The position numbers were made by a program, and so were the translations under genes. Shown one piece after another: positions 1 through 64,000 of a stretch of 64,000 nucleotides of DNA (position 1 is the first letter of the stretch; each line of letters opens with the position of its first letter). The DNA is from Alphaproteobacteria bacterium (lineage in GTDB: Bacteria; Pseudomonadota; Alphaproteobacteria; Elsterales; Elsteraceae), in NCBI GenBank assembly GCA_004292755.1, contig RDXE01000039.1, forward strand, positions 1 through 64,000, read 5' to 3'. The notes under the pieces are model-generated. The model was not told the origin of the DNA. It was given only the letters and a program-made list of their open reading frames with translations, and did not search any database.

Positions 1-796
1 GGTCAGGCAGTTGTTCCTGGATGGTGGCGGAGCCAACATAGGTCAACCGCGCCGCACTCATCGAGCCCGCGACATCGCGGTGATAGAGGGGCCGCCACTC
101 CTGATTCAAATACTCATGGACAAGGTAGTGCGGCGACATCGCCTTGAGCCCGTCCAGGCGATTGCGCAAATTGGGGTTCGCGGTGAAGTAGATGGCGTTC
201 TTCTCCGCCATTGCCCGCGCTTGCTCGGCCGCGGTGGAAAAGCGTTGAAAGATGGAACCAGAGGCCTGATCCGCCAAATCGAACAGCAACTCCCGCAGCG
301 GTGCCGCTGCGGCCCAACCCGGCAGAGAGTTGTAGGAAACATAAACCAGACCACCCACGCGCAGGCGCTTGCCCAGGAACGTGACCAGCGCCTCCTGGTT
401 TTCTGGGCTGATCCACGACCAGATGCCGTGAAGAGTGATGAAATCGAACGTCGGCAGGTCCAGCGCTTCCATTTCCAGGAACGCCGCATCGATGAACCGC
501 ACATTGGTCAACCCCGCCTCAGCCGCCAACTGGCGGGCGCGGTTGATTTGCACGGGGTTAAAGTCAATGCCAACAAACTGCCCTTGCGGGTTGGCTGCCG
601 CGAGCACCAGCGTGGTCAATCCCTGGCCACATGCCAGTTCACAGTAGTGAAACGGACGATCCAACGGAATTGGTGTCACCCCGGCAATGACCGCGGCAAA
701 ATTCAGGTGAGACGGTGACAGTTCATGAAAATAGCTGCTGGTATACTCAACCTCCGTGACATAACCGCCAGCCCATCCAGGAGAGTTCTGCGCCAT
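1..796 (-). CDS. SAM-dependent methyltransferase, 3' end cut by the window edge
   Basis: The frame is open from an ATG at 796 down to base 1, so only the first 265 residues are visible. The start reads MAQNSPGWAGGYVTEVEY and leads into a class I Rossmann methyltransferase with the SAM loop ELACGQGLTT near residue 50, an acidic strand-2 end (GIDFNP) and a motif-IV-like stretch FDFITLHGIWSWI. The layout matches proteins that carry a methyltransferase domain followed by a methyltransferase regulatory domain (about 500 residues in full). The substrate is unknown. Inference: such proteins often accompany glycan or protein modification genes, and two glycosyltransferases lie within 10 kb, but nothing here proves a link. 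No strong Shine-Dalgarno sequence precedes the ATG. Confidence 0.8.
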   Translation of the reverse strand, partial: MAQNSPGWAGGYVTEVEYTSSYFHELSPSHLNFAAVIAGVTPIPLDRPFHYCELACGQGLTTLVLAAANPQGQFVGIDFNPVQINRARQLAAEAGLTNVRFIDAAFLEMEALDLPTFDFITLHGIWSWISPENQEALVTFLGKRLRVGGLVYVSYNSLPGWAAAAPLRELLFDLADQASGSIFQRFSTAAEQARAMAEKNAIYFTANPNLRNRLDGLKAMSPHYLVHEYLNQEWRPLYHRDVAGSMSAARLTYVGSATIQEQLPD

Positions 797-1355
797 TGTC
801 TGAAAACCTTATCCGAAACCACACCCATCCGTGGCAGCCGGAGGTACCACGCAGCCAAGGAGACTGCAATGCGACGTCGGTGTCGGCGGCGCTTATGAAG
901 GGCAATTCATCCGCGCTCTGCACTCCCGCGAGCCCCTGGGCGCGCGAACCGCGCTGGGTAAACGCAACCCACCGTCCCCGATGGTCGACAGCGCACCGCT
1001 CGCGAGGGCTCCTCCCACGGCCTGCGGCCTCACGGCGATCCGTTGCTGCAGCGGCTGGGTTGACATCGCATGGGAAGGTTCGGCTGGCTGAGCCCGTTGC
1101 CTGAACCGCGACATCACAGTCCGCCCGTTGACGGTCACGGTCAGGATCGGTCAATGACCTGTTCAGCCAAACCAGTCATGTCTTGGCGATTGCTGCACAA
1201 CCGCGTGGCGACCACCGCAAGACCCCCCATCGCCTCCCAGTGCGGGATGGGTGGGCTGGCGCCCCCACTGCGATGCCGTTGCGTTGCGCTTCGGCGCTGA
1301 AGGCGCTACACCCGCGACGCCAGTCTCCACGGCGTCACATTGGGAATCTTGCGCT
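797..1355. other. Intergenic gap between methyltransferase and purH
   Basis: This 559-base gap separates two divergent genes and should hold promoters for both. No full-length gene is convincing on either strand; the frames that cross it are compositionally poor. The one eye-catching element is a good ribosome-binding site (AAGGAG at 857-862) six bases before an ATG at 869 that opens a nine-codon, arginine-rich frame ending at 898. I see no purine or ZTP riboswitch consensus and no clear terminator. Confidence 0.5.
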
Positions 1356-2936
1356 ATGCCGTCCGCTCCACTCACCGTCCGCCGGGCTTTGATCTCGGTT
1401 TTTGACAAGACCGGCTTGGTGCCGTTTGCCCGCGCTCTGGCGGATCGCGGGGTTGATATCCTCTCAACCGGCGGCTCCGCGCGCATGCTGGCCGAGTCTG
1501 GAGTGACTGTGGTGGAGGTGGCCGAGCATACCGGGTTTCCGGAAATGATGGACGGCCGGCTGAAAACGCTGCACCCGAAGATTCATGGTGGCCTCTTGGG
1601 TTTGCGCGAAGACCCCGGCCACACGGCAGCGATGACGGAGCATGGCATCGCTCCCATCGATTTGCTGGTGGTCAATCTCTACCCGTTTGAGCGCACCGTC
1701 GCCTCCGGCGCCGACTTTGCCGCCTGCATCGAGAACATTGATATCGGTGGCCCCGCGATGATCCGCTCGGCCGCCAAGAACCATGCTCACGTCGCCGTGG
1801 TGGTGGACCCGGCAGATTACGATGCCGTGCTGACCGATCTGGCCTCAGGTGGCATTCCGCTGGATCGGCGCCGCCATCTGGCAGCGAAGGCTTTCGCGCG
1901 CACGGGCGCCTACGACACGGCGATTGCCGCCTGGTTCCAGGCGCAAGTGGAGCCGACGGCCACGCCGGAGCGGCTGCTGGTAGCTGGCACCCTTCGCCAA
2001 GCACTGCGCTATGGCGAGAACCCGCACCAGTCGGCCGCCTTCTATGTCACTGGGGAGGCCCGGCCCGGTGTTGCGACGGCGACCCAGAAGGGCGGCAAGG
2101 AGTTGTCGTACAACAATCTCAACGATACAGACGCCGCCTATGAACTGGTCGCGGAGTTCGACGACCCGGCCTGTGTGATCGTCAAGCACGCCACCCCTTG
2201 CGGTGTCGCCGTTGCGCAGAACCTGGTTCACAGTGTCGAGCGAGCAATCAAGTCGGACCCAGAGAGTGCCTTTGGCGGAATCGTGGCGCTCAACCGCCCT
2301 CTGGATGGTCCCTCAGCCGAGCGGCTGAAGGAATTGTTCTTGGAGGTGATCATCGCACCCGAGATCACGGACGAGGCCATGGCGGTGCTGGCCGCCAAGA
2401 CCAACCTGCGTCTCTTGGCAGCCCATGGTCTGCCCGACCCGACGGCAGGCGGGCGGCTGATCCGTACCCTGGCTGGCGGTTTGCTGGTGCAAAGCCGCGA
2501 CCTTGCCCGGCCCACCCGCGACACGGTCAACTTGGTGACCGACCGCGTGCCGACAGCTGTTGAGCTGCGCGACTTGCTGATGGGCTTCACCGTGGCGAAG
2601 CACTGCAAATCGAATGCGATTGTGTTGGTGAAGGACGGCATGACCGTAGGCATTGGCTCCGGCCAAACAAGCCGCGTGGAAGCAGCCCGGCAGGCCACCC
2701 GCCGTGCAGCCGACCTCGCCTATGCCGCGGGCGAGAGCTCCAGCCGGGCGATTGGCGCGGTCGTCGCCTCGGACGCTTTCTTCCCCTTCCCCGATGGATT
2801 GGAAACCTGCCTGTCGGCTGGCTGCACCGCCGCCATCCAACCCGGTGGGGCAAAGCGCGACGAGGATGTGATCGCTGCTGCGAACAGCCGAAGCGCCGCC
2901 ATGCTGTTCACCGGCCAACGGGTGTTCCGCCACTAA
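1356..2936 (+). CDS. purH: Bifunctional AICAR transformylase / IMP cyclohydrolase
   Basis: PurH catalyses the last two steps of IMP synthesis in the cytoplasm: formyl transfer to AICAR, then ring closure. The 526-residue product is of normal family length. An N-terminal cyclohydrolase (MGS-like) domain starts with [17 protein letters not shown] and contains STGGSARML and [14 protein letters not shown]; the transformylase half has the catalytic Lys-His pair in [10 protein letters not shown] and ends [11 protein letters not shown] longer in-frame start at 1251 would add 35 residues unlike the family, so the ATG at 1356 is chosen. It stands alone, convergent with the downstream dehydrogenase. 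Confidence 0.97.
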
Positions 2937-2947
2937 GGTCAGTGCCG

Positions 2948-2975
2948 CGGGGGGCTCGCGCGCGCAAGCGCCCCG
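2948..2975. terminator. Possible bidirectional terminator hairpin
   Basis: A 9-bp inverted repeat with one mismatch (CGGGGGGCT / AGCGCCCCG) and a 10-base loop lies between the stop codons of two convergent genes. There is no run of T on either side, so this is a weak call based on position and stem strength. Confidence 0.3.
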
Positions 2976-2991
2976 TGATCGCCCCCGCCGC

Positions 2992-3930
2992 TCAGACCAC
3001 TGGCGTCAGCAAGGGGCGGCCCTCCGCCCACGCGATCAGATTGTCCACCATCAACTGGCCCATGGCGGTGCGGGTTTCCACCGTACCACTGGCCTGATGG
3101 GGCTGGAGCACCACCGTGTCGAGCGAAAGCAAGGCCTCGGGGACCTGAGGCTCGTCCTCAAACACATCGAGACCAGCCCCAGCAATGCGCCGCTCGACCA
3201 GCGCGCGCACCAGGGCGGTCTGATCCACACAGCTGCCGCGTGCCACATTGATCAGCGTCCCCTCGGGCCCGAGGGCGGCAAGCACGCGCTCATCCACAAT
3301 GTGCCGCGTCTCCGACCCACCAGGGGTGATCACCACCAGCACATCCGCCACATCCGCCAAGGCGACGGGCGACGCCAGATAGCGGTAGGGCACATCGGCA
3401 ACGGGGCGACGGCTGTGATAGGCGATCTGCATCTTCATGGCAGCCGCGCGGGCGGCAATTTCCCGGCCAATGCGACCGAGGCCAAGGATGCCGAGGGTTT
3501 TGCCGGTCAAGCAGCGGTTGAGCGGCAGCGGTCCCTGCAGCCAGCGCCCGGCGCGCACGAAGCGATCGGCGGTCACGATCTGGCGCACCGTTGCCAGCAT
3601 CAAACCAATGGTGAGGTCCGCCACTTCATCGGACAACACATCCGGCGTGTTGGTGACACGAATGCCGCGGGCAGCAGCAGCAGCCAGATCGACCGCGTCC
3701 ACGCCAACGCCGAAGCAAGCGATCACCTCCAACCCCGGCAGGGCGTCCATCACCGCAGCATCGGCACCAACCCCACCCGAGACGGCAATCGCCCGCACCC
3801 GCCCGGCCAAGCTGGTCAACAGTGCTGTGCGATCCTCCGCCTGCCACAGATGGTGGCAGGTAAAGCGCTGCTCCAGCGTTGCGAGGGTGGGAGGATACAG
3901 CCGACTGGCAACCAGAACCTCTTGCCCCAT
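2992..3930 (-). CDS. D-isomer-specific 2-hydroxyacid dehydrogenase
   Basis: A 312-residue NAD(P)H-dependent reductase of 2-oxoacids such as hydroxypyruvate or glyoxylate. The nucleotide-binding motif GLGRIG is at residues 150-155, and the catalytic triad is visible as Arg231 (NVARGS), Glu260 (VFEDEP) and His278 (QPHQASGT). The family includes hydroxypyruvate, glyoxylate and hydroxyphenylpyruvate reductases; the exact substrate cannot be read from sequence. Its start lies 8 bases after the stop of the upstream glycosyltransferase gene, so the two are probably co-transcribed, although no metabolic link between them is obvious. Confidence 0.92.
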   Translation of the reverse strand: MGQEVLVASRLYPPTLATLEQRFTCHHLWQAEDRTALLTSLAGRVRAIAVSGGVGADAAVMDALPGLEVIACFGVGVDAVDLAAAAARGIRVTNTPDVLSDEVADLTIGLMLATVRQIVTADRFVRAGRWLQGPLPLNRCLTGKTLGILGLGRIGREIAARAAAMKMQIAYHSRRPVADVPYRYLASPVALADVADVLVVITPGGSETRHIVDERVLAALGPEGTLINVARGSCVDQTALVRALVERRIAGAGLDVFEDEPQVPEALLSLDTVVLQPHQASGTVETRTAMGQLMVDNLIAWAEGRPLLTPVV

Positions 3931-3938
3931 GACCTGCC

Positions 3939-5516
3939 CTACTCAATCAAGCCGTGATCCGCCGCGACGGTATCGAAGATAGCTTCGTAGGTTTTTTCCA
4001 GAGAACGCAACATGCGCGTCGAATCTGATAAAACGGAGGTGCGAAACATAGCCGAGATAGATTGGCGGGATGCAACCAACAAATCAGGGTTCCCTGCAAA
4101 CTCAATCGCTCTTGCGGCGTAGAACCTCTCTGATGGTGCCACCATTGGACCAAGTCCGCAGTGCGTTAAAAATGTCGCAGACATCCGAGATACCATTCGG
4201 TCACCCCAACAACACACCAGGGGTATTCCCATCAATAACGCATCGAGTGTCGTCTGCCCTCCATTGAATGGAAACGTATCCAATGAGATGTCTATCAGGC
4301 TATACTGTGCCAGGAATTCTTGAATTGAAAGAAATCCGGTTGTCCGAAACATCAGTCGAGATCGCTCAATACCGCATTCCTCGAACATTTTTGCAATTCG
4401 ATCAATCTGGCCACGCTCATTCACAACGTAATGACCAAAAAACATTTTTGATCCAGGCACCGCCTGCAGAATCTCCGCCCAAACCGCAACGAGCGTCGCA
4501 TGAATCTTGTCCAGACGGTTCAAGCAGCCAAACGTGATGTAGCCATTCGCCAAGCTTGGCGGCGGTCCAGCACTCGGCGGATCCACCGTGGGAAGAAAGG
4601 CATAGGCCGTTGGTTCAATGTAAAAAGGCCGCTCTGTCCAGGTTTGAGCAATCTCAGGCGGGCACATTAATGGATCAAGGATGGCTGCATCAAATAATTC
4701 ACAATACATACTATCGACTGTATTATACCACAGGACATTCGCCATCGCAGGTCTGTTTGCGAGTATTTCTAGACGCGGCATACCAAAGTTATCGAAAGGC
4801 ACCAAAACATCGATCCTATCATGTCTGATGATTTCGGCAGCAGCCTTGTCATCGGCTGGCAGTCCACGTCCCGTGAAGCTTTCGGAGTTCTCCAAACCAT
4901 ACACTCTAGGACGCGTCGGACCACCACTATTGTATGCATACACCTCAAATCTGTCTAGATCATGCCCCACGAGCAGTGGCACAACAATACTCTCATACGC
5001 CGAATACTCCCAAATGCTGGACAGGTACCCAATCTTCAGCTTTCGCCCCAAACGCGACGATCTGGTTGGGTGTGGTTTTAGTTTACCAACGATCATTTCC
5101 TCAGCGTATTGGATCCCGGACGCGATCCGCAAAAAATCGTCGCTGTTCGGGCCACTCTGAATACTGAACCTTTTCAATACGAGAGCATCTTTTCGAAAAT
5201 CGGGCCGCCCATTATTTAGGATCATGTCAAGATACGGGAGTGCACGCAGCGGCTCGAGATAGTTTATGAGTTGGGCCGCAACATTTAAACACAGCCAGTC
5301 ATCATCCGGATGCTGAGCAGCCGCACGCTCCAATAGATCACAAGCATCAGCAAAATTTCCGCATGCCTGTAATAGGTGTGCACGCCGAAATTTTAAAGTC
5401 GGAGTTACAAGCTCCGCATCAGTAAAATCCAGCAACATCCGTGCGGCTAGCTGCTGCTTGCCCTGATCTATCAACTCCTGAACCGTCCCGAAGATTGTGT
5501 CGTCTTGATCGGTCAT
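3939..5516 (-). CDS. TPR-containing GT41 (SPINDLY/O-GlcNAc-transferase-like) glycosyltransferase
   Basis: A 525-residue protein. Residues 1 to about 110 form helical TPR-like repeats (FRRAHLLQACGNFADACDLL). The rest matches the GT41 catalytic region: LKIGYLSSIWEYSAY, FGCLNRLDKIH, and the C-terminal donor-site stretch FPFNGGQTTLDALLMG. Family members transfer sugars to Ser/Thr of proteins, and bacterial copies are often implicated in flagellin or surface-protein glycosylation; the target here is unknown. A GTG at 5528 is an alternative start; the ATG at 5516 follows a GAGG about 11 bases upstream. Parts of the gene (for example 4380-4450 and 4680-4800) are much richer in A+T than neighbouring genes, which suggests horizontal acquisition. 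Confidence 0.88.
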   Translation of the reverse strand: MTDQDDTIFGTVQELIDQGKQQLAARMLLDFTDAELVTPTLKFRRAHLLQACGNFADACDLLERAAAQHPDDDWLCLNVAAQLINYLEPLRALPYLDMILNNGRPDFRKDALVLKRFSIQSGPNSDDFLRIASGIQYAEEMIVGKLKPHPTRSSRLGRKLKIGYLSSIWEYSAYESIVVPLLVGHDLDRFEVYAYNSGGPTRPRVYGLENSESFTGRGLPADDKAAAEIIRHDRIDVLVPFDNFGMPRLEILANRPAMANVLWYNTVDSMYCELFDAAILDPLMCPPEIAQTWTERPFYIEPTAYAFLPTVDPPSAGPPPSLANGYITFGCLNRLDKIHATLVAVWAEILQAVPGSKMFFGHYVVNERGQIDRIAKMFEECGIERSRLMFRTTGFLSIQEFLAQYSLIDISLDTFPFNGGQTTLDALLMGIPLVCCWGDRMVSRMSATFLTHCGLGPMVAPSERFYAARAIEFAGNPDLLVASRQSISAMFRTSVLSDSTRMLRSLEKTYEAIFDTVAADHGLIE

Positions 5517-5609
5517 AGTCGGCGACACCTCAAATTATGGACCTTGCAGCGGCGACCATCGCGCGTTCGATCAGCATCCGCCGTCATCTGGAAAAGTGTA
5601 AACACCAGA

Positions 5610-6893
5610 TCAAGCAGCTGCCAGCAGCTTCATCATCGCGCCAGCGCCAGCTGCACCAGCGGTTACCACCGGAATGGACAGATGTCGAACAAACAAAGCC
5701 CAAAAAGCACCCAGCACCAAGACCGCTGCTTGGCCATCCAGTGACGGAAGAACTGGCAAGATGGTCCGTAGCCCCACAATGGATGTTACCCTCACCTCCT
5801 GAAACAGGGCGTGCAAGGCGAACCAAAGGGCGACAAATCCAATCACGCCAACCACGCTGGCAGTGATGCCTTGCAGAGCCCCAACCAGACGGCGTTGTCG
5901 CCGGATATCCTCCAGAAACGGGGCTCCCGCAAAGATCCACAGGAATGATGGTGCAAAAGTAACCCAGGTTGCCATCACGGCTACCAAACTCGCATAAACC
6001 AGCAAGCTAGCCGACCCAGTACCAGAATATCCAGCAAGGAAGGCGACAAATTGATTGACCAGGATTGTTGGCCCAGGCGTCGTCTCCGCGAGACCAAGAC
6101 CATCCATCATTTGCTGGGCAGTCACCCAGCCGCGCGCAACCCCCTCTTGCGCGAGATACGCCAAGACGGCGTAAGCACCCCCAAAGGTCACCACCGACAG
6201 CTTGGAGAAAAACAGCCCGACCTCTACCAGCAGCGACGACCAACCCTCAATGAGACCCGCCAAGACGACAGGCGCCCACCAACCGCACAAGCACAGCACG
6301 GCGGCAATGCCAGCGGAGCGAAGATTGCGCGCCGACGCTGGCCCGCGTTCCACAGTGGCAGGCGCCAACCAAATTGCCCCGATGCAACCGGCTGCGAGAA
6401 CCAGGAGAGGAAACGGAACATCGAGGCCATAGATCACGAGAAACGTCGCAATCATGATGGCCTTCTGCAATCCGGTGCGGAGGCCCCGCTGCGCAATCTT
6501 GATCAGGGCATGGACAATAATTGCCAACACCGCTGCCTTGATGCCGAAAAACAAGCCATCAACCAGCGTCAGCCCAGTTCCCAAGACGTAAAGCCAGGAT
6601 AGCGCTAACATCAAAACCGCGCCGGGGATGACAAACAACAGGCCCGCCGCCAGCCCGCCGCGGATCCCATGGGTCTTCCAACCAATGTAGGTGGCAAGCT
6701 GCTGCGCCTCTGGACCAGGCAGCAGCATGCAATAATTGAGCGCCGCCAAGTAAGACGACTCGTCCAGCCAGCGCCGTTCTTCAACGATGATCCGGTGCAT
6801 CATGGCGATCTGACCGGCTGCCCCGCCGAAGGACAGGCAGCCGATCAGGGCAAATGTGCGGATCAGCTCCGCGAAGCTGGGGGTAATGAGCAT
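5610..6893 (-). CDS. chrA: Chromate ion transporter, long-chain ChrA type
   Basis: A 427-residue inner-membrane protein with two homologous CHR halves. The first half carries IGCLSFGGAAGQIAMMHR and MLLPGPEAQQLATYIGW; the second carries FSKLSVVTFGGAYAVLAYL and ETTPGPTILVNQFVAF. This is the standard arrangement of ChrA, which exports chromate. About ten hydrophobic segments are visible. A TTG at 6905 would add four residues; the ATG at 6893 was chosen because the longer start has no better ribosome site. No chrB regulator is nearby, so the gene may be constitutive or act on another oxyanion. Confidence 0.93.
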   Translation of the reverse strand: MLITPSFAELIRTFALIGCLSFGGAAGQIAMMHRIIVEERRWLDESSYLAALNYCMLLPGPEAQQLATYIGWKTHGIRGGLAAGLLFVIPGAVLMLALSWLYVLGTGLTLVDGLFFGIKAAVLAIIVHALIKIAQRGLRTGLQKAIMIATFLVIYGLDVPFPLLVLAAGCIGAIWLAPATVERGPASARNLRSAGIAAVLCLCGWWAPVVLAGLIEGWSSLLVEVGLFFSKLSVVTFGGAYAVLAYLAQEGVARGWVTAQQMMDGLGLAETTPGPTILVNQFVAFLAGYSGTGSASLLVYASLVAVMATWVTFAPSFLWIFAGAPFLEDIRRQRRLVGALQGITASVVGVIGFVALWFALHALFQEVRVTSIVGLRTILPVLPSLDGQAAVLVLGAFWALFVRHLSIPVVTAGAAGAGAMMKLLAAA

Positions 6894-6927
6894 CGCGTGC
6901 GTCAATTCCCCAGCTTCGCGACCTTTG

Positions 6928-8706
6928 TCAATGGCTGTCCCGCGGCGTGCCGTGAACCTCGGCGATGTTCAGATAAAGCGTGGCGGCCTCCAAGCACCCA
7001 CCACCGGACAACTGACCCACCATCTTGCGATAGATTTCCTGCCACGGCGTCTGATCGACCAGCACCGGCGGTGTCCACGCGGCGCGACGCTCAGCCAATT
7101 CTGCGTCGCTCACCAGCATGTCCACCCGCCGCCGGGCGAGGTCAACACGAACCCGATCCCCAGTGCGCAGCAGCGCAAGGCCGCCACCGACCACTGCCTC
7201 TGGCGAGGCATTCAGGATGGAGGGCGAGCCGGAGGTACCGCTCTGCCGACCATCACCGATGGTCGGCAGCGCTTCGATCCCCTGCTTCAACAGCGCATCG
7301 GGCGGCTGCATGTTCACCACCTCGGCCGAACCGGGATAGCCCACGGGGCCGACATTGCGGATGAACAGGATGGTTGCCTCATCAATCCCCAGGGTCTGGT
7401 CATTGATGCGGTCGTGATAATCCTCTGGCCCCTCAAACACGACAGCGCGGCCTTCAAACGCCTCAGGATCTTCCGGATTGGCGAGGTAGCGGGCGCGAAA
7501 CGCCGGGTCGATGGTGGAAACCTTCATCACCGCGGCATCAAACAGATTGCCAGACATGACCAGGAAGCCCGCCTTCTCCCGCATCGGCTGGTCATAAGCG
7601 CGGATCACGGCACGATCTGCCTTCGGCGCTGCTGCCAAATCCTCGCCGATGGTCGCACCGCTGACGGTGCGCGCAGCGGGGCTCAGCCGCCCTGCCTGCA
7701 GCAACTCATTCATGACCGCTGGCACCCCCCCAGCGCGATAGAACCCCTCGCCCAGAAACTCCCCAGCAGGCTGGAGATTGACCAGAAGGGGCACATCATG
7801 ACCGATCGTCTGCCAATCCTCTGACGTCAAATCAACACCGACATGGCGCGCAATGGCGATCAAGTGAGGATGGCAGTTGGTTGAGGCACCAATGGCCGAC
7901 GCGGTGACAATGGCATTCTCGAACGCCGCTCGGGTCATCACATCGGAGGGGCGGAGATTCTCCCACACCATCTCTACAGCGCGCTTGCCGGTGGTGTATG
8001 CCATCTGCGCGCGCTCTCGATACGGGGCTGGGATCGCCGCACAGCCAGGCAATGACATGCCGAGCGCCTCCGCCACGGAGTTCATCGACAGCGCCGTGCC
8101 CATGGTGTTGCAATGCCCGACCGACGGGGCCGAAGCACACACCATATTCATGAATTCCTCATAGTCGATCTCGCCCGCCCCTAAGAGGCGGCGCGCGTGC
8201 CACACAACAGTGCCAGAGCCAACCCGCTTGCCATCATACCAGCCATCCAGCATCGGGCCGCCCGACAACACAATGGCGGGAATGTTCACGGTACCTGCCG
8301 CCATCAAACAGGCTGGCGTGGTCTTGTCACACCCAGTGGTCAACACAACCCCATCGAGCGGATAGCCGTACATCACTTCGACCAGGCTCAGATAGGCAAG
8401 GTTGCGATCAAGCGAGGCGGTTGGTCGCTTGCCGCTTTCTTGAATGGGATGGGTTGGAAACTCCAACGGAATGCCACCCGCATCGCGGATACCGGCGCGA
8501 ATGCGATCCGCCAAACCAAGAAAATGGCGATTGCACGGGCTCAAGTCCGACCCGGTCTGCGCAATCCCAATGATTGGGCGACCGGACTGCAACTCCTCCC
8601 GGGTCAGGCCATAGTTCAGATAGCGCTCAATGTAGAGCGCAGTCATGCCTGGGTTGTGCGGATTGTCCCACCAGTCCTGACTGCGCAGGCGGCGTTTGCC
8701 GGTCAT
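6928..8706 (-). CDS. IlvD/Edd-family sugar-acid dehydratase (xylonate dehydratase-like)
   Basis: A 592-residue Fe-S dehydratase. Cluster and active-site motifs are visible: SPCNR, TTGCDKTTPA, SAPSVGHCNTMGTA, and the C-terminal TIGDGRQSGTSGSPS. The opening RLRSQDWWDNPHNPGMTALY and overall pattern are closer to pentonate dehydratases such as Caulobacter XylD than to IlvD of valine synthesis. The likely reaction is D-xylonate or a related sugar acid to the 2-keto-3-deoxy acid. The frame can be read back to 8865, but those 53 extra residues overlap the next gene and do not resemble the family, so the ATG at 8706 is chosen. No other pentose-catabolic gene lies nearby, which leaves the substrate open. 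Confidence 0.9.
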   Translation of the reverse strand: MTGKRRLRSQDWWDNPHNPGMTALYIERYLNYGLTREELQSGRPIIGIAQTGSDLSPCNRHFLGLADRIRAGIRDAGGIPLEFPTHPIQESGKRPTASLDRNLAYLSLVEVMYGYPLDGVVLTTGCDKTTPACLMAAGTVNIPAIVLSGGPMLDGWYDGKRVGSGTVVWHARRLLGAGEIDYEEFMNMVCASAPSVGHCNTMGTALSMNSVAEALGMSLPGCAAIPAPYRERAQMAYTTGKRAVEMVWENLRPSDVMTRAAFENAIVTASAIGASTNCHPHLIAIARHVGVDLTSEDWQTIGHDVPLLVNLQPAGEFLGEGFYRAGGVPAVMNELLQAGRLSPAARTVSGATIGEDLAAAPKADRAVIRAYDQPMREKAGFLVMSGNLFDAAVMKVSTIDPAFRARYLANPEDPEAFEGRAVVFEGPEDYHDRINDQTLGIDEATILFIRNVGPVGYPGSAEVVNMQPPDALLKQGIEALPTIGDGRQSGTSGSPSILNASPEAVVGGGLALLRTGDRVRVDLARRRVDMLVSDAELAERRAAWTPPVLVDQTPWQEIYRKMVGQLSGGGCLEAATLYLNIAEVHGTPRDSH

Positions 8707-8803
8707 GCCTACCCTCCCCCAACGCGCGCGTGATCGCGGCTGTTTCAGCAACCGTGCCGCAGGTATCCCGGTCGCGCAATCGGAAAGGTCATACGAATAC
8801 CGC

Positions 8804-10339
8804 TCAGCTGATGCCAAGGTCTGCGAGGGCTTGCAGGACACGAGTAGGGTCGACCAAGAGGTCACGCTCCTGCCACTCCGCCATCACGGCCACGTGGCGA
8901 TGTCCAAGAACGTGGCTGATCCAGAAAAAGCAGTCGAGTCCCAGGTCGGGAGAAATCTCTACCACCGCTGTTCCCGACTGGGACGCCACAATGTTGGACA
9001 ATCCTGCGCCATGGGGGGCAACCACAACTTCGGCATTGGCAAACAGCGAAAACTGTTTGGCGATCGACATCTTGGACAACACCACAAGCTGGAACCCAAG
9101 AGGCTGAAGGACCGCCATGATCGCGTCTTCGTTCAAAATCCGGCGTTCCCCTGCATCCTGCCGAGAAACCAGCACTCGGTGTTTCGCGGAGGGAGGAAAA
9201 AACCGATGTAACCGGTTCGCCAGCCACTGCAGCGTATCTGGCGCAGCGCGCGGCCCTCTCTGAGGGGTCGCCGCAACTGCGACCCAGGGAAATGCCACCG
9301 GTGTCGGCGGCAATGGTAGGACATAATCACCAAAACCGATTGCATCCAGAATCGGCACCATCAATGCCTGATCATCCTCCGCGACCCCTATAAAAAACTG
9401 CTCTTGCTCAACCAGATACTCCAACCGTGCAAGCCTGCCGACATAGTCGATTAAAACGTGATAATAATTAAAATGAAAATCATCACTCAAATACAGTATC
9501 GGGAGCTCTGTCTGACTGATAATTTCATCTTGATGGTTGAGCGTTGCAAAGAACGTGGAAGATAAAAATCGCGCCCCGTATTTTTGACCCAAAAAGCTGG
9601 TTCCAATCGCAACTGGTCGGGTGCCGCGATAAAAAAATGTCCCATTAACACCGAAAATAATACCATTGCGAAAAACAATCGCCCTCGCTCTTTCACACTG
9701 GATTGATACCTGTATCTCGTATTCAGAATGTTCCTGGGCATAAACTGGAACTGCAAGGGCTGTTGTTTCTGAGCTTTCAGGGATCGGTTCTACCCAACCC
9801 TGCCTGTCCGAGCACACCATGTCGGCAATCGTCTCGTGGGGTTGCCGCCATGGCAACTCGAACGACATCCACGGGATCGGATGTGCTTGTGTGATCCAGG
9901 TCTGACGAACGCGTGCTGCAAAGGCGTGTTGAACCAACCCCGACAGCAATGGGGAGCGAAACAGTTCATCCAATAAACCACACCACCACGCGGGGTCCTC
10001 CAAGCGCGGGGATAACAACCACCGGGCCAACTTCGGATGAAGCGGAGGCAGTGGCCGGTCGTAGACAAACGCCTCCAGTGCTGCGGCCGCACCCAAATGA
10101 GACTGCCAACTGCCAATCAGCAGGTCGCTGTGACAGGGGTCCACGCCCACTGCCTCGGCGAAGTCCTGCCAGTACCCCACCAGCACGGACGCCCGTGATA
10201 AAAGCGAAAACCGGATAGCGTTCACTGGATCACGCGCACGGATGAAGGCGCAGACCACCGCTTGATCCATCAGGTGTGCGGACAGACCGCTGTGCATCCA
10301 GGTCAGCGCATCTTCGTAGGAAAGCCCCGTCTCACTCAT
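8804..10339 (-). CDS. GT61-family (DUF563-type) glycosyltransferase
   Basis: A 511-residue protein. The C-terminal half has the GT61 features: LSDDFHFNYYHVLIDYVGRL, HRVLVSRQDAGERRILNED, and the signature VVAPHGAGLSNIVASQSGTA followed by VVEISPD. Bacterial GT61 enzymes act on polysaccharide or protein glycans; acceptor and donor are not predictable. The frame extends to 10453, but that would overlap the divergent LysR gene; the ATG at 10339 has AGAAGG about 10 bases upstream and leaves an 89-base divergent promoter region. The stretch 9430-9700 is A+T-rich compared with flanking genes. The N-terminal 200 residues are not recognised. Confidence 0.82.
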   Translation of the reverse strand: MSETGLSYEDALTWMHSGLSAHLMDQAVVCAFIRARDPVNAIRFSLLSRASVLVGYWQDFAEAVGVDPCHSDLLIGSWQSHLGAAAALEAFVYDRPLPPLHPKLARWLLSPRLEDPAWWCGLLDELFRSPLLSGLVQHAFAARVRQTWITQAHPIPWMSFELPWRQPHETIADMVCSDRQGWVEPIPESSETTALAVPVYAQEHSEYEIQVSIQCERARAIVFRNGIIFGVNGTFFYRGTRPVAIGTSFLGQKYGARFLSSTFFATLNHQDEIISQTELPILYLSDDFHFNYYHVLIDYVGRLARLEYLVEQEQFFIGVAEDDQALMVPILDAIGFGDYVLPLPPTPVAFPWVAVAATPQRGPRAAPDTLQWLANRLHRFFPPSAKHRVLVSRQDAGERRILNEDAIMAVLQPLGFQLVVLSKMSIAKQFSLFANAEVVVAPHGAGLSNIVASQSGTAVVEISPDLGLDCFFWISHVLGHRHVAVMAEWQERDLLVDPTRVLQALADLGIS

Positions 10340-10428
10340 ACAACCCCAGACCCTTCTGAAAGAAAAATTGACCGGAGCGGCAATCAGATTTTCGACGTGA
10401 TACCCGGAATCCATCGTACACTGTCGCC

Positions 10429-11361
10429 ATGTCTGGTCGACGTCTCCCGCCACTCACCGCTCTGCGCACGTTCGAAGTGGCCGCTCGGTTGATGAGCGTG
10501 TCTCGCGCCGCGGAGGAGCTGAGTGTAACCCCGGCCGCAGTGCGCCACCAGATCAGGCTGCTGGAAGATCAACTTGGCACCCCCCTGACCCACCGTGATG
10601 GCCGGGGATTTCTCTTGACCGATGCGGGTCAACTGCTTCTGCCGGGCCTGCGCACCGCTTTCGACAAGCTGGCGGAAGCTGTCGCTGCAGTGGACAGAGT
10701 TGGGGAATCCGGTCCCCTCGATGTATCGGTTGCGCCATCCTTTGCGATCAAATGGCTGCTGCCGCGGCTGGACCGGTTTCAAACCAAGCATCCGGACATT
10801 GATGTACGGCTGTCGGCCTCCATGGGCTTGACGGATTTCAGCCGCGATCCAGTCGACTTGGCGATCCGCTATGGCCGCGGCCACTATGATGGGCTGATGG
10901 TGGAGAAACTGCTGCCCGAAGCCGTCTATCCCGTTTGCTCGCCGGAGTTGCTCGCCAACGACCCGGCCCTCAGCGATCCTGCCGCCCTTGCCCACCACAC
11001 GCTGCTGCACGATGCCAGCCCCGATGATGACCAGTCCTGCCCGACCTGGCCGATGTGGCTGGCAGCCGCGGGCATCACGGGCGTGGACGCTGAGCGGGGA
11101 CCACGTTTCAACCAATCGAGCTTGGTCCTGGAGGCTGCTTTGCTGGGTAAGGGCATCGCGCTTGCCAAGGCAACACTGGCGCAGGCCGATCTGGATTCAG
11201 GGCGGCTGGTCCGACCGTTTGGCGACGCTGTCGGGCTGGGCTTTGCCTATTGGATCGTCGTGCCCGAGTCTAAGGTACGGCTGAAGCGGGTGAAGGCATT
11301 CCGCACCTGGCTGAAGGCTGAAGCCGCTGCTGTGTTTCCCCACATTGGAGCCGACATATGA
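10429..11361 (+). CDS. LysR-family transcriptional regulator, GcvA-like
   Basis: A 310-residue DNA-binding regulator. A winged helix-turn-helix occupies residues 6-65 (LTALRTFEVAARLMSVSRAA, then VTPAAVRHQIRLLEDQLGTP), followed by a LysR effector domain. The opening RLPPLTALRTFEVAAR is typical of the GcvA/AmpR-like branch. Its TGA overlaps the ATG of the downstream cysK-like gene (ATGA at 11358), so the two are translationally coupled; it may control that gene, itself, or the divergent glycosyltransferase. The effector is unknown. Confidence 0.92.
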   Translation: MSGRRLPPLTALRTFEVAARLMSVSRAAEELSVTPAAVRHQIRLLEDQLGTPLTHRDGRGFLLTDAGQLLLPGLRTAFDKLAEAVAAVDRVGESGPLDVSVAPSFAIKWLLPRLDRFQTKHPDIDVRLSASMGLTDFSRDPVDLAIRYGRGHYDGLMVEKLLPEAVYPVCSPELLANDPALSDPAALAHHTLLHDASPDDDQSCPTWPMWLAAAGITGVDAERGPRFNQSSLVLEAALLGKGIALAKATLAQADLDSGRLVRPFGDAVGLGFAYWIVVPESKVRLKRVKAFRTWLKAEAAAVFPHIGADI

Positions 11362-12344
11362 CCGCCATCCGCGACGGGTTTCTCGACACCATCGGGCGCA
11401 CACCGTTGATCCGGCTCGCGCGTGCCTCCGCGCGCACGGGCTGCACTATCCTTGGCAAGGCGGAGTTTTTGAACCCCGGCGGCAGCGTCAAGGACCGGGC
11501 AGCCCTTGCCATCGTGCGGGATGCTGAACGGCGCGGTGTGCTTACTCCCGGCGGGACCATCGTCGAAGGCACAGCGGGCAACACCGGCATCGGCTTGGCG
11601 CTGGTCGGCAACGCCTTGGGCTACCGCACCGTGATCGTGATGCCGGAAACCCAAAGTCAGGAGAAGAAGGACACGCTGCGTATGGTCGGGGCCGATCTGC
11701 GCCTCGTGCCTGCCAAGCCCTTTTCCGACCCCGGTAACTATGTCCACGTCTCACGGCGCCAAGCAGAGGAATTGGGCGGCGTGTGGGCCAACCAGTTCGA
11801 CAATCTGGCGAATCGCGAAGGCCACCGCCTGACCACAGGTCCTGAACTGTGGGAGGCAACCGATGGACGGATCGATGCCTTTACCGCCGCTGTGGGTACC
11901 GGCGGCACCCTGGCTGGCGTGTCCCTGGCCCTGAAGGAGCGCAACCCCGCGGTTCGCTGTGTGCTGGCTGACCCTATGGGCTCAGCCCTATGGTCTTGGG
12001 TGAAGACAGGAACCCTGGCATCCGAAGGCACCTCAATCACCGAAGGCATCGGGCAGGGACGGGTTACGGCCAATCTGGAGGGAGCGCCCATAGACGATGC
12101 CGTGCGGGTGACCGACGCTGAAGCCCTAGCCGAAATCTATGACTTGATGCAGCACGAAGGTCTCGCCATCGGTGGGTCGGCGGGCATCAATGTCGCCGCT
12201 GCGATCAAGGTCGCCCGCGATCTTGGCCCCGGTCACACGGTGGTGACCATTCTGTGCGATGGCGCCCAGCGCTATCAGTCCAAGCTGTTCAATCTGGAGT
12301 TTCTGAACGCCCGCGGTCTGCCGTTGCCGCCCTGGATGAGCTGA
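11358..12344 (+). CDS. cysK: Cysteine synthase A (O-acetylserine sulfhydrylase)
   Basis: A 328-residue PLP enzyme that makes cysteine from O-acetylserine and sulfide. The PLP lysine is Lys45 in NPGGSVKDRAA; the phosphate-binding loop GTGGTLAG, the substrate loop EGTAGNTGIG and the C-terminal GGSAGIN are all present. It has an extended middle region (FSDPGNYVHVSRRQAEELGG) common in alphaproteobacterial CysK homologues. It is coupled to the upstream LysR gene and its last 56 bases overlap the convergent flavoenzyme gene. cysE, which makes its substrate, lies 8 kb away in the same window. Confidence 0.92.
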   Translation: MTAIRDGFLDTIGRTPLIRLARASARTGCTILGKAEFLNPGGSVKDRAALAIVRDAERRGVLTPGGTIVEGTAGNTGIGLALVGNALGYRTVIVMPETQSQEKKDTLRMVGADLRLVPAKPFSDPGNYVHVSRRQAEELGGVWANQFDNLANREGHRLTTGPELWEATDGRIDAFTAAVGTGGTLAGVSLALKERNPAVRCVLADPMGSALWSWVKTGTLASEGTSITEGIGQGRVTANLEGAPIDDAVRVTDAEALAEIYDLMQHEGLAIGGSAGINVAAAIKVARDLGPGHTVVTILCDGAQRYQSKLFNLEFLNARGLPLPPWMS

Positions 12345-13758
12345 GCCCGGCAAGGGCTGCCACCGGCTGCGGCACCAACGGCCAACGCGGCGGGAGCGGA
12401 CCCGGCGGTCCGCCGCGGATCGCTGCCAATCCAGAACCCTGGATCAGCGCCAGGGCGGCGGCACAGGTGCGGCCTTGGCAGGTCCCCATGCCGGTGCGGG
12501 TGGCAAGCTTCGCAGCTGCGGCAGCGGGGGCGGCAGCAGCCCGCACCTGCCCGACAGTGACGCCTTCACACCGGCACAGCACAGCGTCGTCGGGAACCAA
12601 GCTCGGTACCCACTCCGGCAGCGCCGACCAAGCGCCCAGGGCCCGGCGAAAGCGATCGGCACGCTGGGCCAGCCGTTCCGCCTGCGCACGGCGCTGCGCC
12701 AGGGCTGTGGGAATGGGCTGACCTGCGCGCTCCAACCATCCGATGGCAGCCAACAGACCATCGGCCTGCGCCAGATCCGCCCCGCCGATGCCCCGCACCT
12801 CCCCAATCGCCAGCACCCCAGAAACCGAGGTGACACCAGTGGGGTCGGCCACGACGTGCCAGCCACCCAGCGCGCGGTCATGCGCGAGTGTGCACCCAGC
12901 CTGCTGCGCAGCCTCAATCGCCGGGCGCAAGCCAAACCCGCCGATCACGCGATCAACGCTCACGCGCTGGGTGCGCAGCGGGGCTCCAGTCTCATCCACA
13001 TGGATGACGTCTGCCACACCGTCGGCCCACCCAGTTGCGACACTGCGCGACCAAACCGGCACCCCAAGGCGCATCAACAGCCACCGCCAGTGTGCCGCTT
13101 GAGCCAGCAGGCTGGGGCGGGCCAGCAATCCCTGCATCAAGCGCGCAGTCGGCGTCGGCGCCGCATCGGCAATCCCCGCCACCACCACCCCAGCCATCGC
13201 CAATTGCACCGCCACCAAGTACAGCAGTGGCCCACAGCCACTGACCAGCACCCGGCCATCAGGCACCAAGCCGCTGGTCTTCAGCAGGGTCTGCGCCCCG
13301 CCAAGCGACACGGGGTCGTAGCCCGGTAGCGGCAAGGTCACCTCGATGGCACCGGGCGCCAGCACCAGACTGGTGGGGCGTAACGACACCACGGCCTCGC
13401 CAGCCCGCGCGACCAGCGCTGTGCCGTCGTCCATCCGCCCGAGATAACTCGCCCCAGTCCAGTGCTCAATGTGGGGCGAGGCAGCAAGCCATGCCCGCAA
13501 GCGCTGACCGCGCGGGTCCAGTCCCGGCAGATAGGGCAGCGGCTCCGCCCGTCGCGGTGCCACGCGCCCGCCAGCGGCAGGCGCCTCATCAATCAGCAGC
13601 GAGGGCACGCCCGCGTCTGCCAGCGCCAGCGCGCAGGTCGCACCCGCCGGACCCGCGCCAACGATCACCACCTCAGCGCGCGGCGGCGCACCAGGCTCCT
13701 CGGCCCGTGCGTGCGGCAGTGGCAATTGTGTTTCAGCCGAGGACCGGTCCAGACTCAC
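12289..13758 (-). CDS. FAD/NAD(P)-dependent oxidoreductase with BFD-like [2Fe-2S] domain (HcnB / opine oxidase A type)
   Basis: A roughly 489-residue flavoprotein. The FAD Rossmann motif VVIVGAGPAGATCA is near residue 32, a second nucleotide-binding region (RVLVSGCGPLLYLVAVQLAM) lies mid-protein, and GVLAIGEVRGIGGADLA is the typical FAD-contacting segment. The C-terminus carries a BFD-like iron-sulfur domain with cysteines in LCRCEGVTVGQ and GTCQGRTC. Such subunits pair with a DAO-type flavoprotein in HCN synthase, opine oxidase and D-hydroxyproline dehydrogenase. No ATG start is usable: ATGs further upstream lie inside the divergent gene. A GTG at 13758 is the best candidate but has no clear Shine-Dalgarno sequence, so the start is uncertain. 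Confidence 0.82.
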   Translation of the reverse strand: MSLDRSSAETQLPLPHARAEEPGAPPRAEVVIVGAGPAGATCALALADAGVPSLLIDEAPAAGGRVAPRRAEPLPYLPGLDPRGQRLRAWLAASPHIEHWTGASYLGRMDDGTALVARAGEAVVSLRPTSLVLAPGAIEVTLPLPGYDPVSLGGAQTLLKTSGLVPDGRVLVSGCGPLLYLVAVQLAMAGVVVAGIADAAPTPTARLMQGLLARPSLLAQAAHWRWLLMRLGVPVWSRSVATGWADGVADVIHVDETGAPLRTQRVSVDRVIGGFGLRPAIEAAQQAGCTLAHDRALGGWHVVADPTGVTSVSGVLAIGEVRGIGGADLAQADGLLAAIGWLERAGQPIPTALAQRRAQAERLAQRADRFRRALGAWSALPEWVPSLVPDDAVLCRCEGVTVGQVRAAAAPAAAAAKLATRTGMGTCQGRTCAAALALIQGSGLAAIRGGPPGPLPPRWPLVPQPVAALAGLSSSRAATADRGRSETPD

Positions 13759-13787
13759 CGCGGAACCGTTGCGCGAGCCCAAGGCCA

Positions 13788-14966
13788 ATGTCCAGACACG
13801 ACATCGACATCGCTGTGATTGGCGCCGGGGTGATTGGTGCGGGCTGCGCTTGGCAATTGGCCAAAGCCGGGCTGCGGGTCGCTCTGATCGACCGGGTGCA
13901 TCCAGCTGCCGGCAGTTCGGGCGCCTGCGATGGCTACCTGTCGGTGTCCACCAAAACACCGGGCGTGGCGATGACGCTCGCGGCTGCCAGTCGCGCGCTT
14001 TATCCCCAGTGGATCGCGGCGCTTGGTGACCTCGACGCCGAGACCAAAGGCGGCATGCTGGTTCTGGATCAACCAAGCCAGGTTGCCGCGATGGAGGCCC
14101 ATGCGGCGGCCCTGGCATCGGTCGGTGTTCACACAGAGCTGCTGGACATCGCTGCCGCCCGCCGACTGGAACCGGCCTTGAGCCCGGCGCTCACCGGTGC
14201 TGTGCTCTGCCCCGATGAGTCCCAGCTTAACCCTTACAAGCTGGCCTTGCGCTGTGCAGAGGCGGCAGCCGCGGCCGGAGCCCTTACCCTTTGGCCAGCC
14301 GAGCCGGTGGTGGAGGACCTCGGCGCCGATCACGTTCGCCTGCGTTTGCCTGCACAGGACCTCACCCTTCACGCACGTCAAGTGGTGCTGTGTGGTGGGG
14401 CCGCCAGCGCTGCCCTGGGGCAGACGTTCGGCCTCACCCTGCCGGTCATTCCGCGCCAGGGCGTGCTGGCCGTGACCCGCCGCCAGCACGCCCTGGCAAG
14501 CCGGTTTCTCGTTGCAGCGCGCTATCTGACCCACAAGCTCGATCCGGACCGTGCCAGCACATCCACCGACCCGCTGGAGCGCATCGGCCACGGCTTCACA
14601 CTGGAAAGCCTGCCGACGGGCCAGCACATCATCGGATCGTCGCGCCGCTTTGTCGGCTTCGACCGGAGCGCCCCTGCAGACGTGGTTGGCCTGATCCTCA
14701 GGGAGGCTGTGCGCTACGTGCCAGCCCTCGCAGACAGCGCCGTGCTGCGGGTGTTTGCAGGCTTGCGGCCATTTGTGCCGGACAAGCGCCCCTTCCTCGG
14801 ACGCTCGCGCACCAGCCCCGCGGTGATTGTCGCAACAGGGCATGAGGGGGACGGCATTACGCTCACGCCGATCACAGCTGCCTGCGTCACGGCGCTTGCG
14901 ACCGGGCAGACACCGCCCGTCGACATTACCACTCTCGACCCCGATCGCTTTGGCTGTCAGCCGTGA
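13788..14966 (+). CDS. DAO-family FAD-dependent oxidoreductase (HcnC / opine oxidase B type)
   Basis: A 392-residue flavoprotein of the glycine/D-amino-acid oxidase family. The N-terminal dinucleotide-binding fold reads IDIAVIGAGVIGAGCAWQLA, and the C-terminal FAD contact is VIVATGHEGDGITLTPITA. Family members oxidise amines, opines or D-amino acids such as D-hydroxyproline. It starts 29 bases from the proposed start of the divergent HcnB-like gene, so the two probably form one enzyme from a shared bidirectional promoter. The frame reads back to 13491, but that part lies within the opposite gene; MSRHDIDIAV fits the family. No third, small [2Fe-2S] subunit is visible nearby. Confidence 0.87.
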   Translation: MSRHDIDIAVIGAGVIGAGCAWQLAKAGLRVALIDRVHPAAGSSGACDGYLSVSTKTPGVAMTLAAASRALYPQWIAALGDLDAETKGGMLVLDQPSQVAAMEAHAAALASVGVHTELLDIAAARRLEPALSPALTGAVLCPDESQLNPYKLALRCAEAAAAAGALTLWPAEPVVEDLGADHVRLRLPAQDLTLHARQVVLCGGAASAALGQTFGLTLPVIPRQGVLAVTRRQHALASRFLVAARYLTHKLDPDRASTSTDPLERIGHGFTLESLPTGQHIIGSSRRFVGFDRSAPADVVGLILREAVRYVPALADSAVLRVFAGLRPFVPDKRPFLGRSRTSPAVIVATGHEGDGITLTPITAACVTALATGQTPPVDITTLDPDRFGCQP

Positions 14967-14984
14967 GTGGGATTGCGGCGGCGA

Positions 14985-15470
14985 TCAGGCGTAAGTGGTC
15001 TCGTCCGGGGCGACTTCCGGGCCCCACTCATCGACCAGTTCCACTTGGCGCTGGCGCAGATACTTGATGCGTTGCCGGTCCCGAATGCCTTGGTAGCGCA
15101 GCACCAAAGTCGGAATGGTGTAGTAGATCACCCACCCGATGGCTGCAGCCCCCAGGATGACCAGCCAGGGAAATGGGCTGGAGATGATCTCGACCAGACC
15201 AACCATCCCAGGCCGCGTGCCGTCTAGCATCTGAAACAGGAACGGGATCGCGCCAGACAGATTGAACCCGCCGACGGCATAGGCGGCGTACTTGCCTTCC
15301 CGCCGGTCAAGGAACCCCGCAACGATTGTCGGCAACATCGCGAGGAACAAGAACGCCAGGACGTGCCAGAAGAAGATCGCAACCAGTGGCGCGATTGCCC
15401 ACGCAAAGTACAAAGGCAGTCGGCTGCGCGGCTTCGGTGTGGGCGCCGGTTCAGGAACGGACTTCGCCAT
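14985..15470 (-). CDS. Small multi-span membrane protein of unknown function
   Basis: A 161-residue protein. After a short basic N-terminus (PTPKPRSR) there are hydrophobic segments at about 20-52 (LYFAWAIAPLVAIFF onward), 64-82 and 93-118, then a charged C-terminal tail rich in Arg and Glu. It matches no family I recognise. It begins 10 bases after the stop of the predicted pseudokinase gene and is almost certainly in the same transcript, which makes it a candidate membrane partner of that protein. Confidence 0.75.
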   Translation of the reverse strand: MAKSVPEPAPTPKPRSRLPLYFAWAIAPLVAIFFWHVLAFLFLAMLPTIVAGFLDRREGKYAAYAVGGFNLSGAIPFLFQMLDGTRPGMVGLVEIISSPFPWLVILGAAAIGWVIYYTIPTLVLRYQGIRDRQRIKYLRQRQVELVDEWGPEVAPDETTYA

Positions 15471-15480
15471 CAGTGCGCCC

Positions 15481-17817
15481 TCACGCGTAAAGAACCAGGA
15501 AGGTGATGGCCGTCACGATGCAGGTAAGCACCGCGCCGATCACCGCCGCGATCTGTTCGCCCATCATGCGGGCGTCGTCTTCGCGCTGATCGACATTGGT
15601 TTCCATGTCGGTCAACTCGGCTTCAATCTGGCGGTATTCCTCCCGCGCTTGATGGAATCCGTAATTGTCAGCCTGGCGCTCGGCCAGATCGTCAATCACC
15701 GCCAGGAGTTCAGACAGGATACCGCTTTCAGCCGCGGCCTGAACCTTCGCCTGCACCCGCTGGCGACGGGCGCGGTGATGATAATTGTCCAACACGGGTG
15801 CCAGCATTTGCGACATCCACGTCGCAAAGCCAGGCACTGGGCCGACCTCGTTGTTCTCCTGAATGTAGGAGAACAATCGCAGCAGGCCGATCGCCCGGAT
15901 GATGGTGTCGGGGCTCGCCAGCGGGCGCAGCAAATCCTCACTCCACCGGCGGGAGCGGGCCGCGATGAAGCCGATCAGATGCCGGTCGTACGGCATGTCT
16001 GGCCGGTCCGGCGTTTGCCCCAGCCGGTCCAGAGCTGGCATCACCTCGGAGATATCGACCACAAACTCTCGCTCAAACATCGGCGAGAGACAGCGCATCA
16101 TCGGATTGGTTTCGTACAAGCACCGCTCGAACCCAAGGCCAACAGCCTGTTGTTCGATGATGCCGGGCAGTTTTTCCATCGCCTGGGCGATGCGAACATC
16201 TTCAGAGTTCGGCTTGCCCTGGGCAGCCACCCAATGGATCGGCAGCCGGGCGGAAATGATTTCCGTCAAGGCCTGGCGCAGATCGGCGTCGTTCAACGCC
16301 ACAGTCATCGCGGGCCCGATGCCATCGACCGTCACGCCAATGCCGCGGTACCGGATCGGACCTTTGGGATCAAGGGTGATGCAGCCGCGGGCGACCAAAC
16401 GCTCTTCCGCACCGCGCCCTGTGACGTGGCTGGCCGTGGAATACACGGCGTTGATCAGCGCCTCGGCCTTCGGCTCCTCCATCATGGAGCGGCGCAACCA
16501 GCTATCCAGTTGGCGAGAGCGCACCAATGGCACCGCTTCCTGCCAATTGACCGCGAAGGCGTGGCCCAGCGTGCGAACGTTAAAGCATTCCTCCTCCCCC
16601 ACCAGGAAAGGCCGGGATGCGCGGGCGGGCAGCTTGCTTTGTCGCGGGCTTTGGCGGCGACCGGACAGCCACAAATCCAAGTCGGCGACGGTCCAGCGAT
16701 CGCGCTCGTCATCCATCAGCATGCCGCGCAATGGCTCGATCAGGCTGACCGGCACCCGCACTTGACCGGCGAGGGCCATGTAACTGCCGACTTCAATCTT
16801 CTCCCGGATCAACGCATCGTCAGACTTGTCGGGCACGGGATTGCGACCCAACAACAGGTACACAATGGTCGCGCCGAGAGAGTAGAGATCGTTCTGGATC
16901 GTGCCAGGACCGCGCCCAGCCGGGTGGGCCTGGGCGCTTTCAATGGTCTCAAACAGCGCTGGCTGGTCAAGGGCCGGCACGCCGGTCAAACACTCCCCCA
17001 GCACCATCGTGCGCCGGGTCATGTCGGTGTAGAACAAATTGGTTGGCCGGATCGCCCGGTGGGTGACACCGCGCGCCGCCAGATCCTTCAGGGTGTTCAA
17101 CAGCGGCCGCAGCAGGCCCTCAACAATCTCCTCATCCCCCATGCCGGATTGCGGGATGGTGAGGTCGTTGATCACCCGGTAGCCACCCGGACGCTCTAGC
17201 ACAATGGCGAAACGGCTACCACCGGCCGGCCAATCCACCACGCCCCAATCGAGCAGCTTCAGCATGCCGTTCATGGCGAAGCCGCGCAGCCCTTCCAGTG
17301 CGTCGTAGCGCGGCTGGGCCTCAGGCTCCAGGATCAGCGCCATCAGGGGGCGAGACCGGTCATTGCGGAACATGGCCTCGAAAGCCATGGCGTTGGCAGA
17401 CGCATACTCGGGCAGCGGCTCGCCCACATTGATGAAGTAGCGACCGCGCAGCGAGGTTACGAGCGCATCATCATCGATGCCCCCCATCGACGGCTCGTTC
17501 GAGACGCCACCTGCGGTTTGCGAGGTCGTCCCCGTCATTGCAGCAGCGGTTGCGGCCGCTGCTGCCGCAATCCCAGCTGCTGCCCCCGCAACGTCGTCAA
17601 TGTCCTGCTCGACCGAGGTCAGTTCCAACGGCGCGAGGGCTGGCATATCGGCCGCGCCCTCCGCTGCGAAGGTCACGGGCGCCATCACCGGAGCATCCAC
17701 CACCTCCGGCATCGCCATTCCCATCTTTTCCTGCTCCTGCCGGAGCAGTTCCATGGGATCGACCCATTCCGTGTCGAGATCGTCGGGAGGCGGTCCACCC
17801 GAGGTTACGTCAACCAT
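15481..17817 (-). CDS. Predicted pseudokinase with C-terminal membrane anchor
   Basis: A 778-residue protein. Residues 1-115 are acidic and Ala-rich without a clear fold. Residues about 120-390 follow the Ser/Thr kinase pattern, including LLDWGVV, a catalytic-loop equivalent VTHRAIRPTN (253-260 region) and a helix-F equivalent NDLYSLGATIVYLLLGRNP. The catalytic residues are missing: the HRD aspartate is Ala, DFG reads LGE (273-275), and the strand-3 lysine position reads ALIL. Residues 400-690 are an unrecognised helical region, followed by a coiled-coil-like stretch and a hydrophobic segment at 756-778 that would anchor the protein in the inner membrane. It is followed by a small membrane protein. 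It could act as a scaffold or ATP sensor; substrate phosphorylation looks unlikely. Confidence 0.78.
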   Translation of the reverse strand: MVDVTSGGPPPDDLDTEWVDPMELLRQEQEKMGMAMPEVVDAPVMAPVTFAAEGAADMPALAPLELTSVEQDIDDVAGAAAGIAAAAAATAAAMTGTTSQTAGGVSNEPSMGGIDDDALVTSLRGRYFINVGEPLPEYASANAMAFEAMFRNDRSRPLMALILEPEAQPRYDALEGLRGFAMNGMLKLLDWGVVDWPAGGSRFAIVLERPGGYRVINDLTIPQSGMGDEEIVEGLLRPLLNTLKDLAARGVTHRAIRPTNLFYTDMTRRTMVLGECLTGVPALDQPALFETIESAQAHPAGRGPGTIQNDLYSLGATIVYLLLGRNPVPDKSDDALIREKIEVGSYMALAGQVRVPVSLIEPLRGMLMDDERDRWTVADLDLWLSGRRQSPRQSKLPARASRPFLVGEEECFNVRTLGHAFAVNWQEAVPLVRSRQLDSWLRRSMMEEPKAEALINAVYSTASHVTGRGAEERLVARGCITLDPKGPIRYRGIGVTVDGIGPAMTVALNDADLRQALTEIISARLPIHWVAAQGKPNSEDVRIAQAMEKLPGIIEQQAVGLGFERCLYETNPMMRCLSPMFEREFVVDISEVMPALDRLGQTPDRPDMPYDRHLIGFIAARSRRWSEDLLRPLASPDTIIRAIGLLRLFSYIQENNEVGPVPGFATWMSQMLAPVLDNYHHRARRQRVQAKVQAAAESGILSELLAVIDDLAERQADNYGFHQAREEYRQIEAELTDMETNVDQREDDARMMGEQIAAVIGAVLTCIVTAITFLVLYA

Positions 17818-17966
17818 TCCGTCCCTTCCCGTCCCGCCCGGCCGCGGCGGAATGTTCCCGGCACATCAGACGCTGGAGCATGATCGCGCACCAACGCCTT
17901 ATCGCTGCAAGGAATCTACTGGTTAACGGCGGCGCTGGGAAGAGTCCGTACGCACCAATCTGCTGT

Positions 17967-19259
17967 TTACGCAGCGAACGGGTCTTGCATCAGAATGGTA
18001 TCGTCGCGTTCGGGGCTGGTGGACAGCAATGTGACCGGGCATCCGATCAATTCTTCCACGCGTTTGACATATTTGACCGCAGCCGCTGGCAGATCACCAA
18101 AGGAGCGCGCACCCGCAGTCGTTTCCTGCCATCCCGGCAAGGTTTCATAGACCGGTTCGCACGCCGCTTGATCACTGGCGGTCGATGGCAACCGGTCGAT
18201 CACCTCTCCCTTCAGGCGGTAGCCGGTACAGATTTTCAACTCCTCCATCCCATCCAGGATGTCGAGTTTGGTCAAAGCGATCCCGTCGATGCCACCCAGG
18301 CGGACAGCGCGGCGCACCAGCACCGCATCAAACCAGCCGCACCGGCGCTTGCGACCAGTCACCACGCCAAACTCCCGCCCGCGCTGGCCCAGGCCTTCGC
18401 CGATGGCATCGGTCAACTCGGTCGGGAACGGCCCCGATCCCACCCGCGTGGTGTAGGCTTTGCAGATGCCCAGGACAAAGCCGATCGCCTTCGGTCCCAA
18501 GCCAGACCCTGATGCGGCCCCGGCTGCGACAGTTGTGGACGAGGTCACGAACGGATAGGTGCCGTGGTCCACATCCAGCATGATGCCCTGAGCGCCCTCG
18601 AACAGGATGCGCCGACCAAGGCGACGCGCCTCCTCCAGACGCTCTGACACCGGCTCGGCGAAGGGGAGAATCTGCGGGGCCAGCGCCAGCAAGTCAGCCA
18701 TCAGGCTATCACGGTCCACTGGCTCCGCACCCAGGCCCTTGAACAGCGCATCATAGTGCAGCAACGCGCGGTTCAAACGCCGCTCCAAATCCTCAACATT
18801 GGCAAGGTCGCCAACGCGCACCGCCCGGCGGCCAACCTTATCCTCATAAGCGGGGCCGATGCCGCGCCCCGTCGTACCAATCTTCGCCGCCCCGGCCATA
18901 TCCTCGCGCAGACGGTCAATCCGGCTGTGATAGGGCAGAATCAGAGCGGCAGAATCAGCGATGCGCAGATTGTGCGGGCCAATCTCCACGCCTTGGCTGC
19001 GCAGCGTCGCGATCTCCTGCAGCAGGTGCCAGGGATCGACCACCACGCCATTACCAATGATCGACAGCTTGCCCGGTCGCACACAGCCCGAGGGCAGCAG
19101 CGACAGCTTGTAGGTCTGCCCGCCAATCACCAGCGTGTGGCCCGCGTTGTGGCCGCCTTGGAAGCGCACCACGATGTCCGCGCGCTCCGACAACCAATCA
19201 ACGATCTTGCCCTTGCCTTCGTCGCCCCACTGGGCGCCAATCACGGCGACATTGGTCAT
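17967..19259 (-). CDS. purA: Adenylosuccinate synthetase
   Basis: A 430-residue enzyme that couples IMP and aspartate using GTP, the first step from IMP to AMP. The P-loop-like [15 protein letters not shown] opens the protein, with [42 protein letters not shown] and the GTP-binding LTKLD motif following. Its ATG overlaps the hisZ stop in an ATGA at 19256-19259, so translation is coupled to hisZ. A longer frame back to 19322 would overlap hisZ and lacks family similarity. Confidence 0.97.
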
Positions 19260-20458
19260 GGCGTAGTGTCCTTCTGATCGGGCAGCGCGACGATACCGTC
19301 CGCCACCATCACATGACTGCAACCGAGGCGGTGAGCCTCATCTTCCGGATTGGCGGTGCGATCCAGTGCGGCGAGTGTGATCCACCCGTCTTCCCGCAAG
19401 CTCTCGGCCTGGGCGTGGGGCGTACCATAGGGCAGCAACAAGCGGCGCGGCGCCGGGGCGGCAGGCAGGGCCGCCATGATCGGGTCCATGAACAGGCTGA
19501 AGCCGGTTGCTGGCTCCAGATGGCCTTCGGGTCCCGCCAGATACCGCCCGCCACGCCCCAATTCCCCGGTGACGCCACGCGCAAACAGGGTAAACCCGAT
19601 GCCGCTGTAATACTCAAAGCCGCGGTGCTCAACGGGGTCCACGGTCAACTGCACCTCTGGCACCGCCTCTCGCAACGCGCCAATCGCCTGGGACAGGCGC
19701 GCGCGCACTGCCTGTTGGGAGGCCGGCAGGGCAAGCGAGGTCAGGATCAACTCGGCTGCTTCCGCTGGTCCTGTGGCGGCCAGCAGGCCCAGCAGAGCGT
19801 CGGTCGCGGCCCCGGCGTGGCGGCGCACAGCATCAGCATCTTTCCGATCAAGCGCCGCCCGGGTCAGCAGCAGGTCCCGCCCGCGCACCCCAGCCTCCGC
19901 ACAGATCGCACCGACCAGCGTAGGCGCATTGAAATCAATCGAGAGCCCTGGAACACCAAGGCCTGCGAGGCTGGTGGCGGCGAGGCGCATGACCTCAACA
20001 TCGGCTGCGACACCAGGCGCGCCAATCAGCTCCACCCCCACTTGGACGAACTGGCGCTCGGGCCGCAGTTGCGAGCCCTTCATGCGCAGCACATCGCCCG
20101 CATAGGCCAGACGCAGTGGGCGGGGCGTGCCCGCCAGACGCGTGGTGGCGATGCGGGCCACCTGCACGGTCATATCCGCGCGCAGACCCATCATGCGCTG
20201 GGACAGGGGATCAAGCAGGCGGAAGGTTTGTTGACCGATGCCGCCCGTGTCAGAGCCCAGCAGGCTTTCTTCAAACTCCACCAGCGGCGGGTCAACGCGC
20301 TCATAGCCGTGGCGGCCAAAGGCCGCCATCAAAAAGCTGGTGGCAGCAGCCTGACGATCCGCATGGGGCGGCAGGCCATCGCGCAGACCGGCTGGCAGCA
20401 AGGCACGGCGCGCCTGTTCGGGATCGGCGGGCGGCAACGGCACGGAAGGCGGCTCCAT
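19256..20458 (-). CDS. hisZ: ATP phosphoribosyltransferase regulatory subunit
   Basis: A 400-residue paralogue of class II histidyl-tRNA synthetase that lacks the tRNA functions and activates short-form HisG in the first step of histidine synthesis. Typical elements are [16 protein letters not shown], the motif-2-like [26 protein letters not shown] and the C-terminal [10 protein letters not shown]. hisG is not in the window. The overlap with purA ties a histidine gene to a purine gene; the two pathways share AICAR, which is a by-product of histidine synthesis. Confidence 0.93.
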
Positions 20459-20651
20459 GAGAAAAGGCCGGACGGCGACAGACCGCCTCGACGCCGGTCC
20501 GCCCGCTCAATAGCAAGGCCATCCCCATCGCCGCAATCGCCGCGACAAGGGGGCATGCAGCGAAGCCCCTCTGCATGGGAGAGTTGCAGCGACGGGCTTT
20601 GCGTTCGCCGCCTCAGACACCACTATCGGATAAGACCCTCATGGTCGGTGC

Positions 20652-20657
20652 GAGGAG
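20652..20657 (+). promoter_or_regulatory. Ribosome-binding site that sets the cysE start
   Basis: GAGGAG lies four bases before the ATG at 20662. It favours this start over in-frame ATGs at 20575 and 20641, neither of which has a comparable site. Confidence 0.7.
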
Positions 20658-20661
20658 ACTG

Positions 20662-21297
20662 ATGGAGCTTGCCGAACTGGTGCGCAGCATCCGCCTGCGC
20701 GACCCCGCCCGCCCCACCTGGGGTGAAGTGGTGTTCGCCTATCCTGGCGTTCACGCTGTTCTGTGGCACCGCCTTGCGCACGGGTTGTGGCGCCGCGGCT
20801 GGCGGACTTTCGGTCGCATCGCGAGCCACCTTGGCCGCATGCTGACCGGCATCGAAATCCACCCCGGCGCCAGGATTGGCCGCCGCCTGTTCATCGACCA
20901 CGGCATGGGTGTGGTGATTGGCGAGACCGCGGTGATCGGCGATGATGTGACGATCTACCACGGCGTGACCTTGGGTGGTTTGTCCTCCAAACCCGGCAAG
21001 CGCCATCCCGATGTGGATGATGGCGTGGTGATCGGTGCTGGCGCCCAAGTGCTGGGCCCAATCCGCCTCGCAACGGGCGCCAAGGTGGGTGCCAACTCCG
21101 TGGTGCTGCAAGATGTCGCCCCCGGCGTAACCGTGATCGGCGCCCCCGCCCAACCCCTCGGCACCGCCCCCGGCCAGCAACACTGCGGCTACGGCTTCGG
21201 CGACGCCTGCGTCGACCCAATCTCCGAACGCCTCAGCGCCCTGGAAGCCGACCTCGCCAGCCTGCGCGAGCAGGTGAAGGGACGGGAGCGGGTGTGA
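20662..21297 (+). CDS. cysE: Serine O-acetyltransferase
   Basis: A 211-residue trimeric left-handed beta-helix enzyme that makes O-acetylserine from serine and acetyl-CoA. Hexapeptide repeats run from about residue 65, with the catalytic segment RRLFIDHGMGVVIGETAVIG, then DDVTIYHGVTLGG and VIGAGAQVLGPI. It is of the short form without the long N-terminal helical domain of the enterobacterial enzyme. It is divergent from hisZ, with a 203-base gap in which I see no further gene. Confidence 0.93.
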   Translation: MELAELVRSIRLRDPARPTWGEVVFAYPGVHAVLWHRLAHGLWRRGWRTFGRIASHLGRMLTGIEIHPGARIGRRLFIDHGMGVVIGETAVIGDDVTIYHGVTLGGLSSKPGKRHPDVDDGVVIGAGAQVLGPIRLATGAKVGANSVVLQDVAPGVTVIGAPAQPLGTAPGQQHCGYGFGDACVDPISERLSALEADLASLREQVKGRERV

Positions 21298-21471
21298 GGG
21301 GGTGACGGAGATTGATTGGTGCTGCGGAGGGTTCGCTCTAGATCATGGGGTGAATGAAGCTCATTTTTAGCGCCAATCTGGCTACCCCAATCCAATTCAG
21401 TCGCTCAGCGTGTCGGACACACAGGCCTTACTGCCAAGTGCTTAGTCCGCGACTTCTGGGTTCTACACCTC

Positions 21472-22413
21472 TTACCCATCTGCAGGAGACCGAGGCTCGG
21501 CCAAGGCCACGACACCACTGTGGCGATGACTGGCCCGCACAGCTTCCAGTTGGGCACTCGTCGTCACTGGCACTGCGACGAACTCCTCTCGCGCAAGGGC
21601 GGGAATGCCCAGCCTGAGGGCAAGCTCGCGATCGGCGACGCCGCTGAGCAACACAATACCCTGCGGCTCCAACCGGTCCCGCACGCCACCATTGCTGCGC
21701 AGTCGCTTCATGAAATCTTTTTGGCGGGCAACCGATTCAACCGTCCCTCGCGCAATTGGGCGTCCCAGGAACGCCTGAAACAGGGCATACAGACGCTCGG
21801 TTCCGCTGGTGGGCTGCATAATCGAGCGGCGTATGTGAGTTGGCACAGCCTCCCAAAAATTTGCTGGATAGGGATGATTCTTTAAAATCCAATGGATGTT
21901 CTTCCGCCCAATAGCCGATACTGACACTTTACCGTCTTTGTTCGCACCACCTGTCAGGTAAGCTGGATGGCAGATCAACAATCCAACACTACACACAGCA
22001 GAAGGCTCATTTTCAGAAATCAGAATACAAGGCTTTCTGATCGCTTCTGAGGGGATCATCCAGTTACCAGTCACTGTGTTTTTCACGTCGATGTCTAGCC
22101 CAGCAACATCGAGGTCTAACAGGCCTTTGGGAACGCCTAGGAAATCTCGGATCAATATCTCAACTTTGGTCCCGAGGTAGGTCTTCTCAGTCTTCTCAAG
22201 TTGAGCCAGAACGAAACGACCCGTCCGTGGCATGTCAATTACTTCATCGATGGCAAGGCGTAGGCGCCGGGGAATTTCCTGTGCAAACACAGCCCAACCA
22301 CCTGACCGCTCTTCAATGGCTGCAGCCACCCGATCAATGATCGCACGATCCGGATGATCAACTGCCAACGGCTCAGCCGGAACCGAGCCAACGGAGAACA
22401 AATCAGCGTCCAT
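21472..22413 (-). CDS. NaeI-like type II restriction endonuclease
   Basis: A 313-residue protein, close to the 317 of NaeI. The nuclease core is recognisable: KVEILIRDF followed by LLDLDVAGLDIDVKN and GNWMIPSEAI. Candidate catalytic residues are Glu85, Asp100, Asp109 and Lys111; the spacing of the last three equals that of Asp86, Asp95 and Lys97 in NaeI. The C-terminal part (residues 160-310) would be the second DNA-binding domain of the family. Its start overlaps the end of the methyltransferase gene by 11 bases; a TTG at 22422 is an alternative. A+T-rich stretches (21860-22130) contrast with the neighbours and point to transfer. By family analogy the target may be GCCGGC, but that is inference. 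Confidence 0.82.
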   Translation of the reverse strand: MDADLFSVGSVPAEPLAVDHPDRAIIDRVAAAIEERSGGWAVFAQEIPRRLRLAIDEVIDMPRTGRFVLAQLEKTEKTYLGTKVEILIRDFLGVPKGLLDLDVAGLDIDVKNTVTGNWMIPSEAIRKPCILISENEPSAVCSVGLLICHPAYLTGGANKDGKVSVSAIGRKNIHWILKNHPYPANFWEAVPTHIRRSIMQPTSGTERLYALFQAFLGRPIARGTVESVARQKDFMKRLRSNGGVRDRLEPQGIVLLSGVADRELALRLGIPALAREEFVAVPVTTSAQLEAVRASHRHSGVVALAEPRSPADG

Positions 22414-23416
22414 GCCCCACAACAGTCACCAGCGCCCGGTTGGGCCGCGCAGACCCAGCCGCCGGACGCCCCTTACCACGGGCTGCTGCCTCAAGTGCCG
22501 CGCGCACTTGACGCCCAACCGCGCAAGCGACGGGCGGTGGAAAAGCATTGCCCACTTGCCGATAGGCCGCAGTTTTGCGCCCAGAGAACTGCCAATCGTC
22601 GGGGAACCCCTGCAACCGCGCCGCCATCCGCACGGTTAAGCGCGGCATCCCATCGAACCCAGGCTCCGGTGCTTCGAGGGCCAGAGACTTGCCGTTCACG
22701 CCAAGCACCGCCCAAGCCGCACGCGCCCGCGTTGGCCCAAGGTCGGGTCCACCATGTTTCTTGGAGCCGCCAACCAATGTGGGCGCAATGTCGTCAGCCT
22801 GGTCGGCCCACGCAGCCGCTCCCTCCCACCCATTGGCCGCCATTAGATCCAGCAGGCACGCCCCCACAGTTGGGGGCGAGGAGGGATGCGGCGTCGGCCA
22901 GCGAAAATGCTCTGCCGCCTCAGCCGCGAGAGCCACGAACACAACCCGCGGACGAAGCTGCGGCACGCCATAGTCAGCAGCGTTCAACAAGCGCCAATCA
23001 CACCAAAAGCCAAGGCGCTTGAGACCCTGGCGAATGTTCTCGCGCACCTGTTCAAAGCGGGGATCGAGAATGCCTTTGACATTTTCAATAATCGCGCCGC
23101 GCGGGCGGACCTCATCCATGATGCGCAGCCCGTGCCCAAACAAATCACGGTCATCGGCAGGCCCAAGTTGCTTGCCCGCAATGCTATAGGGCGGACACGG
23201 CAGCCCACCGGTCACCAAATCCACGCCCCGCCACTCGGTGGCTGAAAACACCGTCAGATCTGCTTCCCTCACAGTCCAATGCGGCCGATTGAGCCGGAGC
23301 GTCGTACAGGCTGGCGCGTCGTTATCCACCAACGCCACATGATCAATGCCCGCCAACTCCAGTCCAAGCGCTTGGCCACCTGCACCAGCACACAACTCAA
23401 TCGATTGGATTGGCAT
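22403..23416 (-). CDS. DNA (cytosine-5) methyltransferase of the restriction-modification pair
   Basis: A 337-residue Dcm-type enzyme. Motif I is IELCAGAGGQALGLELAG, motif IV GGLPCPPYS with catalytic Cys74, motif VI ENVKGI, motif VIII LRPRVVF, and motif X AYRQVGNAFPPPVA. A variable target-recognition region lies between motifs VIII and IX. GGAGG five bases before the ATG at 23416 supports this start over a TTG three bases upstream. Modification comes first in the operon and the endonuclease follows with an overlap, an order that lets protection precede cutting. Confidence 0.93.
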   Translation of the reverse strand: MPIQSIELCAGAGGQALGLELAGIDHVALVDNDAPACTTLRLNRPHWTVREADLTVFSATEWRGVDLVTGGLPCPPYSIAGKQLGPADDRDLFGHGLRIMDEVRPRGAIIENVKGILDPRFEQVRENIRQGLKRLGFWCDWRLLNAADYGVPQLRPRVVFVALAAEAAEHFRWPTPHPSSPPTVGACLLDLMAANGWEGAAAWADQADDIAPTLVGGSKKHGGPDLGPTRARAAWAVLGVNGKSLALEAPEPGFDGMPRLTVRMAARLQGFPDDWQFSGRKTAAYRQVGNAFPPPVACAVGRQVRAALEAAARGKGRPAAGSARPNRALVTVVGHGR

Positions 23417-23522
23417 CAACGCCTCCCGTGTCGTGCGGAGACTGTGTCGCCGAAAAAACGGAACGTCAATCGAACATTACCTGTCGCCGCACGGGCCACC
23501 CCGAACAAACCCAGCCCATCCC

Positions 23523-25067
23523 TCACTCCCACTCGATTGTGCCCGGTGGTTTGCTCGTCACGTCGTACACCACGCGGTTGATGCCGCGGACTTCGTTGAT
23601 GATGCGGGTGGCGACGCGGGCGAGGAAGCTGTGGTCGAAGGGGTAGCTCTCGGCTGTCATGCCGTCGGTGGAGGTGACGGCGCGCAAGGCCAGCACGTGG
23701 TCGTAGCTGCGGGCGTCGCCCATCACGCCAACGCTGCGCACAGGCAGCAGCACCGCGAAGGCTTGCCAGATTTGGTCGTAGAGGCCCGCTTTGCGGATTT
23801 CGTCCAGGTACACCGCATCTGCACGGCGCAGCAGGTCGGCCTTGTCGCGCGTCACAGCGCCGGGGATGCGGATGGCGAGGCCGGGGCCGGGGAACGGGTG
23901 GCGGCCCACCATGCTTTCCGGCAGACCAAGCTCGCGGCCAAGGGCGCGCACCTCGTCCTTGAACAGCATGCGCAGGGGCTCCACCAGCTTCAGCCGCATA
24001 CCCTCGGGCAGACCGCCCACATTGTGGTGGGACTTGATGGTGACCGACGGGCCACCCGTTGCCGAGACACTTTCAATCACGTCGGGGTAGAGCGTGCCCT
24101 GGGCCAGAAATTCAGCCCCGCCCACCTTTGCTTGCTCTTCCTCAAAGACTTCGATGAAGGTGGCACCAATGATTTTGCGCTTCGCCTCGGGGTCTTCGAC
24201 GCCTGACAAGCGGCCCAGGAAAATGTCCGACGCGTCCCGCGCCACCAGTGGAATGTTGTAGTGATCACGGAACAGCCGCACCACTTGCTCGGTCTCGCCC
24301 GCGCGCATCAAGCCGTGGTCGACATAGATGCAGTGCAGCTGGCTGCCAATCGCCTCGTGAATCAGCACAGCTGCGACGGCACTGTCCACCCCACCAGACA
24401 AGCCGCAGATCACCCGGCCCTGCCCCACCTGCTGGCGAATGCTGGCCACCATCTGGTGGCGGAACGCCGCCATGGTCCAATCGCCGCTGAGCCCGGCCAC
24501 CTTGCGCACGAATGTTTCCAACAGCTTGGCGCCGCGCGGGGTGTGCACCACCTCGGGGTGGAACTGCACGCCATAGAAGCGCCGCGCCTCGTCGGCGATC
24601 ATCGCGAAGGGGGAGTTGTCGGAGGTCGCCACCACGGCGAATCCAGGTGGAATCGCCGTGATGGTATCGCCGTGGGACATCCACACCGGCTCCACATCAC
24701 CGGGGGCCAACCACCCATCGGTCAGCGCCGAGGCTTGGCGCACCTGAATGTCCGCGCGGCCAAACTCGCGGTGGTGGCCGGTCTCCACGGTTCCGCCCAA
24801 CTGGGCGCACATGGTCATTTCGCCATAGCAAATGCCCAGCACCGGCACGCCGAGGGTAAACACCACATCGGGTGCCCGCGGCGTCTCGGCTTCCGTCACC
24901 GAGGCCGGTCCACCGGACAGAATAATCGCCTGCGGACCAAAGCTGCGAATAGCGTCTTCCGTCATCCGATAGGGATGCACCTCGGAATAAACCCCGGCTT
25001 CGCGCACCCGGCGGGCGATCAATTGGGTAACCTGGGAGCCGAAATCGAGAATCAGCACACGGTCCAT
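23523..25067 (-). CDS. guaA: GMP synthase (glutamine-hydrolysing)
   Basis: A 514-residue enzyme converting XMP to GMP with glutamine nitrogen and ATP. The N-terminal class I amidotransferase has [13 protein letters not shown], nucleophile Cys80 in [11 protein letters not shown], and the His-Glu pair in [12 protein letters not shown]. The ATP-pyrophosphatase P-loop is [12 protein letters not shown] and the dimerisation domain ends [10 protein letters not shown]. The gene is followed by the restriction-modification pair and begins only three bases after the GNAT gene's stop, so it is part of the rsmB-GNAT-guaA transcript. Confidence 0.97.
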
Positions 25068-25070
25068 CGC

Positions 25071-25613
25071 TCAGGGCCTCCTTGAGGCGGCAGCTTCAAC
25101 AAGATCGCGGATTTCGGCCCAGCCGTAACCAAGCTCCGCCAGTTGGGCACCGGCCATTGACTCTTCTTTTTGGGCCACGATGCGCCCACCCAGCCGGTCA
25201 TAGAAGCGGCAGGCACCGGCATTCGCAGCCAGCACCCAGGTCATCACGCCGTCATGGCCGAACAGCGCCAGCCGCTCTGCGGCATGGCCCAGCAGACGGC
25301 GCCCGATGCCAGTGCCGCGCCGGGTCCGCGCCACGTAGAGCGCGTAGATCTCCGCATCATACCCCGTGGGACCGCCGCGCCGTGGCCCGCCAGAGATGAA
25401 GCCCAGCAGCTCCCCCTCCTCCCGCGCGCAGAGCACAACGCGCCCGGCGGGTAGGTGCGCCAACACCTGACGCCATTGCTGCAACCGCTCCTCGGCAATT
25501 GGACCATCCAGCAGCCGGTCCGGCACCATGCCGCGATAGGTGTCGCGCCAGGAAGCCGCATGCAACCGGGCAATCGGCTCGGCATCGTCGGGGGTAGCGG
25601 TCAGCACAATCAT
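25071..25613 (-). CDS. GNAT-family N-acetyltransferase
   Basis: A 180-residue acetyl-CoA-dependent transferase. The acetyl-CoA loop RTRRGTGIGRRLLGHAAERL is clear, preceded by the strand IYALYVA and followed by VLAANAGACRFYDRLGG. The substrate is unknown. The start MIVLTATPDDAEPIARLH overlaps the rsmB stop in an ATGA at 25610-25613; the frame continues upstream to 25949 only as a shadow of rsmB. Confidence 0.88.
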   Translation of the reverse strand: MIVLTATPDDAEPIARLHAASWRDTYRGMVPDRLLDGPIAEERLQQWRQVLAHLPAGRVVLCAREEGELLGFISGGPRRGGPTGYDAEIYALYVARTRRGTGIGRRLLGHAAERLALFGHDGVMTWVLAANAGACRFYDRLGGRIVAQKEESMAGAQLAELGYGWAEIRDLVEAAASRRP

Positions 25614-26923
25614 CCAGCCGCGCGCTCCATCACAGCTGTGAAGAACCCATCGGTGCCATGGCGCCCCGGCGAAAGGCTCAGATAGGGGCCGTCGCCCGGC
25701 GGTGAAGTGCCGATGGTCGCCTGCCACACTTCGCCCATTGGCAGCAGCCGGAAGGCTGAGTGGCTGGCGAGGAACCCCTCCACCTGCGCCTGGTTTTCGG
25801 CTGCCAGCAGCGAGCATGTCGCATAGACCAAGCGACCACCCGGGCGCACCAAGGCCGCTGCCCGCGCCAGGATGCAGGCCTGAACCGTGCTCAGTTCCGC
25901 CACATCGTCCGGCCCCAGCTTCCATTTCATGTCGGGATTGCGCCGCCATGTGCCGGTGCCGCTACAGGGCGCATCAACCAGCACCCGGTCGAACCGACCG
26001 GATTGACGCTTCAGCCACCCAGCCGACTCGCCGTCAAGGGCGCGACGCTCGACATTGTGCACTCCCGCCCGGCGCAGGCGCACCACCGCCCGCTCCAGCC
26101 GCGCGGCTGAGATGTCACACGCGATCAGCCGACCGCGGTTTTGCATCGATGCGGCCAGCGCCAGGGTTTTGCCACCGGCCCCCGCGCAGAAGTCGATCAC
26201 GGCGTGACCGGGCTGCGCGTCGGTCAACAGGGCTACCAATTGCGAACCCTCGTCCTGCACCTCAACCAAGCCTGAGGTGAAGGCAGGCTCGCGCCCCAAT
26301 GGCGGGCGCCCCGCCACCCGCAGGCCCAGCGGCGAGAGGTTGGTCGCCTCGGCGACAATCCCAGCCATCGCCAACTGCGCCAGCGCATCCTCTCGCGTGC
26401 CAACCAGGGGATTGACGCGCAGGTCCAGCGGCGCACCGGTCGCCAGGGCGGCCAGTTCCTCTGGATCAGAGAACAACTCGGGCGCCAAATCCTGCACCCA
26501 GGCGGGCACCTCGCTGCGCACCCAGTCCGGTTGATCGGGATGGTCCAGCGGCTTGCCATCCAGGGCTGCCAGCAGTGTGCGCTCCGCCCGGCTTGGCGGC
26601 TCCGGCCGATAGGGGCCACCATCGAACCAGCCGGCAACCCGCTCGGCAGGGTCACCTGTCAACACCAGATCGGCCAGAACGCGGTGACGACTGGCCGGAG
26701 GCGGCGCCTCTGCAGGCCGCTCCAACACTCGGTTGACCCACCAATCGACCCGTGCGCGGCGACGCAGCCCGGCATACAGCCGGTCGGCAATCCAGCTGCG
26801 ATCCTTGGAGCCGATGTAACGGCGCGCCCGGAAGTAGCTGGAGGCAGCGGCATCAGCCGCCCCGCCCCGACCGACATCCTCGGTCAATTCGATCAGCGCT
26901 TGGACGCGCGCACCAGGCGTCAT
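25610..26923 (-). CDS. rsmB: RsmB/NOP-family RNA m5C methyltransferase
   Basis: A 437-residue class I methyltransferase. An N-terminal helical NusB-like region (residues 1-130) precedes the catalytic domain with motif I DFCAGAGGKTLALAA, motif IV VDAPCSGTGTWRRNP and motif VI YATCSLLAAEN, which hold the two cysteines used in the m5C mechanism. RsmB methylates C967 of 16S rRNA; other NOP-family targets cannot be excluded, so the symbol is by best fit. It leads a small operon with a GNAT gene and guaA. Confidence 0.87.
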   Translation of the reverse strand: MTPGARVQALIELTEDVGRGGAADAAASSYFRARRYIGSKDRSWIADRLYAGLRRRARVDWWVNRVLERPAEAPPPASRHRVLADLVLTGDPAERVAGWFDGGPYRPEPPSRAERTLLAALDGKPLDHPDQPDWVRSEVPAWVQDLAPELFSDPEELAALATGAPLDLRVNPLVGTREDALAQLAMAGIVAEATNLSPLGLRVAGRPPLGREPAFTSGLVEVQDEGSQLVALLTDAQPGHAVIDFCAGAGGKTLALAASMQNRGRLIACDISAARLERAVVRLRRAGVHNVERRALDGESAGWLKRQSGRFDRVLVDAPCSGTGTWRRNPDMKWKLGPDDVAELSTVQACILARAAALVRPGGRLVYATCSLLAAENQAQVEGFLASHSAFRLLPMGEVWQATIGTSPPGDGPYLSLSPGRHGTDGFFTAVMERAAG

Positions 26924-26950
26924 CGGGCGATCCCTTCCACCACGCGACCG

Positions 26951-28519
<1,569 letters not shown>

Positions 28520-28593
28520 TCATCACCGGACCACCGGCGGTGTGGGTCTGCATCAACCCGCCGCCGCGTGCCGCCTCGCGGGTTGATCGAGCG

Positions 28594-29283
28594 TCAGTCC
28601 GCGCGAAAGCCGCTGGCGACGACAAACATCTCGGCCGACTCAGACCGGCTGGCCGGTGGTTTGGCGTGGCGGACTGTTTGGAAGCAGCGCTTCAGTTGAT
28701 CCAACAAGGTCCGTTCCGACCCGCCTTGGAACACCTTGGCGACGAAATGCCCGCCGGGGTTCAACGCCGCCTCGGCGAAGGCGAAGGCCGCCTCGGCCAG
28801 GGCCATCACGCGCAAGTGATCGGTGCGGGCATGGCCCACGGTATTGGCTGCCATGTCCGACAGTACGACGTCGGCGCGGCCACCAACAGCTGCCTCCAGG
28901 CGGGCGACTGCGTCATCGGCCAGAAAATCGCCCTGCAGGATGATCGCCCCTGGCACCGGCTCCATCTCCAGGATGTCCCAGCCGACAACTTTGCCTGCGC
29001 CGTCGCGCGCGCGGGTGCGCTGAACCGCAACTTGCGTCCAGCCGCCGGGGGCGGCCCCCAGGTCCACCACCACTTGCCCAGGTCGCAGCAGCCGATACTT
29101 GTCATCCAGCTGAATCAGCTTGAACGCCGCCCGGCTGCGCCAGCCCTGGCGCTGCGCTTCTGCCACCCAGGGATCGCTCAAATGCCGCGCCAGCCAGCGC
29201 TTGGAGCTTTCCTTGCGGGTGGTGCTGGTAACCTTGACCGGGTCCCGCCGCCGACCGGAAGACGAATCGCCACGCTTGCTCAT
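28594..29283 (-). CDS. rlmE: 23S rRNA (uridine-2'-O-)methyltransferase RlmE
   Basis: A 229-residue FtsJ-type enzyme that modifies U2552 of 23S rRNA. The SAM motif VVVDLGAAPGGWTQVA and catalytic elements SRAAFKL (Lys), LSDMAAN (Asp), GHFVAKVFQGG (Lys) and SAEMFVV (Glu) form the K-D-K-E tetrad. It carries a basic N-terminal tail. It starts 7 bases after the stop of the Ppx/GppA-family gene, an arrangement common in alphaproteobacteria. Confidence 0.95.
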   Translation of the reverse strand: MSKRGDSSSGRRRDPVKVTSTTRKESSKRWLARHLSDPWVAEAQRQGWRSRAAFKLIQLDDKYRLLRPGQVVVDLGAAPGGWTQVAVQRTRARDGAGKVVGWDILEMEPVPGAIILQGDFLADDAVARLEAAVGGRADVVLSDMAANTVGHARTDHLRVMALAEAAFAFAEAALNPGGHFVAKVFQGGSERTLLDQLKRCFQTVRHAKPPASRSESAEMFVVASGFRAD

Positions 29284-29290
29284 CAGCCAC

Positions 29291-30313
29291 TCAACATGCC
29301 CGGCGCGGCATTGGCGCGCCCATCAGGTCCAACAAAATTCCCTCGCGCACGCCACGGTCGGCGATGCGCACGCGATCCACCGGCCATGCATGCAAGATGG
29401 CATCCAGGATAGCGCAGCCCGCCACCACCAGATCCGCCCGCGCCCGCCCAATGCAGGGGTGGGCTTGGCGTGCGACGTGCCCCATCGCCACCACGTCACG
29501 CGAAATCTCCACCAGACGCTGCCAAGCAATCGCCAAGCCATCAACGCGGGTGCGGTCATAGCGGGCAAGGCCCAGATGCAAACCCGCCAGTGTCGTCACG
29601 GTTCCAGAGGAGCCGAGCATCTGCAACCCCGCTTGGCCGGAGATGCCGTGTTCCTGGTCAAACGCCACCAGTGCCGTTGCCACGTCCTGGCGCATCGCGC
29701 GATAGCCAGCGAGCGTGAGGGCATCGGCGCCATAGCGATCCGCCAGCGCCACAACACCGGCTGGCATTGACAGGCACCCCAGCACCTGCGGCGCCTCCCC
29801 CGGCGCGCGGGCGGCAACCCACAACACCTCAGTTGAGCCGCCGCCGATGTCGAACATCACGGCTGGTCGTTGCGGCTCCAACAACGCAGCACAGCCGCCA
29901 AGCGCCAGCAGCGCCTCCTCTTCAGCGGCAATCACTTCGATCGGCAGGCCCGTTTCCCGCCGGGCACGGGCCAAGAATGCCTCGCCATTGCGCGCGCGCC
30001 GACAAGCCTCAGTCGCGACCACGCGCAGTTCGACTGGGCGATGGGCACGCAGCTTGCCCGCACACACCCGCAAGGCCGAGATCGCTCGATCCATCGCCGC
30101 GTCGCACAGCAGGCCGGTGATCGCCACCCCCTCGCCCAGACGCACAACGCGGCTAAACGCATCGACCACGGCCAGCCCGCGCTGGCGACACGCACGCGCG
30201 ACCAGCAGCCGACAATTGTTTGTGCCCAAATCCACCGCGGCAAACAGTGCGCCCTCGGCGGACGACCACAGGTCGCCGCTTGACGCATTGGCACGGGAGG
30301 GGTTTGGCATCAT
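29291..30313 (-). CDS. Ppx/GppA-family exopolyphosphatase / pppGpp phosphatase
   Basis: A 340-residue protein of the ASKHA fold. The phosphate-1 motif AVDLGTNNCRLLVA, the conserved VVATEACRRARN, phosphate-2 motif FDIGGGSTEVLW and SSGTVTTLAG are present. It lacks the C-terminal HD-like extension of long Ppx, so it belongs to the short GppA/Ppx type; whether it hydrolyses polyphosphate or pppGpp cannot be decided. The start is one of two adjacent ATGs (30313 or 30310). The frame runs on through the tRNA antisense strand to 30544, which is spurious. Confidence 0.9.
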   Translation of the reverse strand: MMPNPSRANASSGDLWSSAEGALFAAVDLGTNNCRLLVARACRQRGLAVVDAFSRVVRLGEGVAITGLLCDAAMDRAISALRVCAGKLRAHRPVELRVVATEACRRARNGEAFLARARRETGLPIEVIAAEEEALLALGGCAALLEPQRPAVMFDIGGGSTEVLWVAARAPGEAPQVLGCLSMPAGVVALADRYGADALTLAGYRAMRQDVATALVAFDQEHGISGQAGLQMLGSSGTVTTLAGLHLGLARYDRTRVDGLAIAWQRLVEISRDVVAMGHVARQAHPCIGRARADLVVAGCAILDAILHAWPVDRVRIADRGVREGILLDLMGAPMPRRAC

Positions 30314-30469
30314 GGTGAAACTGTAATCACAAGCCGCAGTCCACGGGGAGAGGCGAATACACCGCCCTGCCCTGCAGCCCACTCCATCTTCCCCCTTGAC
30401 CGCCCGCCCCCGCCGTGGCATGTCCGCCCTCCCGTTGGCAGCGCCAGCGGCGTGGACGGTCAGTCCTGC

Positions 30470-30543
30470 TGGGGGATCGTCTAATGGTAGGACAGCGGAT
30501 TCTGACTCCGTCAATCTAGGTTCGAGTCCTAGTCCCCCAGCCA
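30470..30543 (+). tRNA. tRNA-Gln (anticodon CTG)
   Basis: A 74-base cloverleaf. The acceptor stem TGGGGGA pairs with TCCCCCA, followed by discriminator G and an encoded CCA. The D-arm contains CTAATGGTAGGACAG, the anticodon stem GCGGA/TCCGT encloses loop TTCTGAC with anticodon CTG, and the T-loop is GGTTCGAGTCC. It reads glutamine CAG codons, the favoured Gln codon in GC-rich genomes. Confidence 0.96.
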
Positions 30544-30811
30544 TCGTCCCCTCCGGTCACCGCCTCCCATTGCTCGACCATCAACCTCAGGGGCCTTAGG
30601 ACACCTGACGATGGTTCGGATGCTCTGTGCGGTTCGAAGAGACCGGCAGCCACCAGTCCAGGTGCGCAGACGGATCTGAGATCGCAGTGGTTGGTCGTCC
30701 GAAGCGATAGTCTGTCCTGTTCTCTTTCCCGCCCGACCTTTGGCGGCGGCCAGCGGAAACTTGGCAGCCAGGCGATATCGGGCAGGGCGGGCGCAATGCG
30801 AGCCTTAGGGC

Positions 30812-31447
30812 ATGACGGCGACGGCGACATACAACAGTGCGGCATCCAAGTGGTCGGCCAAGCTGCGCTCCCTTGGCTATGACAGGGCCTATCGCGAATT
30901 CCTGCACCCCCACGCCCGGCCGCGCGGGCCGGTGCTGGATATCGGGACAGGCTCTGGCCTCTTTGCGCTGGCCTGGGTCGCAGTGGGCGGCTCGTGCGAT
31001 CTTACCCTGCTGGATGCCTCGCCCCGCATGCTCGACGAGGCCGCCGCGGAGATGGGTGCAGCCGACCTCACCTGCCGCGTTGTCCTGTCGGATATCGACA
31101 GCTTCACCCCTGCTGAGCGGTTTGACACCATCCTTGCCGCCCATGTTCTGGAACATTGCTCTGACCCACAGGCAACCATGCGGCGGTTTGCGGGATGGCT
31201 GCGGCCCGGTGGGCAGCTGCTGCTCGCCGTATCGCGTCCACACTGGTGTAATGTCTTGATCTGGTTACGATTCCGGCATCGCTGGTTCGCTGCGGACGAG
31301 ATACAGCGCCTGGGTTGTCAGGCCGGGCTGCAGCACCTGAACACCCATCGCTTCGTCGCGGGTCCACCGCGCCACACCAGCCTTGGCTATGTCTTTGTCG
31401 CATCGGCCACCGACGGCGCGGACCTTTCCGGCGTCGCGCAAGCATGA
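30812..31447 (+). CDS. Class I SAM-dependent methyltransferase (Methyltransf_11/25 type)
   Basis: A 211-residue small-molecule methyltransferase. Motif I is VLDIGTGSGLFALAW, the acidic post-strand-2 residue is in TLLDASPRML, and motif IV/V is DTILAAHVLEHCSDPQ followed by LRPGGQLLLAVSRPHW. The substrate is not predictable. It lies 30 bases before an AraC-type regulator on the same strand, so a two-gene unit is likely. The 268 bases between the tRNA and this gene hold no other gene I can support. Confidence 0.85.
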   Translation: MTATATYNSAASKWSAKLRSLGYDRAYREFLHPHARPRGPVLDIGTGSGLFALAWVAVGGSCDLTLLDASPRMLDEAAAEMGAADLTCRVVLSDIDSFTPAERFDTILAAHVLEHCSDPQATMRRFAGWLRPGGQLLLAVSRPHWCNVLIWLRFRHRWFAADEIQRLGCQAGLQHLNTHRFVAGPPRHTSLGYVFVASATDGADLSGVAQA

Positions 31448-31479
31448 CGCCCCATCGCCAAGGCCTGTAGAGTAGCACC

Positions 31480-32292
31480 ATGCAGCCGGACGCCTATTGC
31501 TTCCATCGAAGCTTCGATCCTGCCCCTGCGGCTGACTTCCAGGTGGATCGCCACTATCTCCTCCACGCTCTGGAGGGCACGATTCGGCTGGAAGCCGATG
31601 GGCGACGCTGGACACTGCCACCAGCCCGTGCGGCGTTGATCGCTGCCGATCAGCCAATTCGCATCACCATCCTGACGCGGTTGACCAGCGCCTCAGTCCT
31701 GTTTGCGCGGGGCTTCATGGCGGCGCCTGCTGCCACCTTGTCGGTGTTCGACATGACGCCCCTAGCCCGGGCGCTGATTGCGGAGTGTCAATCGTGGGGA
31801 CCAGAGACCACGCTGTCCCCCTACGCCCACCAGGTGTTCAGCCTGCTGGGGGAGGTTGTGCTGCGCCTTGCTCAGCGGCCAAGCCCTTGCGTCATCCCCG
31901 CCCCCGCCAGCAGCTCTCTCGCCCGCGCGGTTGATTTGACGGAGGCAGCCGCAGCCGAGGCTCCGCGGTTTGCCTCCATCGCCAAAGCCGCTGGTCTGTC
32001 CGAACGGTCGCTGTCGCGCCGTCTACACGATGAACTCGGCATGACCTGGACCGAGTTGCTGCGCCGGATCCGCATGACCCGCGCCGTGGAACTGCTCGCC
32101 ACCACCGACCGGCCCGTGACGGAGATTGGCCTGACCGTGGGCTATGACTCCCCCTCCGCCTTCAATGCTGCCTTTCGCGACGTGATGGGCTGTAACCCGA
32201 CGGAGTACCGCCGTTCATGCCGCACCAACAGCAGCCACCAGAACCCACCCTCGCCACGCCCGAAGGTGGTCGAGGGTGTGGCCGGCGGCTGA
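31480..32292 (+). CDS. AraC-family transcriptional regulator
   Basis: A 270-residue regulator. The N-terminal cupin-like sensing domain (FHRSFDPAPAADFQVDRHYL) covers about 1-140, and two helix-turn-helix motifs at about 150-245 contain FASIAKAAGLSERSLSRRLH and PVTEIGLTVGYDSPSAFNAA followed by FRDVMGCNPTEYR. The ligand is unknown; the adjacent methyltransferase gene is a plausible target. It ends four bases from the convergent hisC-like gene. Confidence 0.92.
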   Translation: MQPDAYCFHRSFDPAPAADFQVDRHYLLHALEGTIRLEADGRRWTLPPARAALIAADQPIRITILTRLTSASVLFARGFMAAPAATLSVFDMTPLARALIAECQSWGPETTLSPYAHQVFSLLGEVVLRLAQRPSPCVIPAPASSSLARAVDLTEAAAAEAPRFASIAKAAGLSERSLSRRLHDELGMTWTELLRRIRMTRAVELLATTDRPVTEIGLTVGYDSPSAFNAAFRDVMGCNPTEYRRSCRTNSSHQNPPSPRPKVVEGVAGG

Positions 32293-32296
32293 TTGG

Positions 32297-33421
32297 TTAC
32301 CCAGCAGTCTCGTTACGGGTCAGCACCGTGCGCAGGGCGGCCAGAACAGCGTCGGTATCCTCAGCCGTGCCAGCGGTGATGCGAATGAAGGTTTCATAGC
32401 CCGGCTCACGCCAGTCGCGGATCAGGATACCCTCGGCCTTCAGCGCTTCGATCACCGGCGCGACGGGGCGGGCGATGTCCGCGCTGATAAAGTTGGCAGC
32501 TGTCGGCAGGGGAGACAGGCCAAGGGCACGCAGACCCTGGTCCAACCGAGCCAGCTCCGCCCGTGCGCCGCCCACCAACGCCGTCAGGTGAGCCTGATCC
32601 TCCAGCGCCGCCAAGGCTGCCTCGTAGGCAAGGTTGGTCACGCTGAAGGTGTTTTTAAACTTCGCCAGTGTCCCTGCCACCTCCGGCGAGGAACACAGCG
32701 CATAGCCCACACGAATGCCCGCCAGCGCATAGGCCTTGGAGAAGGTGCGCAGCACAACCCAGGGCCCGGTGCGGGCGCGCAGCAGCGGCAGCGAATCAAC
32801 ACCACCGGCAGCCATGCCGAATTCCCAGTAGGCCTCGTCCAGCACCAGCAGCACGCGGTCGGGCACGCCAGCGATCAGGTGCTGCAACTCCGCCGCCCCC
32901 AGCAACCCACCGGACGGGTTGTTGGGATTGCACACGAACATCAGCCGGGTGCGGTCATCAATCGCAGCCAACAGCGCATCGGGGTCATTGGCACCGTCGG
33001 CCCGCAACTTGGCAGGCTGGATCACCCCACCCATCAGCCGGGTGGAAACCTTGTAGCGCGGAAAGCTCGGCTCCGGCAGCACACCACCGTCGCCAGCGTC
33101 CAGCGTTGCGGCACAGCAGAAGTGCAGCAACTCGTCAGAGCCAACGCCGAACATCATGCAGTCAGGCTGAACGCCGGTGCGGGCCGCCAAGGCAGCCGCG
33201 AGCGTGGCACTGGCCGCCTCAGGATAGCGGTTGACCGTGGCCGCACCAGCAGCAATGGCTGCGATTGCCTTCGGACTGGGCGGCAGCGGGCTTTCATTCA
33301 AGTGCAGCATGCGCACGTTGCCGACACCGTGGGTACGTTCAATCTCCACTGCCGTCAGCGGATAGCCACCCTTCGGCATGGCAGCAATCAGCGGACGAAG
33401 AGCAGAGGCGCGCGCAGTCAT
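32297..33421 (-). CDS. hisC: Histidinol-phosphate aminotransferase-like PLP enzyme
   Basis: A 374-residue fold-type I aminotransferase. It shows RMLHLNESPLPPSP, VNRYPEA, the NPNNPSG motif, LVLDEAYWEF and the PLP lysine in RTFSKAYALAGIRVGY. The N-terminal LRPLIAAMPKGGYP is typical of HisC. HisC also serves aromatic aminotransfer in some bacteria, and paralogues of broader specificity are common, so histidine synthesis is likely rather than certain. The frame extends to 33499, but the ATG at 33421 fits the family. Confidence 0.85.
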   Translation of the reverse strand: MTARASALRPLIAAMPKGGYPLTAVEIERTHGVGNVRMLHLNESPLPPSPKAIAAIAAGAATVNRYPEAASATLAAALAARTGVQPDCMMFGVGSDELLHFCCAATLDAGDGGVLPEPSFPRYKVSTRLMGGVIQPAKLRADGANDPDALLAAIDDRTRLMFVCNPNNPSGGLLGAAELQHLIAGVPDRVLLVLDEAYWEFGMAAGGVDSLPLLRARTGPWVVLRTFSKAYALAGIRVGYALCSSPEVAGTLAKFKNTFSVTNLAYEAALAALEDQAHLTALVGGARAELARLDQGLRALGLSPLPTAANFISADIARPVAPVIEALKAEGILIRDWREPGYETFIRITAGTAEDTDAVLAALRTVLTRNETAG

Positions 33422-33516
33422 GGTCAAAGTCTCCAGCGGCAAGCGTGACGCCCACACTCCAGCACGCAGCAGCGGCAGTTCCAAGAGCGGGCGGGACAAG
33501 CGCTGCGCAGAGCCCT

Positions 33517-33960
33517 ATGCTTCGCCCTATGCCGCGCCGTCGAACCCCTCGCGCCCCCGAAGAAGCCTTGGCCATCGCCCGGGCCCTGCGTCGTCGCTAC
33601 ATTTCGGCTGAAGTTGAGACGACAGCCAAGCGGGCACTCAGCCGCCTGGGTCTTGATCCGCGCACCATGCTGTCTGGCTTGATGGCAGGGGCGCAAAAGC
33701 CACCACCGGCCGACGCCGCGGCCCCGAACCCCGCACCGACCGACCCCAACCCTGCCGATGCCATCCAGGCGATTCGGGCCGCAGCAAAGTCGGCAACGCC
33801 AATCGGCCAGAGTGGCAGCAAGCTGATGGATCTGGTGCGCGCCCGCGAAGGCATCGCACTGCGCCAGGCCGATCAGCCCACTGCCTCCCTTGACCAGTCG
33901 CTGGAAGCTGAGGCGCGGGCAATCCTGGATGACATTCGCAAACGGTACCGCCGCCAATGA
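33517..33960 (+). CDS. Hypothetical basic protein with a proline/alanine-rich linker
   Basis: A 147-residue protein (or 143 from the ATG at 33529). The N-terminus is strongly basic (RPMPRRRTPRAPEEAL), followed by a helical segment AIARALRRRY, then a Pro/Ala/Asp linker at about 65-85, and a helical C-terminus ending in ILDDIRKRYRRQ. I recognise no family. Its TGA overlaps the ATG of the following GNAT gene, so the two are translationally coupled and it could be a partner or substrate of that acetyltransferase. Confidence 0.6.
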   Translation: MLRPMPRRRTPRAPEEALAIARALRRRYISAEVETTAKRALSRLGLDPRTMLSGLMAGAQKPPPADAAAPNPAPTDPNPADAIQAIRAAAKSATPIGQSGSKLMDLVRAREGIALRQADQPTASLDQSLEAEARAILDDIRKRYRRQ

Positions 33961-34469
33961 CTGATCCGTTGAGCATTCGCTACGCCGACCCCGAAGATGC
34001 CGAGCAACTGGTTACACTGGTCAACCGGCTTGCCACGGAAAGCCGGTTTCTCGTGGTCGACACCATTGATCCAGACACTGGCCCCGCCACGGTGGCCGAG
34101 CATCTGGAGGCGATCCAGACCTCCGTCCTGCATGTGGTGCTTGTGGCGGAGGTGGCAGAACGGCTGGTCGGCATCGGCCTGGGTGCCGCCGAGGCGCACC
34201 CCGCCAAGCGCGGCTCCATGCGCATCGACCTTGGCATTTTGTCCGATTGGCAACGGCGCGGTATCGGCACCCAGTTGATGCGCGGGTTGGAGTTTGCCGC
34301 CAAGGAGCGCGGCTGCCATCGCCTGGATTTGACGGTGATGGTGGAAAACATCCCCGCCATGCGGCTGTATCAAGCCTGCGGCTTTGTGTTTGAGGGCCGC
34401 TTGCACCGCCACCTGATAATCAATGGGGAAGCGGTGGATCAGTTCTTGATGGCGAAGATGATCGGCTGA
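33957..34469 (+). CDS. GNAT-family N-acetyltransferase
   Basis: A 170-residue transferase with the acetyl-CoA motif LGILSDWQRRGIGTQLMRGL and the C-terminal helix VMVENIPAMRLYQACGFVFE followed by EGRLHRHLIINGE, typical of the RimJ/RimL- or phosphinothricin-like branch. The acceptor is unknown. It is coupled to the upstream hypothetical gene by an ATGA. Its final 50 bases overlap the convergent CDP-alcohol phosphatidyltransferase gene. Confidence 0.88.
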   Translation: MTDPLSIRYADPEDAEQLVTLVNRLATESRFLVVDTIDPDTGPATVAEHLEAIQTSVLHVVLVAEVAERLVGIGLGAAEAHPAKRGSMRIDLGILSDWQRRGIGTQLMRGLEFAAKERGCHRLDLTVMVENIPAMRLYQACGFVFEGRLHRHLIINGEAVDQFLMAKMIG

Positions 34470-35055
34470 GCTGCCACGCCGCCCAGCAGCGCGCGGCCGC
34501 TGTGATCCAGCACGCCGCCGCAAAACCAAAGGCCAGCACCTCAAACCACTGCGGCACCAAGCACAGCAGTAGGAACAGGGCAATGGTCTCGGTCCCCTCC
34601 GTCAGGCCAGCGGCGTAGACAAAACCTTTGTTTGGCGGCGGTGCCCCACCCAGCTGGGCTGCCAACAGCGCATAGCCAAGGAACGCCACGCCCGACGCGA
34701 TGAAGGCGGCAAGCAGAACCGATGCCGCCACGGCGCGCGTCGGCTCCTCCACCGCAAACGCGAGTGGGATCGCCGCGTAGAAGATGAAATCCGCGACGAT
34801 GTCGGCAAAGGCACCAAAGGGTGTCGGCTGGGTCGCGCGCGCCACTGGGCCATCCAAGCCATCGGCAAGCCGACTGGCTAGAATCAGACAGGCGCCAACC
34901 ACCGGAAAGCCCAGGGCGATGGCCAAGGCCGCAGCAAGGCCAAGGCCAAGGCCCAGTGCCGTGACCGCTAGGGCTGGCACACCGCAACCCGCCAGCCAGC
35001 GGCCCATGGCATTCAATCCGGGATCGATGATCCGGCGGACACCGCGGTCCAGCAT
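34420..35055 (-). CDS. CDP-alcohol phosphatidyltransferase-family membrane protein
   Basis: A 211-residue integral membrane protein with about six hydrophobic segments. The family active-site motif appears as DGLDGPVARATQPTPFGAFA followed by DIVAD, holding the aspartates that bind the metal and CDP-lipid; one residue fewer than usual separates the Arg from the Gly. It follows pssA with a four-base gap and reads as the third gene of psd-pssA. Its alcohol acceptor is unknown. The frame reaches back to 35166 inside pssA; the ATG at 35055 fits the family. Confidence 0.83.
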   Translation of the reverse strand: MLDRGVRRIIDPGLNAMGRWLAGCGVPALAVTALGLGLGLAAALAIALGFPVVGACLILASRLADGLDGPVARATQPTPFGAFADIVADFIFYAAIPLAFAVEEPTRAVAASVLLAAFIASGVAFLGYALLAAQLGGAPPPNKGFVYAAGLTEGTETIALFLLLCLVPQWFEVLAFGFAAACWITAAARCWAAWQLSRSSSPSRTDPPLPH

Positions 35056-35059
35056 CGTC

Positions 35060-35923
35060 TTACGCCGGGGAGGCTGAATCGCCAGCCGGACCAGACGGCT
35101 CCGCCGACGGGCTGGCTGGTGCTGGTGGCGGCGGGCTTGCCCGTTGCATCCGCCGCGCCTGCACAACGGCCACAGGGATCAACCCGAGATAGATCAAGCC
35201 ACAGCCCAGCAGGGTCAGCCACGGCTCGCTGGCGACTCCGGCAGCCAGGGCGCCGACAGCCAGCAGCACAAACACCACCTGCTGACCGCGCACCCGCACC
35301 CGCTTGCCGGAGAAGGTCGGCAGGCGGCTGACCATCAGCAGGGCGACCATCACCAGCCAGACGCCAATCACCCAGGGGTGCTGCAACCACGACCAGGGCA
35401 ATTCAAAACTGGCGACCATCGGCAGCAGTGCCAAGCCTGCCCCAGCGGGAGATGGCACACCGGAGAAGAAGTGATAGGTCCAGGCGGGTCGATCATGGTC
35501 ATCCAACGCCACGTTGAACCGGGCGAGGCGCAACGCGGTACACACCGCAAAGATCATCACCGCAGGCCATGCCGCCCCAGCCCCATGCCCCTGCAACCAA
35601 AGATACAGCAGCAGGGGTGGCACAACACCGAAACAGACGAAGTCAGACAGGCTATCAAGCTCCGCCCCGAAACGGGACGTGGCGTTCATCAACCGCGCCA
35701 CCCGACCATCCAGACCGTCCAGCACCGCCGCCAGCAGGACAGCACCGACGGCTGCCGGGAACCGACCGTCCAACCCAAACCGGATCGCGCTCAAGCCAGC
35801 GCACAGCGCCAACAGCGTCAGAATGTTGGGCACCAATCGGTTCAGCGAGAGGCCGCGCAACCGCGGCCTCCGCAGTCCCCGCTCACCACGCTGACCCCAC
35901 CGACGCTGCTGACGCAACATCAC
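35060..35923 (-). CDS. pssA: Phosphatidylserine synthase
   Basis: A 287-residue membrane enzyme joining CDP-diacylglycerol and serine. The CDP-alcohol motif is [20 protein letters not shown] then ELDSLSD, followed by [12 protein letters not shown] and the LARFNVA segment typical of type II PssA. About eight hydrophobic segments precede a Pro/Ala/Ser-rich C-terminal tail. Its ATG overlaps the psd stop (ATGA at 35920-35923), so synthesis and decarboxylation of phosphatidylserine are coupled. Confidence 0.94.
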
Positions 35924-36612
35924 TCAGCACTCCCGGTGCGCCGCGCCTCGGTGCTCGTGATGTCGGCCAGCACAGTCTCGCCTGCAATGGCGCGTTGGCC
36001 CTCCACCACCAATGGCTGCACGCCATCGGGCAAGTACACATCCACCCGACTGCCAAAGCGGATCATGCCAAAGCGCTCGCCCGCACGCAGCACATCGCCT
36101 TCTTTGGAGAATGCAACGATGCGGCGGGCGACCAGCCCTGCGATCTGCACCATGATGATGTCCTGCCCGCCGGGCAGAGTCAGACGCCAGCTCATCCGCT
36201 CATTCAACTCCGAGGCTTTGTCGAGCGAGGCGTTGAGGAAGGCACCGGCGCGGTAGGCGAGCCTAGTGATCCGTCCCGCAGCAGGTGCCCGGTTCACGTG
36301 GCAGTCGAACACATTCATGAACACGCTGATCCGCAGCCGCGGCTGATCACCAGCGCCTAATTCTGCCGGTGGAACGGCTGGTTCGATCAAGGTCACCACG
36401 CCATCGGCGGGGCTGATCACCAGCCCCTCACGGCTGGGGGTGGTGCGTGCTGGGTCGCGGAAGAAGTAGACGCACCAAGCAGTTAGGACGAGGCCGACAA
36501 AGGCCAGCCAATCCCAGGCGAACACGCCCAAGAGCGCCGTGACGACAGCGAAGATCGCGATGAACGGCCAGCCCTCGCGATGGATCGGCGGAAGCGAAAA
36601 CCCTGGGATCAA
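35920..36612 (-). CDS. psd: Phosphatidylserine decarboxylase proenzyme (short form)
   Basis: A 230-residue proenzyme that makes phosphatidylethanolamine. Two hydrophobic stretches anchor the N-terminus (residues 15-50). The conserved [27 protein letters not shown] and self-cleavage site [13 protein letters not shown] are present; cleavage between Gly187 and Ser188 would create the pyruvoyl group. Length and site match the short type of proteobacteria that lack an LGST site. Confidence 0.95.
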
Positions 36613-36743
36613 AGCTCAACCCTTTCGTATCAGCAGGCGCTGCGGCAAAGGCTGCGGCGCTCGCGCTGTATGTGCTACCATTCATCGCAGCGAAGTCCAC
36701 CGGAACCGCGCGCCTGTACGGTTTCCTTGCCCTTGGAGACTCC

Positions 36744-37202
36744 ATGTCGACCCTGCGCACTCTGGCTGCTGCCAAGCTTCCCGTCGAGATCGGCACTGTC
36801 GCGGTGGGCAGCGATGGTTCGTTGACGCGCCATGAGGCGAAGCCGTTGCGCTTTCGGTTCGTCGTCGGCGCCAGCCAGTTCCAGGCCGAGGTAATCGCCG
36901 GTGGGCATTTGGTCGTGCGCAGTGTGCTGGGCGGCATGCCCTACACGGCGGAGGGGCGGGAGCGTCGGATTGATCTTGCCCATCTGATCGCCGAATCGCG
37001 TCGCACTCTGCCGCGGGGGGAAATCACCGTGGATGCCCGCCAACGGGTGGTGCTCACCGTGTCGGAACCCCTGGACACGCCGCTGACACCGACCGAGGTG
37101 GTCAGCGTGGCAACTCATCTGGCGTTGACGGCTCAGCCGTGGATCGCGTTGGGGACGGCCGTCGCCATCCCCCTGTCCGCCACCGCGCGCGCAACCGCCT
37201 GA
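36744..37202 (+). CDS. Hypothetical protein, 152 residues
   Basis: A compact, beta-strand-rich soluble protein (for example LRFRFVVGASQFQAEVI, GHLVVRSVLGGMPYTAEGR, VVLTVSEPLDTPLTPTEVVS) with no signal peptide, membrane segment or cysteines. I recognise no family. GGAG seven bases before the ATG at 36744 favours this start over the frame's first start at 36672. It is divergent from psd and convergent with the LysM gene, whose stop is 15 bases away. Confidence 0.65.
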   Translation: MSTLRTLAAAKLPVEIGTVAVGSDGSLTRHEAKPLRFRFVVGASQFQAEVIAGGHLVVRSVLGGMPYTAEGRERRIDLAHLIAESRRTLPRGEITVDARQRVVLTVSEPLDTPLTPTEVVSVATHLALTAQPWIALGTAVAIPLSATARATA

Positions 37203-37217
37203 CGGCACGGCTGCGGG

Positions 37218-38591
37218 TCAGTTGCGCAGCGCCGGCACGAAGAACACCTGACCCGGATAGATCAAATTCGGGTCCCGGATTTGATCGCGGTTGGCGTTGT
37301 AAATCTGCGTGAACTGGATGCCACGGCCATAGGTGCGCCGGGCGATCCGCCACAGGCTGTTGCCGGGCTGGACGATCACCAGATCTTGGGAGGCCAATAG
37401 TTCCGGCGTGACGTCGGCCCGCTGGAAGGGCAACTCGGCACGGGCCGTGACCCGACCAAAGTCGTCCAGTTGATCCACCCGCAACCGGTAGAGCCCTGGG
37501 GCAACCCGCGTCTCGGGCGAGACACGCCAACTGCCCTGCCCATCCACTTGGCCGACTGCCAGCGGCTGGTTGTCGAGATAGAGTTGCAGGCGCTGGGTTG
37601 ACTGACCCGTCCCGGAAATCTGCACTGCCCCTTCCGGCGTGTAATCCACCACTGCGACGATGACAGGCGCTGCTGGCAGGCGCGGCGGCAAGCCAGGGGT
37701 CGCCGCAGCGGGCGGCGGCGGCACCGGGGCAGCGGCAACCGCGGGCGCTGGAGCGGGCGTCGGCGCAACCGCCGGAGCCGCCACCGGCGGGCTGGCGGGC
37801 GGTGCAACGACAGTAGGCGCTGGCGGCGGGGGCGGCACGGGCGCGACCTGCGCAACCGGTGCGGGCGGGGCGACGGGAGCAGGTGCAGGCGGCGGCGCCG
37901 GAGCCGGTGTCGGCTCCGCCACCACGGGGGCGGCAGGGGCTTGCAACACCGTGGTTGGCCCCGGTTGATCGCGCGGTACCAACAGAGCCAGCGGCGTGGT
38001 CGGCTGGGTGGCGGGGGTTCCAGCGATGTCGCGGTCGCGCTCTGGCACCACCAGCACCACCACTTGATCGGACCGTTGCGGCGCCCCACCGCCCACGCGC
38101 ACCGAAAGCGACAACTCGCGGCTGCCCGGCTGCAGGGAGTCGCTTGGCAACAACACCCACTCGCCACGCGAATCGGACGTGACAACACCAATCACGCGGT
38201 TGCCGTCCAACACCGTGACTTCGGCACCGGGCGGGGAGCGGCCAGCAATAACGGCGTCGCCACGCGGGTTGACCCGGACGACGTCAAAGGTTGGCTGCGC
38301 CACAGGTGGGGCCGCCGCAATCGGTGGCACAGGGGCGGGAGCGGGTGGTGCCACGGGAGCCGGAGCTGGGGGTGCCGCGGCTGTGCTGGGCGTCGGAGTG
38401 GGCTGGGGCGCCGAACTGGCCACTGCGGGTGCGGCTGGTTGCGGGGCCGGTTGCGGCGCCAGCGGAGGAGACGCAACCGGTCGGTTCCCGGTGCCAGGAT
38501 CGCTGTCCTGTCGAACCATGCAGAAACTTAGAATGAGCGCTGCCGACACCAGCAGCAGACCCAGCGCACCGACGTAAAGGGGACGGGTCAC
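37218..38591 (-). CDS. Membrane-anchored LysM-domain protein with Pro/Ala-rich linkers
   Basis: A 457-residue protein. An N-terminal membrane anchor (LYVGALGLLLVSAALILSF, residues 5-23) is followed by two long Pro/Ala/Val-rich linkers and two Ig-like or bacterial surface segments (RVNPRGDAVIAGRSPPGAEV and VVDYTPEGAVQISGTGQSTQ). The C-terminus is a LysM domain (VQPGNSLWRIARRTYGRGIQ to YPGQVFFVPA), which binds peptidoglycan. It should span the periplasm from inner membrane to cell wall. The start is a GTG with a strong ribosome site; an ATG at 38681 lacks one. Confidence 0.87.
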   Translation of the reverse strand: MTRPLYVGALGLLLVSAALILSFCMVRQDSDPGTGNRPVASPPLAPQPAPQPAAPAVASSAPQPTPTPSTAAAPPAPAPVAPPAPAPVPPIAAAPPVAQPTFDVVRVNPRGDAVIAGRSPPGAEVTVLDGNRVIGVVTSDSRGEWVLLPSDSLQPGSRELSLSVRVGGGAPQRSDQVVVLVVPERDRDIAGTPATQPTTPLALLVPRDQPGPTTVLQAPAAPVVAEPTPAPAPPPAPAPVAPPAPVAQVAPVPPPPPAPTVVAPPASPPVAAPAVAPTPAPAPAVAAAPVPPPPAAATPGLPPRLPAAPVIVAVVDYTPEGAVQISGTGQSTQRLQLYLDNQPLAVGQVDGQGSWRVSPETRVAPGLYRLRVDQLDDFGRVTARAELPFQRADVTPELLASQDLVIVQPGNSLWRIARRTYGRGIQFTQIYNANRDQIRDPNLIYPGQVFFVPALRN

Positions 38592-38598
38592 CAGTCTG

Positions 38599-38605
38599 CT
38601 CCTCC
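38599..38605 (-). promoter_or_regulatory. Strong ribosome-binding site for the GTG start of the LysM gene
   Basis: GGAGGAG on the minus strand lies seven bases before the GTG at 38591 and directly before the membrane anchor, which decides this non-ATG start. Confidence 0.75.
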
Positions 38606-38863
38606 AAGCTTTACTGACTGTGCAGAGTCGGTCGGGTACAGGACCAGCCAGCGTCAACCGCATCCTCGCGGCGGTCACCATCCCCTCACCGTTGATACCT
38701 AGAGCACGGGCGCGCTGGCTGCAATCGCTCGCCGTACCCTTTTGCGGCGCCAGCCCGGAAATCTGGTCTATGGCGCGACAAAGCCCCTGGACGGATCAGG
38801 GTTTCAGTCTTTCTTATTGTCGCGCGCAGTCGCGCTGATCCGTTTTGAGGGGGAGAGTTCCGA

Positions 38864-39325
38864 ATGACCCGTGCCGTTTCGATAATCGCCGCCGTTGCCA
38901 TTGCAGCTGGGGCGCTGGTCAGCTTGCCATCGTCTGTATCCGCGCAAAGCGATCCGATTGCCGCGCGTAAAGAGATTTTCCAAAGCTTCTTGCGCAACGT
39001 GCGCGCCATCAATGGCGTGTTGCAAGCCAACGGCGATGTTCGCCCACTGGCGGCCACGGCGCAGGAAATGTCGGCCGCAGCCGACCGGTTGGCTCCACTG
39101 TTCCCAGCGGGCACGGGTCAGGGCCAGACCAGCGCCACCACCCGCGCGTTGCCAGAGATCTGGACCAACCTGCCTGCGTTCCAGGAGCGCGCGGTCGCCC
39201 TGAAGACGGCTCTCGCCACCTTCGGCACAGCGGCCGCGACGGGCGACGCAGCCCAGACGCGCACTGCCTTCCAAGGCATCGACGCGGCCTGCTCGGCCTG
39301 CCACACCCGCTTCCGGGCGCGCTAG
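38864..39325 (+). CDS. Cytochrome c' (class II cytochrome c)
   Basis: A 153-residue periplasmic haem protein. A signal peptide (residues 1-28, cleaved near VSAQS) precedes a four-helix-bundle pattern, and the haem site C143-SA-C146-H147 lies at the extreme C-terminus as expected for class II. The family binds NO and can protect against nitrosative stress. A GGGGGAGAG stretch precedes the ATG. The stop TAG shares the palindrome CTAG with the stop of the convergent NUDIX gene. The 272 bases upstream carry no other gene. Confidence 0.92.
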   Translation: MTRAVSIIAAVAIAAGALVSLPSSVSAQSDPIAARKEIFQSFLRNVRAINGVLQANGDVRPLAATAQEMSAAADRLAPLFPAGTGQGQTSATTRALPEIWTNLPAFQERAVALKTALATFGTAAATGDAAQTRTAFQGIDAACSACHTRFRAR

Positions 39326-39930
39326 GCCCGCTCTTCCCCGCTGGATCGAATCGCGGCGGCGGCCAGCAAGGTGGCGGCGTGGGAGGATGAGACGGTCATC
39401 CGCCCCGCCAGCACTGCCGCAACCACACGGGCCAGCGGCCAGAGCACAGTCGCCACCTCCTCACCGGGGTGCAGCTGTCGGTGACCGGCGAGGGTGGCGC
39501 CGGTTGCCAGATAGGCATGAACCCGATTGGTGTGGGTGGCCGGATTGGCCCAGGTGGTCAGCAACGGCTGGATGGGACCGCACAGATAGCCGGTCTCCTC
39601 CTCCAACTCGCGGCGGGCCGTTGCGGCTCCATCCTGCTCGCCCGCGTCCATCACACCGCCAGGCAGGCCCCAGATCACGCCGCCAGCACCCTGGCGATGC
39701 TCGCGCACCAGCACCACCTCGTCGTCCGGGGTCAGCGCGACAATGGTGACCCAGTCGGCATAGTCCAGCACATAGAACGGCTCAATACGATGGCCGGCAG
39801 CGGTGTCGCAGGCATCGGCGCGCAGATGGATCCACTGGTCTTGATGCACCGTGCGCGAATGAGCAACGCGCCAGGGCTGCGGATCATCGCCGGGTAGCGG
39901 CGGCAGCACGGCGACACCTGGGTCCCTCAT
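39322..39930 (-). CDS. NUDIX hydrolase, ADP-ribose pyrophosphatase-like
   Basis: A 202-residue protein. The Nudix box runs from GGVMDAGEQ to RRELEEETGY; one extra residue separates the first Glu from the REL block compared with the textbook spacing, a variant seen in other NUDIX subfamilies. Substrates of this type are nucleoside diphosphates linked to another moiety, for example ADP-ribose. The ATG at 39930 overlaps the stop of the cytochrome b561 gene (ATGA). The frame runs further upstream only as a shadow. Confidence 0.9.
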   Translation of the reverse strand: MRDPGVAVLPPLPGDDPQPWRVAHSRTVHQDQWIHLRADACDTAAGHRIEPFYVLDYADWVTIVALTPDDEVVLVREHRQGAGGVIWGLPGGVMDAGEQDGAATARRELEEETGYLCGPIQPLLTTWANPATHTNRVHAYLATGATLAGHRQLHPGEEVATVLWPLARVVAAVLAGRMTVSSSHAATLLAAAAIRSSGEERA

Positions 39931-40613
39931 GGCCGCAACACCTGGATGGTTCCGACGACGAGCGCAATGCTGAGCGCTAGCAGCCCCAGCGCCAGCAGCG
40001 GGTGGCCCGGCTTTGGCACGGGATGGCTGGCTGGCACAGCCTTGCGGCCCGTGATCATCGGCGTCACCAGATCCAACCCCACCAGGATACGGTAGAGCAC
40101 GATGGCCAGGACGTGCAGAGCAATCAAACCCACCACCACCCAGGCAAACTGGCGATGCAGGCTGGAAATCCACAGGCCCTGGTCATAGTCCAGGCGATCG
40201 GCCAGGGGGCCAAAGAACAGGATGTCGTTGTTGGAGAACAAGCCCATCCCCGCTTGCACGCCCAGCGCCAGCAGCATCGCCACCACGGCATAGCCACCCA
40301 ACGGATTGTGCCCAACCTCAGGATGCGCGGTGCGCCGGAGCACTAGGCCCAGATGATGAAGCGCCTGGGCGGGGCCGCGCACGAAATCAACAAAGCGCGC
40401 ATGGGTGCCACCAAACACGCCCCACAACACCCGAAACACCACCAGCACCAGGATCGCCATGCCGATCCGGCCATGCAGCGGCATCCAGGAGCTGCCTTGG
40501 CTGCCGGTCACGACGGCTGCCACCACCAGCACCACCAACAACCAGTGGAACAGGCGGGTCGGCACATCCCAAACAACCACAGTGCGCAGGGTGTTGGCGG
40601 GGGGCGGGGTCAT
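39927..40613 (-). CDS. Prokaryotic cytochrome b561-family membrane protein
   Basis: A 228-residue membrane protein with four haem-region helices and one extra C-terminal helix. Candidate haem-ligand histidines are in PTRLFHWLLV, SWMPLHGRIGM, WISSLHRQFAW and LIALHVLAIVLY. Family members carry electrons between quinol and a periplasmic partner. The opening VVVWDVPTRLFHWLLVV is typical of cytochrome b/hydrogenase b-type subunits. The partner is unknown; the convergent cytochrome c' gene is an appealing but unproved candidate. Confidence 0.92.
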   Translation of the reverse strand: MTPPPANTLRTVVVWDVPTRLFHWLLVVLVVAAVVTGSQGSSWMPLHGRIGMAILVLVVFRVLWGVFGGTHARFVDFVRGPAQALHHLGLVLRRTAHPEVGHNPLGGYAVVAMLLALGVQAGMGLFSNNDILFFGPLADRLDYDQGLWISSLHRQFAWVVVGLIALHVLAIVLYRILVGLDLVTPMITGRKAVPASHPVPKPGHPLLALGLLALSIALVVGTIQVLRP

Positions 40614-40694
40614 TGGCAACCTCCAACGGCGAAGAAGCAGACAGGGCACCCCGGCCACGCGTGCCAAAGGGGTTCCCCACAGGGGTTGGCTCAC

Positions 40695-40700
40695 TATAGT
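40695..40700 (+). promoter_or_regulatory. Possible -10 element for the LOG-family gene
   Basis: TATAGT lies 36 bases before the ATG at 40737 in a divergent gap. No good -35 match sits 16-18 bases upstream, so this is only a candidate. Confidence 0.3.
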
Positions 40701-40736
40701 GGGGCCACCGGTTCCGACAGAAGCCCTGCCCCATCC

Positions 40737-41327
40737 ATGGTTACGCCCTCCCCCCTTGCGATTTGTGTCTATTGTGGTTCGGCTGGCGACGTGCCGGACA
40801 GCTACCGTGCCGCTGCCGTGGCCCTTGGCCGCACCATTGGCGAGATCGGCGGCACCATGGTGTATGGCGGTGGCCGGGTCGGCCTGATGGGGCTGGCAGC
40901 CGACGCCGCCTTGGCCGCAGGCGCCACAGTGGTGGGCGTGATTCCCGACTTCCTGCGGCGACACGAAGTGGGTCACGGCTCGGTCAGCGAACTCATGGTG
41001 GTGGAAACCATGCATGAGCGCAAAGCATTGATGTATGAACGCTCCGACGCGTTCGTCGTCTTGCCCGGTGGATTTGGCACGCTGGACGAAGCGTTTGAGA
41101 TGCTGACCTGGCGGCAATTGGGCCTGCACGACAAGCCAATCCTGTTGCTGAACATCGATGGCTTTTGGTCGCCCCTGATCACTCTCATCCAGCATCTGGT
41201 TGCCACTGGCTTTGTCAAACCCGCAGCCGCCAGCCTGTTGACCGTGGTGGATCAGGTGGAAGCGGTGCTGCCAACCCTGGCCGCTCTGCCGCGCAGCACA
41301 GCCGATGTCCGCGCCAAGTGGGCGTGA
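40737..41327 (+). CDS. LOG-family protein (TIGR00730 Rossmann fold), nucleoside 5'-monophosphate phosphoribohydrolase
   Basis: A 196-residue Rossmann-fold protein. It has the opening ICVYCGSAGDVPDSY, the phosphate loop MVYGGGRVGLMG, and the signature VETMHERKALMYERSDAFVV then LPGGFGTLDEAFE (PGGxGTxxE). Family members cleave cytokinin riboside monophosphates or AMP to base plus ribose 5-phosphate. In a non-plant-associated bacterium it may serve nucleotide turnover. The longer frame back to 40353 overlaps the cytochrome b561 gene and is rejected. Confidence 0.93.
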   Translation: MVTPSPLAICVYCGSAGDVPDSYRAAAVALGRTIGEIGGTMVYGGGRVGLMGLAADAALAAGATVVGVIPDFLRRHEVGHGSVSELMVVETMHERKALMYERSDAFVVLPGGFGTLDEAFEMLTWRQLGLHDKPILLLNIDGFWSPLITLIQHLVATGFVKPAAASLLTVVDQVEAVLPTLAALPRSTADVRAKWA

Positions 41328-41445
41328 CACCACTCACGGGTTGCGGGTATCGCCGCGATTGCTATGCTGCGGGCCGCCCCGTCCGGGCTCCGGCGTGCCG
41401 TAGCGACTGGTCTTCCTGCCCGGACCCTCTCCCCGGAGTGATTCC

Positions 41446-42666
41446 ATGACCAAGATCAAGGTCGTCAACCCGATTGTTGAGCTCGATGGCGATGAGATGA
41501 CGCGGATCATCTGGAAAATGATCCGTGAAAAGCTGATCCTGCCTTATCTGGATGTTGATCTGAAGTATTACGATCTTGGCATCGAATACCGGGACCAGAC
41601 CGACGACAAGGTGACCGTGGAAGCCGCCGAGGCGATCGCCAAGTACGGCGTTGGGGTGAAGTGCGCAACCATCACCCCCGATGAAGCGCGCGTGGAAGAG
41701 TTCAAGTTGAAGAAGATGTGGAAGTCGCCCAACGGCACAATCCGCAACATCTTGAACGGCACCGTGTTCCGCGAGCCGATCATTTGCAAAAATGTGCCGC
41801 GCCTGATCCCTGGCTGGACCCAGCCAATCGTGATCGGTCGCCACGCCTTCGGTGACCAATACCGTGCGACGGATTTCCGCGTGCCGGGCAAGGGCACCTT
41901 GTCAATGACCTTCACGCCGGACGATGGCAGCGCGCCCACGCCCTACGAAGTGTTCCACTTCGATGGTCCCGGCGTTGCTATGGGCATGTACAATGTGGAC
42001 GAGTCGATCCGCGGCTTTGCGCGCGCCTGCTTCAATTACGGCTTGCAGCGCCGCTGGCCGGTGTACCTCTCCACCAAGAACACCATCCTGAAGGCCTATG
42101 ACGGTCGCTTTAAGGACCTGTTCCAGGAAATCTTTGACGCCGAGTTTGCCGAGGCCTTCAAGGCCAAGGGTGTCACCTACGAGCACCGCCTGATCGACGA
42201 CATGGTCGCCTCGGCGCTGAAGTGGTCCGGTGGCTTTGTCTGGGCGACCAAAAACTATGATGGCGACGTGCAATCGGACACGGTGGCGCAGGGTTTCGGC
42301 TCGCTTGGCCTGATGACCTCGGTGCTGCTGTCGCCGGACGGCAAGACCGTGGAGGCCGAGGCCGCCCACGGCACCGTCACCCGCCACTATCGCGAGCACC
42401 AGAAGGGCCGCGAAACCTCCACCAACCCGATCGCCTCGATCTTCGCCTGGACCCGCGGCCTGTGGTACCGCGGCGAGTTCGACGGCACGCCCGACGTCAA
42501 ATCCTTCGCCGAGCGGCTGGAGAAGGTGTGCGTGGACACCGTTGAAAGCGGTGCCATGACCAAGGACTTGGCCCTGCTGATCGGCCCGGACCAGCGCTGG
42601 CTGTCCACCAACCAGTTCCTGGAAACCGTGGTCGCCAACATGGAAACGGAGATGTCCCGCGCCTAA
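41446..42666 (+). CDS. icd: NADP-dependent isocitrate dehydrogenase
   Basis: A 406-residue TCA-cycle enzyme of the IDP type found in alphaproteobacteria and eukaryotes. It shows [77 protein letters not shown] and the NADP-binding [24 protein letters not shown] precedes the ATG. It is monocistronic and ends in a strong hairpin. Confidence 0.97.
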
Positions 42667-42670
42667 CCAA

Positions 42671-42704
42671 CAGCGGTGGGGAGGGTCCGCCCTCCCCACC
42701 GCTG
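42671..42704. terminator. Hairpin terminator downstream of icd
   Basis: A perfect 15-bp inverted repeat (CAGCGGTGGGGAGGG and its complement) with a four-base TCCG loop starts four bases after the icd stop. There is no T-run, but the stem is very stable; it also stands downstream of the convergent higA gene and could serve both. Confidence 0.65.
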
Positions 42705-42840
42705 CGGTTGGCCGGACCGAGTGACTGGATGGCAGTGCAAGCTGGCGCCGGACGGAGACACGGCGCCGTGGAGCAATGGCAGTCCGAACCGGTGCAGCCT
42801 AGAGCGACTGCATCTCTCCATAGCCACCAACCCTACTACG

Positions 42841-43152
42841 CTACTCCGCAGCCTCGACCAGTCGAATGTCCAGTCGCTTGCCAAGGGCACGGGCTGCCCG
42901 CTCCAGCGTGTCCAGTGAGACTGCAACATTGCGTGGGTCCAGCACTCGGTCGACTTGGGTGCGGCTGGTCCTCATCTGCTTTGCTAGGGCGCCCTTGGAC
43001 ATATCGCGATCAATCCGCGCTCGGTCCAATTGCCAGGCGATCACCGCTTTGATCGCCTCACCATAGACTTCCTCCCGGATGCCGCACTCTTCCAAAAAGC
43101 GTTCGAAGGTGCTGCCGACAGGCTCGACAGGGGTGAGTGGTTTGTCGTCCAT
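42841..43152 (-). CDS. higA: Helix-turn-helix antitoxin, HigA-like
   Basis: A 103-residue protein. Residues about 45-100 form an XRE-type helix-turn-helix: MSKGALAKQMRTSRTQVDRV followed by NVAVSLDTLERAARALGKRL. The ATG at 43152 lies two bases after the toxin stop; an alternative start at 43191 would overlap the toxin. Toxin-first order is characteristic of HigBA. The antitoxin is expected to bind toxin and repress its own promoter, where a palindrome is visible. Confidence 0.83.
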   Translation of the reverse strand: MDDKPLTPVEPVGSTFERFLEECGIREEVYGEAIKAVIAWQLDRARIDRDMSKGALAKQMRTSRTQVDRVLDPRNVAVSLDTLERAARALGKRLDIRLVEAAE

Positions 43153-43154
43153 CG

Positions 43155-43517
43155 TCACGATCTCCGTTTGCGCTGTTTGTAGCTCTTCCACCGATCGTTG
43201 GCTTTCTCAATATCGGCGTTTTGGTCTGTTTTGCCCTCGTTGCCGTGCAGCAAAACCATCTCAGCACGCTCAATCGCAAAGTAAGTTCTGGCTTCGACTT
43301 TTCCGTCCTTAATTGTTGATCGAATCACCATAAGCTTCGGGTACCCCTGCACTGCTTCACACACCGGCATCCCGATAGGCCATCCGAACTCTACCCTTGC
43401 GATATCCTGACCAACTATTTTCCGATCTTGGTCAGAAAGACCCAAAAGCCAATCTCTAACTGCTTCTCGGCCAGCCTCCGTTTGGTAGAAACGAGCTCCG
43501 ATCCTCTTGATCCTCAT
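43155..43517 (-). CDS. higB: RelE/HigB-family toxin (Gp49-like)
   Basis: A 120-residue protein with the RelE-fold pattern: AVRDWLLGLSDQDRKIVGQD, WPIGMPVCEAV, LMVIRSTIKDGKVEARTYFA and the terminal ERAEMVLLHGNEGKTDQNAD followed by IEKANDRW. This layout is that of the phage Gp49-like/HigB group, which cleaves mRNA on the ribosome. GGAGG sits six bases before the ATG. The pair is small, self-contained and lies between icd and the phosphonate operon. Confidence 0.85.
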   Translation of the reverse strand: MRIKRIGARFYQTEAGREAVRDWLLGLSDQDRKIVGQDIARVEFGWPIGMPVCEAVQGYPKLMVIRSTIKDGKVEARTYFAIERAEMVLLHGNEGKTDQNADIEKANDRWKSYKQRKRRS

Positions 43518-43528
43518 TGCCTGCCTCC

Positions 43529-43550
43529 AATGTACCGTATCCGGTACATT
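43529..43550. promoter_or_regulatory. Palindromic operator of the higBA promoter
   Basis: A perfect 9-bp inverted repeat, AATGTACCG and CGGTACATT, separated by TATC, lies 11 bases upstream of the higB start. Position and symmetry fit an autoregulatory site for the HigA dimer, as in other type II toxin-antitoxin operons. The binding protein is inferred. Confidence 0.65.
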
Positions 43551-43761
43551 TCAAGCTCGGCGTTATCTGCATGAGGCGTTGCACTTGCCGCATGATTTGC
43601 CAGCCGCATCGCATCCGAAGGCAGAGGATGTCGAACTTCTTTGCACAAAATCAATCCACAGGAAGCACGCCACGGCCAGGGCGATATCAATGGACCGTGG
43701 TGTGTAATCCAATCACACCGACGCATGCCTTGTTGCGAACGGGGTGCGCCCCCTCCTCCCC

Positions 43762-44895
43762 CTACCCGACTGGCGGCGCAAGCTTGATCTTGGCCAGGGC
43801 TTCCTCTGCAAGGCCGAACGCGGTGCTCGCACCGGTGCCGCTGGTGACGGCGACCACGGCGATCCGCTCGTCGACACGCTCTACCAGGGCGTCGACGGTC
43901 GCACTGCCGTAGACGCCGACCCAGCGGTTCAACACGCGAGACTGGCGGAGGTCGAGGGTGCGATGGGCGAGGGTCAGGATTAAATCGTCAACCGCTTCGT
44001 CGGCCATATCATCAACCGTCGGCGCATAGGCGTGGCTGTCGCCCACCACCAGGGACCCGTCCTGATTTTGCACCACGATCAAATGGATGCCGGCCGCCAG
44101 TTCTGCAGCGGCTGTCTGCGCCAGGGCACCGGCAAGGGCTGGCTGTGAGGGGGCGACGCGATAGCCGCGATAGCGCACCAGACCAAGGTCGCTCATCACT
44201 GCAGCTGGCAAGCGCCAACCGGGATCGGTGAGGCGCAGCATTTGCAACTTGCACTCCTGCGGTGCAAAGCGCTCAAAAACCTCGGGATAGAGGGTGCGAT
44301 AGTCGTGACCCGCACACACAATCACGTGGCGGGCGGGTACCTCTCCACCGGCGTGGAGCACGCGGTTGCGGCCAATGCCAGTCACCGCCACGGGGCGCAG
44401 GAAGGTGACCCCCCAGCGTTCCGCCAACCAAGCAGCAAAGCGCGGGATGGCAGTTGGCGAGTCAACCCGCAGCTCATGGGGGGACCACAGGGCAGCTGTC
44501 AGCGCGGGGTCAATGGCTTGGGGAAGGCGAGCGCGCAGTGCATCAGGGTCCAGCAGCTCGCACCCCTCGGCCATGGGATGGGCCAGAAACTCCTGCAACA
44601 CAGTCTTGGCCAGTGGGGAATGGGCCAGCATGGCAAGGCCGCGATGGCAGACCGGGATCGATGCCGCCTCGGCCACCTCAGCCCAATGACGGCGGCTGCG
44701 GCGCGCGCGGTCCCAGGTCTGATCCACCCCCTGCCCCGTCACCGTGACAAAGCCGAAGTTGCGCACCGAAGCGCCGTTGGCCTGGTGGTCACGATCAAAC
44801 ACCACCACGCGATACCCAGCCTTGGCAGCCAGATAGGCATGGGCCAGACCAACCACACCCGCCCCAATCACCGCCACATCGAACGCACCGCTCAT
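43762..44895 (-). CDS. FAD-dependent oxidoreductase of the aminoalkylphosphonate cluster (TIGR03364-like)
   Basis: A 377-residue DAO-fold flavoprotein. The FAD motif is DVAVIGAGVVGLAHAYLAAK, followed by VVFDRDHQANGASVRNFGFV, and the C-terminal contact VVAVTSGTGASTAFGLAEEA. Proteins of this type recur in bacterial 2-aminoethylphosphonate clusters and can release phosphonoacetaldehyde from (N-substituted) aminoethylphosphonate by oxidation. Its ATG overlaps the permease stop (ATGA), so it is the last gene of the phosphonate operon. No PhnW transaminase is present; this enzyme is the best candidate to replace it. Confidence 0.85.
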   Translation of the reverse strand: MSGAFDVAVIGAGVVGLAHAYLAAKAGYRVVVFDRDHQANGASVRNFGFVTVTGQGVDQTWDRARRSRRHWAEVAEAASIPVCHRGLAMLAHSPLAKTVLQEFLAHPMAEGCELLDPDALRARLPQAIDPALTAALWSPHELRVDSPTAIPRFAAWLAERWGVTFLRPVAVTGIGRNRVLHAGGEVPARHVIVCAGHDYRTLYPEVFERFAPQECKLQMLRLTDPGWRLPAAVMSDLGLVRYRGYRVAPSQPALAGALAQTAAAELAAGIHLIVVQNQDGSLVVGDSHAYAPTVDDMADEAVDDLILTLAHRTLDLRQSRVLNRWVGVYGSATVDALVERVDERIAVVAVTSGTGASTAFGLAEEALAKIKLAPPVG

Positions 44896-46586
44896 CCCGT
44901 TCCCTCCCGCCCTTGGCGGCTCCAGGCACTGGTGGTGCCATCAATCCAAGCAGACACCACCAACGCCAGCAGCTTTACTGCCAGACATAGAGCCACAATC
45001 ACCATCGCCATTGCGGCAGCGGATGCTGTCGCTCCCGTCTCTTCCAGGTGAATGATGGCGATGGCAGCGGTCTTGGTGTCTGGCACGTACAGGAAGATGA
45101 TCGCTGACAAGGTGGTGGCGGCGTACAGGAAAAAGAACATCCAAATGTTCACCAGAGTCTGTGCCGACAGCGGCACAATCACCCGCACCAGCGTGCGGCT
45201 AACCGGTACCTTCAGTGACGCCGAAACCTGCTCAAACTCGCGATCGATGCCCTTCAAGGCCGTAGTGGCTGTGAGGAAGCTCACGGGAAACTGGCGGACA
45301 ATGGTGTTCAACACCAACAGCGCCATGGTTCCATACAGGAAGTTGAGTGGGTTCCAAGGCGCATTGAAGAAAAAGATAAAGCCGATGCCCAACACCAGAC
45401 CCGGCACCGCCAGCGGCACCATCGCCATCGCCCGCACAGCCGTCGCCGCCCCGCGCGCAACACGGGCGCGATCCGCCAACCAGGCCGCCAGGAAGGTGAT
45501 CGGGGTGCCAATGGTGGCCGACCACAGAGCAAGCGTCAGTGTGTTGCCAACCGAGGACCAGCCAGCCGCATCGACCTCTTCAAAGTGATAATGCCGCCAC
45601 GTGAAGGCGAGGTTGTAGGGCCAGTATTGAATCACACTGGCCCATGCCGCCATGCCCAGAACGGCGAGGATGGTCAGCGCCACCAGCGCTGAGATGCCAA
45701 ACAGTACAGCGTCGCGGGTCGGATTGACTGGCGGATGGTAGGGAACCGCGCGCGCCGTGATCAACGCGACTTGGCGGCGTTGTACCCAGCGGTCAACCCA
45801 GAATGCCGCCACAGCAGGCAGCAGCAAAACCAGCCCGATGGTCGCCCCCATCGGGAAGTTTTGCTGCCCAACCACTTGCTTGTAGACATCGGTTGCCAGC
45901 ACCGGCACCTGTCCGCCGATGATCTTGGCGATGCCAAAATCCGTCACCACTTCGGTGAAGACAACGACGATCGCCGACACCACGCCATAGCGCGCCCCCG
46001 GCAGTGTGATGGTCCAGAACACCCGCCACGCCGGTGTGCGCAGCGCCGTCGCAGCCTCATAGAGCCGCGCATCGGCTGCCGCCAGACCCGTGGCAATCAA
46101 CACCAGCGCGTGGGGAAAGGTATAGAACACCTGGGCTGCAACAATGCCACCCAGCCCATAAATCCCCTCCCCCGCGGGCAGCAGGAAGCGCAAGAACCCT
46201 TGATTGCCAAACAGATAGATCAAAGCCAGGGCTGGCAGCACCGATGGTGCCAGCAGTGGGACAGCCGCCACGGCATGAAACAACCCGCGCAGCGGCAACC
46301 GCGCGCGGGTGAGCGCATAGGCATAGACAAACGCAATCGGCACCACGATCACCACAGTCAACACAGCGATCAGCACGCTGTTGACGGCGGAGGTGGCAAG
46401 TTGTGGTGTGGACAGGTAGCGGGCAAGGTTTGCCAAACCGACAAACGCCCCATCGCGATCCTGCATCACCAGCCAGAACAAGCTGACCAGCGGCAGCACA
46501 AGGCCGACAACCAGCCCAGCAACCGTCAGCGCAAGACCAGCGCGCATCCAGTGATCATCGCGGGAGGCGACGTGCGCCATCCTCAT
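44892..46586 (-). CDS. ABC transporter permease, two-domain, aminoethylphosphonate type
   Basis: A 564-residue inner-membrane permease made of two fused binding-protein-dependent permease domains, about twelve hydrophobic segments in all. Each half has an EAA-like loop: DARLYEAATALRTPAWRVFW and DREFEQVSASLKVPVSRTLV. A single fused permease with one ATPase and one binding protein is the layout of the PhnSTU2-type 2-aminoethylphosphonate importer. The ATG at 46586 overlaps the ATPase stop; an ATG at 46580 is an alternative. Confidence 0.9.
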   Translation of the reverse strand: MRMAHVASRDDHWMRAGLALTVAGLVVGLVLPLVSLFWLVMQDRDGAFVGLANLARYLSTPQLATSAVNSVLIAVLTVVIVVPIAFVYAYALTRARLPLRGLFHAVAAVPLLAPSVLPALALIYLFGNQGFLRFLLPAGEGIYGLGGIVAAQVFYTFPHALVLIATGLAAADARLYEAATALRTPAWRVFWTITLPGARYGVVSAIVVVFTEVVTDFGIAKIIGGQVPVLATDVYKQVVGQQNFPMGATIGLVLLLPAVAAFWVDRWVQRRQVALITARAVPYHPPVNPTRDAVLFGISALVALTILAVLGMAAWASVIQYWPYNLAFTWRHYHFEEVDAAGWSSVGNTLTLALWSATIGTPITFLAAWLADRARVARGAATAVRAMAMVPLAVPGLVLGIGFIFFFNAPWNPLNFLYGTMALLVLNTIVRQFPVSFLTATTALKGIDREFEQVSASLKVPVSRTLVRVIVPLSAQTLVNIWMFFFLYAATTLSAIIFLYVPDTKTAAIAIIHLEETGATASAAAMAMVIVALCLAVKLLALVVSAWIDGTTSAWSRQGREGTG

Positions 46587-47692
46587 GCCCCTGCGAAGAA
46601 CCGGAGGGACTGAGCCGGTATCTCCACAGCAACATTCGCTCCAATCACCAGCGGGACCAGCCGAGGGTCCCCCGCCGGATGGTCAACCAGGATCGGGGCC
46701 TGATCCGGCAGCCCGATGTCGATGGCAAAGCGCACCACAGGACCTAGGAACTCCCGCGAAACCACCTGACCAGCATAACCACTGTCTGCCAACACACAAT
46801 GTTCAGGCCGCACCCGTGCCAGCCAGCGACCATTCGCCAGCGCTGGCTCAATGCCGCGCTCTGTTGGCAGTGAGATTGGCCCGGCCTTGAACACGCCATC
46901 GCGCACCACACCGCGAATTGCTGTGCTAGTGCCAATGAATTCCGCAATAAACGCTGTGGATGGATGGTTGTAGAGAGTGTCCGGAGCACCCGACTGCTCA
47001 ACCACACCTTTGTTCATGACCACGACAAGGTCGCCCATGGTCATCGCTTCTTCCTGGTCATGGGTGACCAGGATGGTGGTGATGCCAAGACGGCGCTGCA
47101 GCGCGCGAATTTCTTGGCGCAGATGCAGCCGCACCTGGGCGTCCAGCGCCGACAGCGGTTCATCCAGCAGCAACAAACCCGGCTCCAGCGCCAGGGCACG
47201 GGCCAGGGCAACCCGCTGCTGCTGGCCACCAGACATCTGGGCCGGATACTTCGCCTCTGCCCCCTGCAAGCCGACCAGGGCCAGCAGGTCCGCCACCCGG
47301 CGCCGACGCTCCGGCAAGGCTATCCCGCGATTGGCAAGGCCATAGCCGACATTGTCGCCGATGGAGAGGTTTGGAAACAAAGCGTAGGACTGAAACACAA
47401 TGCCAAAATCGCGCGCCTCGGGTGGCAGGCGGGAGATGTCTCGCCCAGCCTGCACCACACGACCACCGTCCTGGCTTTCAAGACCCGCCACCACGCGCAA
47501 CAGCGTCGACTTGCCGCAGCCGGACGGGCCGAGGATGGCGACCAGCGCCCCCCTCGGCACCTCGAGATCGACGCCTGCCAGCGCGGTAAAGCGCCCAAAC
47601 CGCTTGGTGATCTGGGAGAGGGAGAGGAATACCTCCCCCTCCCCCGCCACCACATGGGCACCCGTGTCGGGTCCTGACGGACGAGTGGTCAT
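46583..47692 (-). CDS. ABC transporter ATP-binding protein, aminoethylphosphonate type
   Basis: A 369-residue ATPase. Walker A GPSGCGKSTLLR, Q-loop VFQSYALFPNLS, signature MSGGQQQRVALARAL, Walker B LLLLDEPLSALD and the H-loop LVTHDQEEAMTM are all present, and a C-terminal TOBE-like domain starts near residue 270. It powers the fused permease that follows. The ATG at 47692 is five bases after the binding-protein stop; a start at 47737 would run into that gene. Confidence 0.93.
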   Translation of the reverse strand: MTTRPSGPDTGAHVVAGEGEVFLSLSQITKRFGRFTALAGVDLEVPRGALVAILGPSGCGKSTLLRVVAGLESQDGGRVVQAGRDISRLPPEARDFGIVFQSYALFPNLSIGDNVGYGLANRGIALPERRRRVADLLALVGLQGAEAKYPAQMSGGQQQRVALARALALEPGLLLLDEPLSALDAQVRLHLRQEIRALQRRLGITTILVTHDQEEAMTMGDLVVVMNKGVVEQSGAPDTLYNHPSTAFIAEFIGTSTAIRGVVRDGVFKAGPISLPTERGIEPALANGRWLARVRPEHCVLADSGYAGQVVSREFLGPVVRFAIDIGLPDQAPILVDHPAGDPRLVPLVIGANVAVEIPAQSLRFFAGA

Positions 47693-47697
47693 CCCAA

Positions 47698-48741
47698 TCA
47701 CCGAGGAGCGGACTTGCCGTCGTACCGGCGGGTCCATTCCGCCAACACCCGGTCCCGGTCGGCTGCCATGCGGGCGAAATCCACCGGCAGCATTTGGGCT
47801 TCGGCACTGCTGGGATAGTTGCGCGGCGTCGCGGAGACATCGCTGCGGCCAACCACGGCGTACGCACGGGCGTACATCTCATGGGCTTCACGGCTGACCG
47901 AGAAGTCGATCACCTTGCGCGCAGCCGCGGCGTTCGGGCGATTGCGCACCAGGGCGGTTGCTTCCATCTCCCAACCGATGCCGCCTTGGGGCAGCAGAAT
48001 GTCAATCGGCGCGCCTTGGGTCTTCTCGCGCACGGCGCGCATGTCGAGGCCGATGGACACCACCCGCTCGCCGCGCGCCGCCTGGACGTGCGGGGCGGAG
48101 CCGGAGTGGGTGTAGACGCCGATATTCTCATGCAGGCGGTCCATGAACTGCCAGCCGCGCTCCTCACCCATGGACTGCAGCCACGCCGCCACTTGCAGAT
48201 AGCCGGTGCCGGAGGACGCCGGATTCGGCATCACAATGCGGCCGCGCAGGCTGGGTTGCAGCAGATCGTCCCAGCGGGTGATCGGGGTCATGCCGACCTT
48301 CTGGGCTTCGGGCTGGTTCACCGCCACGAAGGACAGGAACGCATCCATGCCGGTCCACACCGGCGGGTTGGCGCTGTCGCGGAACACCGGCTTCAGGGCC
48401 GACAGCTCAGCCGGGGCGTATGGTTCAAACAGCTGGCCATCGCGGTTCAGGAACAGGATGGAGGACAGCGCCAATCCCCACACCACGTCGGCTTGCGGGT
48501 TGGCCCGCTCGGCCAGCAGCCGCGCGGTGATGACACCAGTTGAGTCACGCACCCACTGGATTTCGACATCGCGGTGGCGGGCTTCCAGGGCTGCCTTCAG
48601 TGGGCCGATCTGGTCTGCCTCAAGCGCGGAGTAAACCGTCACGCGGGTGCGGGTCTGGGCTTGCGCAAGGTCAGCCAAGCCAACGACCGACAGGGCCGCC
48701 ACGGCACCGGCCAGGATCATGTTTGAGAAGGGTCGTGTCAT
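47698..48741 (-). CDS. Periplasmic binding protein of the aminoethylphosphonate importer
   Basis: A 347-residue extracellular solute-binding protein. A signal peptide (residues 1-28, cleaved after AQA) precedes RVTVYSALEADQIGPLKAAL, WVRDSTGVITARLLAERANP, ADVVWGLALSS and GRIVMPNPASSGTGYLQVAA, the pattern of the Fe3+/phosphonate-type family. A GTG three bases upstream has slightly better spacing from AAGGAG and could be the true start. It follows phnX closely. Confidence 0.9.
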   Translation of the reverse strand: MTRPFSNMILAGAVAALSVVGLADLAQAQTRTRVTVYSALEADQIGPLKAALEARHRDVEIQWVRDSTGVITARLLAERANPQADVVWGLALSSILFLNRDGQLFEPYAPAELSALKPVFRDSANPPVWTGMDAFLSFVAVNQPEAQKVGMTPITRWDDLLQPSLRGRIVMPNPASSGTGYLQVAAWLQSMGEERGWQFMDRLHENIGVYTHSGSAPHVQAARGERVVSIGLDMRAVREKTQGAPIDILLPQGGIGWEMEATALVRNRPNAAAARKVIDFSVSREAHEMYARAYAVVGRSDVSATPRNYPSSAEAQMLPVDFARMAADRDRVLAEWTRRYDGKSAPR

Positions 48742-48770
48742 CACGCGCGTCTCCTTACCGTCTCATGGGG

Positions 48771-49586
48771 TCATACTGGGGGCAGTGGCCGTTCACCGGC
48801 TGCCAGGCGCTGGTTCACCTGATCCAGCGCTGGCAACAAGTCGGCCACGGTATCGATCACAAAGTCGGCACCGGCGCTGCGCAGTGGCTCAGCGGCGGCA
48901 TCTGCCAGGCGCCGCTGCTCCGCAGCCGACAGCGCTTGCCACTCTGTCCAGGACAAGCCGACACCATTGCCAGAGGCTGCGACGCCAATCGTCCAGCACC
49001 CCGCAGCGCGACCTTCGGCAATGCCGGGGACGGTGTCATCCACCTTCACCACCCGCCAAGCGGGCCATACGCCCAGGGTGGCGAAGGTCTGATACATGGC
49101 AAGCGGGCTGGGTCTGCCTGCCGCCAGATCATCCGCGCACACCACCGATTGCGGGCGATACCCAAGCGCTGCCGCGCGCTCCATCACTGGGGTTAGGATG
49201 GAGCGGGTGTAGCCGGTGGTGGAGCCGATCTTCACGCCTCGCGCCTCCAACGCCTGCACCACTGGCAGAGCGCCCGGCACAAGGTCGGCATAGTCGGCAG
49301 CCACGGCCTCATTCAACGGCACGAAGACGGCATAGACGGCATCAATGCTCGCCTCGTCCGGGGGGGCGCCGTGCTGCGCCTGCCAAGCAGCGGCGATGCG
49401 CGGATCGGCCAACAGGGCCGCGATATGGTCGCGCTTCGGCAGCCCCATGGGACGCCGGGCCTCGGCAATGGTGATCTCCACGCCAAAGCGGTGCATCGCC
49501 TCAACAAACACGCCCATCGGCGCGCGCGAGCCGAAGTCAACCATCGTCCCGGCCCAATCAAACACGACCGCTGCCACGTGATCCAT
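48771..49586 (-). CDS. phnX: Phosphonoacetaldehyde hydrolase (phosphonatase)
   Basis: A 271-residue HAD-family enzyme that splits phosphonoacetaldehyde into acetaldehyde and phosphate. The nucleophile Asp10 is in VVFDWAGTMVDFGS, and the Schiff-base lysine Lys51 in PMGLPKRDHIAALL is the hallmark that separates it from other HAD hydrolases. GSTTGYTR and KVDDTVPGIAEGRAAGCWTI complete the active site. It is the first gene of the phosphonate operon and gives the operon its function: use of a C2 phosphonate as phosphorus source. Confidence 0.95.
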   Translation of the reverse strand: MDHVAAVVFDWAGTMVDFGSRAPMGVFVEAMHRFGVEITIAEARRPMGLPKRDHIAALLADPRIAAAWQAQHGAPPDEASIDAVYAVFVPLNEAVAADYADLVPGALPVVQALEARGVKIGSTTGYTRSILTPVMERAAALGYRPQSVVCADDLAAGRPSPLAMYQTFATLGVWPAWRVVKVDDTVPGIAEGRAAGCWTIGVAASGNGVGLSWTEWQALSAAEQRRLADAAAEPLRSAGADFVIDTVADLLPALDQVNQRLAAGERPLPPV

Positions 49587-49634
49587 CGCCCTCTCCTCGG
49601 CGGCGGACCTTAGTGGCCAAGCGTTACAGCTTTG

Positions 49635-50099
49635 CTACGACCCCGACCGCGCTGGTGTTAATGCCGGGCGCACGCCGTAGAGTTGGCGGGCGCGGCCTTC
49701 GAACGCGGCCACCATGCGACGGACAGCTTCGCTGAACAAAACTTCGATCAGCTTTTGCAACATGCGGTTGCGGAACTCGAAATCGACCCAGAAATCAATC
49801 CGGGTGCCGCCGTCGATCGGTTCAAACACCCAATGATTATTCAAATACTTGAACGGACCTTCGGCGTAGGTGACCGTGATTCGGTTCGGGCGCTCCAGCA
49901 CCACGGTTGAGGTGAACCGCTCCCTGACCATTTTGAAACCAATCATCAGATCGGCATGGATGGCGTTGCCCTCGCGCCTGCGAATGCGGGAGGCGAGACA
50001 CCAAGGCAGGAAGTCGGGATAGCGTTCGACGTCAGCGACGAGGTCGAACAACTGCTCCGGCGAATAGGGCAGATCGCGCCGCTCGGCGTGGGTTGGCAT
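49635..50099 (-). CDS. ratA: RatA/COQ10-family START-domain protein
   Basis: A 154-residue START-like protein. It contains RDLPYSPEQLFDLVADVERY, PDFLPWCLASRI, YLNNHWVFEPIDGGTRIDFW and FEFRNRMLQKLIEVLFSEAV. The family was named after the E. coli RatA toxin, but in alphaproteobacteria it more likely binds ubiquinone as COQ10 does. It overlaps the lipA stop by one base (TGATG), a frequent arrangement in this class. Confidence 0.88.
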   Translation of the reverse strand: MPTHAERRDLPYSPEQLFDLVADVERYPDFLPWCLASRIRRREGNAIHADLMIGFKMVRERFTSTVVLERPNRITVTYAEGPFKYLNNHWVFEPIDGGTRIDFWVDFEFRNRMLQKLIEVLFSEAVRRMVAAFEGRARQLYGVRPALTPARSGS

Positions 50100-51115
50100 C
50101 AGCGCCCGAGGCGTGCGTCGCGCTCAGCCCGCAGCGCGGCAAAGTCCCGATCCGCGTGGTAGGAGGAGCGGGTGAGCGGCGAGCTGGCAACCAGCAAGAA
50201 GCCTTTGGCTGTGCCAATGGTCTTGAAGCTTTGGAACTCATCGGGGGTCACGAAGCGTTCAATCGCGGCGTGCTTCGGTGTCGGCTGCAGATACTGGCCA
50301 ATCGTGAGGAAATCGACATCGGCGGAGCGCATGTCATCCATGACCTGCAACACCTCCTCCCGCGCCTCGCCCAGGCCAACCATAATGCCCGACTTGGTAA
50401 AGATGCCGGGATCGAGCTGCTTCACGCGATCCAACAGCCGCAGCGAGTGATAGTAGCGCGCCCCTGGACGGATACCGGGATAGAGCCGTGGCACCGTTTC
50501 CAGATTGTGGTTGAACACATCCGGTCGTGCCGCCACCACATGCTCCAGCGCGCCGTCCTTGCGCAGGAAGTCTGGCGTCAGGATTTCAATCGTGGTGCCG
50601 GGGGACCGCTGACGCACCGCGCGGATGGTGCGGGCAAAGTGATCGGCACCACCATCCTCCAGATCATCGCGATCAACGGAGGTGATCACGACATGGGCGA
50701 GGTTGGAGGTGGCCACCATCTCCGCCACATTGTCGGGTTCATGGGGGTCCAGCTTGTCGGGCAGGCCCGTTGCAACGTTGCAGAAGGCGCAGGCGCGCGT
50801 GCAAACAGAGCCCAGAATCATCACGGTCGCGTGGCGTTTGGACCAGCACTCGCCAATGTTCGGGCAGGCTGCTTCCTCGCAGACGGTGTTGAGCTTCAAG
50901 CCGCGCATCAGCCGCCGGGTTTCCTGATACTCCGGCGAGGTCGGCGCCTTGACCCGGATCCAATCCGGCTTGCGCTGGATTGGATTGTCCGGGCGGTTGC
51001 GCTTTTCAGGATGACGCTCGGCCCCCGTGCGCGGGGAGCGCTGGTCGGCGTCTGACCCCGCACTCTCCGCCACAGCGACAAGTTCACCAGCATCACCCTG
51101 ATCGCGGGCAGTCAT
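50099..51115 (-). CDS. lipA: Lipoyl synthase
   Basis: A 338-residue radical SAM enzyme that inserts two sulfurs into octanoyl groups on lipoyl domains. The auxiliary cluster motif [13 protein letters not shown], the radical-SAM motif CTRACAFC and the C-terminal RSSY cluster ligand are all present, with GLGE and QYLQPTPKH between. The ATG at 51115 is chosen over an upstream start at 51187 that would add 24 atypical residues. Its position after lpdA supplies cofactor for the PDH complex encoded upstream. Confidence 0.97.
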
Positions 51116-51143
51116 CGGTGTATTCCCCAGCCAGCCGAAAGCG

Positions 51144-52556
51144 TCAGAAGTGGAGAGCCCGACCGTACGCGTCAAGCACACTTTCATGCATCATCTCAGA
51201 CAGAGTCGGATGCGGGAACACGGTGTGCATCAAATCCGCCTCTGTCGTCTCAAGCGTACGGGCGATGCCGTAGCCCTGAATCAGCTCCGTAACCTCAGCG
51301 CCCACCATGTGCGCACCCAGCAGCTCCCCGGTCTTGGCGTCGAACACAGTCTTCACCATGCCCTCGGGCTCACCCAGGGCAATCGCCTTGCCGTTGCCGA
51401 CATAGGGGAAGCGGCCAACCTTGACCTGATGGCCCGCGGCCTTGGCCTTGGCTTCGGTCAAGCCGACCGAAGCAACCTGAGGCCAGCAATAGGTGCAGCC
51501 CGGGATCTTGGTGACATCGATGGCGTGGGGGTGCAGCCCGGCAATCGCCTCAACGCAAATCACGCCTTCGTGGCTGGCCTTGTGGGCCAACCAGGGCGGC
51601 CCCGTCAGATCGCCGATGGCGTAGATGCCGGGCTCGTCGGTGCGGCACATGCCGTCGGTGACGATGTGGGTTTTTTCCACCTTCACCTTCGTGCCTTCCA
51701 GGCCGATGCCCTCCACGTTGCCGACAATCCCGATGGCAACGATGATCCGGTCGGCCGGCAGATCGATGGACTTGCCAGCCTGCTCCACGGTCACAGTCGC
51801 GCCGGTTGCCGTCCGGGTCATGCCTTTGGTGGTCGCACCGGTCAGGATTTTCATACCCTGCTTGGCGAAGGCCTTCAGCATGAAGGCAGAGACTTCCTCA
51901 TCCTCGACGGGCAGGATGCGGTCCATCATCTCGACGACCGTCACCTCCGCCCCCATGGTACGGTAGAAGCTGGCGAATTCGATGCCAATCGCACCGGAGC
52001 CGATCACTACCAGCTGCTTTGGCATGCGGTCCGGCACCATGGCTTCGCGGGCGGTCCACACCAAGCCACCATCAACATCAAAGCCTGGCAGGTGACGGGC
52101 GCGCGCGCCTGTCGCCAGAATAACGTGCGTGCCGGTCACCGCCTGCTTCACCTTGCCATCGGGACCCAGCACCTCAACGGTGCGGGCAGCACCGGCTTTG
52201 GCGCCCAGGCGACCGTGGCCATCGAACACGGTCACCTTGTTCTTCTTCATCAGGTGCTTGATGCCGCCGGACAATTGTCCCGCCACCTGACGGCTGCGCC
52301 CGACGATCTTGCCCAGATCGAACGAGATGTTGGACGCACTGAACCCATAGGCGCCAAGATTGTGCAGAAGATGATAAATCTCTGAGGAGCGCAGCAACGC
52401 CTTGGTGGGAATGCAGCCCCAGTTAAGGCAGACCCCACCCAGGTGCTCCCGCTCTACCAGCGCCACCTTCATCTTCAATTGGGCTGCCCGGATCGCTGCA
52501 ACATAGCCACCCGGACCGCCGCCGACGACGATGACGTCGAAGGATGTATCAGACAT
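51144..52556 (-). CDS. lpdA: Dihydrolipoyl dehydrogenase (E3)
   Basis: A 470-residue FAD disulfide reductase that reoxidises dihydrolipoyl groups. It shows [20 protein letters not shown], redox-active [16 protein letters not shown] site [20 protein letters not shown] and the C-terminal catalytic [10 protein letters not shown]. Two ATGs are adjacent; GGGGAGG five bases before the second favours 52556. It is the fourth gene of the PDH operon. Confidence 0.97.
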
Positions 52557-52567
52557 CATCGCCTCCC

Positions 52568-53872
52568 CTACAGCATCATGGTCAACGGATCTTCGATCAG
52601 ACCCTTCAGCACTTGCAGGAACTCAGCCCCCAAGGCGCCGTCAACCACCCGATGATCCACCGACAGAGTGCAGGTCATCTGGGTCTCAACCGCCAGGGCG
52701 CCGTTCTTCACCACAGGGCGTTGCTCGCCCGCCCCAACGGCCAGGATGCAGCTTTGCGGCGGGTTGATGATCGCCGAAAACTGCTTGATCCCATACATGC
52801 CGAGGTTGGAGATGGAGAACCCACCGCCCTGATACTCTTCCGGCATCAGCTTGCCGTCACGGGCGCGCTTGGCGAGGTCCTTCATTTCCTGGCTGATCTG
52901 ACCCAGCGCCTTTTGATCAGCGTTCTTGATGATCGGCGTGATCAGACCACCCGGAATGGCGACGGCCACCGAGACATCGACTTGCTTGAAGCGCAGCATG
53001 CCCTCGTCCGACCAGGCGGCGTTGACGTCGGGCTTCTGTTTCATCGCCAGAGCAACGGCGCGAATGACGAAGTCGTTGACCGATAGCTTAATCCCCAGCT
53101 TCTCGCCCTTTGCGTTGAGATCGGCACGCAACGCCATCAACGCATCGAGGGCAAGGTCCACGGTCAAATAGAAGTGTGGCACCGTCTGTTTGGATTCTTG
53201 CAGACGACGCGCAATCACCTTCCGCATGGAGGTGTGCGGCACCATGTCGAAGGCTTGACCCGGCGGCGGTGCCGCGGGCTTCGGCGCTGGGGCTGCTGCC
53301 ACTGGTGCTGCGGCTGGAGCCGCCGCAACAACTGGAGCCGGGGCGGCAACTGCTGGGGCGGGCGCGGCCGGGCCTGCGGCGATCAGCGCCTCCACATCGG
53401 CTTTAACAATGCGGCCATTGGGACCGCTGCCACGCACGCCACTCAAGGACAGGCCCGCCTGTTCCGCCAAGCGCTTAGCCAGCGGCGAGGCAACGACGCG
53501 CCCGGCACTGCTGGCGGACGCAACCGGAGCAGCAGCTGCCGGAGCCGCTGCCACCGGGGCGGCTGCCACTGGGGCTGGCGCTGGCGCTGGCGCAGCCGCA
53601 GTGGGCTTCGCCGCATCGGCCATGCTCTCGCCCTCACCCAACAGGATCGCGATGGGCTCGTTCACCTTCACCCCGGCTGTCCCGGCCGGGATGATGATTT
53701 TGCCCAGCACGCCTTCATCGACGGCTTCCACTTCCATGGTCGCCTTGTCGGTTTCGATCTCGGCGATCACTTGGCCCGCCTTGATCGCATCGCCTTCCGC
53801 CTTCAACCAGCGGGCCAGCGTGCCTTCAGTCATGGTCGGCGACAGCGCCGGCATGAGGATTTGGATCGGCAT
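52568..53872 (-). CDS. pdhC: Pyruvate dehydrogenase E2, dihydrolipoamide acetyltransferase
   Basis: A 434-residue core subunit. A lipoyl domain (residues 1-80) carries the modified lysine in [17 protein letters not shown]; an Ala/Pro-rich linker follows, then a peripheral-subunit-binding domain ([20 protein letters not shown]), another Ala/Pro linker and the catalytic domain ending in the active-site motif [14 protein letters not shown] single lipoyl domain is present. It lies between pdhB and lpdA. Confidence 0.96.
53711..53755. repeat. 45-bp direct repeat, copy in pdhC lipoyl domain
   Basis: These 45 bases are identical to 55093-55137. They encode the conserved lysine-bearing hairpin of the lipoyl domain ([15 protein letters not shown]). 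Identity at every silent position is unusual for two diverged genes. Confidence 0.9.
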
Positions 53873-53886
53873 GACGCGCCCTCCCG

Positions 53887-55254
53887 CTAGCGCCGGTACA
53901 GCACGGACTTGGCCGCAGCGACCACGTCCTCAGCCGATGGCAAGGCCAGCTTTTCCAAATTGGCCGCATAGGGCAGCGGCACATCCTTGCCAGTGACGCG
54001 CACCACAGGGGCGTCCAGCAAGTCGAAGCCGTGTTCCATCATCAGCGCTGCGATCTCGGAGCCAATGCCCGCATAGGGCCAGCCCTCTTCCACGGTCACC
54101 AACCGGTTGGTCTTCGCAACCGAGGCCAGGATGGCGTCCAAATCCAGCGGTCGGATGGAGCGCAGGTCGATCACCTCGGCCTCAATCCCCTCCTTCGCCA
54201 GTTGATCCGCCGCGTTCAGCGCGTGGCGCACGGCAATCGAGAAGGCGACGATGGTGACGTGGCTACCCGCGCGGGCAAGGCGCGCCTTGCCAATCGGCAC
54301 CACCCAGTCGTCGGTGTCCGGCACATCGAAGGACGCGCCATACAGGATCTCATTCTCCAGCACGATGACCGGATTGGGATCGCGGATCGCCGCCTTGATC
54401 AGCCCCTTGGCGTCAGCGGCTGAATAGGGGGCAACCACCTTCAGGCCAGGCACATGGCCGTACCAAGAGGCATAGCACTGGCTGTGCTGGGCGGCGACGC
54501 GCGAGGCAGCACCGTTCGGCCCGCGGAACACAATCGGGCAGCCCATCTGACCACCGGCCATGTACAGCGTCTTGGCAGCCGAATTGACGATCTGGTCAAT
54601 CGCCTGCATCGAGAAGTTCATGGTCATGAACTCCACAATCGGGCGCAGACCCATGAACGCCGCACCCACGGCCATACCGGCAAACCCTTGCTCGGTGATC
54701 GGGGTGTCGATCACGCGCTTGGCGCCGAATTCTTGCAACAACCCTTGGGAGACCTTGTAGGCGCCCTGATACTGGGCGACTTCCTCACCCATCAGAAACA
54801 CGTTGCGGTCGCGGCGCATCTCCTCCGCCATGCCGTCGCGCAAGGCCTCGCGCACGGTCTGGGTTTTGACGGGGCCGGACCATTCCGCCCCGGCCGCGGG
54901 CTTCACCGTGGCTGGAAGGATGGCTGGTGCGGCGATCACGGGAGCGGGCACCGCAGGTGCTGGAGCAGCAGCGGGGGCAGGCGCCGCGGCTGGTGCGCTC
55001 TGCACGGCTTCGCCCGGCTGGCCAACAACAGCGATAGGGGTGTTGACTGCCACATTCTCCGTCCCGGCCGAGACCAGGATCTTCAGCAGCGTGCCTTCAT
55101 CGACGGCTTCCACTTCCATGGTCGCCTTGTCGGTTTCAATTTCGGCAATGACATCGCCGGATTTCACAGTATCGCCTTCGGCCTTCAGCCATTTGGCGAT
55201 CTTGCCCTCGGTCATGGTCGGCGACAGGGCTGGCATCAAAACTTGGATCGCCAT
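53887..55254 (-). CDS. pdhB: Pyruvate dehydrogenase E1 beta with N-terminal lipoyl domain
   Basis: A 455-residue subunit. Residues 1-80 are a lipoyl domain ([17 protein letters not shown]), an Ala/Pro linker reaches to about 130, and the transketolase-like E1 beta domain follows ([49 protein letters not shown]). The extra lipoyl domain is characteristic of alphaproteobacterial E1 beta and is not an artefact. The start is three bases after the pdhA stop. Confidence 0.96.
55093..55137. repeat. 45-bp direct repeat, copy in pdhB lipoyl domain
   Basis: Identical to 53711-53755 in pdhC and in the same orientation and reading frame. The two copies lie about 1.4 kb apart within one operon. Confidence 0.9.
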
Positions 55255-55257
55255 GGC

Positions 55258-56286
55258 TTAGGCCTCGATCAAGACGTCGGTGTAGAGTTCAGACGGGTCC
55301 GGTTCCGGGCTGGTTTGCGCGAACTCGGCAGCATCGGCGACGATTTCCTTCACCTCGGCGTCAATCGCCTTCAGCTCGTCCTCGCTCACCCCGGCTTCGC
55401 GCAGCAACAACGCGCGCAGACCATCAATCGGGTCGTGCTGTTCGCGCATCGTCTGCACTTCTTCCTTGGTGCGATACTTCGCCGGATCGGACATGGAGTG
55501 GCCGCGGTAGCGGTAGGTCATCATCTCCAGAATGTAGGGGCCGTTGCCTGCCTTGGCGTGGTCCACCGCCACCTGAGCGGCCGCGCGCACCTTCAGCACG
55601 TCCATGCCATCCACCTGCACGCCGGGGATGCCATAGGCTTCGCCGCGCCGCGCCAACTCCTGACCAGCCGAGGCGCGCTCCTGCGAGGTGCCCATCGCAT
55701 ACTTGTTGTTCTCGATCACGAAGATCGCAGGCAGCTTCCACAGCGCTGCCATGTTGAAGGCCTCGTAGACTTGGCCTTGGTTAACCGCGCCATCACCCAT
55801 GTAGGCGCAGCAGACATTGGCCTTGTCATTGTACCAATGGGCCATGGCGATTCCGGCGCCAATCGGCACCTGAGCGCCAACGATCCCGTGGCCGCCGTAG
55901 AAATTCTTCTCCTTCGAGAACATGTGCATGGAGCCGCCCTTGCCGCGGCTATAGCCGCCGATGCGACCCGTCAGTTCGGCCATCACGCCGCGGGAGTCCA
56001 TGCCACAGGCCAGCATGTGGCCGTGGTCGCGGTAGGAGGTGACGACGCAGTCGCCTTCGGTCAGCACCGACTGGATGCCCACCACCACAGCTTCCTGACC
56101 GATGTACAAGTGGCAGAAGCCGCCAATCAGACCCATGCCGTACAGCTGGCCTGCACGCTCTTCAAAGCGGCGGATCAACAGCATGTCGCGGTAGTATTGC
56201 TTCAACTCAGACGCAGGTGGCAGTGCTGCCGCGCCCTTCGCCTCAGCTTCAACTGATTTGCGTCCCCTCGCCCGTTGCGTGGCCAT
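55258..56286 (-). CDS. pdhA: Pyruvate dehydrogenase E1 alpha
   Basis: A 342-residue TPP-dependent subunit that decarboxylates pyruvate. The TPP motif runs from YMGDGAVNQGQVYEAFNMAA to VIENNKYAMGTS; the phosphorylation-loop region equivalent (YRYRGHSMSDPAKYRTKEEV) and SYRDHGHMLACG are present. A basic N-terminal tail precedes the fold. It is the first gene of pdhA-pdhB-pdhC-lpdA-lipA-ratA; the promoter should lie in the 188-base gap upstream, where I see no further gene. Confidence 0.97.
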   Translation of the reverse strand: MATQRARGRKSVEAEAKGAAALPPASELKQYYRDMLLIRRFEERAGQLYGMGLIGGFCHLYIGQEAVVVGIQSVLTEGDCVVTSYRDHGHMLACGMDSRGVMAELTGRIGGYSRGKGGSMHMFSKEKNFYGGHGIVGAQVPIGAGIAMAHWYNDKANVCCAYMGDGAVNQGQVYEAFNMAALWKLPAIFVIENNKYAMGTSQERASAGQELARRGEAYGIPGVQVDGMDVLKVRAAAQVAVDHAKAGNGPYILEMMTYRYRGHSMSDPAKYRTKEEVQTMREQHDPIDGLRALLLREAGVSEDELKAIDAEVKEIVADAAEFAQTSPEPDPSELYTDVLIEA

Positions 56287-56474
56287 CTGTCACACCCCTC
56301 GCTCTGACTGCGCCGAGCGCAGCGATCCCGCGATGCTGTAGCGGTGCGCCAAGCTGGAGACAAGCGGCTCTATCGCCAAAACGCGTGGTTTTGACCGCTA
56401 GCTGCGGTCAGACATTCTATCCAGCAGAACTGAAATCTTGCTGCATCTGCGAAGGAGTTCGCCTGTACAGAACG

Positions 56475-56822
56475 TCAAGGCCGCTGCAGCGTTAGCGCGC
56501 CGGGCAGTGCGCGTTGCAACATCACCACTACCTCATCTTTCTGGGCCAGGTTCAACATGACGCGGGCCCGTTCATCGACCATGTCGGGGTCGAGGGCGGC
56601 GCGCTGCATCAAACCAACCCGGCGCTCATACAAATCACGCTCAGCCTTGATCAGCTCGTGGGTCAGCTGCGCCTTCTGCAACTCCCGCTCCAGGCGCAGG
56701 TAGGCGAACAGTCCGCGGTCCCCCTGAACGGCGTGGTAGCCGAAATACACCAGCAGCAGCCCGCCAATCAGCGGGGCCACCATGTGCAGAGCGATGCGAC
56801 GAAGCAGTTGCAGGGGCGCCAT
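56475..56822 (-). CDS. ftsB: Septum formation initiator, FtsB/DivIC-like
   Basis: A 115-residue bitopic membrane protein. One transmembrane helix (LHMVAPLIGGLLLVYFGYHA, about residues 12-31) is followed by a coiled coil (LRLERELQKAQLTHELIKAE) and a region with DPDMVDERARVMLNLAQKDE. This is the layout of FtsB/DivIC, which bridges FtsL and FtsQ in the divisome. The location upstream of pdhA is standard for alphaproteobacteria. A GTG two codons upstream is an alternative start. Confidence 0.87.
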   Translation of the reverse strand: MAPLQLLRRIALHMVAPLIGGLLLVYFGYHAVQGDRGLFAYLRLERELQKAQLTHELIKAERDLYERRVGLMQRAALDPDMVDERARVMLNLAQKDEVVVMLQRALPGALTLQRP

Positions 56823-56878
56823 GCGCACAGCGAATCACAGAAACCGATTCGCCGTCAAATCCTAGTTATCGCTTATGG

Positions 56879-57442
56879 TTACAGGGGCTTCTTCATAGCC
56901 TTGGACCAGCCTGCCCAACCCACCAGGGCAAGGGCGAGAAATAGCGCGTAAAGCCCTGATGTAACATGCAAATCCTGTGACCAGAACAACAGTGCGCCGA
57001 TGGAGTTGACGACAATCCACACCGGCCAGTTTTCGACAAACCGACGGGCTTGCAGCAGCTGGGCCGCAACCGACAATCCAGTCATCGCAGCATCCGCCAC
57101 GGGCGCCTGACTGTCGGTTGCTGAGGCGAGCGTCCAGCCAATGCCAACCACGGCTGCAAGCGTCAGCGCCGCACTCACCAAGGCTTGACGCGCCGTGAGT
57201 GTGCGGGGCCGCACCTGCCCCTCCGCCTGATCGGCGCGGTGCCAATGCCGCCAGCCATCCAGTTGCACGGCAACGAAGTAGAGTTGCAGGGCCGCATTGC
57301 CGTACAGCGCACTGCCGAAGAACACCCAGCCATAGAGGCAGGCACCAACAATGCCGACGGGAAAGGTGAGCAGGGAGCGGCGCACGGCCAAGATCACCGC
57401 GGCAAGGCTCACGCCAGCGGCCACCCATTCAATGGTGCTCAC
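56879..57442 (-). CDS. pnuC: Nicotinamide riboside transporter PnuC
   Basis: A 187-residue membrane protein with about seven helices. Family motifs are FPVGIVGACLYGWVFFGSAL, the tryptophan motif QLDGWRHWHR and FVENWPVWIVVNSIGALLF. PnuC imports nicotinamide riboside for NAD synthesis by facilitated diffusion coupled to phosphorylation. The start is a GTG with GGAGGAG five bases upstream. No NrtR or NadR gene is nearby. Confidence 0.93.
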   Translation of the reverse strand: MSTIEWVAAGVSLAAVILAVRRSLLTFPVGIVGACLYGWVFFGSALYGNAALQLYFVAVQLDGWRHWHRADQAEGQVRPRTLTARQALVSAALTLAAVVGIGWTLASATDSQAPVADAAMTGLSVAAQLLQARRFVENWPVWIVVNSIGALLFWSQDLHVTSGLYALFLALALVGWAGWSKAMKKPL

Positions 57443-57447
57443 GCCAT

Positions 57448-57454
57448 CTCCTCC
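57448..57454 (-). promoter_or_regulatory. Ribosome-binding site deciding the GTG start of pnuC
   Basis: GGAGGAG on the minus strand, five bases before the GTG at 57442; no ATG nearby would give a full-length PnuC. Confidence 0.7.
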
Positions 57455-57478
57455 CGTCTTCCCACCACGCGGGCGGGG

Positions 57479-57966
57479 CTACACCACAATGGGAATGGAG
57501 GGGGATTGGGTCGGCACCACTGGTACTGCCCCGACCCGGCGGGCTAGGCAGTCGATCAGCAGTCGTGCTGCCCGCTGCTGCAGTCGTGTCGGATCGCGCA
57601 CTTGACCCATCAGTCGCTGCAGGGGGGTCACCGCCTCCAGCTCCAGCGCGAGGGTGAGGTCGGTCTCCTCCCGCAGCCCAGCCAACCCCCAGCGGCCCGT
57701 ACCCCGCATTGGGCCGTCGACGATGCGAAACTCCACCAGTCGACCCGGCACAGCCTCCACAATCTCGGCGACTTGCCGACCGACCGGCCCATTGAAGGCC
57801 CAGCGCCCACCCACCCCGCCATGGGGGCTCAGGGCGCGGGTATCCCACGCCGCTGGCCACCACTCGCGATAGCGGTGAGTACCCGCCAGCGCCACGAACA
57901 CCACGCCCACGTCGGCCGACAGGCGCCGACGCTCCACAACGAGAGTGCGCGTGGTGCGGTTGGGCA

Positions 57967-57967
<1 letters not shown>
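57479..57967 (-). CDS. SRPBCC-superfamily protein
   Basis: A 162-residue START/polyketide-cyclase-like protein. It opens TTRTLVVERRRLSADVGVVF and has EWWPAAWDTRAL, a central beta sheet (RWAFNGPVGRQVAEIVEAVP) and a long C-terminal helix, as expected for a hydrophobic ligand-binding cup. No function can be assigned. The ATG overlaps the eno stop by one base (TGATG), suggesting coupled translation. Confidence 0.72.
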
Positions 57968-60121
<2,154 letters not shown>

Positions 60122-60122
<1 letters not shown>

Positions 60123-61804
60123 CAGGTGATCCTTGAGGTTTTCATCGCTGCCGCCACAAAGGAGCCAAACAGCGGGTGCGGGTCAAAGGGTTTTGATTTC
60201 AGCTCCGGATGGAACTGAACGCCGACGAACCAGCGATGGTCCGGCCGCTCCACGATCTCTGGCAACACGCCATCGGGCGACAGGCCAGAGAAGCGATAGC
60301 CTGCAGCCTCCAGTCGCTCCCGATAGGCGATGTTCACCTCATAGCGGTGCCGGTGGCGCTCAGAGATGATATCGGCGCCGTAGATGTCCCGGACGAGGCT
60401 GCCCGGGGTCAGTGCACAGGCGTAGGCGCCCAGTCGCATGGTGCCGCCGAGGTCACTCTCCTCACTGCGGCGCTCCACTTGATTGCCGCGGGTCCACTCA
60501 GTCATCAGGCCGACAACGGGATCGACCGCTGGGCCAAACTCGCTCGAATCCGCGCGTGGCAGGCCTGCGACGTTGCGCGCGCCCTCAATGACCGCCATCT
60601 GCATGCCGAAGCAGATGCCGAAATAGGGCACACCGCGCTCACGCGCATAGGTGACCGCGTTGATCATCCCCTCGGTCCCGCGGATGCCAAAGCCGCCGGG
60701 CACCAGGATGCCTTGCGCCTCTTGCAGACGATCCGCTTCTGGCGAGGGAACGTCCAACTCCTCAGAGTTCACCCAATCCAGTTCGATCCGGACCTCGTTG
60801 AAGGCTCCGGCGTGGATCAGCGCCTCTTGCAGGGATTTGTAGCTGTCCAGCAGCTCGGTGTACTTGCCGACAATCGCAATCCGCACCCGGCCATGGCGGG
60901 GCTGCAGGATCCGCTGCACCAAATCATCCCACGGCGCCATCGCCGGGCCCGGTTCTACCGGCAGACCGAAGTGGCGCAACACTTCAACGTCAAAGCCTTG
61001 CTCATGATACTGGCGCGGGGCGGCATAGATGGTTTGGACATTCAATGCCGGGATCACCCGTTCCTTCCGCAGGTTACAGAACAGGCCGATCTTGCGAATT
61101 TCATCTTCGCCGATCTCCCGCTCACACCGCGCCAGCAGAATGTCAGGGCGAATGCCAACCGACTGCAACTCTTTGACTGAGTGCTGGGTCGGCTTGGTCT
61201 TCAACTCCCCGGCAGCGCCAACGAACGGCACCAGCGTCAGGTGCACATAGCACGCCCGTTCCGGCCCCAGCTCATTGCCCAACTGGCGGATGGCTTCCAG
61301 GAACGGCAGACTTTCAATGTCACCGACCGTGCCGCCGATCTCGCACAAAATGAATTCGGCATCGGCCACGTCGGCCTGAATGAACTCCTTGATCGCGTCC
61401 GTGACATGGGGGATCACCTGGATGGTTTTACCCAGGTATTCGCCCCGTCGTTCCTTGGCGATCACTTCCGAATAGATACGTCCGGTGGTGACGTTATCCG
61501 ATCGCTTGGCGTTGATGCCGGTAAACCGCTCGTAGTGACCGAGGTCCAGATCGGTTTCAGCACCATCATCGGTCACAAACACTTCGCCATGTTCATAGGG
61601 CGACATTGTGCCGGGATCGACATTGAGATAGGGGTCAAGCTTGCGCTGACGCACCTTAAAGCCTCGGGCGGTCAGCAAGGCGCCCAGCGAGGCCGAGGCG
61701 ATGCCCTTGCCAAGAGACGAGACCACGCCCCCTGTGATGAACACATAGCGGGGGCTGCCGGCTGCCGGACCTACCTCCGGGCCGGAGCCATGTCTGTCAC
61801 TCAT
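60122..61804 (-). CDS. pyrG: CTP synthase
   Basis: A 560-residue enzyme that aminates UTP. The synthetase domain starts [20 protein letters not shown] and contains [20 protein letters not shown]; the amidotransferase domain has nucleophile Cys in [13 protein letters not shown] and the His-Glu pair in [12 protein letters not shown]. About 16 residues ([11 protein letters not shown] and following) precede the usual start of the family. An upstream ATG at 61912 lies inside secG and is rejected. Confidence 0.97.
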
Positions 61805-61814
61805 GACCGACCCC

Positions 61815-62123
61815 TCAGCGAGCCAGCGGGATCTGCGGTGCAGCCGGTGCCACAGGCGCCGACTGGTCGAGAATCGAAGTTGGGGCCGCGGGGGCACGGG
61901 CGCGGGTGGCAAACACCGCCAGCAACAGGCTGGTGCAGATGAATGCAGTTGCCAGGATCGCAGTGGTCCGGGTCAACATGGTGGTGGTGCCGCGGGTGGT
62001 CATAAACCCACCGCTGTTGCCGCCGCCGATACCAAGGCCACCGCCTTCGCTGCGCTGAATCAGAATCACGCCAACCAAGGCAAGCGCCAGCAGCAAATGA
62101 ATGACCAACAGGATGGTTTCCAT
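61815..62123 (-). CDS. secG: Preprotein translocase subunit SecG
   Basis: A 102-residue inner-membrane protein with two transmembrane helices ([20 protein letters not shown] and [20 protein letters not shown]) separated by a glycine-rich loop ([18 protein letters not shown]). It assists SecYE in protein export. It is ten bases upstream of pyrG and downstream of tpiA, the common order in this class. Confidence 0.95.
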
Positions 62124-62278
62124 GACGGCGTCAACTCTCGGCCATAGGGAAGCAGCCGGGACACCGCGGTGACCCGGACCGCCAAGACATAGCGACTGAC
62201 CGCCCGCTGCACCAGCCCCGATTTCGCGGCCCTGAGGGCGCTCGAACCGCGGGGGTCCGTAGCGCCCACCTGCGGTTG

Positions 62279-63010
62279 TTACGCCGTGGGGGCGGCAGCG
62301 GCGATCGCCAGAAAATCGCTTGCGGCAAGGCTGGCACCACCGATCAACGCACCGTTGACGTTCGCCACCGCCAGAATCTCAGCCGCATTGCCCGGCTTGA
62401 CCGAGCCGCCATAGAGGATGCGCACCCCGTCCCCCACTACGGCACGCAGGGCGGCGTGGACCTCGGCGATGTCTGCCACAGTTGGGGTGCGACCGGTCCC
62501 GATCGCCCAAACCGGTTCATAGGCAATCACCACCGCGCCCGCGGTCGCCCCGTCCGGCAGAGAGTCCTGCAACTGGGAGCGGACAATGGTGATCGCTTGG
62601 CCCGCGTCGCGCTCCGCCAGGGTCTCACCCACGCACAGGATCGGGGTCAGCCCGGCCGCCAGCGCCGCCATGGCCTTGGCGCGCACTGTGGCGTTGGTCT
62701 CCCCATGATCGGCGCGGCGCTCTGAATGGCCGACAATGACGTAGCGCGCCCCCAGATCAGCCAGCAGAGCGGCTGAGGTGTCGCCAGTGTGCGCACCTTC
62801 GGCTTTTGCATGGCAATCCTGTCCACCGACGCTGACGCCACGACCAGCGAACAAGCTTGCGACCAAGCCGACCAACGCTGCCGGTGGACAGATCAACAAG
62901 TCCGGCCCGGTCGGCAAGGCTGCCGGGGTCAACCCCTCGGCAAAGCGGCTGGCCATCGCGCGCGAGCCGAACATTTTCCAATTGCCAGCGATCAATGGCG
63001 TCAGGGCCAT
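62279..63010 (-). CDS. tpiA: Triosephosphate isomerase
   Basis: A 243-residue TIM barrel interconverting DHAP and glyceraldehyde 3-phosphate. Catalytic residues are visible: Asn/Lys in [10 protein letters not shown], His in VIVGHSERR and Glu in [13 protein letters not shown], with the phosphate loop [12 protein letters not shown]. The 155-base gap before secG holds no gene I can support. It is divergent from the PpiD-like gene. Confidence 0.97.
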
Positions 63011-63078
63011 AACATCCTCCGAACCTCAAGCCGGGCAGCGGCCTATCACGATGGCTGGCCGAGCGCCACCCCTGGCTC

Positions 63079-63107
63079 TTGTGAGGTGGCGGGGCGGTTC
63101 TTATAGT
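63079..63107 (+). promoter_or_regulatory. Predicted sigma-70-type promoter for the PpiD-like gene
   Basis: TTGTGA (63079-63084) and TATAGT (63102-63107) are separated by exactly 17 bases, matching 4/6 and 5/6 consensus positions. The element lies about 100 bases upstream of the start in a divergent gap. Confidence 0.45.
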
Positions 63108-63209
63108 CGCGCGCCTGAGTTTGCCCCGGCGCCCTGGTGCTGTTGTCCTGGTTCGACGGGGTTGCGTTGTCGTGCGGCCGGTTTCCGGCGCCGAAAGGAC
63201 CGTGTCTCG

Positions 63210-64000
63210 ATGCTCCAAGCCATTCGCAGTCGCGCCGCTTCCTGGGTGGTGAAGGCGTTGTTCGTGTTGCTGATCCTGTCGTTCGCGGCCTGGGGCATCA
63301 CGGACTATATCAACCGCGGCACCATCGGTCGGGTGCATGTCGCCACTGTTGGCGACCGCACCATCGAACCGCAGGACCTGTCCCGCGCCATCGATACTGA
63401 AATCCAGCGGCTGCGCGGCATGCTGGGGCCTGGCTTTGATCGCGACCAGGCGCGTCAATTCGGCATCGCCGACAGCGTGTTGGAGCAGTTGATCAGCAAC
63501 CTGCTGATTCAACAGGAAAGCCAGAGGCTGGGCCTCGGCGTCTCGGACGCGGGCGTGCGCGCAGCCATCGTTGGCGACCGGTTGTTTGCGGGGGCCGATG
63601 GGCAGTTTGACCGCACGCGGTTCCAATCTCTGCTGGCGCGCGCCAACTATACCGAGGCCCGCTATGTGGCCGAGTTGCGCCAGGACTTGCCGCGTCAGCA
63701 CCTGCTGGCGACGTTGCAACGCTCGGTCCGCGCGCCGCAGGTGCTGGCGGAGACGATCCTCCGCTTCCGGGAGGAGCAGCGCGTTGCCATGACGGCAATC
63801 CTGCCCGCGTCGCTGATTCCCGAACCCGCCGCCCCGACAGAAGACGCGCTGGTCGCCTTCCACCGCGACAATGCCACGCGGTTCACAGCACCGGAGCGGC
63901 GCACCGCCACTGTCCTGGTGCTGGGACCCGAGCAAGTGATCGGCGGGATCGACGTGCCGCCCTCTGCTGTGGAAGAGGCCTATCGCCTGCGGGTGGGAGA
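63210..64000 (+). CDS. ppiD: PpiD-like peptidyl-prolyl isomerase / periplasmic chaperone, cut at the window end
   Basis: The frame is open to the last base, giving 263 residues of a protein usually over 600 long. A basic N-terminus and single membrane anchor (VVKALFVLLILSFAAWGITD, residues 13-32) are followed by a SurA_N-like domain: VHVATVGDRTIEPQDLSRAI, FGIADSVLEQLISNLLIQQE and LGVSDAGVRAAIVGDRLFAG. PpiD is anchored near the Sec translocon and helps newly exported proteins fold. GAAAGGA lies about 9 bases before the ATG. The parvulin domain would be outside the window. Confidence 0.9.
   Translation, partial: MLQAIRSRAASWVVKALFVLLILSFAAWGITDYINRGTIGRVHVATVGDRTIEPQDLSRAIDTEIQRLRGMLGPGFDRDQARQFGIADSVLEQLISNLLIQQESQRLGLGVSDAGVRAAIVGDRLFAGADGQFDRTRFQSLLARANYTEARYVAELRQDLPRQHLLATLQRSVRAPQVLAETILRFREEQRVAMTAILPASLIPEPAAPTEDALVAFHRDNATRFTAPERRTATVLVLGPEQVIGGIDVPPSAVEEAYRLRVG

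Follow-up and report, generated by a model that had tools for sequence, protein, structure and literature searches.

The window analyzed here is a 64,000-nt stretch of a contig (RDXE01000039.1) from an alphaproteobacterium of the family Elsteraceae. Its minus strand carries a gene for a kinase-like protein (PK) and, downstream of it, a gene for a small membrane protein (MP), arranged as follows.

14985-15470, minus strand: partner gene MP, 161 residues (ORF; alignment A2)
15481-17817, minus strand: pseudokinase gene PK, 778 residues (ORF)
15490-15546, minus strand: predicted transmembrane anchor at the C-terminus of PK, spanning residues 758-776 (19 residues with a hydropathy of 2.63)
15568-16608, minus strand: novel C-terminal domain of PK, residues ~404-750 (alignments A1 and A4)
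16648-17451, minus strand: pseudokinase domain of PK, residues ~123-390 (profile A1 against the PDB and homologue census)
PK residues 1-117: low-complexity N-terminus, an extension peculiar to this genus
17967-19322, minus strand: purA, adenylosuccinate synthetase, upstream of PK (Pfam PF00709, E = 3e-176)
19256-20458, minus strand: hisZ, ATP phosphoribosyltransferase regulatory subunit (Pfam PF13393, E = 3e-82)

Both the PK and MP ORFs were re-found on the minus strand with the coordinates and the 10-base spacing of the original prediction. The usual gene order is hisZ-purA-PK-MP-rpoH, with rpoH frequently present and convergent, and it is annotated as such in Azospirillum thermophilum. Among 66 counted loci, some of which are on short contigs, purA is located upstream at 40 and a convergent rpoH nearby at 29. 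A search of positions 13000-22000 against Rfam returned zero families, and promoter and terminator scans gave signal at chance level only. Beyond hisZ, the minus strand of the window also encodes a type II restriction-modification pair (21472-23419), consisting of a C-5 cytosine methylase (22403-23419) and a NaeI-family endonuclease (21472-22422), the genes of which overlap by 20 nt.

Taken alone, PK of the window matches the Pfam Pkinase family below the cut-off (E = 1.6e-4), and 35 of 50 PK homologues match it individually, the best at 8.8e-12. Profile A1, an alignment of these 50 homologues, matched 720 distinct PDB sequences at E-values up to 0.01; the best 60 of the 720 are protein kinases, with MAPK-activated kinase 2 (MK2) at the top (E = 1.8e-14). 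On the strength of these significant profile matches to the kinase domain, PK is predicted to adopt a Hanks-type (ePK-like) kinase fold. The kinase fold originally proposed for the 778-residue protein is supported by homology to solved kinases, with the boundaries of the domain corrected from residues 120-390 to ~123-390. The N-terminal extension of ~110-117 residues is common only to the window protein and its congener, with other homologues having 0 to 87 residues in this region. AlphaFold2 models of PK, computed from two sequences only (the window protein and L021), reached pLDDT of 34 and 39, and a Foldseek search with the second low-confidence model yielded chance matches (best E = 0.33); the models are uninformative because the alignment was shallow. 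The nearest intact relative encountered is L094, a Ser/Thr kinase from another class of Pseudomonadota (genome G312), which matches over the kinase domain with E = 2.4e-31 and has intact HRDIKPGN and ADFG motifs. Past the kinase domain, L094 and PK display weak collinear similarity (9.3 bits, compared to at most 1.9 bits in 500 shuffles), which suggests that PK descended from an active kinase.

The original prediction held that all three catalytic landmarks are missing from PK, and this is correct for two of them. In the profile alignment, HRAIRPTN of PK falls on HRDVKPEN of MK2 and LGEC falls on LTDF. The HRD position of the window protein is His253-Arg254-Ala255, as had been read. In a census of 68 non-redundant homologues (denominators of 66 to 68, depending on the position), position 253 is His in 59/66, followed by Arg or Gly and then by Ala, Ser, Gly or Asn, and the search for relatives with an intact HRD found no Asp at position 255 (0/66), which is occupied by Ala, Ser, Gly, Asn, Arg and others. 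Loss of the strand-3 Lys was likewise confirmed: strand 3 consists of Ala160, mostly Leu, and then Val, Ile or Leu (reading ALV or ALI), the Lys position being Ile162 in the window protein, Lys in a single homologue (1/66) and Val, Ile or Leu in most. By contrast, the reading of DFG as LGE was shifted by one residue: the DFG-Asp position corresponds to Glu275, so that this landmark is acidic rather than lost (Glu in 35 and Asp in 24 of the 68 homologues; acidic in 59/67, with Gln, Pro or Ala in eight). The DFG Gly is gone from the window protein and kept in only one homologue of the census, and the place of the Gly-rich loop is occupied by a PLPxxDSPxAxAYxA motif in the PK family. The catalytic-loop Asn260 is kept in 64/66, Arg257 is found in 52/66 and Arg170 in 48 of the 50 aligned homologues; the window protein also has the alpha-F Asp310 and the subdomain XI Arg374.

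Pseudokinases are defined by the loss of at least one of the strand-3 Lys, HRD Asp and DFG Asp (PMC12599244). Judged by its motifs, the PK family is predicted to consist of pseudokinases, with two of the three residues lost throughout and the third being Glu or Asp, and lacks the HRD Asp and strand-3 Lys expected of a catalytically competent kinase. Given that the catalytic Asp and Lys are gone throughout a large family under selection, phosphotransfer by PK is unlikely. The retention of Asn260 and of an acidic residue at position 275 indicates, however, that PK may still bind a metal or a nucleotide. Together with the conserved arginines, these residues make a nucleotide- or metal-sensing switch the main rival to a scaffold reading of PK: a pocket formed by Asn260, Glu/Asp275, Arg170 and Arg257 would bind a ligand and alter the contact of PK with MP or a client, with no catalysis involved. 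The DLHK pseudokinases, modelled as binding ATP via three arginines (PMC12599244), provide a precedent. Nevertheless, the strand-3 Lys, the Gly-rich loop and the DFG Gly are all absent, eight homologues lack an acidic residue at position 275, and the placement of Arg170 in the pocket is putative, so that we consider such a switch possible, if unlikely.

The original prediction described the region following the kinase domain as unrecognized, and profile searches against Pfam, NCBIfam and the PDB indeed gave no described family for it. No Pfam family matched the C-terminal domain in any of the 50 homologues, and in a sample of 249 genomes the domain turned up in no lineage other than the Alphaproteobacteria. 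Its profile matched designed armadillo repeats and weaker others in the PDB over short stretches only; designed armadillo proteins were dismissed as relatives, with ~25 positions covered and no single stretch significant alone. Within the family, the domain is marked by invariant or nearly invariant GxGxERxxY (residues 560-568), CxS (576-578) and DRH (611-613) motifs, Gly699 and Asp717, with R565, Y568 and D717 being invariant among the 50 homologues. These 3 residues and the family-wide conservation of polar pocket residues could be accounted for if PK were an atypical enzyme, its kinase-like fold performing another ATP-dependent transfer in the manner of SelO (AMPylation) or SidJ (glutamylation). 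However, both SelO (WHLK) and SidJ (VAVK) retain the strand-3 Lys (PMC12599244), whereas position 162 is hydrophobic in nearly all PK homologues, which renders this explanation improbable.

The membrane tail noted originally corresponds to one hydrophobic helix, residues 758-776, at the extreme C-terminus. A hydrophobic stretch is present in 48 of the 50 homologues, and the last one stops 0-9 residues from the C-terminus in all 48; PK is accordingly predicted to be a tail-anchored protein, the remainder of which is presumably cytoplasmic. In MP, hydropathy analysis delineated several spans (~20-52, 65-81 and 101-124), in agreement with its description as a 161-residue multi-span protein, and no family in Pfam or NCBIfam was matched. 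The N-terminus and the tail past the last hydrophobic stretch are both basic, suggesting an N-in, C-in topology with a hairpin at residues 20-52. Conserved positions in alignment A2 include Pro47, Asn70 and the nearly invariant C-terminal Trp149-Gly150.

The PK family is present in roughly one third of the sampled alphaproteobacterial genomes: PK and MP were each found in 100 of 289, and both in 99 (the PK count omits three ordinary kinases with weak E-values). In the sole genome with PK but no MP, the PK gene is cut by the contig end (L061), and the sole genome with an MP match but no PK has a weak match (E = 2.8e-5). Full-length PK matches among 299 genomes of Pseudomonadota were confined to Alphaproteobacteria, with Azospirillum among the carriers of the pair. 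MP lies immediately downstream of PK at 61 of the 66 counted loci, mostly with a gap of -8 to 30 nt; of the five exceptions, the intact outgroup kinase L094 is one, two have MP within a miscalled ORF of greater length, and two sit at the end of a contig or close to it. In genomes G275 and G205, PK and MP are on different contigs and both are retained. Conservation of the gene pair in relatives, which had been proposed as a check, thus extends across the class, beyond the order to which the window genome belongs, and on this distribution the PK-MP module appears to be ancient in Alphaproteobacteria. A scan of genome contigs with the single PK protein returned one locus. At L095 and L096, the entire unit is duplicated in tandem (PK-MP-PK-MP), with the L095 copy located between purA and rpoH.

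Tree distances of PK and MP are correlated (r = 0.73) more strongly than those of either protein with purA; the partial correlation given purA is 0.64, a value reached in 0 of 2000 permutations, which were not phylogeny-aware. The co-occurrence of PK and MP may partly stem from shared descent and linkage. Compared to the congener, dN/dS is about 0.13 for PK, 0.15 for MP and 0.09 for the C-terminal domain, consistent with purifying selection on both genes that is strongest in the C-terminal domain.

The conservation of the hisZ-purA-PK-MP-rpoH order over many families, with purA at 40/66 and rpoH at 29/66 loci, would also be expected if the pair were a membrane-associated accessory of its housekeeping neighbors that regulates purine or histidine biosynthesis or the heat-shock sigma factor. 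Yet PK and MP remain neighbors at loci without an adjacent purA or rpoH, and at 22 loci, some on short contigs and including that of Azospirillum ramasamyi, the pair occurs with no purA detected upstream; furthermore, the linkage may reflect vertical gene order alone. We give this explanation little credence. A role in anti-phage defence is unlikely because the pair sits among housekeeping genes and the family is widespread, with an apparently vertical mode of inheritance. The PADLOC matches (PD-T4-6, MkoA and mad6) are weak and restricted to the kinase region, as are the best NCBIfam matches, to the MAD6 defence kinase (24 bits against a cut-off of 460) and to the class IV lanthionine synthetase LanL (37.4 bits against a cut-off of 650), all of which were rejected. 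No relatives were found among viral contigs queried with the single PK protein, and a phage collection contained no PK match.

Pseudokinases can also act on active kinases, as exemplified by STRAD, which activates LKB1 as an allosteric partner. PK, with its kinase fold, might likewise serve a catalytically active Hanks-type kinase of its host cell as an allosteric partner or decoy, and a further Hanks kinase is encoded in the PK-bearing genomes G005, G008, G009, G010, G022 and G023. However, in the majority of the PK-bearing genomes checked, no further Pkinase match exceeds the Pfam cut-off, and this role is disfavored by the closed single-contig genome G036, which carries PK and no other Pkinase match at all, and by the window genome, where the only candidate, a kinase-like protein linked to PP2C, scores below that cut-off. 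We regard it as very improbable. The protein in question is encoded at L126 (G000:C4, 536-3384), where a PP2C-type phosphatase-like ORF (536-1465, delineated by eye) is directly followed by a gene whose 640-residue product is kinase-like and contains a helix-hairpin-helix domain.

Collectively, we favor the reading, with a probability of about one half, that PK is a non-catalytic, tail-anchored pseudokinase scaffold that works with the small membrane partner MP. PK and MP would constitute one module. PK would be an inner-membrane protein with a cytoplasmic pseudokinase domain followed by the conserved C-terminal domain and the tail anchor, and MP, a small polytopic protein of the same membrane, would bind PK, probably via its membrane part and basic C-terminal tail. 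PK would transfer no phosphate; its degenerate pocket would have become a protein-binding scaffold, and the surface of the C-terminal domain (GxGxERxxY...CxS...DRH) would be presented to a client or to MP. The nearly obligate pairing and the correlated divergence of the two proteins favor a physical PK-MP complex in the inner membrane, although the complex, the scaffold role and the membrane topology are all inferred. The original prediction of a membrane-bound signalling or scaffold module built on a dead kinase is thus retained as the best reading, with signalling as a possible role only and with an acidic residue at the metal-binding position. Asn260 and the acidic DFG-Asp position, kept in most homologues, would be unneeded by a scaffold and argue against a pure one. 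The one-module reading is weakened by extra MP genes. Such lone copies occur in G022 (L150, L151 and L152) and G146 (L153), both of which also hold the PK-MP pair. A bolder interpretation, which we consider doubtful, is that PK and MP form a membrane machine of ancient origin in Alphaproteobacteria, in which a kinase fold devoid of the strand-3 Lys and catalytic Asp has acquired a new site, centered on Asn260, Glu/Asp275 and the arginines, for ligand sensing or for catalysis other than phosphotransfer, and is obligately coupled to MP. Overall, PK and MP together are probably a structural or sensing module, not an enzyme.

Known bacterial pseudokinases are scarce and have received little study, and the PK family adds to them an unnamed C-terminal domain and a dedicated, unnamed membrane partner. 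No description of the PK-MP pair was found in open-access papers. RefSeq designates PK a 'serine/threonine protein kinase' in NZ_CP029356.1 and NZ_CP029830.1 (L092 and L093), despite the loss of catalytic residues in the family. L094 differs from PK in its intact catalytic motifs, its different C-terminus and the absence of MP in the surrounding 6.5 kb. A 2025 review lists seven bacterial pseudokinase families, ActPs1-3, GLW, CP1, DYD and DLHK (O'Boyle et al. 2025, PMC12599244), among which GLW and DLHK are wholly pseudokinase and mainly proteobacterial. GLW is the nearest known family by description, being proteobacterial, with the strand-3 Lys replaced by a hydrophobic residue and HRD lost. 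However, GLW replaces HRD in that family, whereas PK has His253 in 59/66 and no GLW in the sequences inspected; strand 3 is poly-leucine (LLLL/W) in GLW, and ALV or ALI in PK. Unlike GLW pseudokinases, PK has a large conserved C-terminal domain between the kinase domain and the membrane, and it is paired with MP, whereas the section of the review on GLW names no membrane partner gene (PMC12599244). DLHK pseudokinases keep the HRD Asp and have no transmembrane region (PMC12599244), in contrast to PK, which has lost the Asp and has a tail anchor. With GLW and DLHK compared by description, PK fits no published motif definition, and it may have a name in the 42-family classification of bacterial Ser/Thr kinases. 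Two further systems provide functional analogies only. EssB/YukC of type VIIb secretion is a membrane-anchored pseudokinase, degraded in all motifs, that acts by scaffolding and recruitment (PMC12599244); it belongs to a Firmicute secretion system, and no secretion genes were seen beside PK-MP. EcpK of Myxococcus xanthus is a pseudokinase that functions in polysaccharide export and has the fold of a bacterial tyrosine kinase rather than a Hanks-type fold; its proposed role, scaffolding of a single cognate protein of the inner membrane (EpsV; PMC12004946), resembles what we envisage for PK and MP.

What the first reader, a model, noticed from the sequence alone, without database searches (positions are those of the whole stretch)
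21472..23416. NaeI-like restriction-modification pair inserted between cysE and guaA
The endonuclease shares length (313 versus 317), catalytic spacing (Asp100, Asp109, Lys111) and the WMIPSEAI element with NaeI, an unusual enzyme that needs two DNA sites and is related to topoisomerase-like activity. The cognate m5C methyltransferase overlaps it. Low GC inside the endonuclease gene and housekeeping genes on both sides suggest recent arrival.
Basis: partly seen in the sequence, partly recalled or inferred. Interest (0 to 1): 0.5.

Follow-up and report, generated by a model that had tools for sequence, protein, structure and literature searches.

The report
NaeI-family restriction-modification gene pair
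This is a two-gene bacterial DNA-defence system whose cutting enzyme belongs to the rare NaeI family and whose protecting methylase very probably marks GCCGGC; the pair itself is ordinary, but the methylase's relatives are found paired with at least three unrelated kinds of cutting enzyme.

Summary
Window 21472-22413 (-) encodes a 313-aa NaeI-family endonuclease (Pfam NaeI E 4.7e-56; PDB NaeI E 4.1e-32; predicted fold matches 1iaw, TM 0.71). NaeI's E70/D86/D95/K97 are E85/D100/D109/K111 here, invariant in NaeI, the window and 18 relatives. The upstream m5C methylase overlaps it by 11 bp.

GCCGGC is supported only indirectly. The methylase is 58% identical to the one beside NgoMIV (GCCGGC), with a nearly identical recognition core. 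Its relatives accompany NaeI-, NgoMIV- or HNH-type endonucleases; tests reject a single clade for NaeI-paired and for NgoMIV-paired methylases. GCCGGC is the most avoided hexamer palindrome by z in the genome sample (82 vs 324.5 expected; O/E 0.90 in the congener), but two non-carriers of the family avoid it as strongly.

Three inferences fail or stay open. Low GC does not show recency: the endonuclease is below its methylase in 17 of 17 pairs. No relative examined shows guaA and cysE adjacent, so "inserted between" is unproven, though the pair was not found in 8 family relatives. The topoisomerase link does not carry over: NaeI Leu43 is Val58 here, Val/Ile/Leu in 19 of 19.

New member of a known kind.

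The parts
21472..22413 (-). NaeI-family restriction endonuclease gene (313 aa; possible TTG start at 22422)
   Evidence: Pfam NaeI E 4.7e-56; NaeI 1ev7/1iaw E 4.1e-32; predicted fold TM 0.71 to 1iaw
22081..22161 (-). Codons of catalytic residues Glu85 (22159-22161), Asp100 (22114-22116), Asp109 (22087-22089), Lys111 (22081-22083)
   Evidence: Aligned with NaeI E70/D86/D95/K97; invariant in 20 of 20 rows. The NaeI residue roles are recalled.
22240..22242 (-). Val58 codon, position of NaeI Leu43 (the ligase/topoisomerase-like position)
   Evidence: Val in 16, Ile in 2, Leu in 1 of 19 sequences besides NaeI; never Lys
21544..21906 (-). C-terminal effector (topo/winged-helix) domain, about residues 170-290
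   Evidence: Sequence alignment to NaeI runs to residue 290; Foldseek alignment of 286 columns to 1iaw; the domain name and its start are recalled/approximate
22403..23416 (-). m5C DNA methyltransferase gene (337 aa), upstream of and overlapping the endonuclease gene
   Evidence: PF00145 E 2.7e-61, dcm TIGR00675 E 1e-48; the only PF00145 match at E<=0.001 in the draft genome
22403..22413 (-). 11-bp overlap of methylase stop and endonuclease start
   Evidence: Coordinates
22727..22771 (-). Methylase target-recognition core GGSKKHGGPDLGPTR (residues 216-230)
   Evidence: The methylase beside NgoMIV has the same core with one Pro-to-Ala difference; in 14 aligned methylases only that position varies; motif with P or A present in 20 of 20 NaeI-paired and 27 of 31 NgoMIV-paired rows. 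That this is the recognition region is recalled.
23523..23542 (-). guaA 3' end with GAGTGGGA core, a known integration target elsewhere; no second copy of the 20-mer in the window at up to 3 mismatches
   Evidence: passages of PMC9376610

Best explanation
A complete Type II restriction-modification system of the NaeI family. The methylase, first in a two-gene operon with overlapping stop and start, methylates a cytosine in GCCGGC across the host genome. The endonuclease, a two-domain protein with a PD-(D/E)XK nuclease domain and a C-terminal DNA-binding effector domain, cuts unmethylated GCCGGC in incoming DNA, most likely as a Type IIE dimer that needs a second site bound in the effector domain. 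Shown by sequence: family membership, active-site residues, both domains, the overlap, kinship of the methylase to the one beside NgoMIV. Inferred: GCCGGC specificity, two-site activation, expression, defence role, and arrival by horizontal transfer within the history of this bacterial family.
For: Pfam NaeI E 4.7e-56; PDB NaeI E 4.1e-32; model pLDDT 86.7 with only three NaeI chains at E<=0.001 in the PDB. E/D/D/K invariant in 20 of 20 rows. An m5C methylase 54-68% identical lies near the NaeI gene in the 7 relatives first fetched and in 16 of the 22 non-window NaeI loci. The methylase is 58% identical to the gonococcal one next to NgoMIV (286 of 286 residues matched to 1fiu) and has its recognition core but for one Pro/Ala difference. 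It is the only PF00145 match of the genome. GCCGGC 82 observed vs 324.5 expected, lowest z of 56 palindromes. Pair not found in G398-G405, the 8 other genomes of the family searched.
Against: No methylome or cleavage data. GCCGGC is as depleted in two same-family non-carriers (G402 O/E 0.17, G404 0.23), and it is also the lowest-z palindrome in the non-carriers G402 and G414; CCCGGG, a different site, is as depleted in this genome (0.20). So avoidance is not specific evidence. NaeI is only about 31-32% identical, and NaeI-family specificity could have drifted. The two-site requirement is untested.
Confidence: 0.84

Rival explanations
1. An NaeI-family pair with a changed target (a subset or relaxed form of GCCGGC, or another G+C-rich palindrome such as CCCGGG).
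For: CCCGGG is as avoided as GCCGGC in this genome (35 vs 173.9 expected); the endonuclease is only about 31-32% identical to NaeI; no protein-DNA contact could be checked.
Against: Methylase recognition core shared, but for one Pro/Ala difference, with the methylase beside NgoMIV and kept in 20 of 20 NaeI-paired methylases; GCCGGC has the lowest z of 56 palindromes and the largest drop against the congener, 1 of 38, with CCCGGG close behind.
Confidence: 0.1
2. The pair is a decaying relic: the methylase persists, the endonuclease is silent or inactive.
For: Nothing direct; restriction genes often decay (recalled).
Against: Open frame of 313 aa without stops, all four catalytic residues kept, high-confidence fold, overlapping gene order intact.
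Confidence: 0.06
3. On the origin (compatible with the main reading): the pair is cargo of a tyrosine-integrase island at the 3' end of guaA, a known integration hotspot.
For: guaA ends with GAGTGGGA, the GIsul2 target (PMC9376610, passages). The congener G398 has a detached 73-codon guaA 3' end next to a subtilase gene, as an island border would leave. The gene next to guaA differs between the three relatives inspected by eye.
Against: No second copy of the guaA 3' end in the window with up to 3 mismatches; the 4 PF00589 integrases found in the genome lie on other contigs (serine recombinases were not searched); only short, chance-like direct repeats around the pair.
Confidence: 0.15

Closest known systems
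NaeI (PDB 1ev7, 1iaw), Type IIE endonuclease
   Same: Nuclease and C-terminal effector domains, E/D/D/K active site, WM(I/L)PxE element, length (313 vs 317)
   Different: 31-32% identity by structure alignment; Leu43-Tyr44-Asp45-Gly46 is Val-Ile-Asp-Met, so the ligase-like motif is lost
NaeI-family systems on plasmids of Loktanella salsilacus and Rhodococcus opacus B4
   Same: Endonuclease with an m5C methylase nearby
   Different: 42.5% and 34.2% endonuclease identity over 78% and 75% of the query; Rhodococcus adds genes annotated as HNH endonuclease and very short patch repair endonuclease and has the methylase divergent; the window genome has no Vsr match
NgoMIV system (GCCGGC, Type IIF)
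   Same: Methylase 58% identical with a nearly identical recognition core, same gene order
   Different: Endonuclease of another Pfam family (PF09015 in its relatives) and another branch of PD-(D/E)XK nucleases (PMC4081073, passages)

Membership tests
NaeI family (PF09126) | Profile match over the curated cut-off across both domains | tested here: met
   190.6 bits vs cut-off 25, profile 19-261 of 288
NaeI family (PF09126) | Active-site Glu70/Asp86/Asp95/Lys97 | tested here: met
   Glu85/Asp100/Asp109/Lys111, invariant in 20 of 20 rows; residue roles recalled
NaeI family (PF09126) | Fold of NaeI including the C-terminal domain | tested here: met
   TM 0.71/0.73 over 286 columns to 1iaw
NaeI family (PF09126) | Recognition of GCCGGC, cut GCC^GGC (recalled) | tested here: inconclusive
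   Indirect: methylase kinship and avoidance shared with non-carriers
Type IIE endonucleases | Cleavage stimulated by a second, uncut copy of the site | not testable with these tools
   Needs biochemistry; only the presence of the effector domain is shown
NaeI topoisomerase-like variant | Lys at position 43 | tested here: not met
   Val58; 0 of 19 sequences besides NaeI have Lys
m5C DNA methyltransferases | PF00145 profile and Pro-Cys catalytic motif | tested here: met
   PF00145 E 2.7e-61; PCPP at 73-76

The most novel reading that the evidence does not exclude
The GCCGGC methylase is the constant core of a modular system: one methylase lineage has repeatedly changed its endonuclease partner among at least three unrelated nuclease families (NaeI-type, NgoMIV-type, HNH-type) with almost no change in its recognition core, so the protecting enzyme fixes the target and the cutting enzyme is a replaceable part.
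Probability: 0.65. Interest if true: 0.45.

Novelty: new member of a known kind. Interest (0 to 1): 0.3.

Why it matters
The pair adds an NaeI-type system that could be expressed and tested, from a rare family (3 other genomes of 397 in one sample and 4 of 384 in another, G115 counted in both). The comparison shows that NaeI's ligase-like Leu43 motif, the basis of its topoisomerase story, is not a general family feature. The wider result is an easily tested case of one methylase lineage serving three endonuclease families, which bears on whether restriction and modification genes evolve together or are recombined.

Tried and rejected
Low GC as evidence of recent arrival: rejected, because the endonuclease is below its methylase in 17 of 17 pairs, in loci whose remaining DNA ranges from 41% to 68% GC. 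GCCGGC avoidance as proof of specificity: rejected, because G402 and G404 avoid it as strongly and no NaeI-family gene or relative of this methylase was found in them. Methylation-driven C-to-T decay: no excess of GCTGGC or GTCGGC against the congener (ratios 1.03 and 0.97; GCCGGT 0.74), so no support. Integrase island: no att repeat in the window and no PF00589 integrase on the contig. Vsr partner: no match in the genome. Phage records: no match to the endonuclease at E<=1e-3. The original NaeI papers (PMC203366, PMC19870, PMC147561) are not held, so NaeI residue roles, the Leu43-to-Lys topoisomerase variant (only a reference title naming NaeI-43K was seen), the NaeI site and the domain names are recalled; the held review PMC4081073 (passages) prints the NaeI site as GCC|CCG, which I take as a misprint of GCC|GGC. 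The organism of the window was not determined.

Rows dropped. One search left out L060 and L062 (of the L061 kind), L063 (cut by the contig end) and L064 (split over two frames); L004-L006 are the same loci as L019-L021. One search left out L227-L231 (27-29% identity or a fragment); L053-L058 enter there through the same contigs as L159, L164, L155, L165, L180 and L171. further left out rows with no partner, weak HNH, both partners or the L072-type partner, plus L219 (long branch), L204 and L205, and two identical rows. Of the 16 plasmid records with a methylase match I looked at the neighbourhood of 8.

Full report
WHAT IS THERE. On the minus strand, between cysE (20575-21297 +) and guaA (23523-25067 -), lie a methylase gene (23416 to 22403, 337 aa) and then an endonuclease gene (22413 to 21472, 313 aa), overlapping by 11 bp. 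The flanking names rest on NCBIfam equivalogs (cysE TIGR01172 E 2.1e-68; guaA NF000848 E 1.8e-238). The endonuclease hits one Pfam family, NaeI, at E 4.7e-56, and one PDB sequence, NaeI 1ev7/1iaw, at E 4.1e-32. An AlphaFold2 model from 9 sequences (pLDDT 86.7) matches 1iaw with TM 0.71/0.73 over 286 columns; three NaeI chains are the only PDB matches at E<=0.001. So both domains of NaeI are present.

CATALYTIC RESIDUES. In an alignment of NaeI, the window and 18 relatives (20 rows), Glu70, Asp86, Asp95 and Lys97 of NaeI correspond to Glu85, Asp100, Asp109 and Lys111 and are invariant in 20 of 20 rows. That these four are NaeI's active site is recalled; the original papers are not held.

TOPOISOMERASE LINK. 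NaeI becomes a topoisomerase when Leu43 is changed to Lys (recalled; PMC4081073, passages seen, mentions a functional connection to topoisomerases and a reference title naming NaeI-43K). Here that position is Val58. Across 19 sequences besides NaeI it is Val in 16, Ile in 2, Leu in 1, never Lys; Gly46 of the ligase-like motif is kept in 5 of 19 and Asp45 in 12 of 19. The motif is confined to part of the family and says nothing for such an activity here.

THE METHYLASE AND THE SITE. The methylase is the only PF00145 match in the draft genome. In the first 7 relatives fetched a methylase 54-68% identical lies near the NaeI gene, and in 16 of the 22 non-window NaeI loci; the exceptions are L059, three single-domain viral forms (L060-L062) and two partial loci (L063, L064). 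It is 58% identical to a Neisseria gonorrhoeae methylase whose neighbour matches NgoMIV over 286 of 286 residues (E 1e-188). NgoMIV recognises GCCGGC (PMC4081073; PMC3832669; passages seen). The recognition core GGSKKHGGPDLGPTR is shared but for one Pro/Ala difference. This is the best evidence for GCCGGC here, and it is indirect.

ONE METHYLASE LINEAGE, SEVERAL NUCLEASES. A scan of viral contigs with the methylase alignment kept 77 loci (81 matched, best 80 kept). Endonucleases in the locus: NgoMIV-type 27, HNH-type 15 (5 of them weak), NaeI-type 10 (6 on the contigs of L053-L058), NaeI plus HNH 1, an L072-like kind 1, none recognised 23; some loci are near-duplicates. On plasmids (8 of 16 matching records inspected) the same lineage accompanies NgoMIV-type nucleases (L068-L071), an HNH (L073), an unassigned protein (L072) and NaeI-type nucleases (L007, L008). 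On a tree of 57 methylases with the three main partners the fewest partner changes are 14 (shuffled mean 23.6). Holding all 19 NaeI-paired rows in one clade is rejected (p-AU 7.9e-13), as is holding the 29 NgoMIV-paired rows (p-AU 8.9e-06). Against this: trees are of the quick kind, two long branches meet, well-supported branches alone force only 3 changes for each label, HNH labels are no more clustered than shuffled ones (189 of 500 as low), HNH as one clade was not tested, and the tests were run after a first tree had been seen. The core motif is present in 20 of 20 NaeI-paired, 27 of 31 NgoMIV-paired and 10 of 11 HNH-paired rows; three of the four NgoMIV misses differ by one residue. The window's methylase groups with L223, another NaeI-type pair (98). 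Five paper searches, each a capped list of titles and abstract starts, showed none describing this partner exchange; I do not claim that it is unpublished.

SITE AVOIDANCE. In 356 kb of this genome (window plus 20 stretches), GCCGGC occurs 82 times against 324.5 expected by a maximal-order Markov model: O/E 0.25, z -13.5, lowest z of 56 palindromes and second-lowest O/E after CCCGGG (0.20). Same-genus G398, in which the pair was not found, has 434 vs 484.6 (0.90); G399 0.84; G400 1.01. But the non-carriers G402 (0.17) and G404 (0.23) avoid it as strongly, among many avoided palindromes; the class non-carriers G414 (0.53, its lowest z) and G409 (0.90) differ. Other carriers: G115 0.46, G396 0.53, G454 0.67, G507 0.41. 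Avoidance agrees with a GCCGGC system that is not brand new, but does not prove it.

AGE AND PLACE. The pair was not found in the 8 other genomes of the family searched, G398-G405 (several are incomplete, and rang nowhere, though the same profile found the pair). So acquisition within this family is likely. Low GC is not the right argument: the endonuclease has lower GC than its methylase in 17 of 17 pairs. Nor was an intact cysE-guaA junction seen: of 10 relatives with guaA (L009-L018) none has cysE in the stretch held downstream, which was short (0.2-2.2 kb) in L011-L013. In G398, cysE is followed by other open frames on its contig, and a 73-codon guaA end lies beside a subtilase gene. The guaA 3' end is a known integration target with core GAGTGGGA (PMC9376610, passages), but no second copy of the 20-base end lies in the window and the four PF00589 integrases lie on other contigs.

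VERDICT. A real, intact-looking NaeI-family Type II system, most likely GCCGGC-specific: a new member of a known kind. The more interesting lead is the methylase lineage that exchanges nucleases.

Noticed in passing
L060 4983-5522, L061 4989-5522, L062 (viral contigs): A conserved viral-contig gene of 177-179 aa that is the NaeI nuclease domain alone (Pfam NaeI profile 15-164 of 288), with E/D/D/K kept (checked on the L061 row), no effector domain and no methylase match in the locus. L060 has an HNH gene just upstream. L060 and L061 are 88% identical in it and share the early stop, so it looks like a real single-domain form.
   Followed up: partly
L050 5207-5425 and 5453-7828 (same-genus genome G398, contig C27): A detached last 73 codons of guaA (90% identical) beside a subtilase gene, as expected at the border of an island integrated in guaA; contig break or misassembly not excluded.
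   Followed up: partly
L008 (Rhodococcus opacus pROB02) 3562-7421; L210: L008 holds the methylase, an HNH endonuclease, a NaeI-type endonuclease and an annotated very short patch repair gene; L210 likewise has both NaeI- and HNH-type genes. Possible intermediates of partner exchange.
   Followed up: partly
L207 4955-5788 and L072 3893-4729: Two partners of the same methylase lineage related to each other (E 6.7e-09); L072's has no Pfam match and L207's has only a sub-threshold NgoMIV match (17.1 bits vs 23.2): possibly a diverged NgoMIV-like nuclease.
   Followed up: partly
window and G000 stretches L022-L041: CCCGGG is as strongly avoided as GCCGGC in this genome (35 vs 173.9 expected), and no second PF00145 methylase was found to explain it; other methylase types were not searched.
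   Followed up: no
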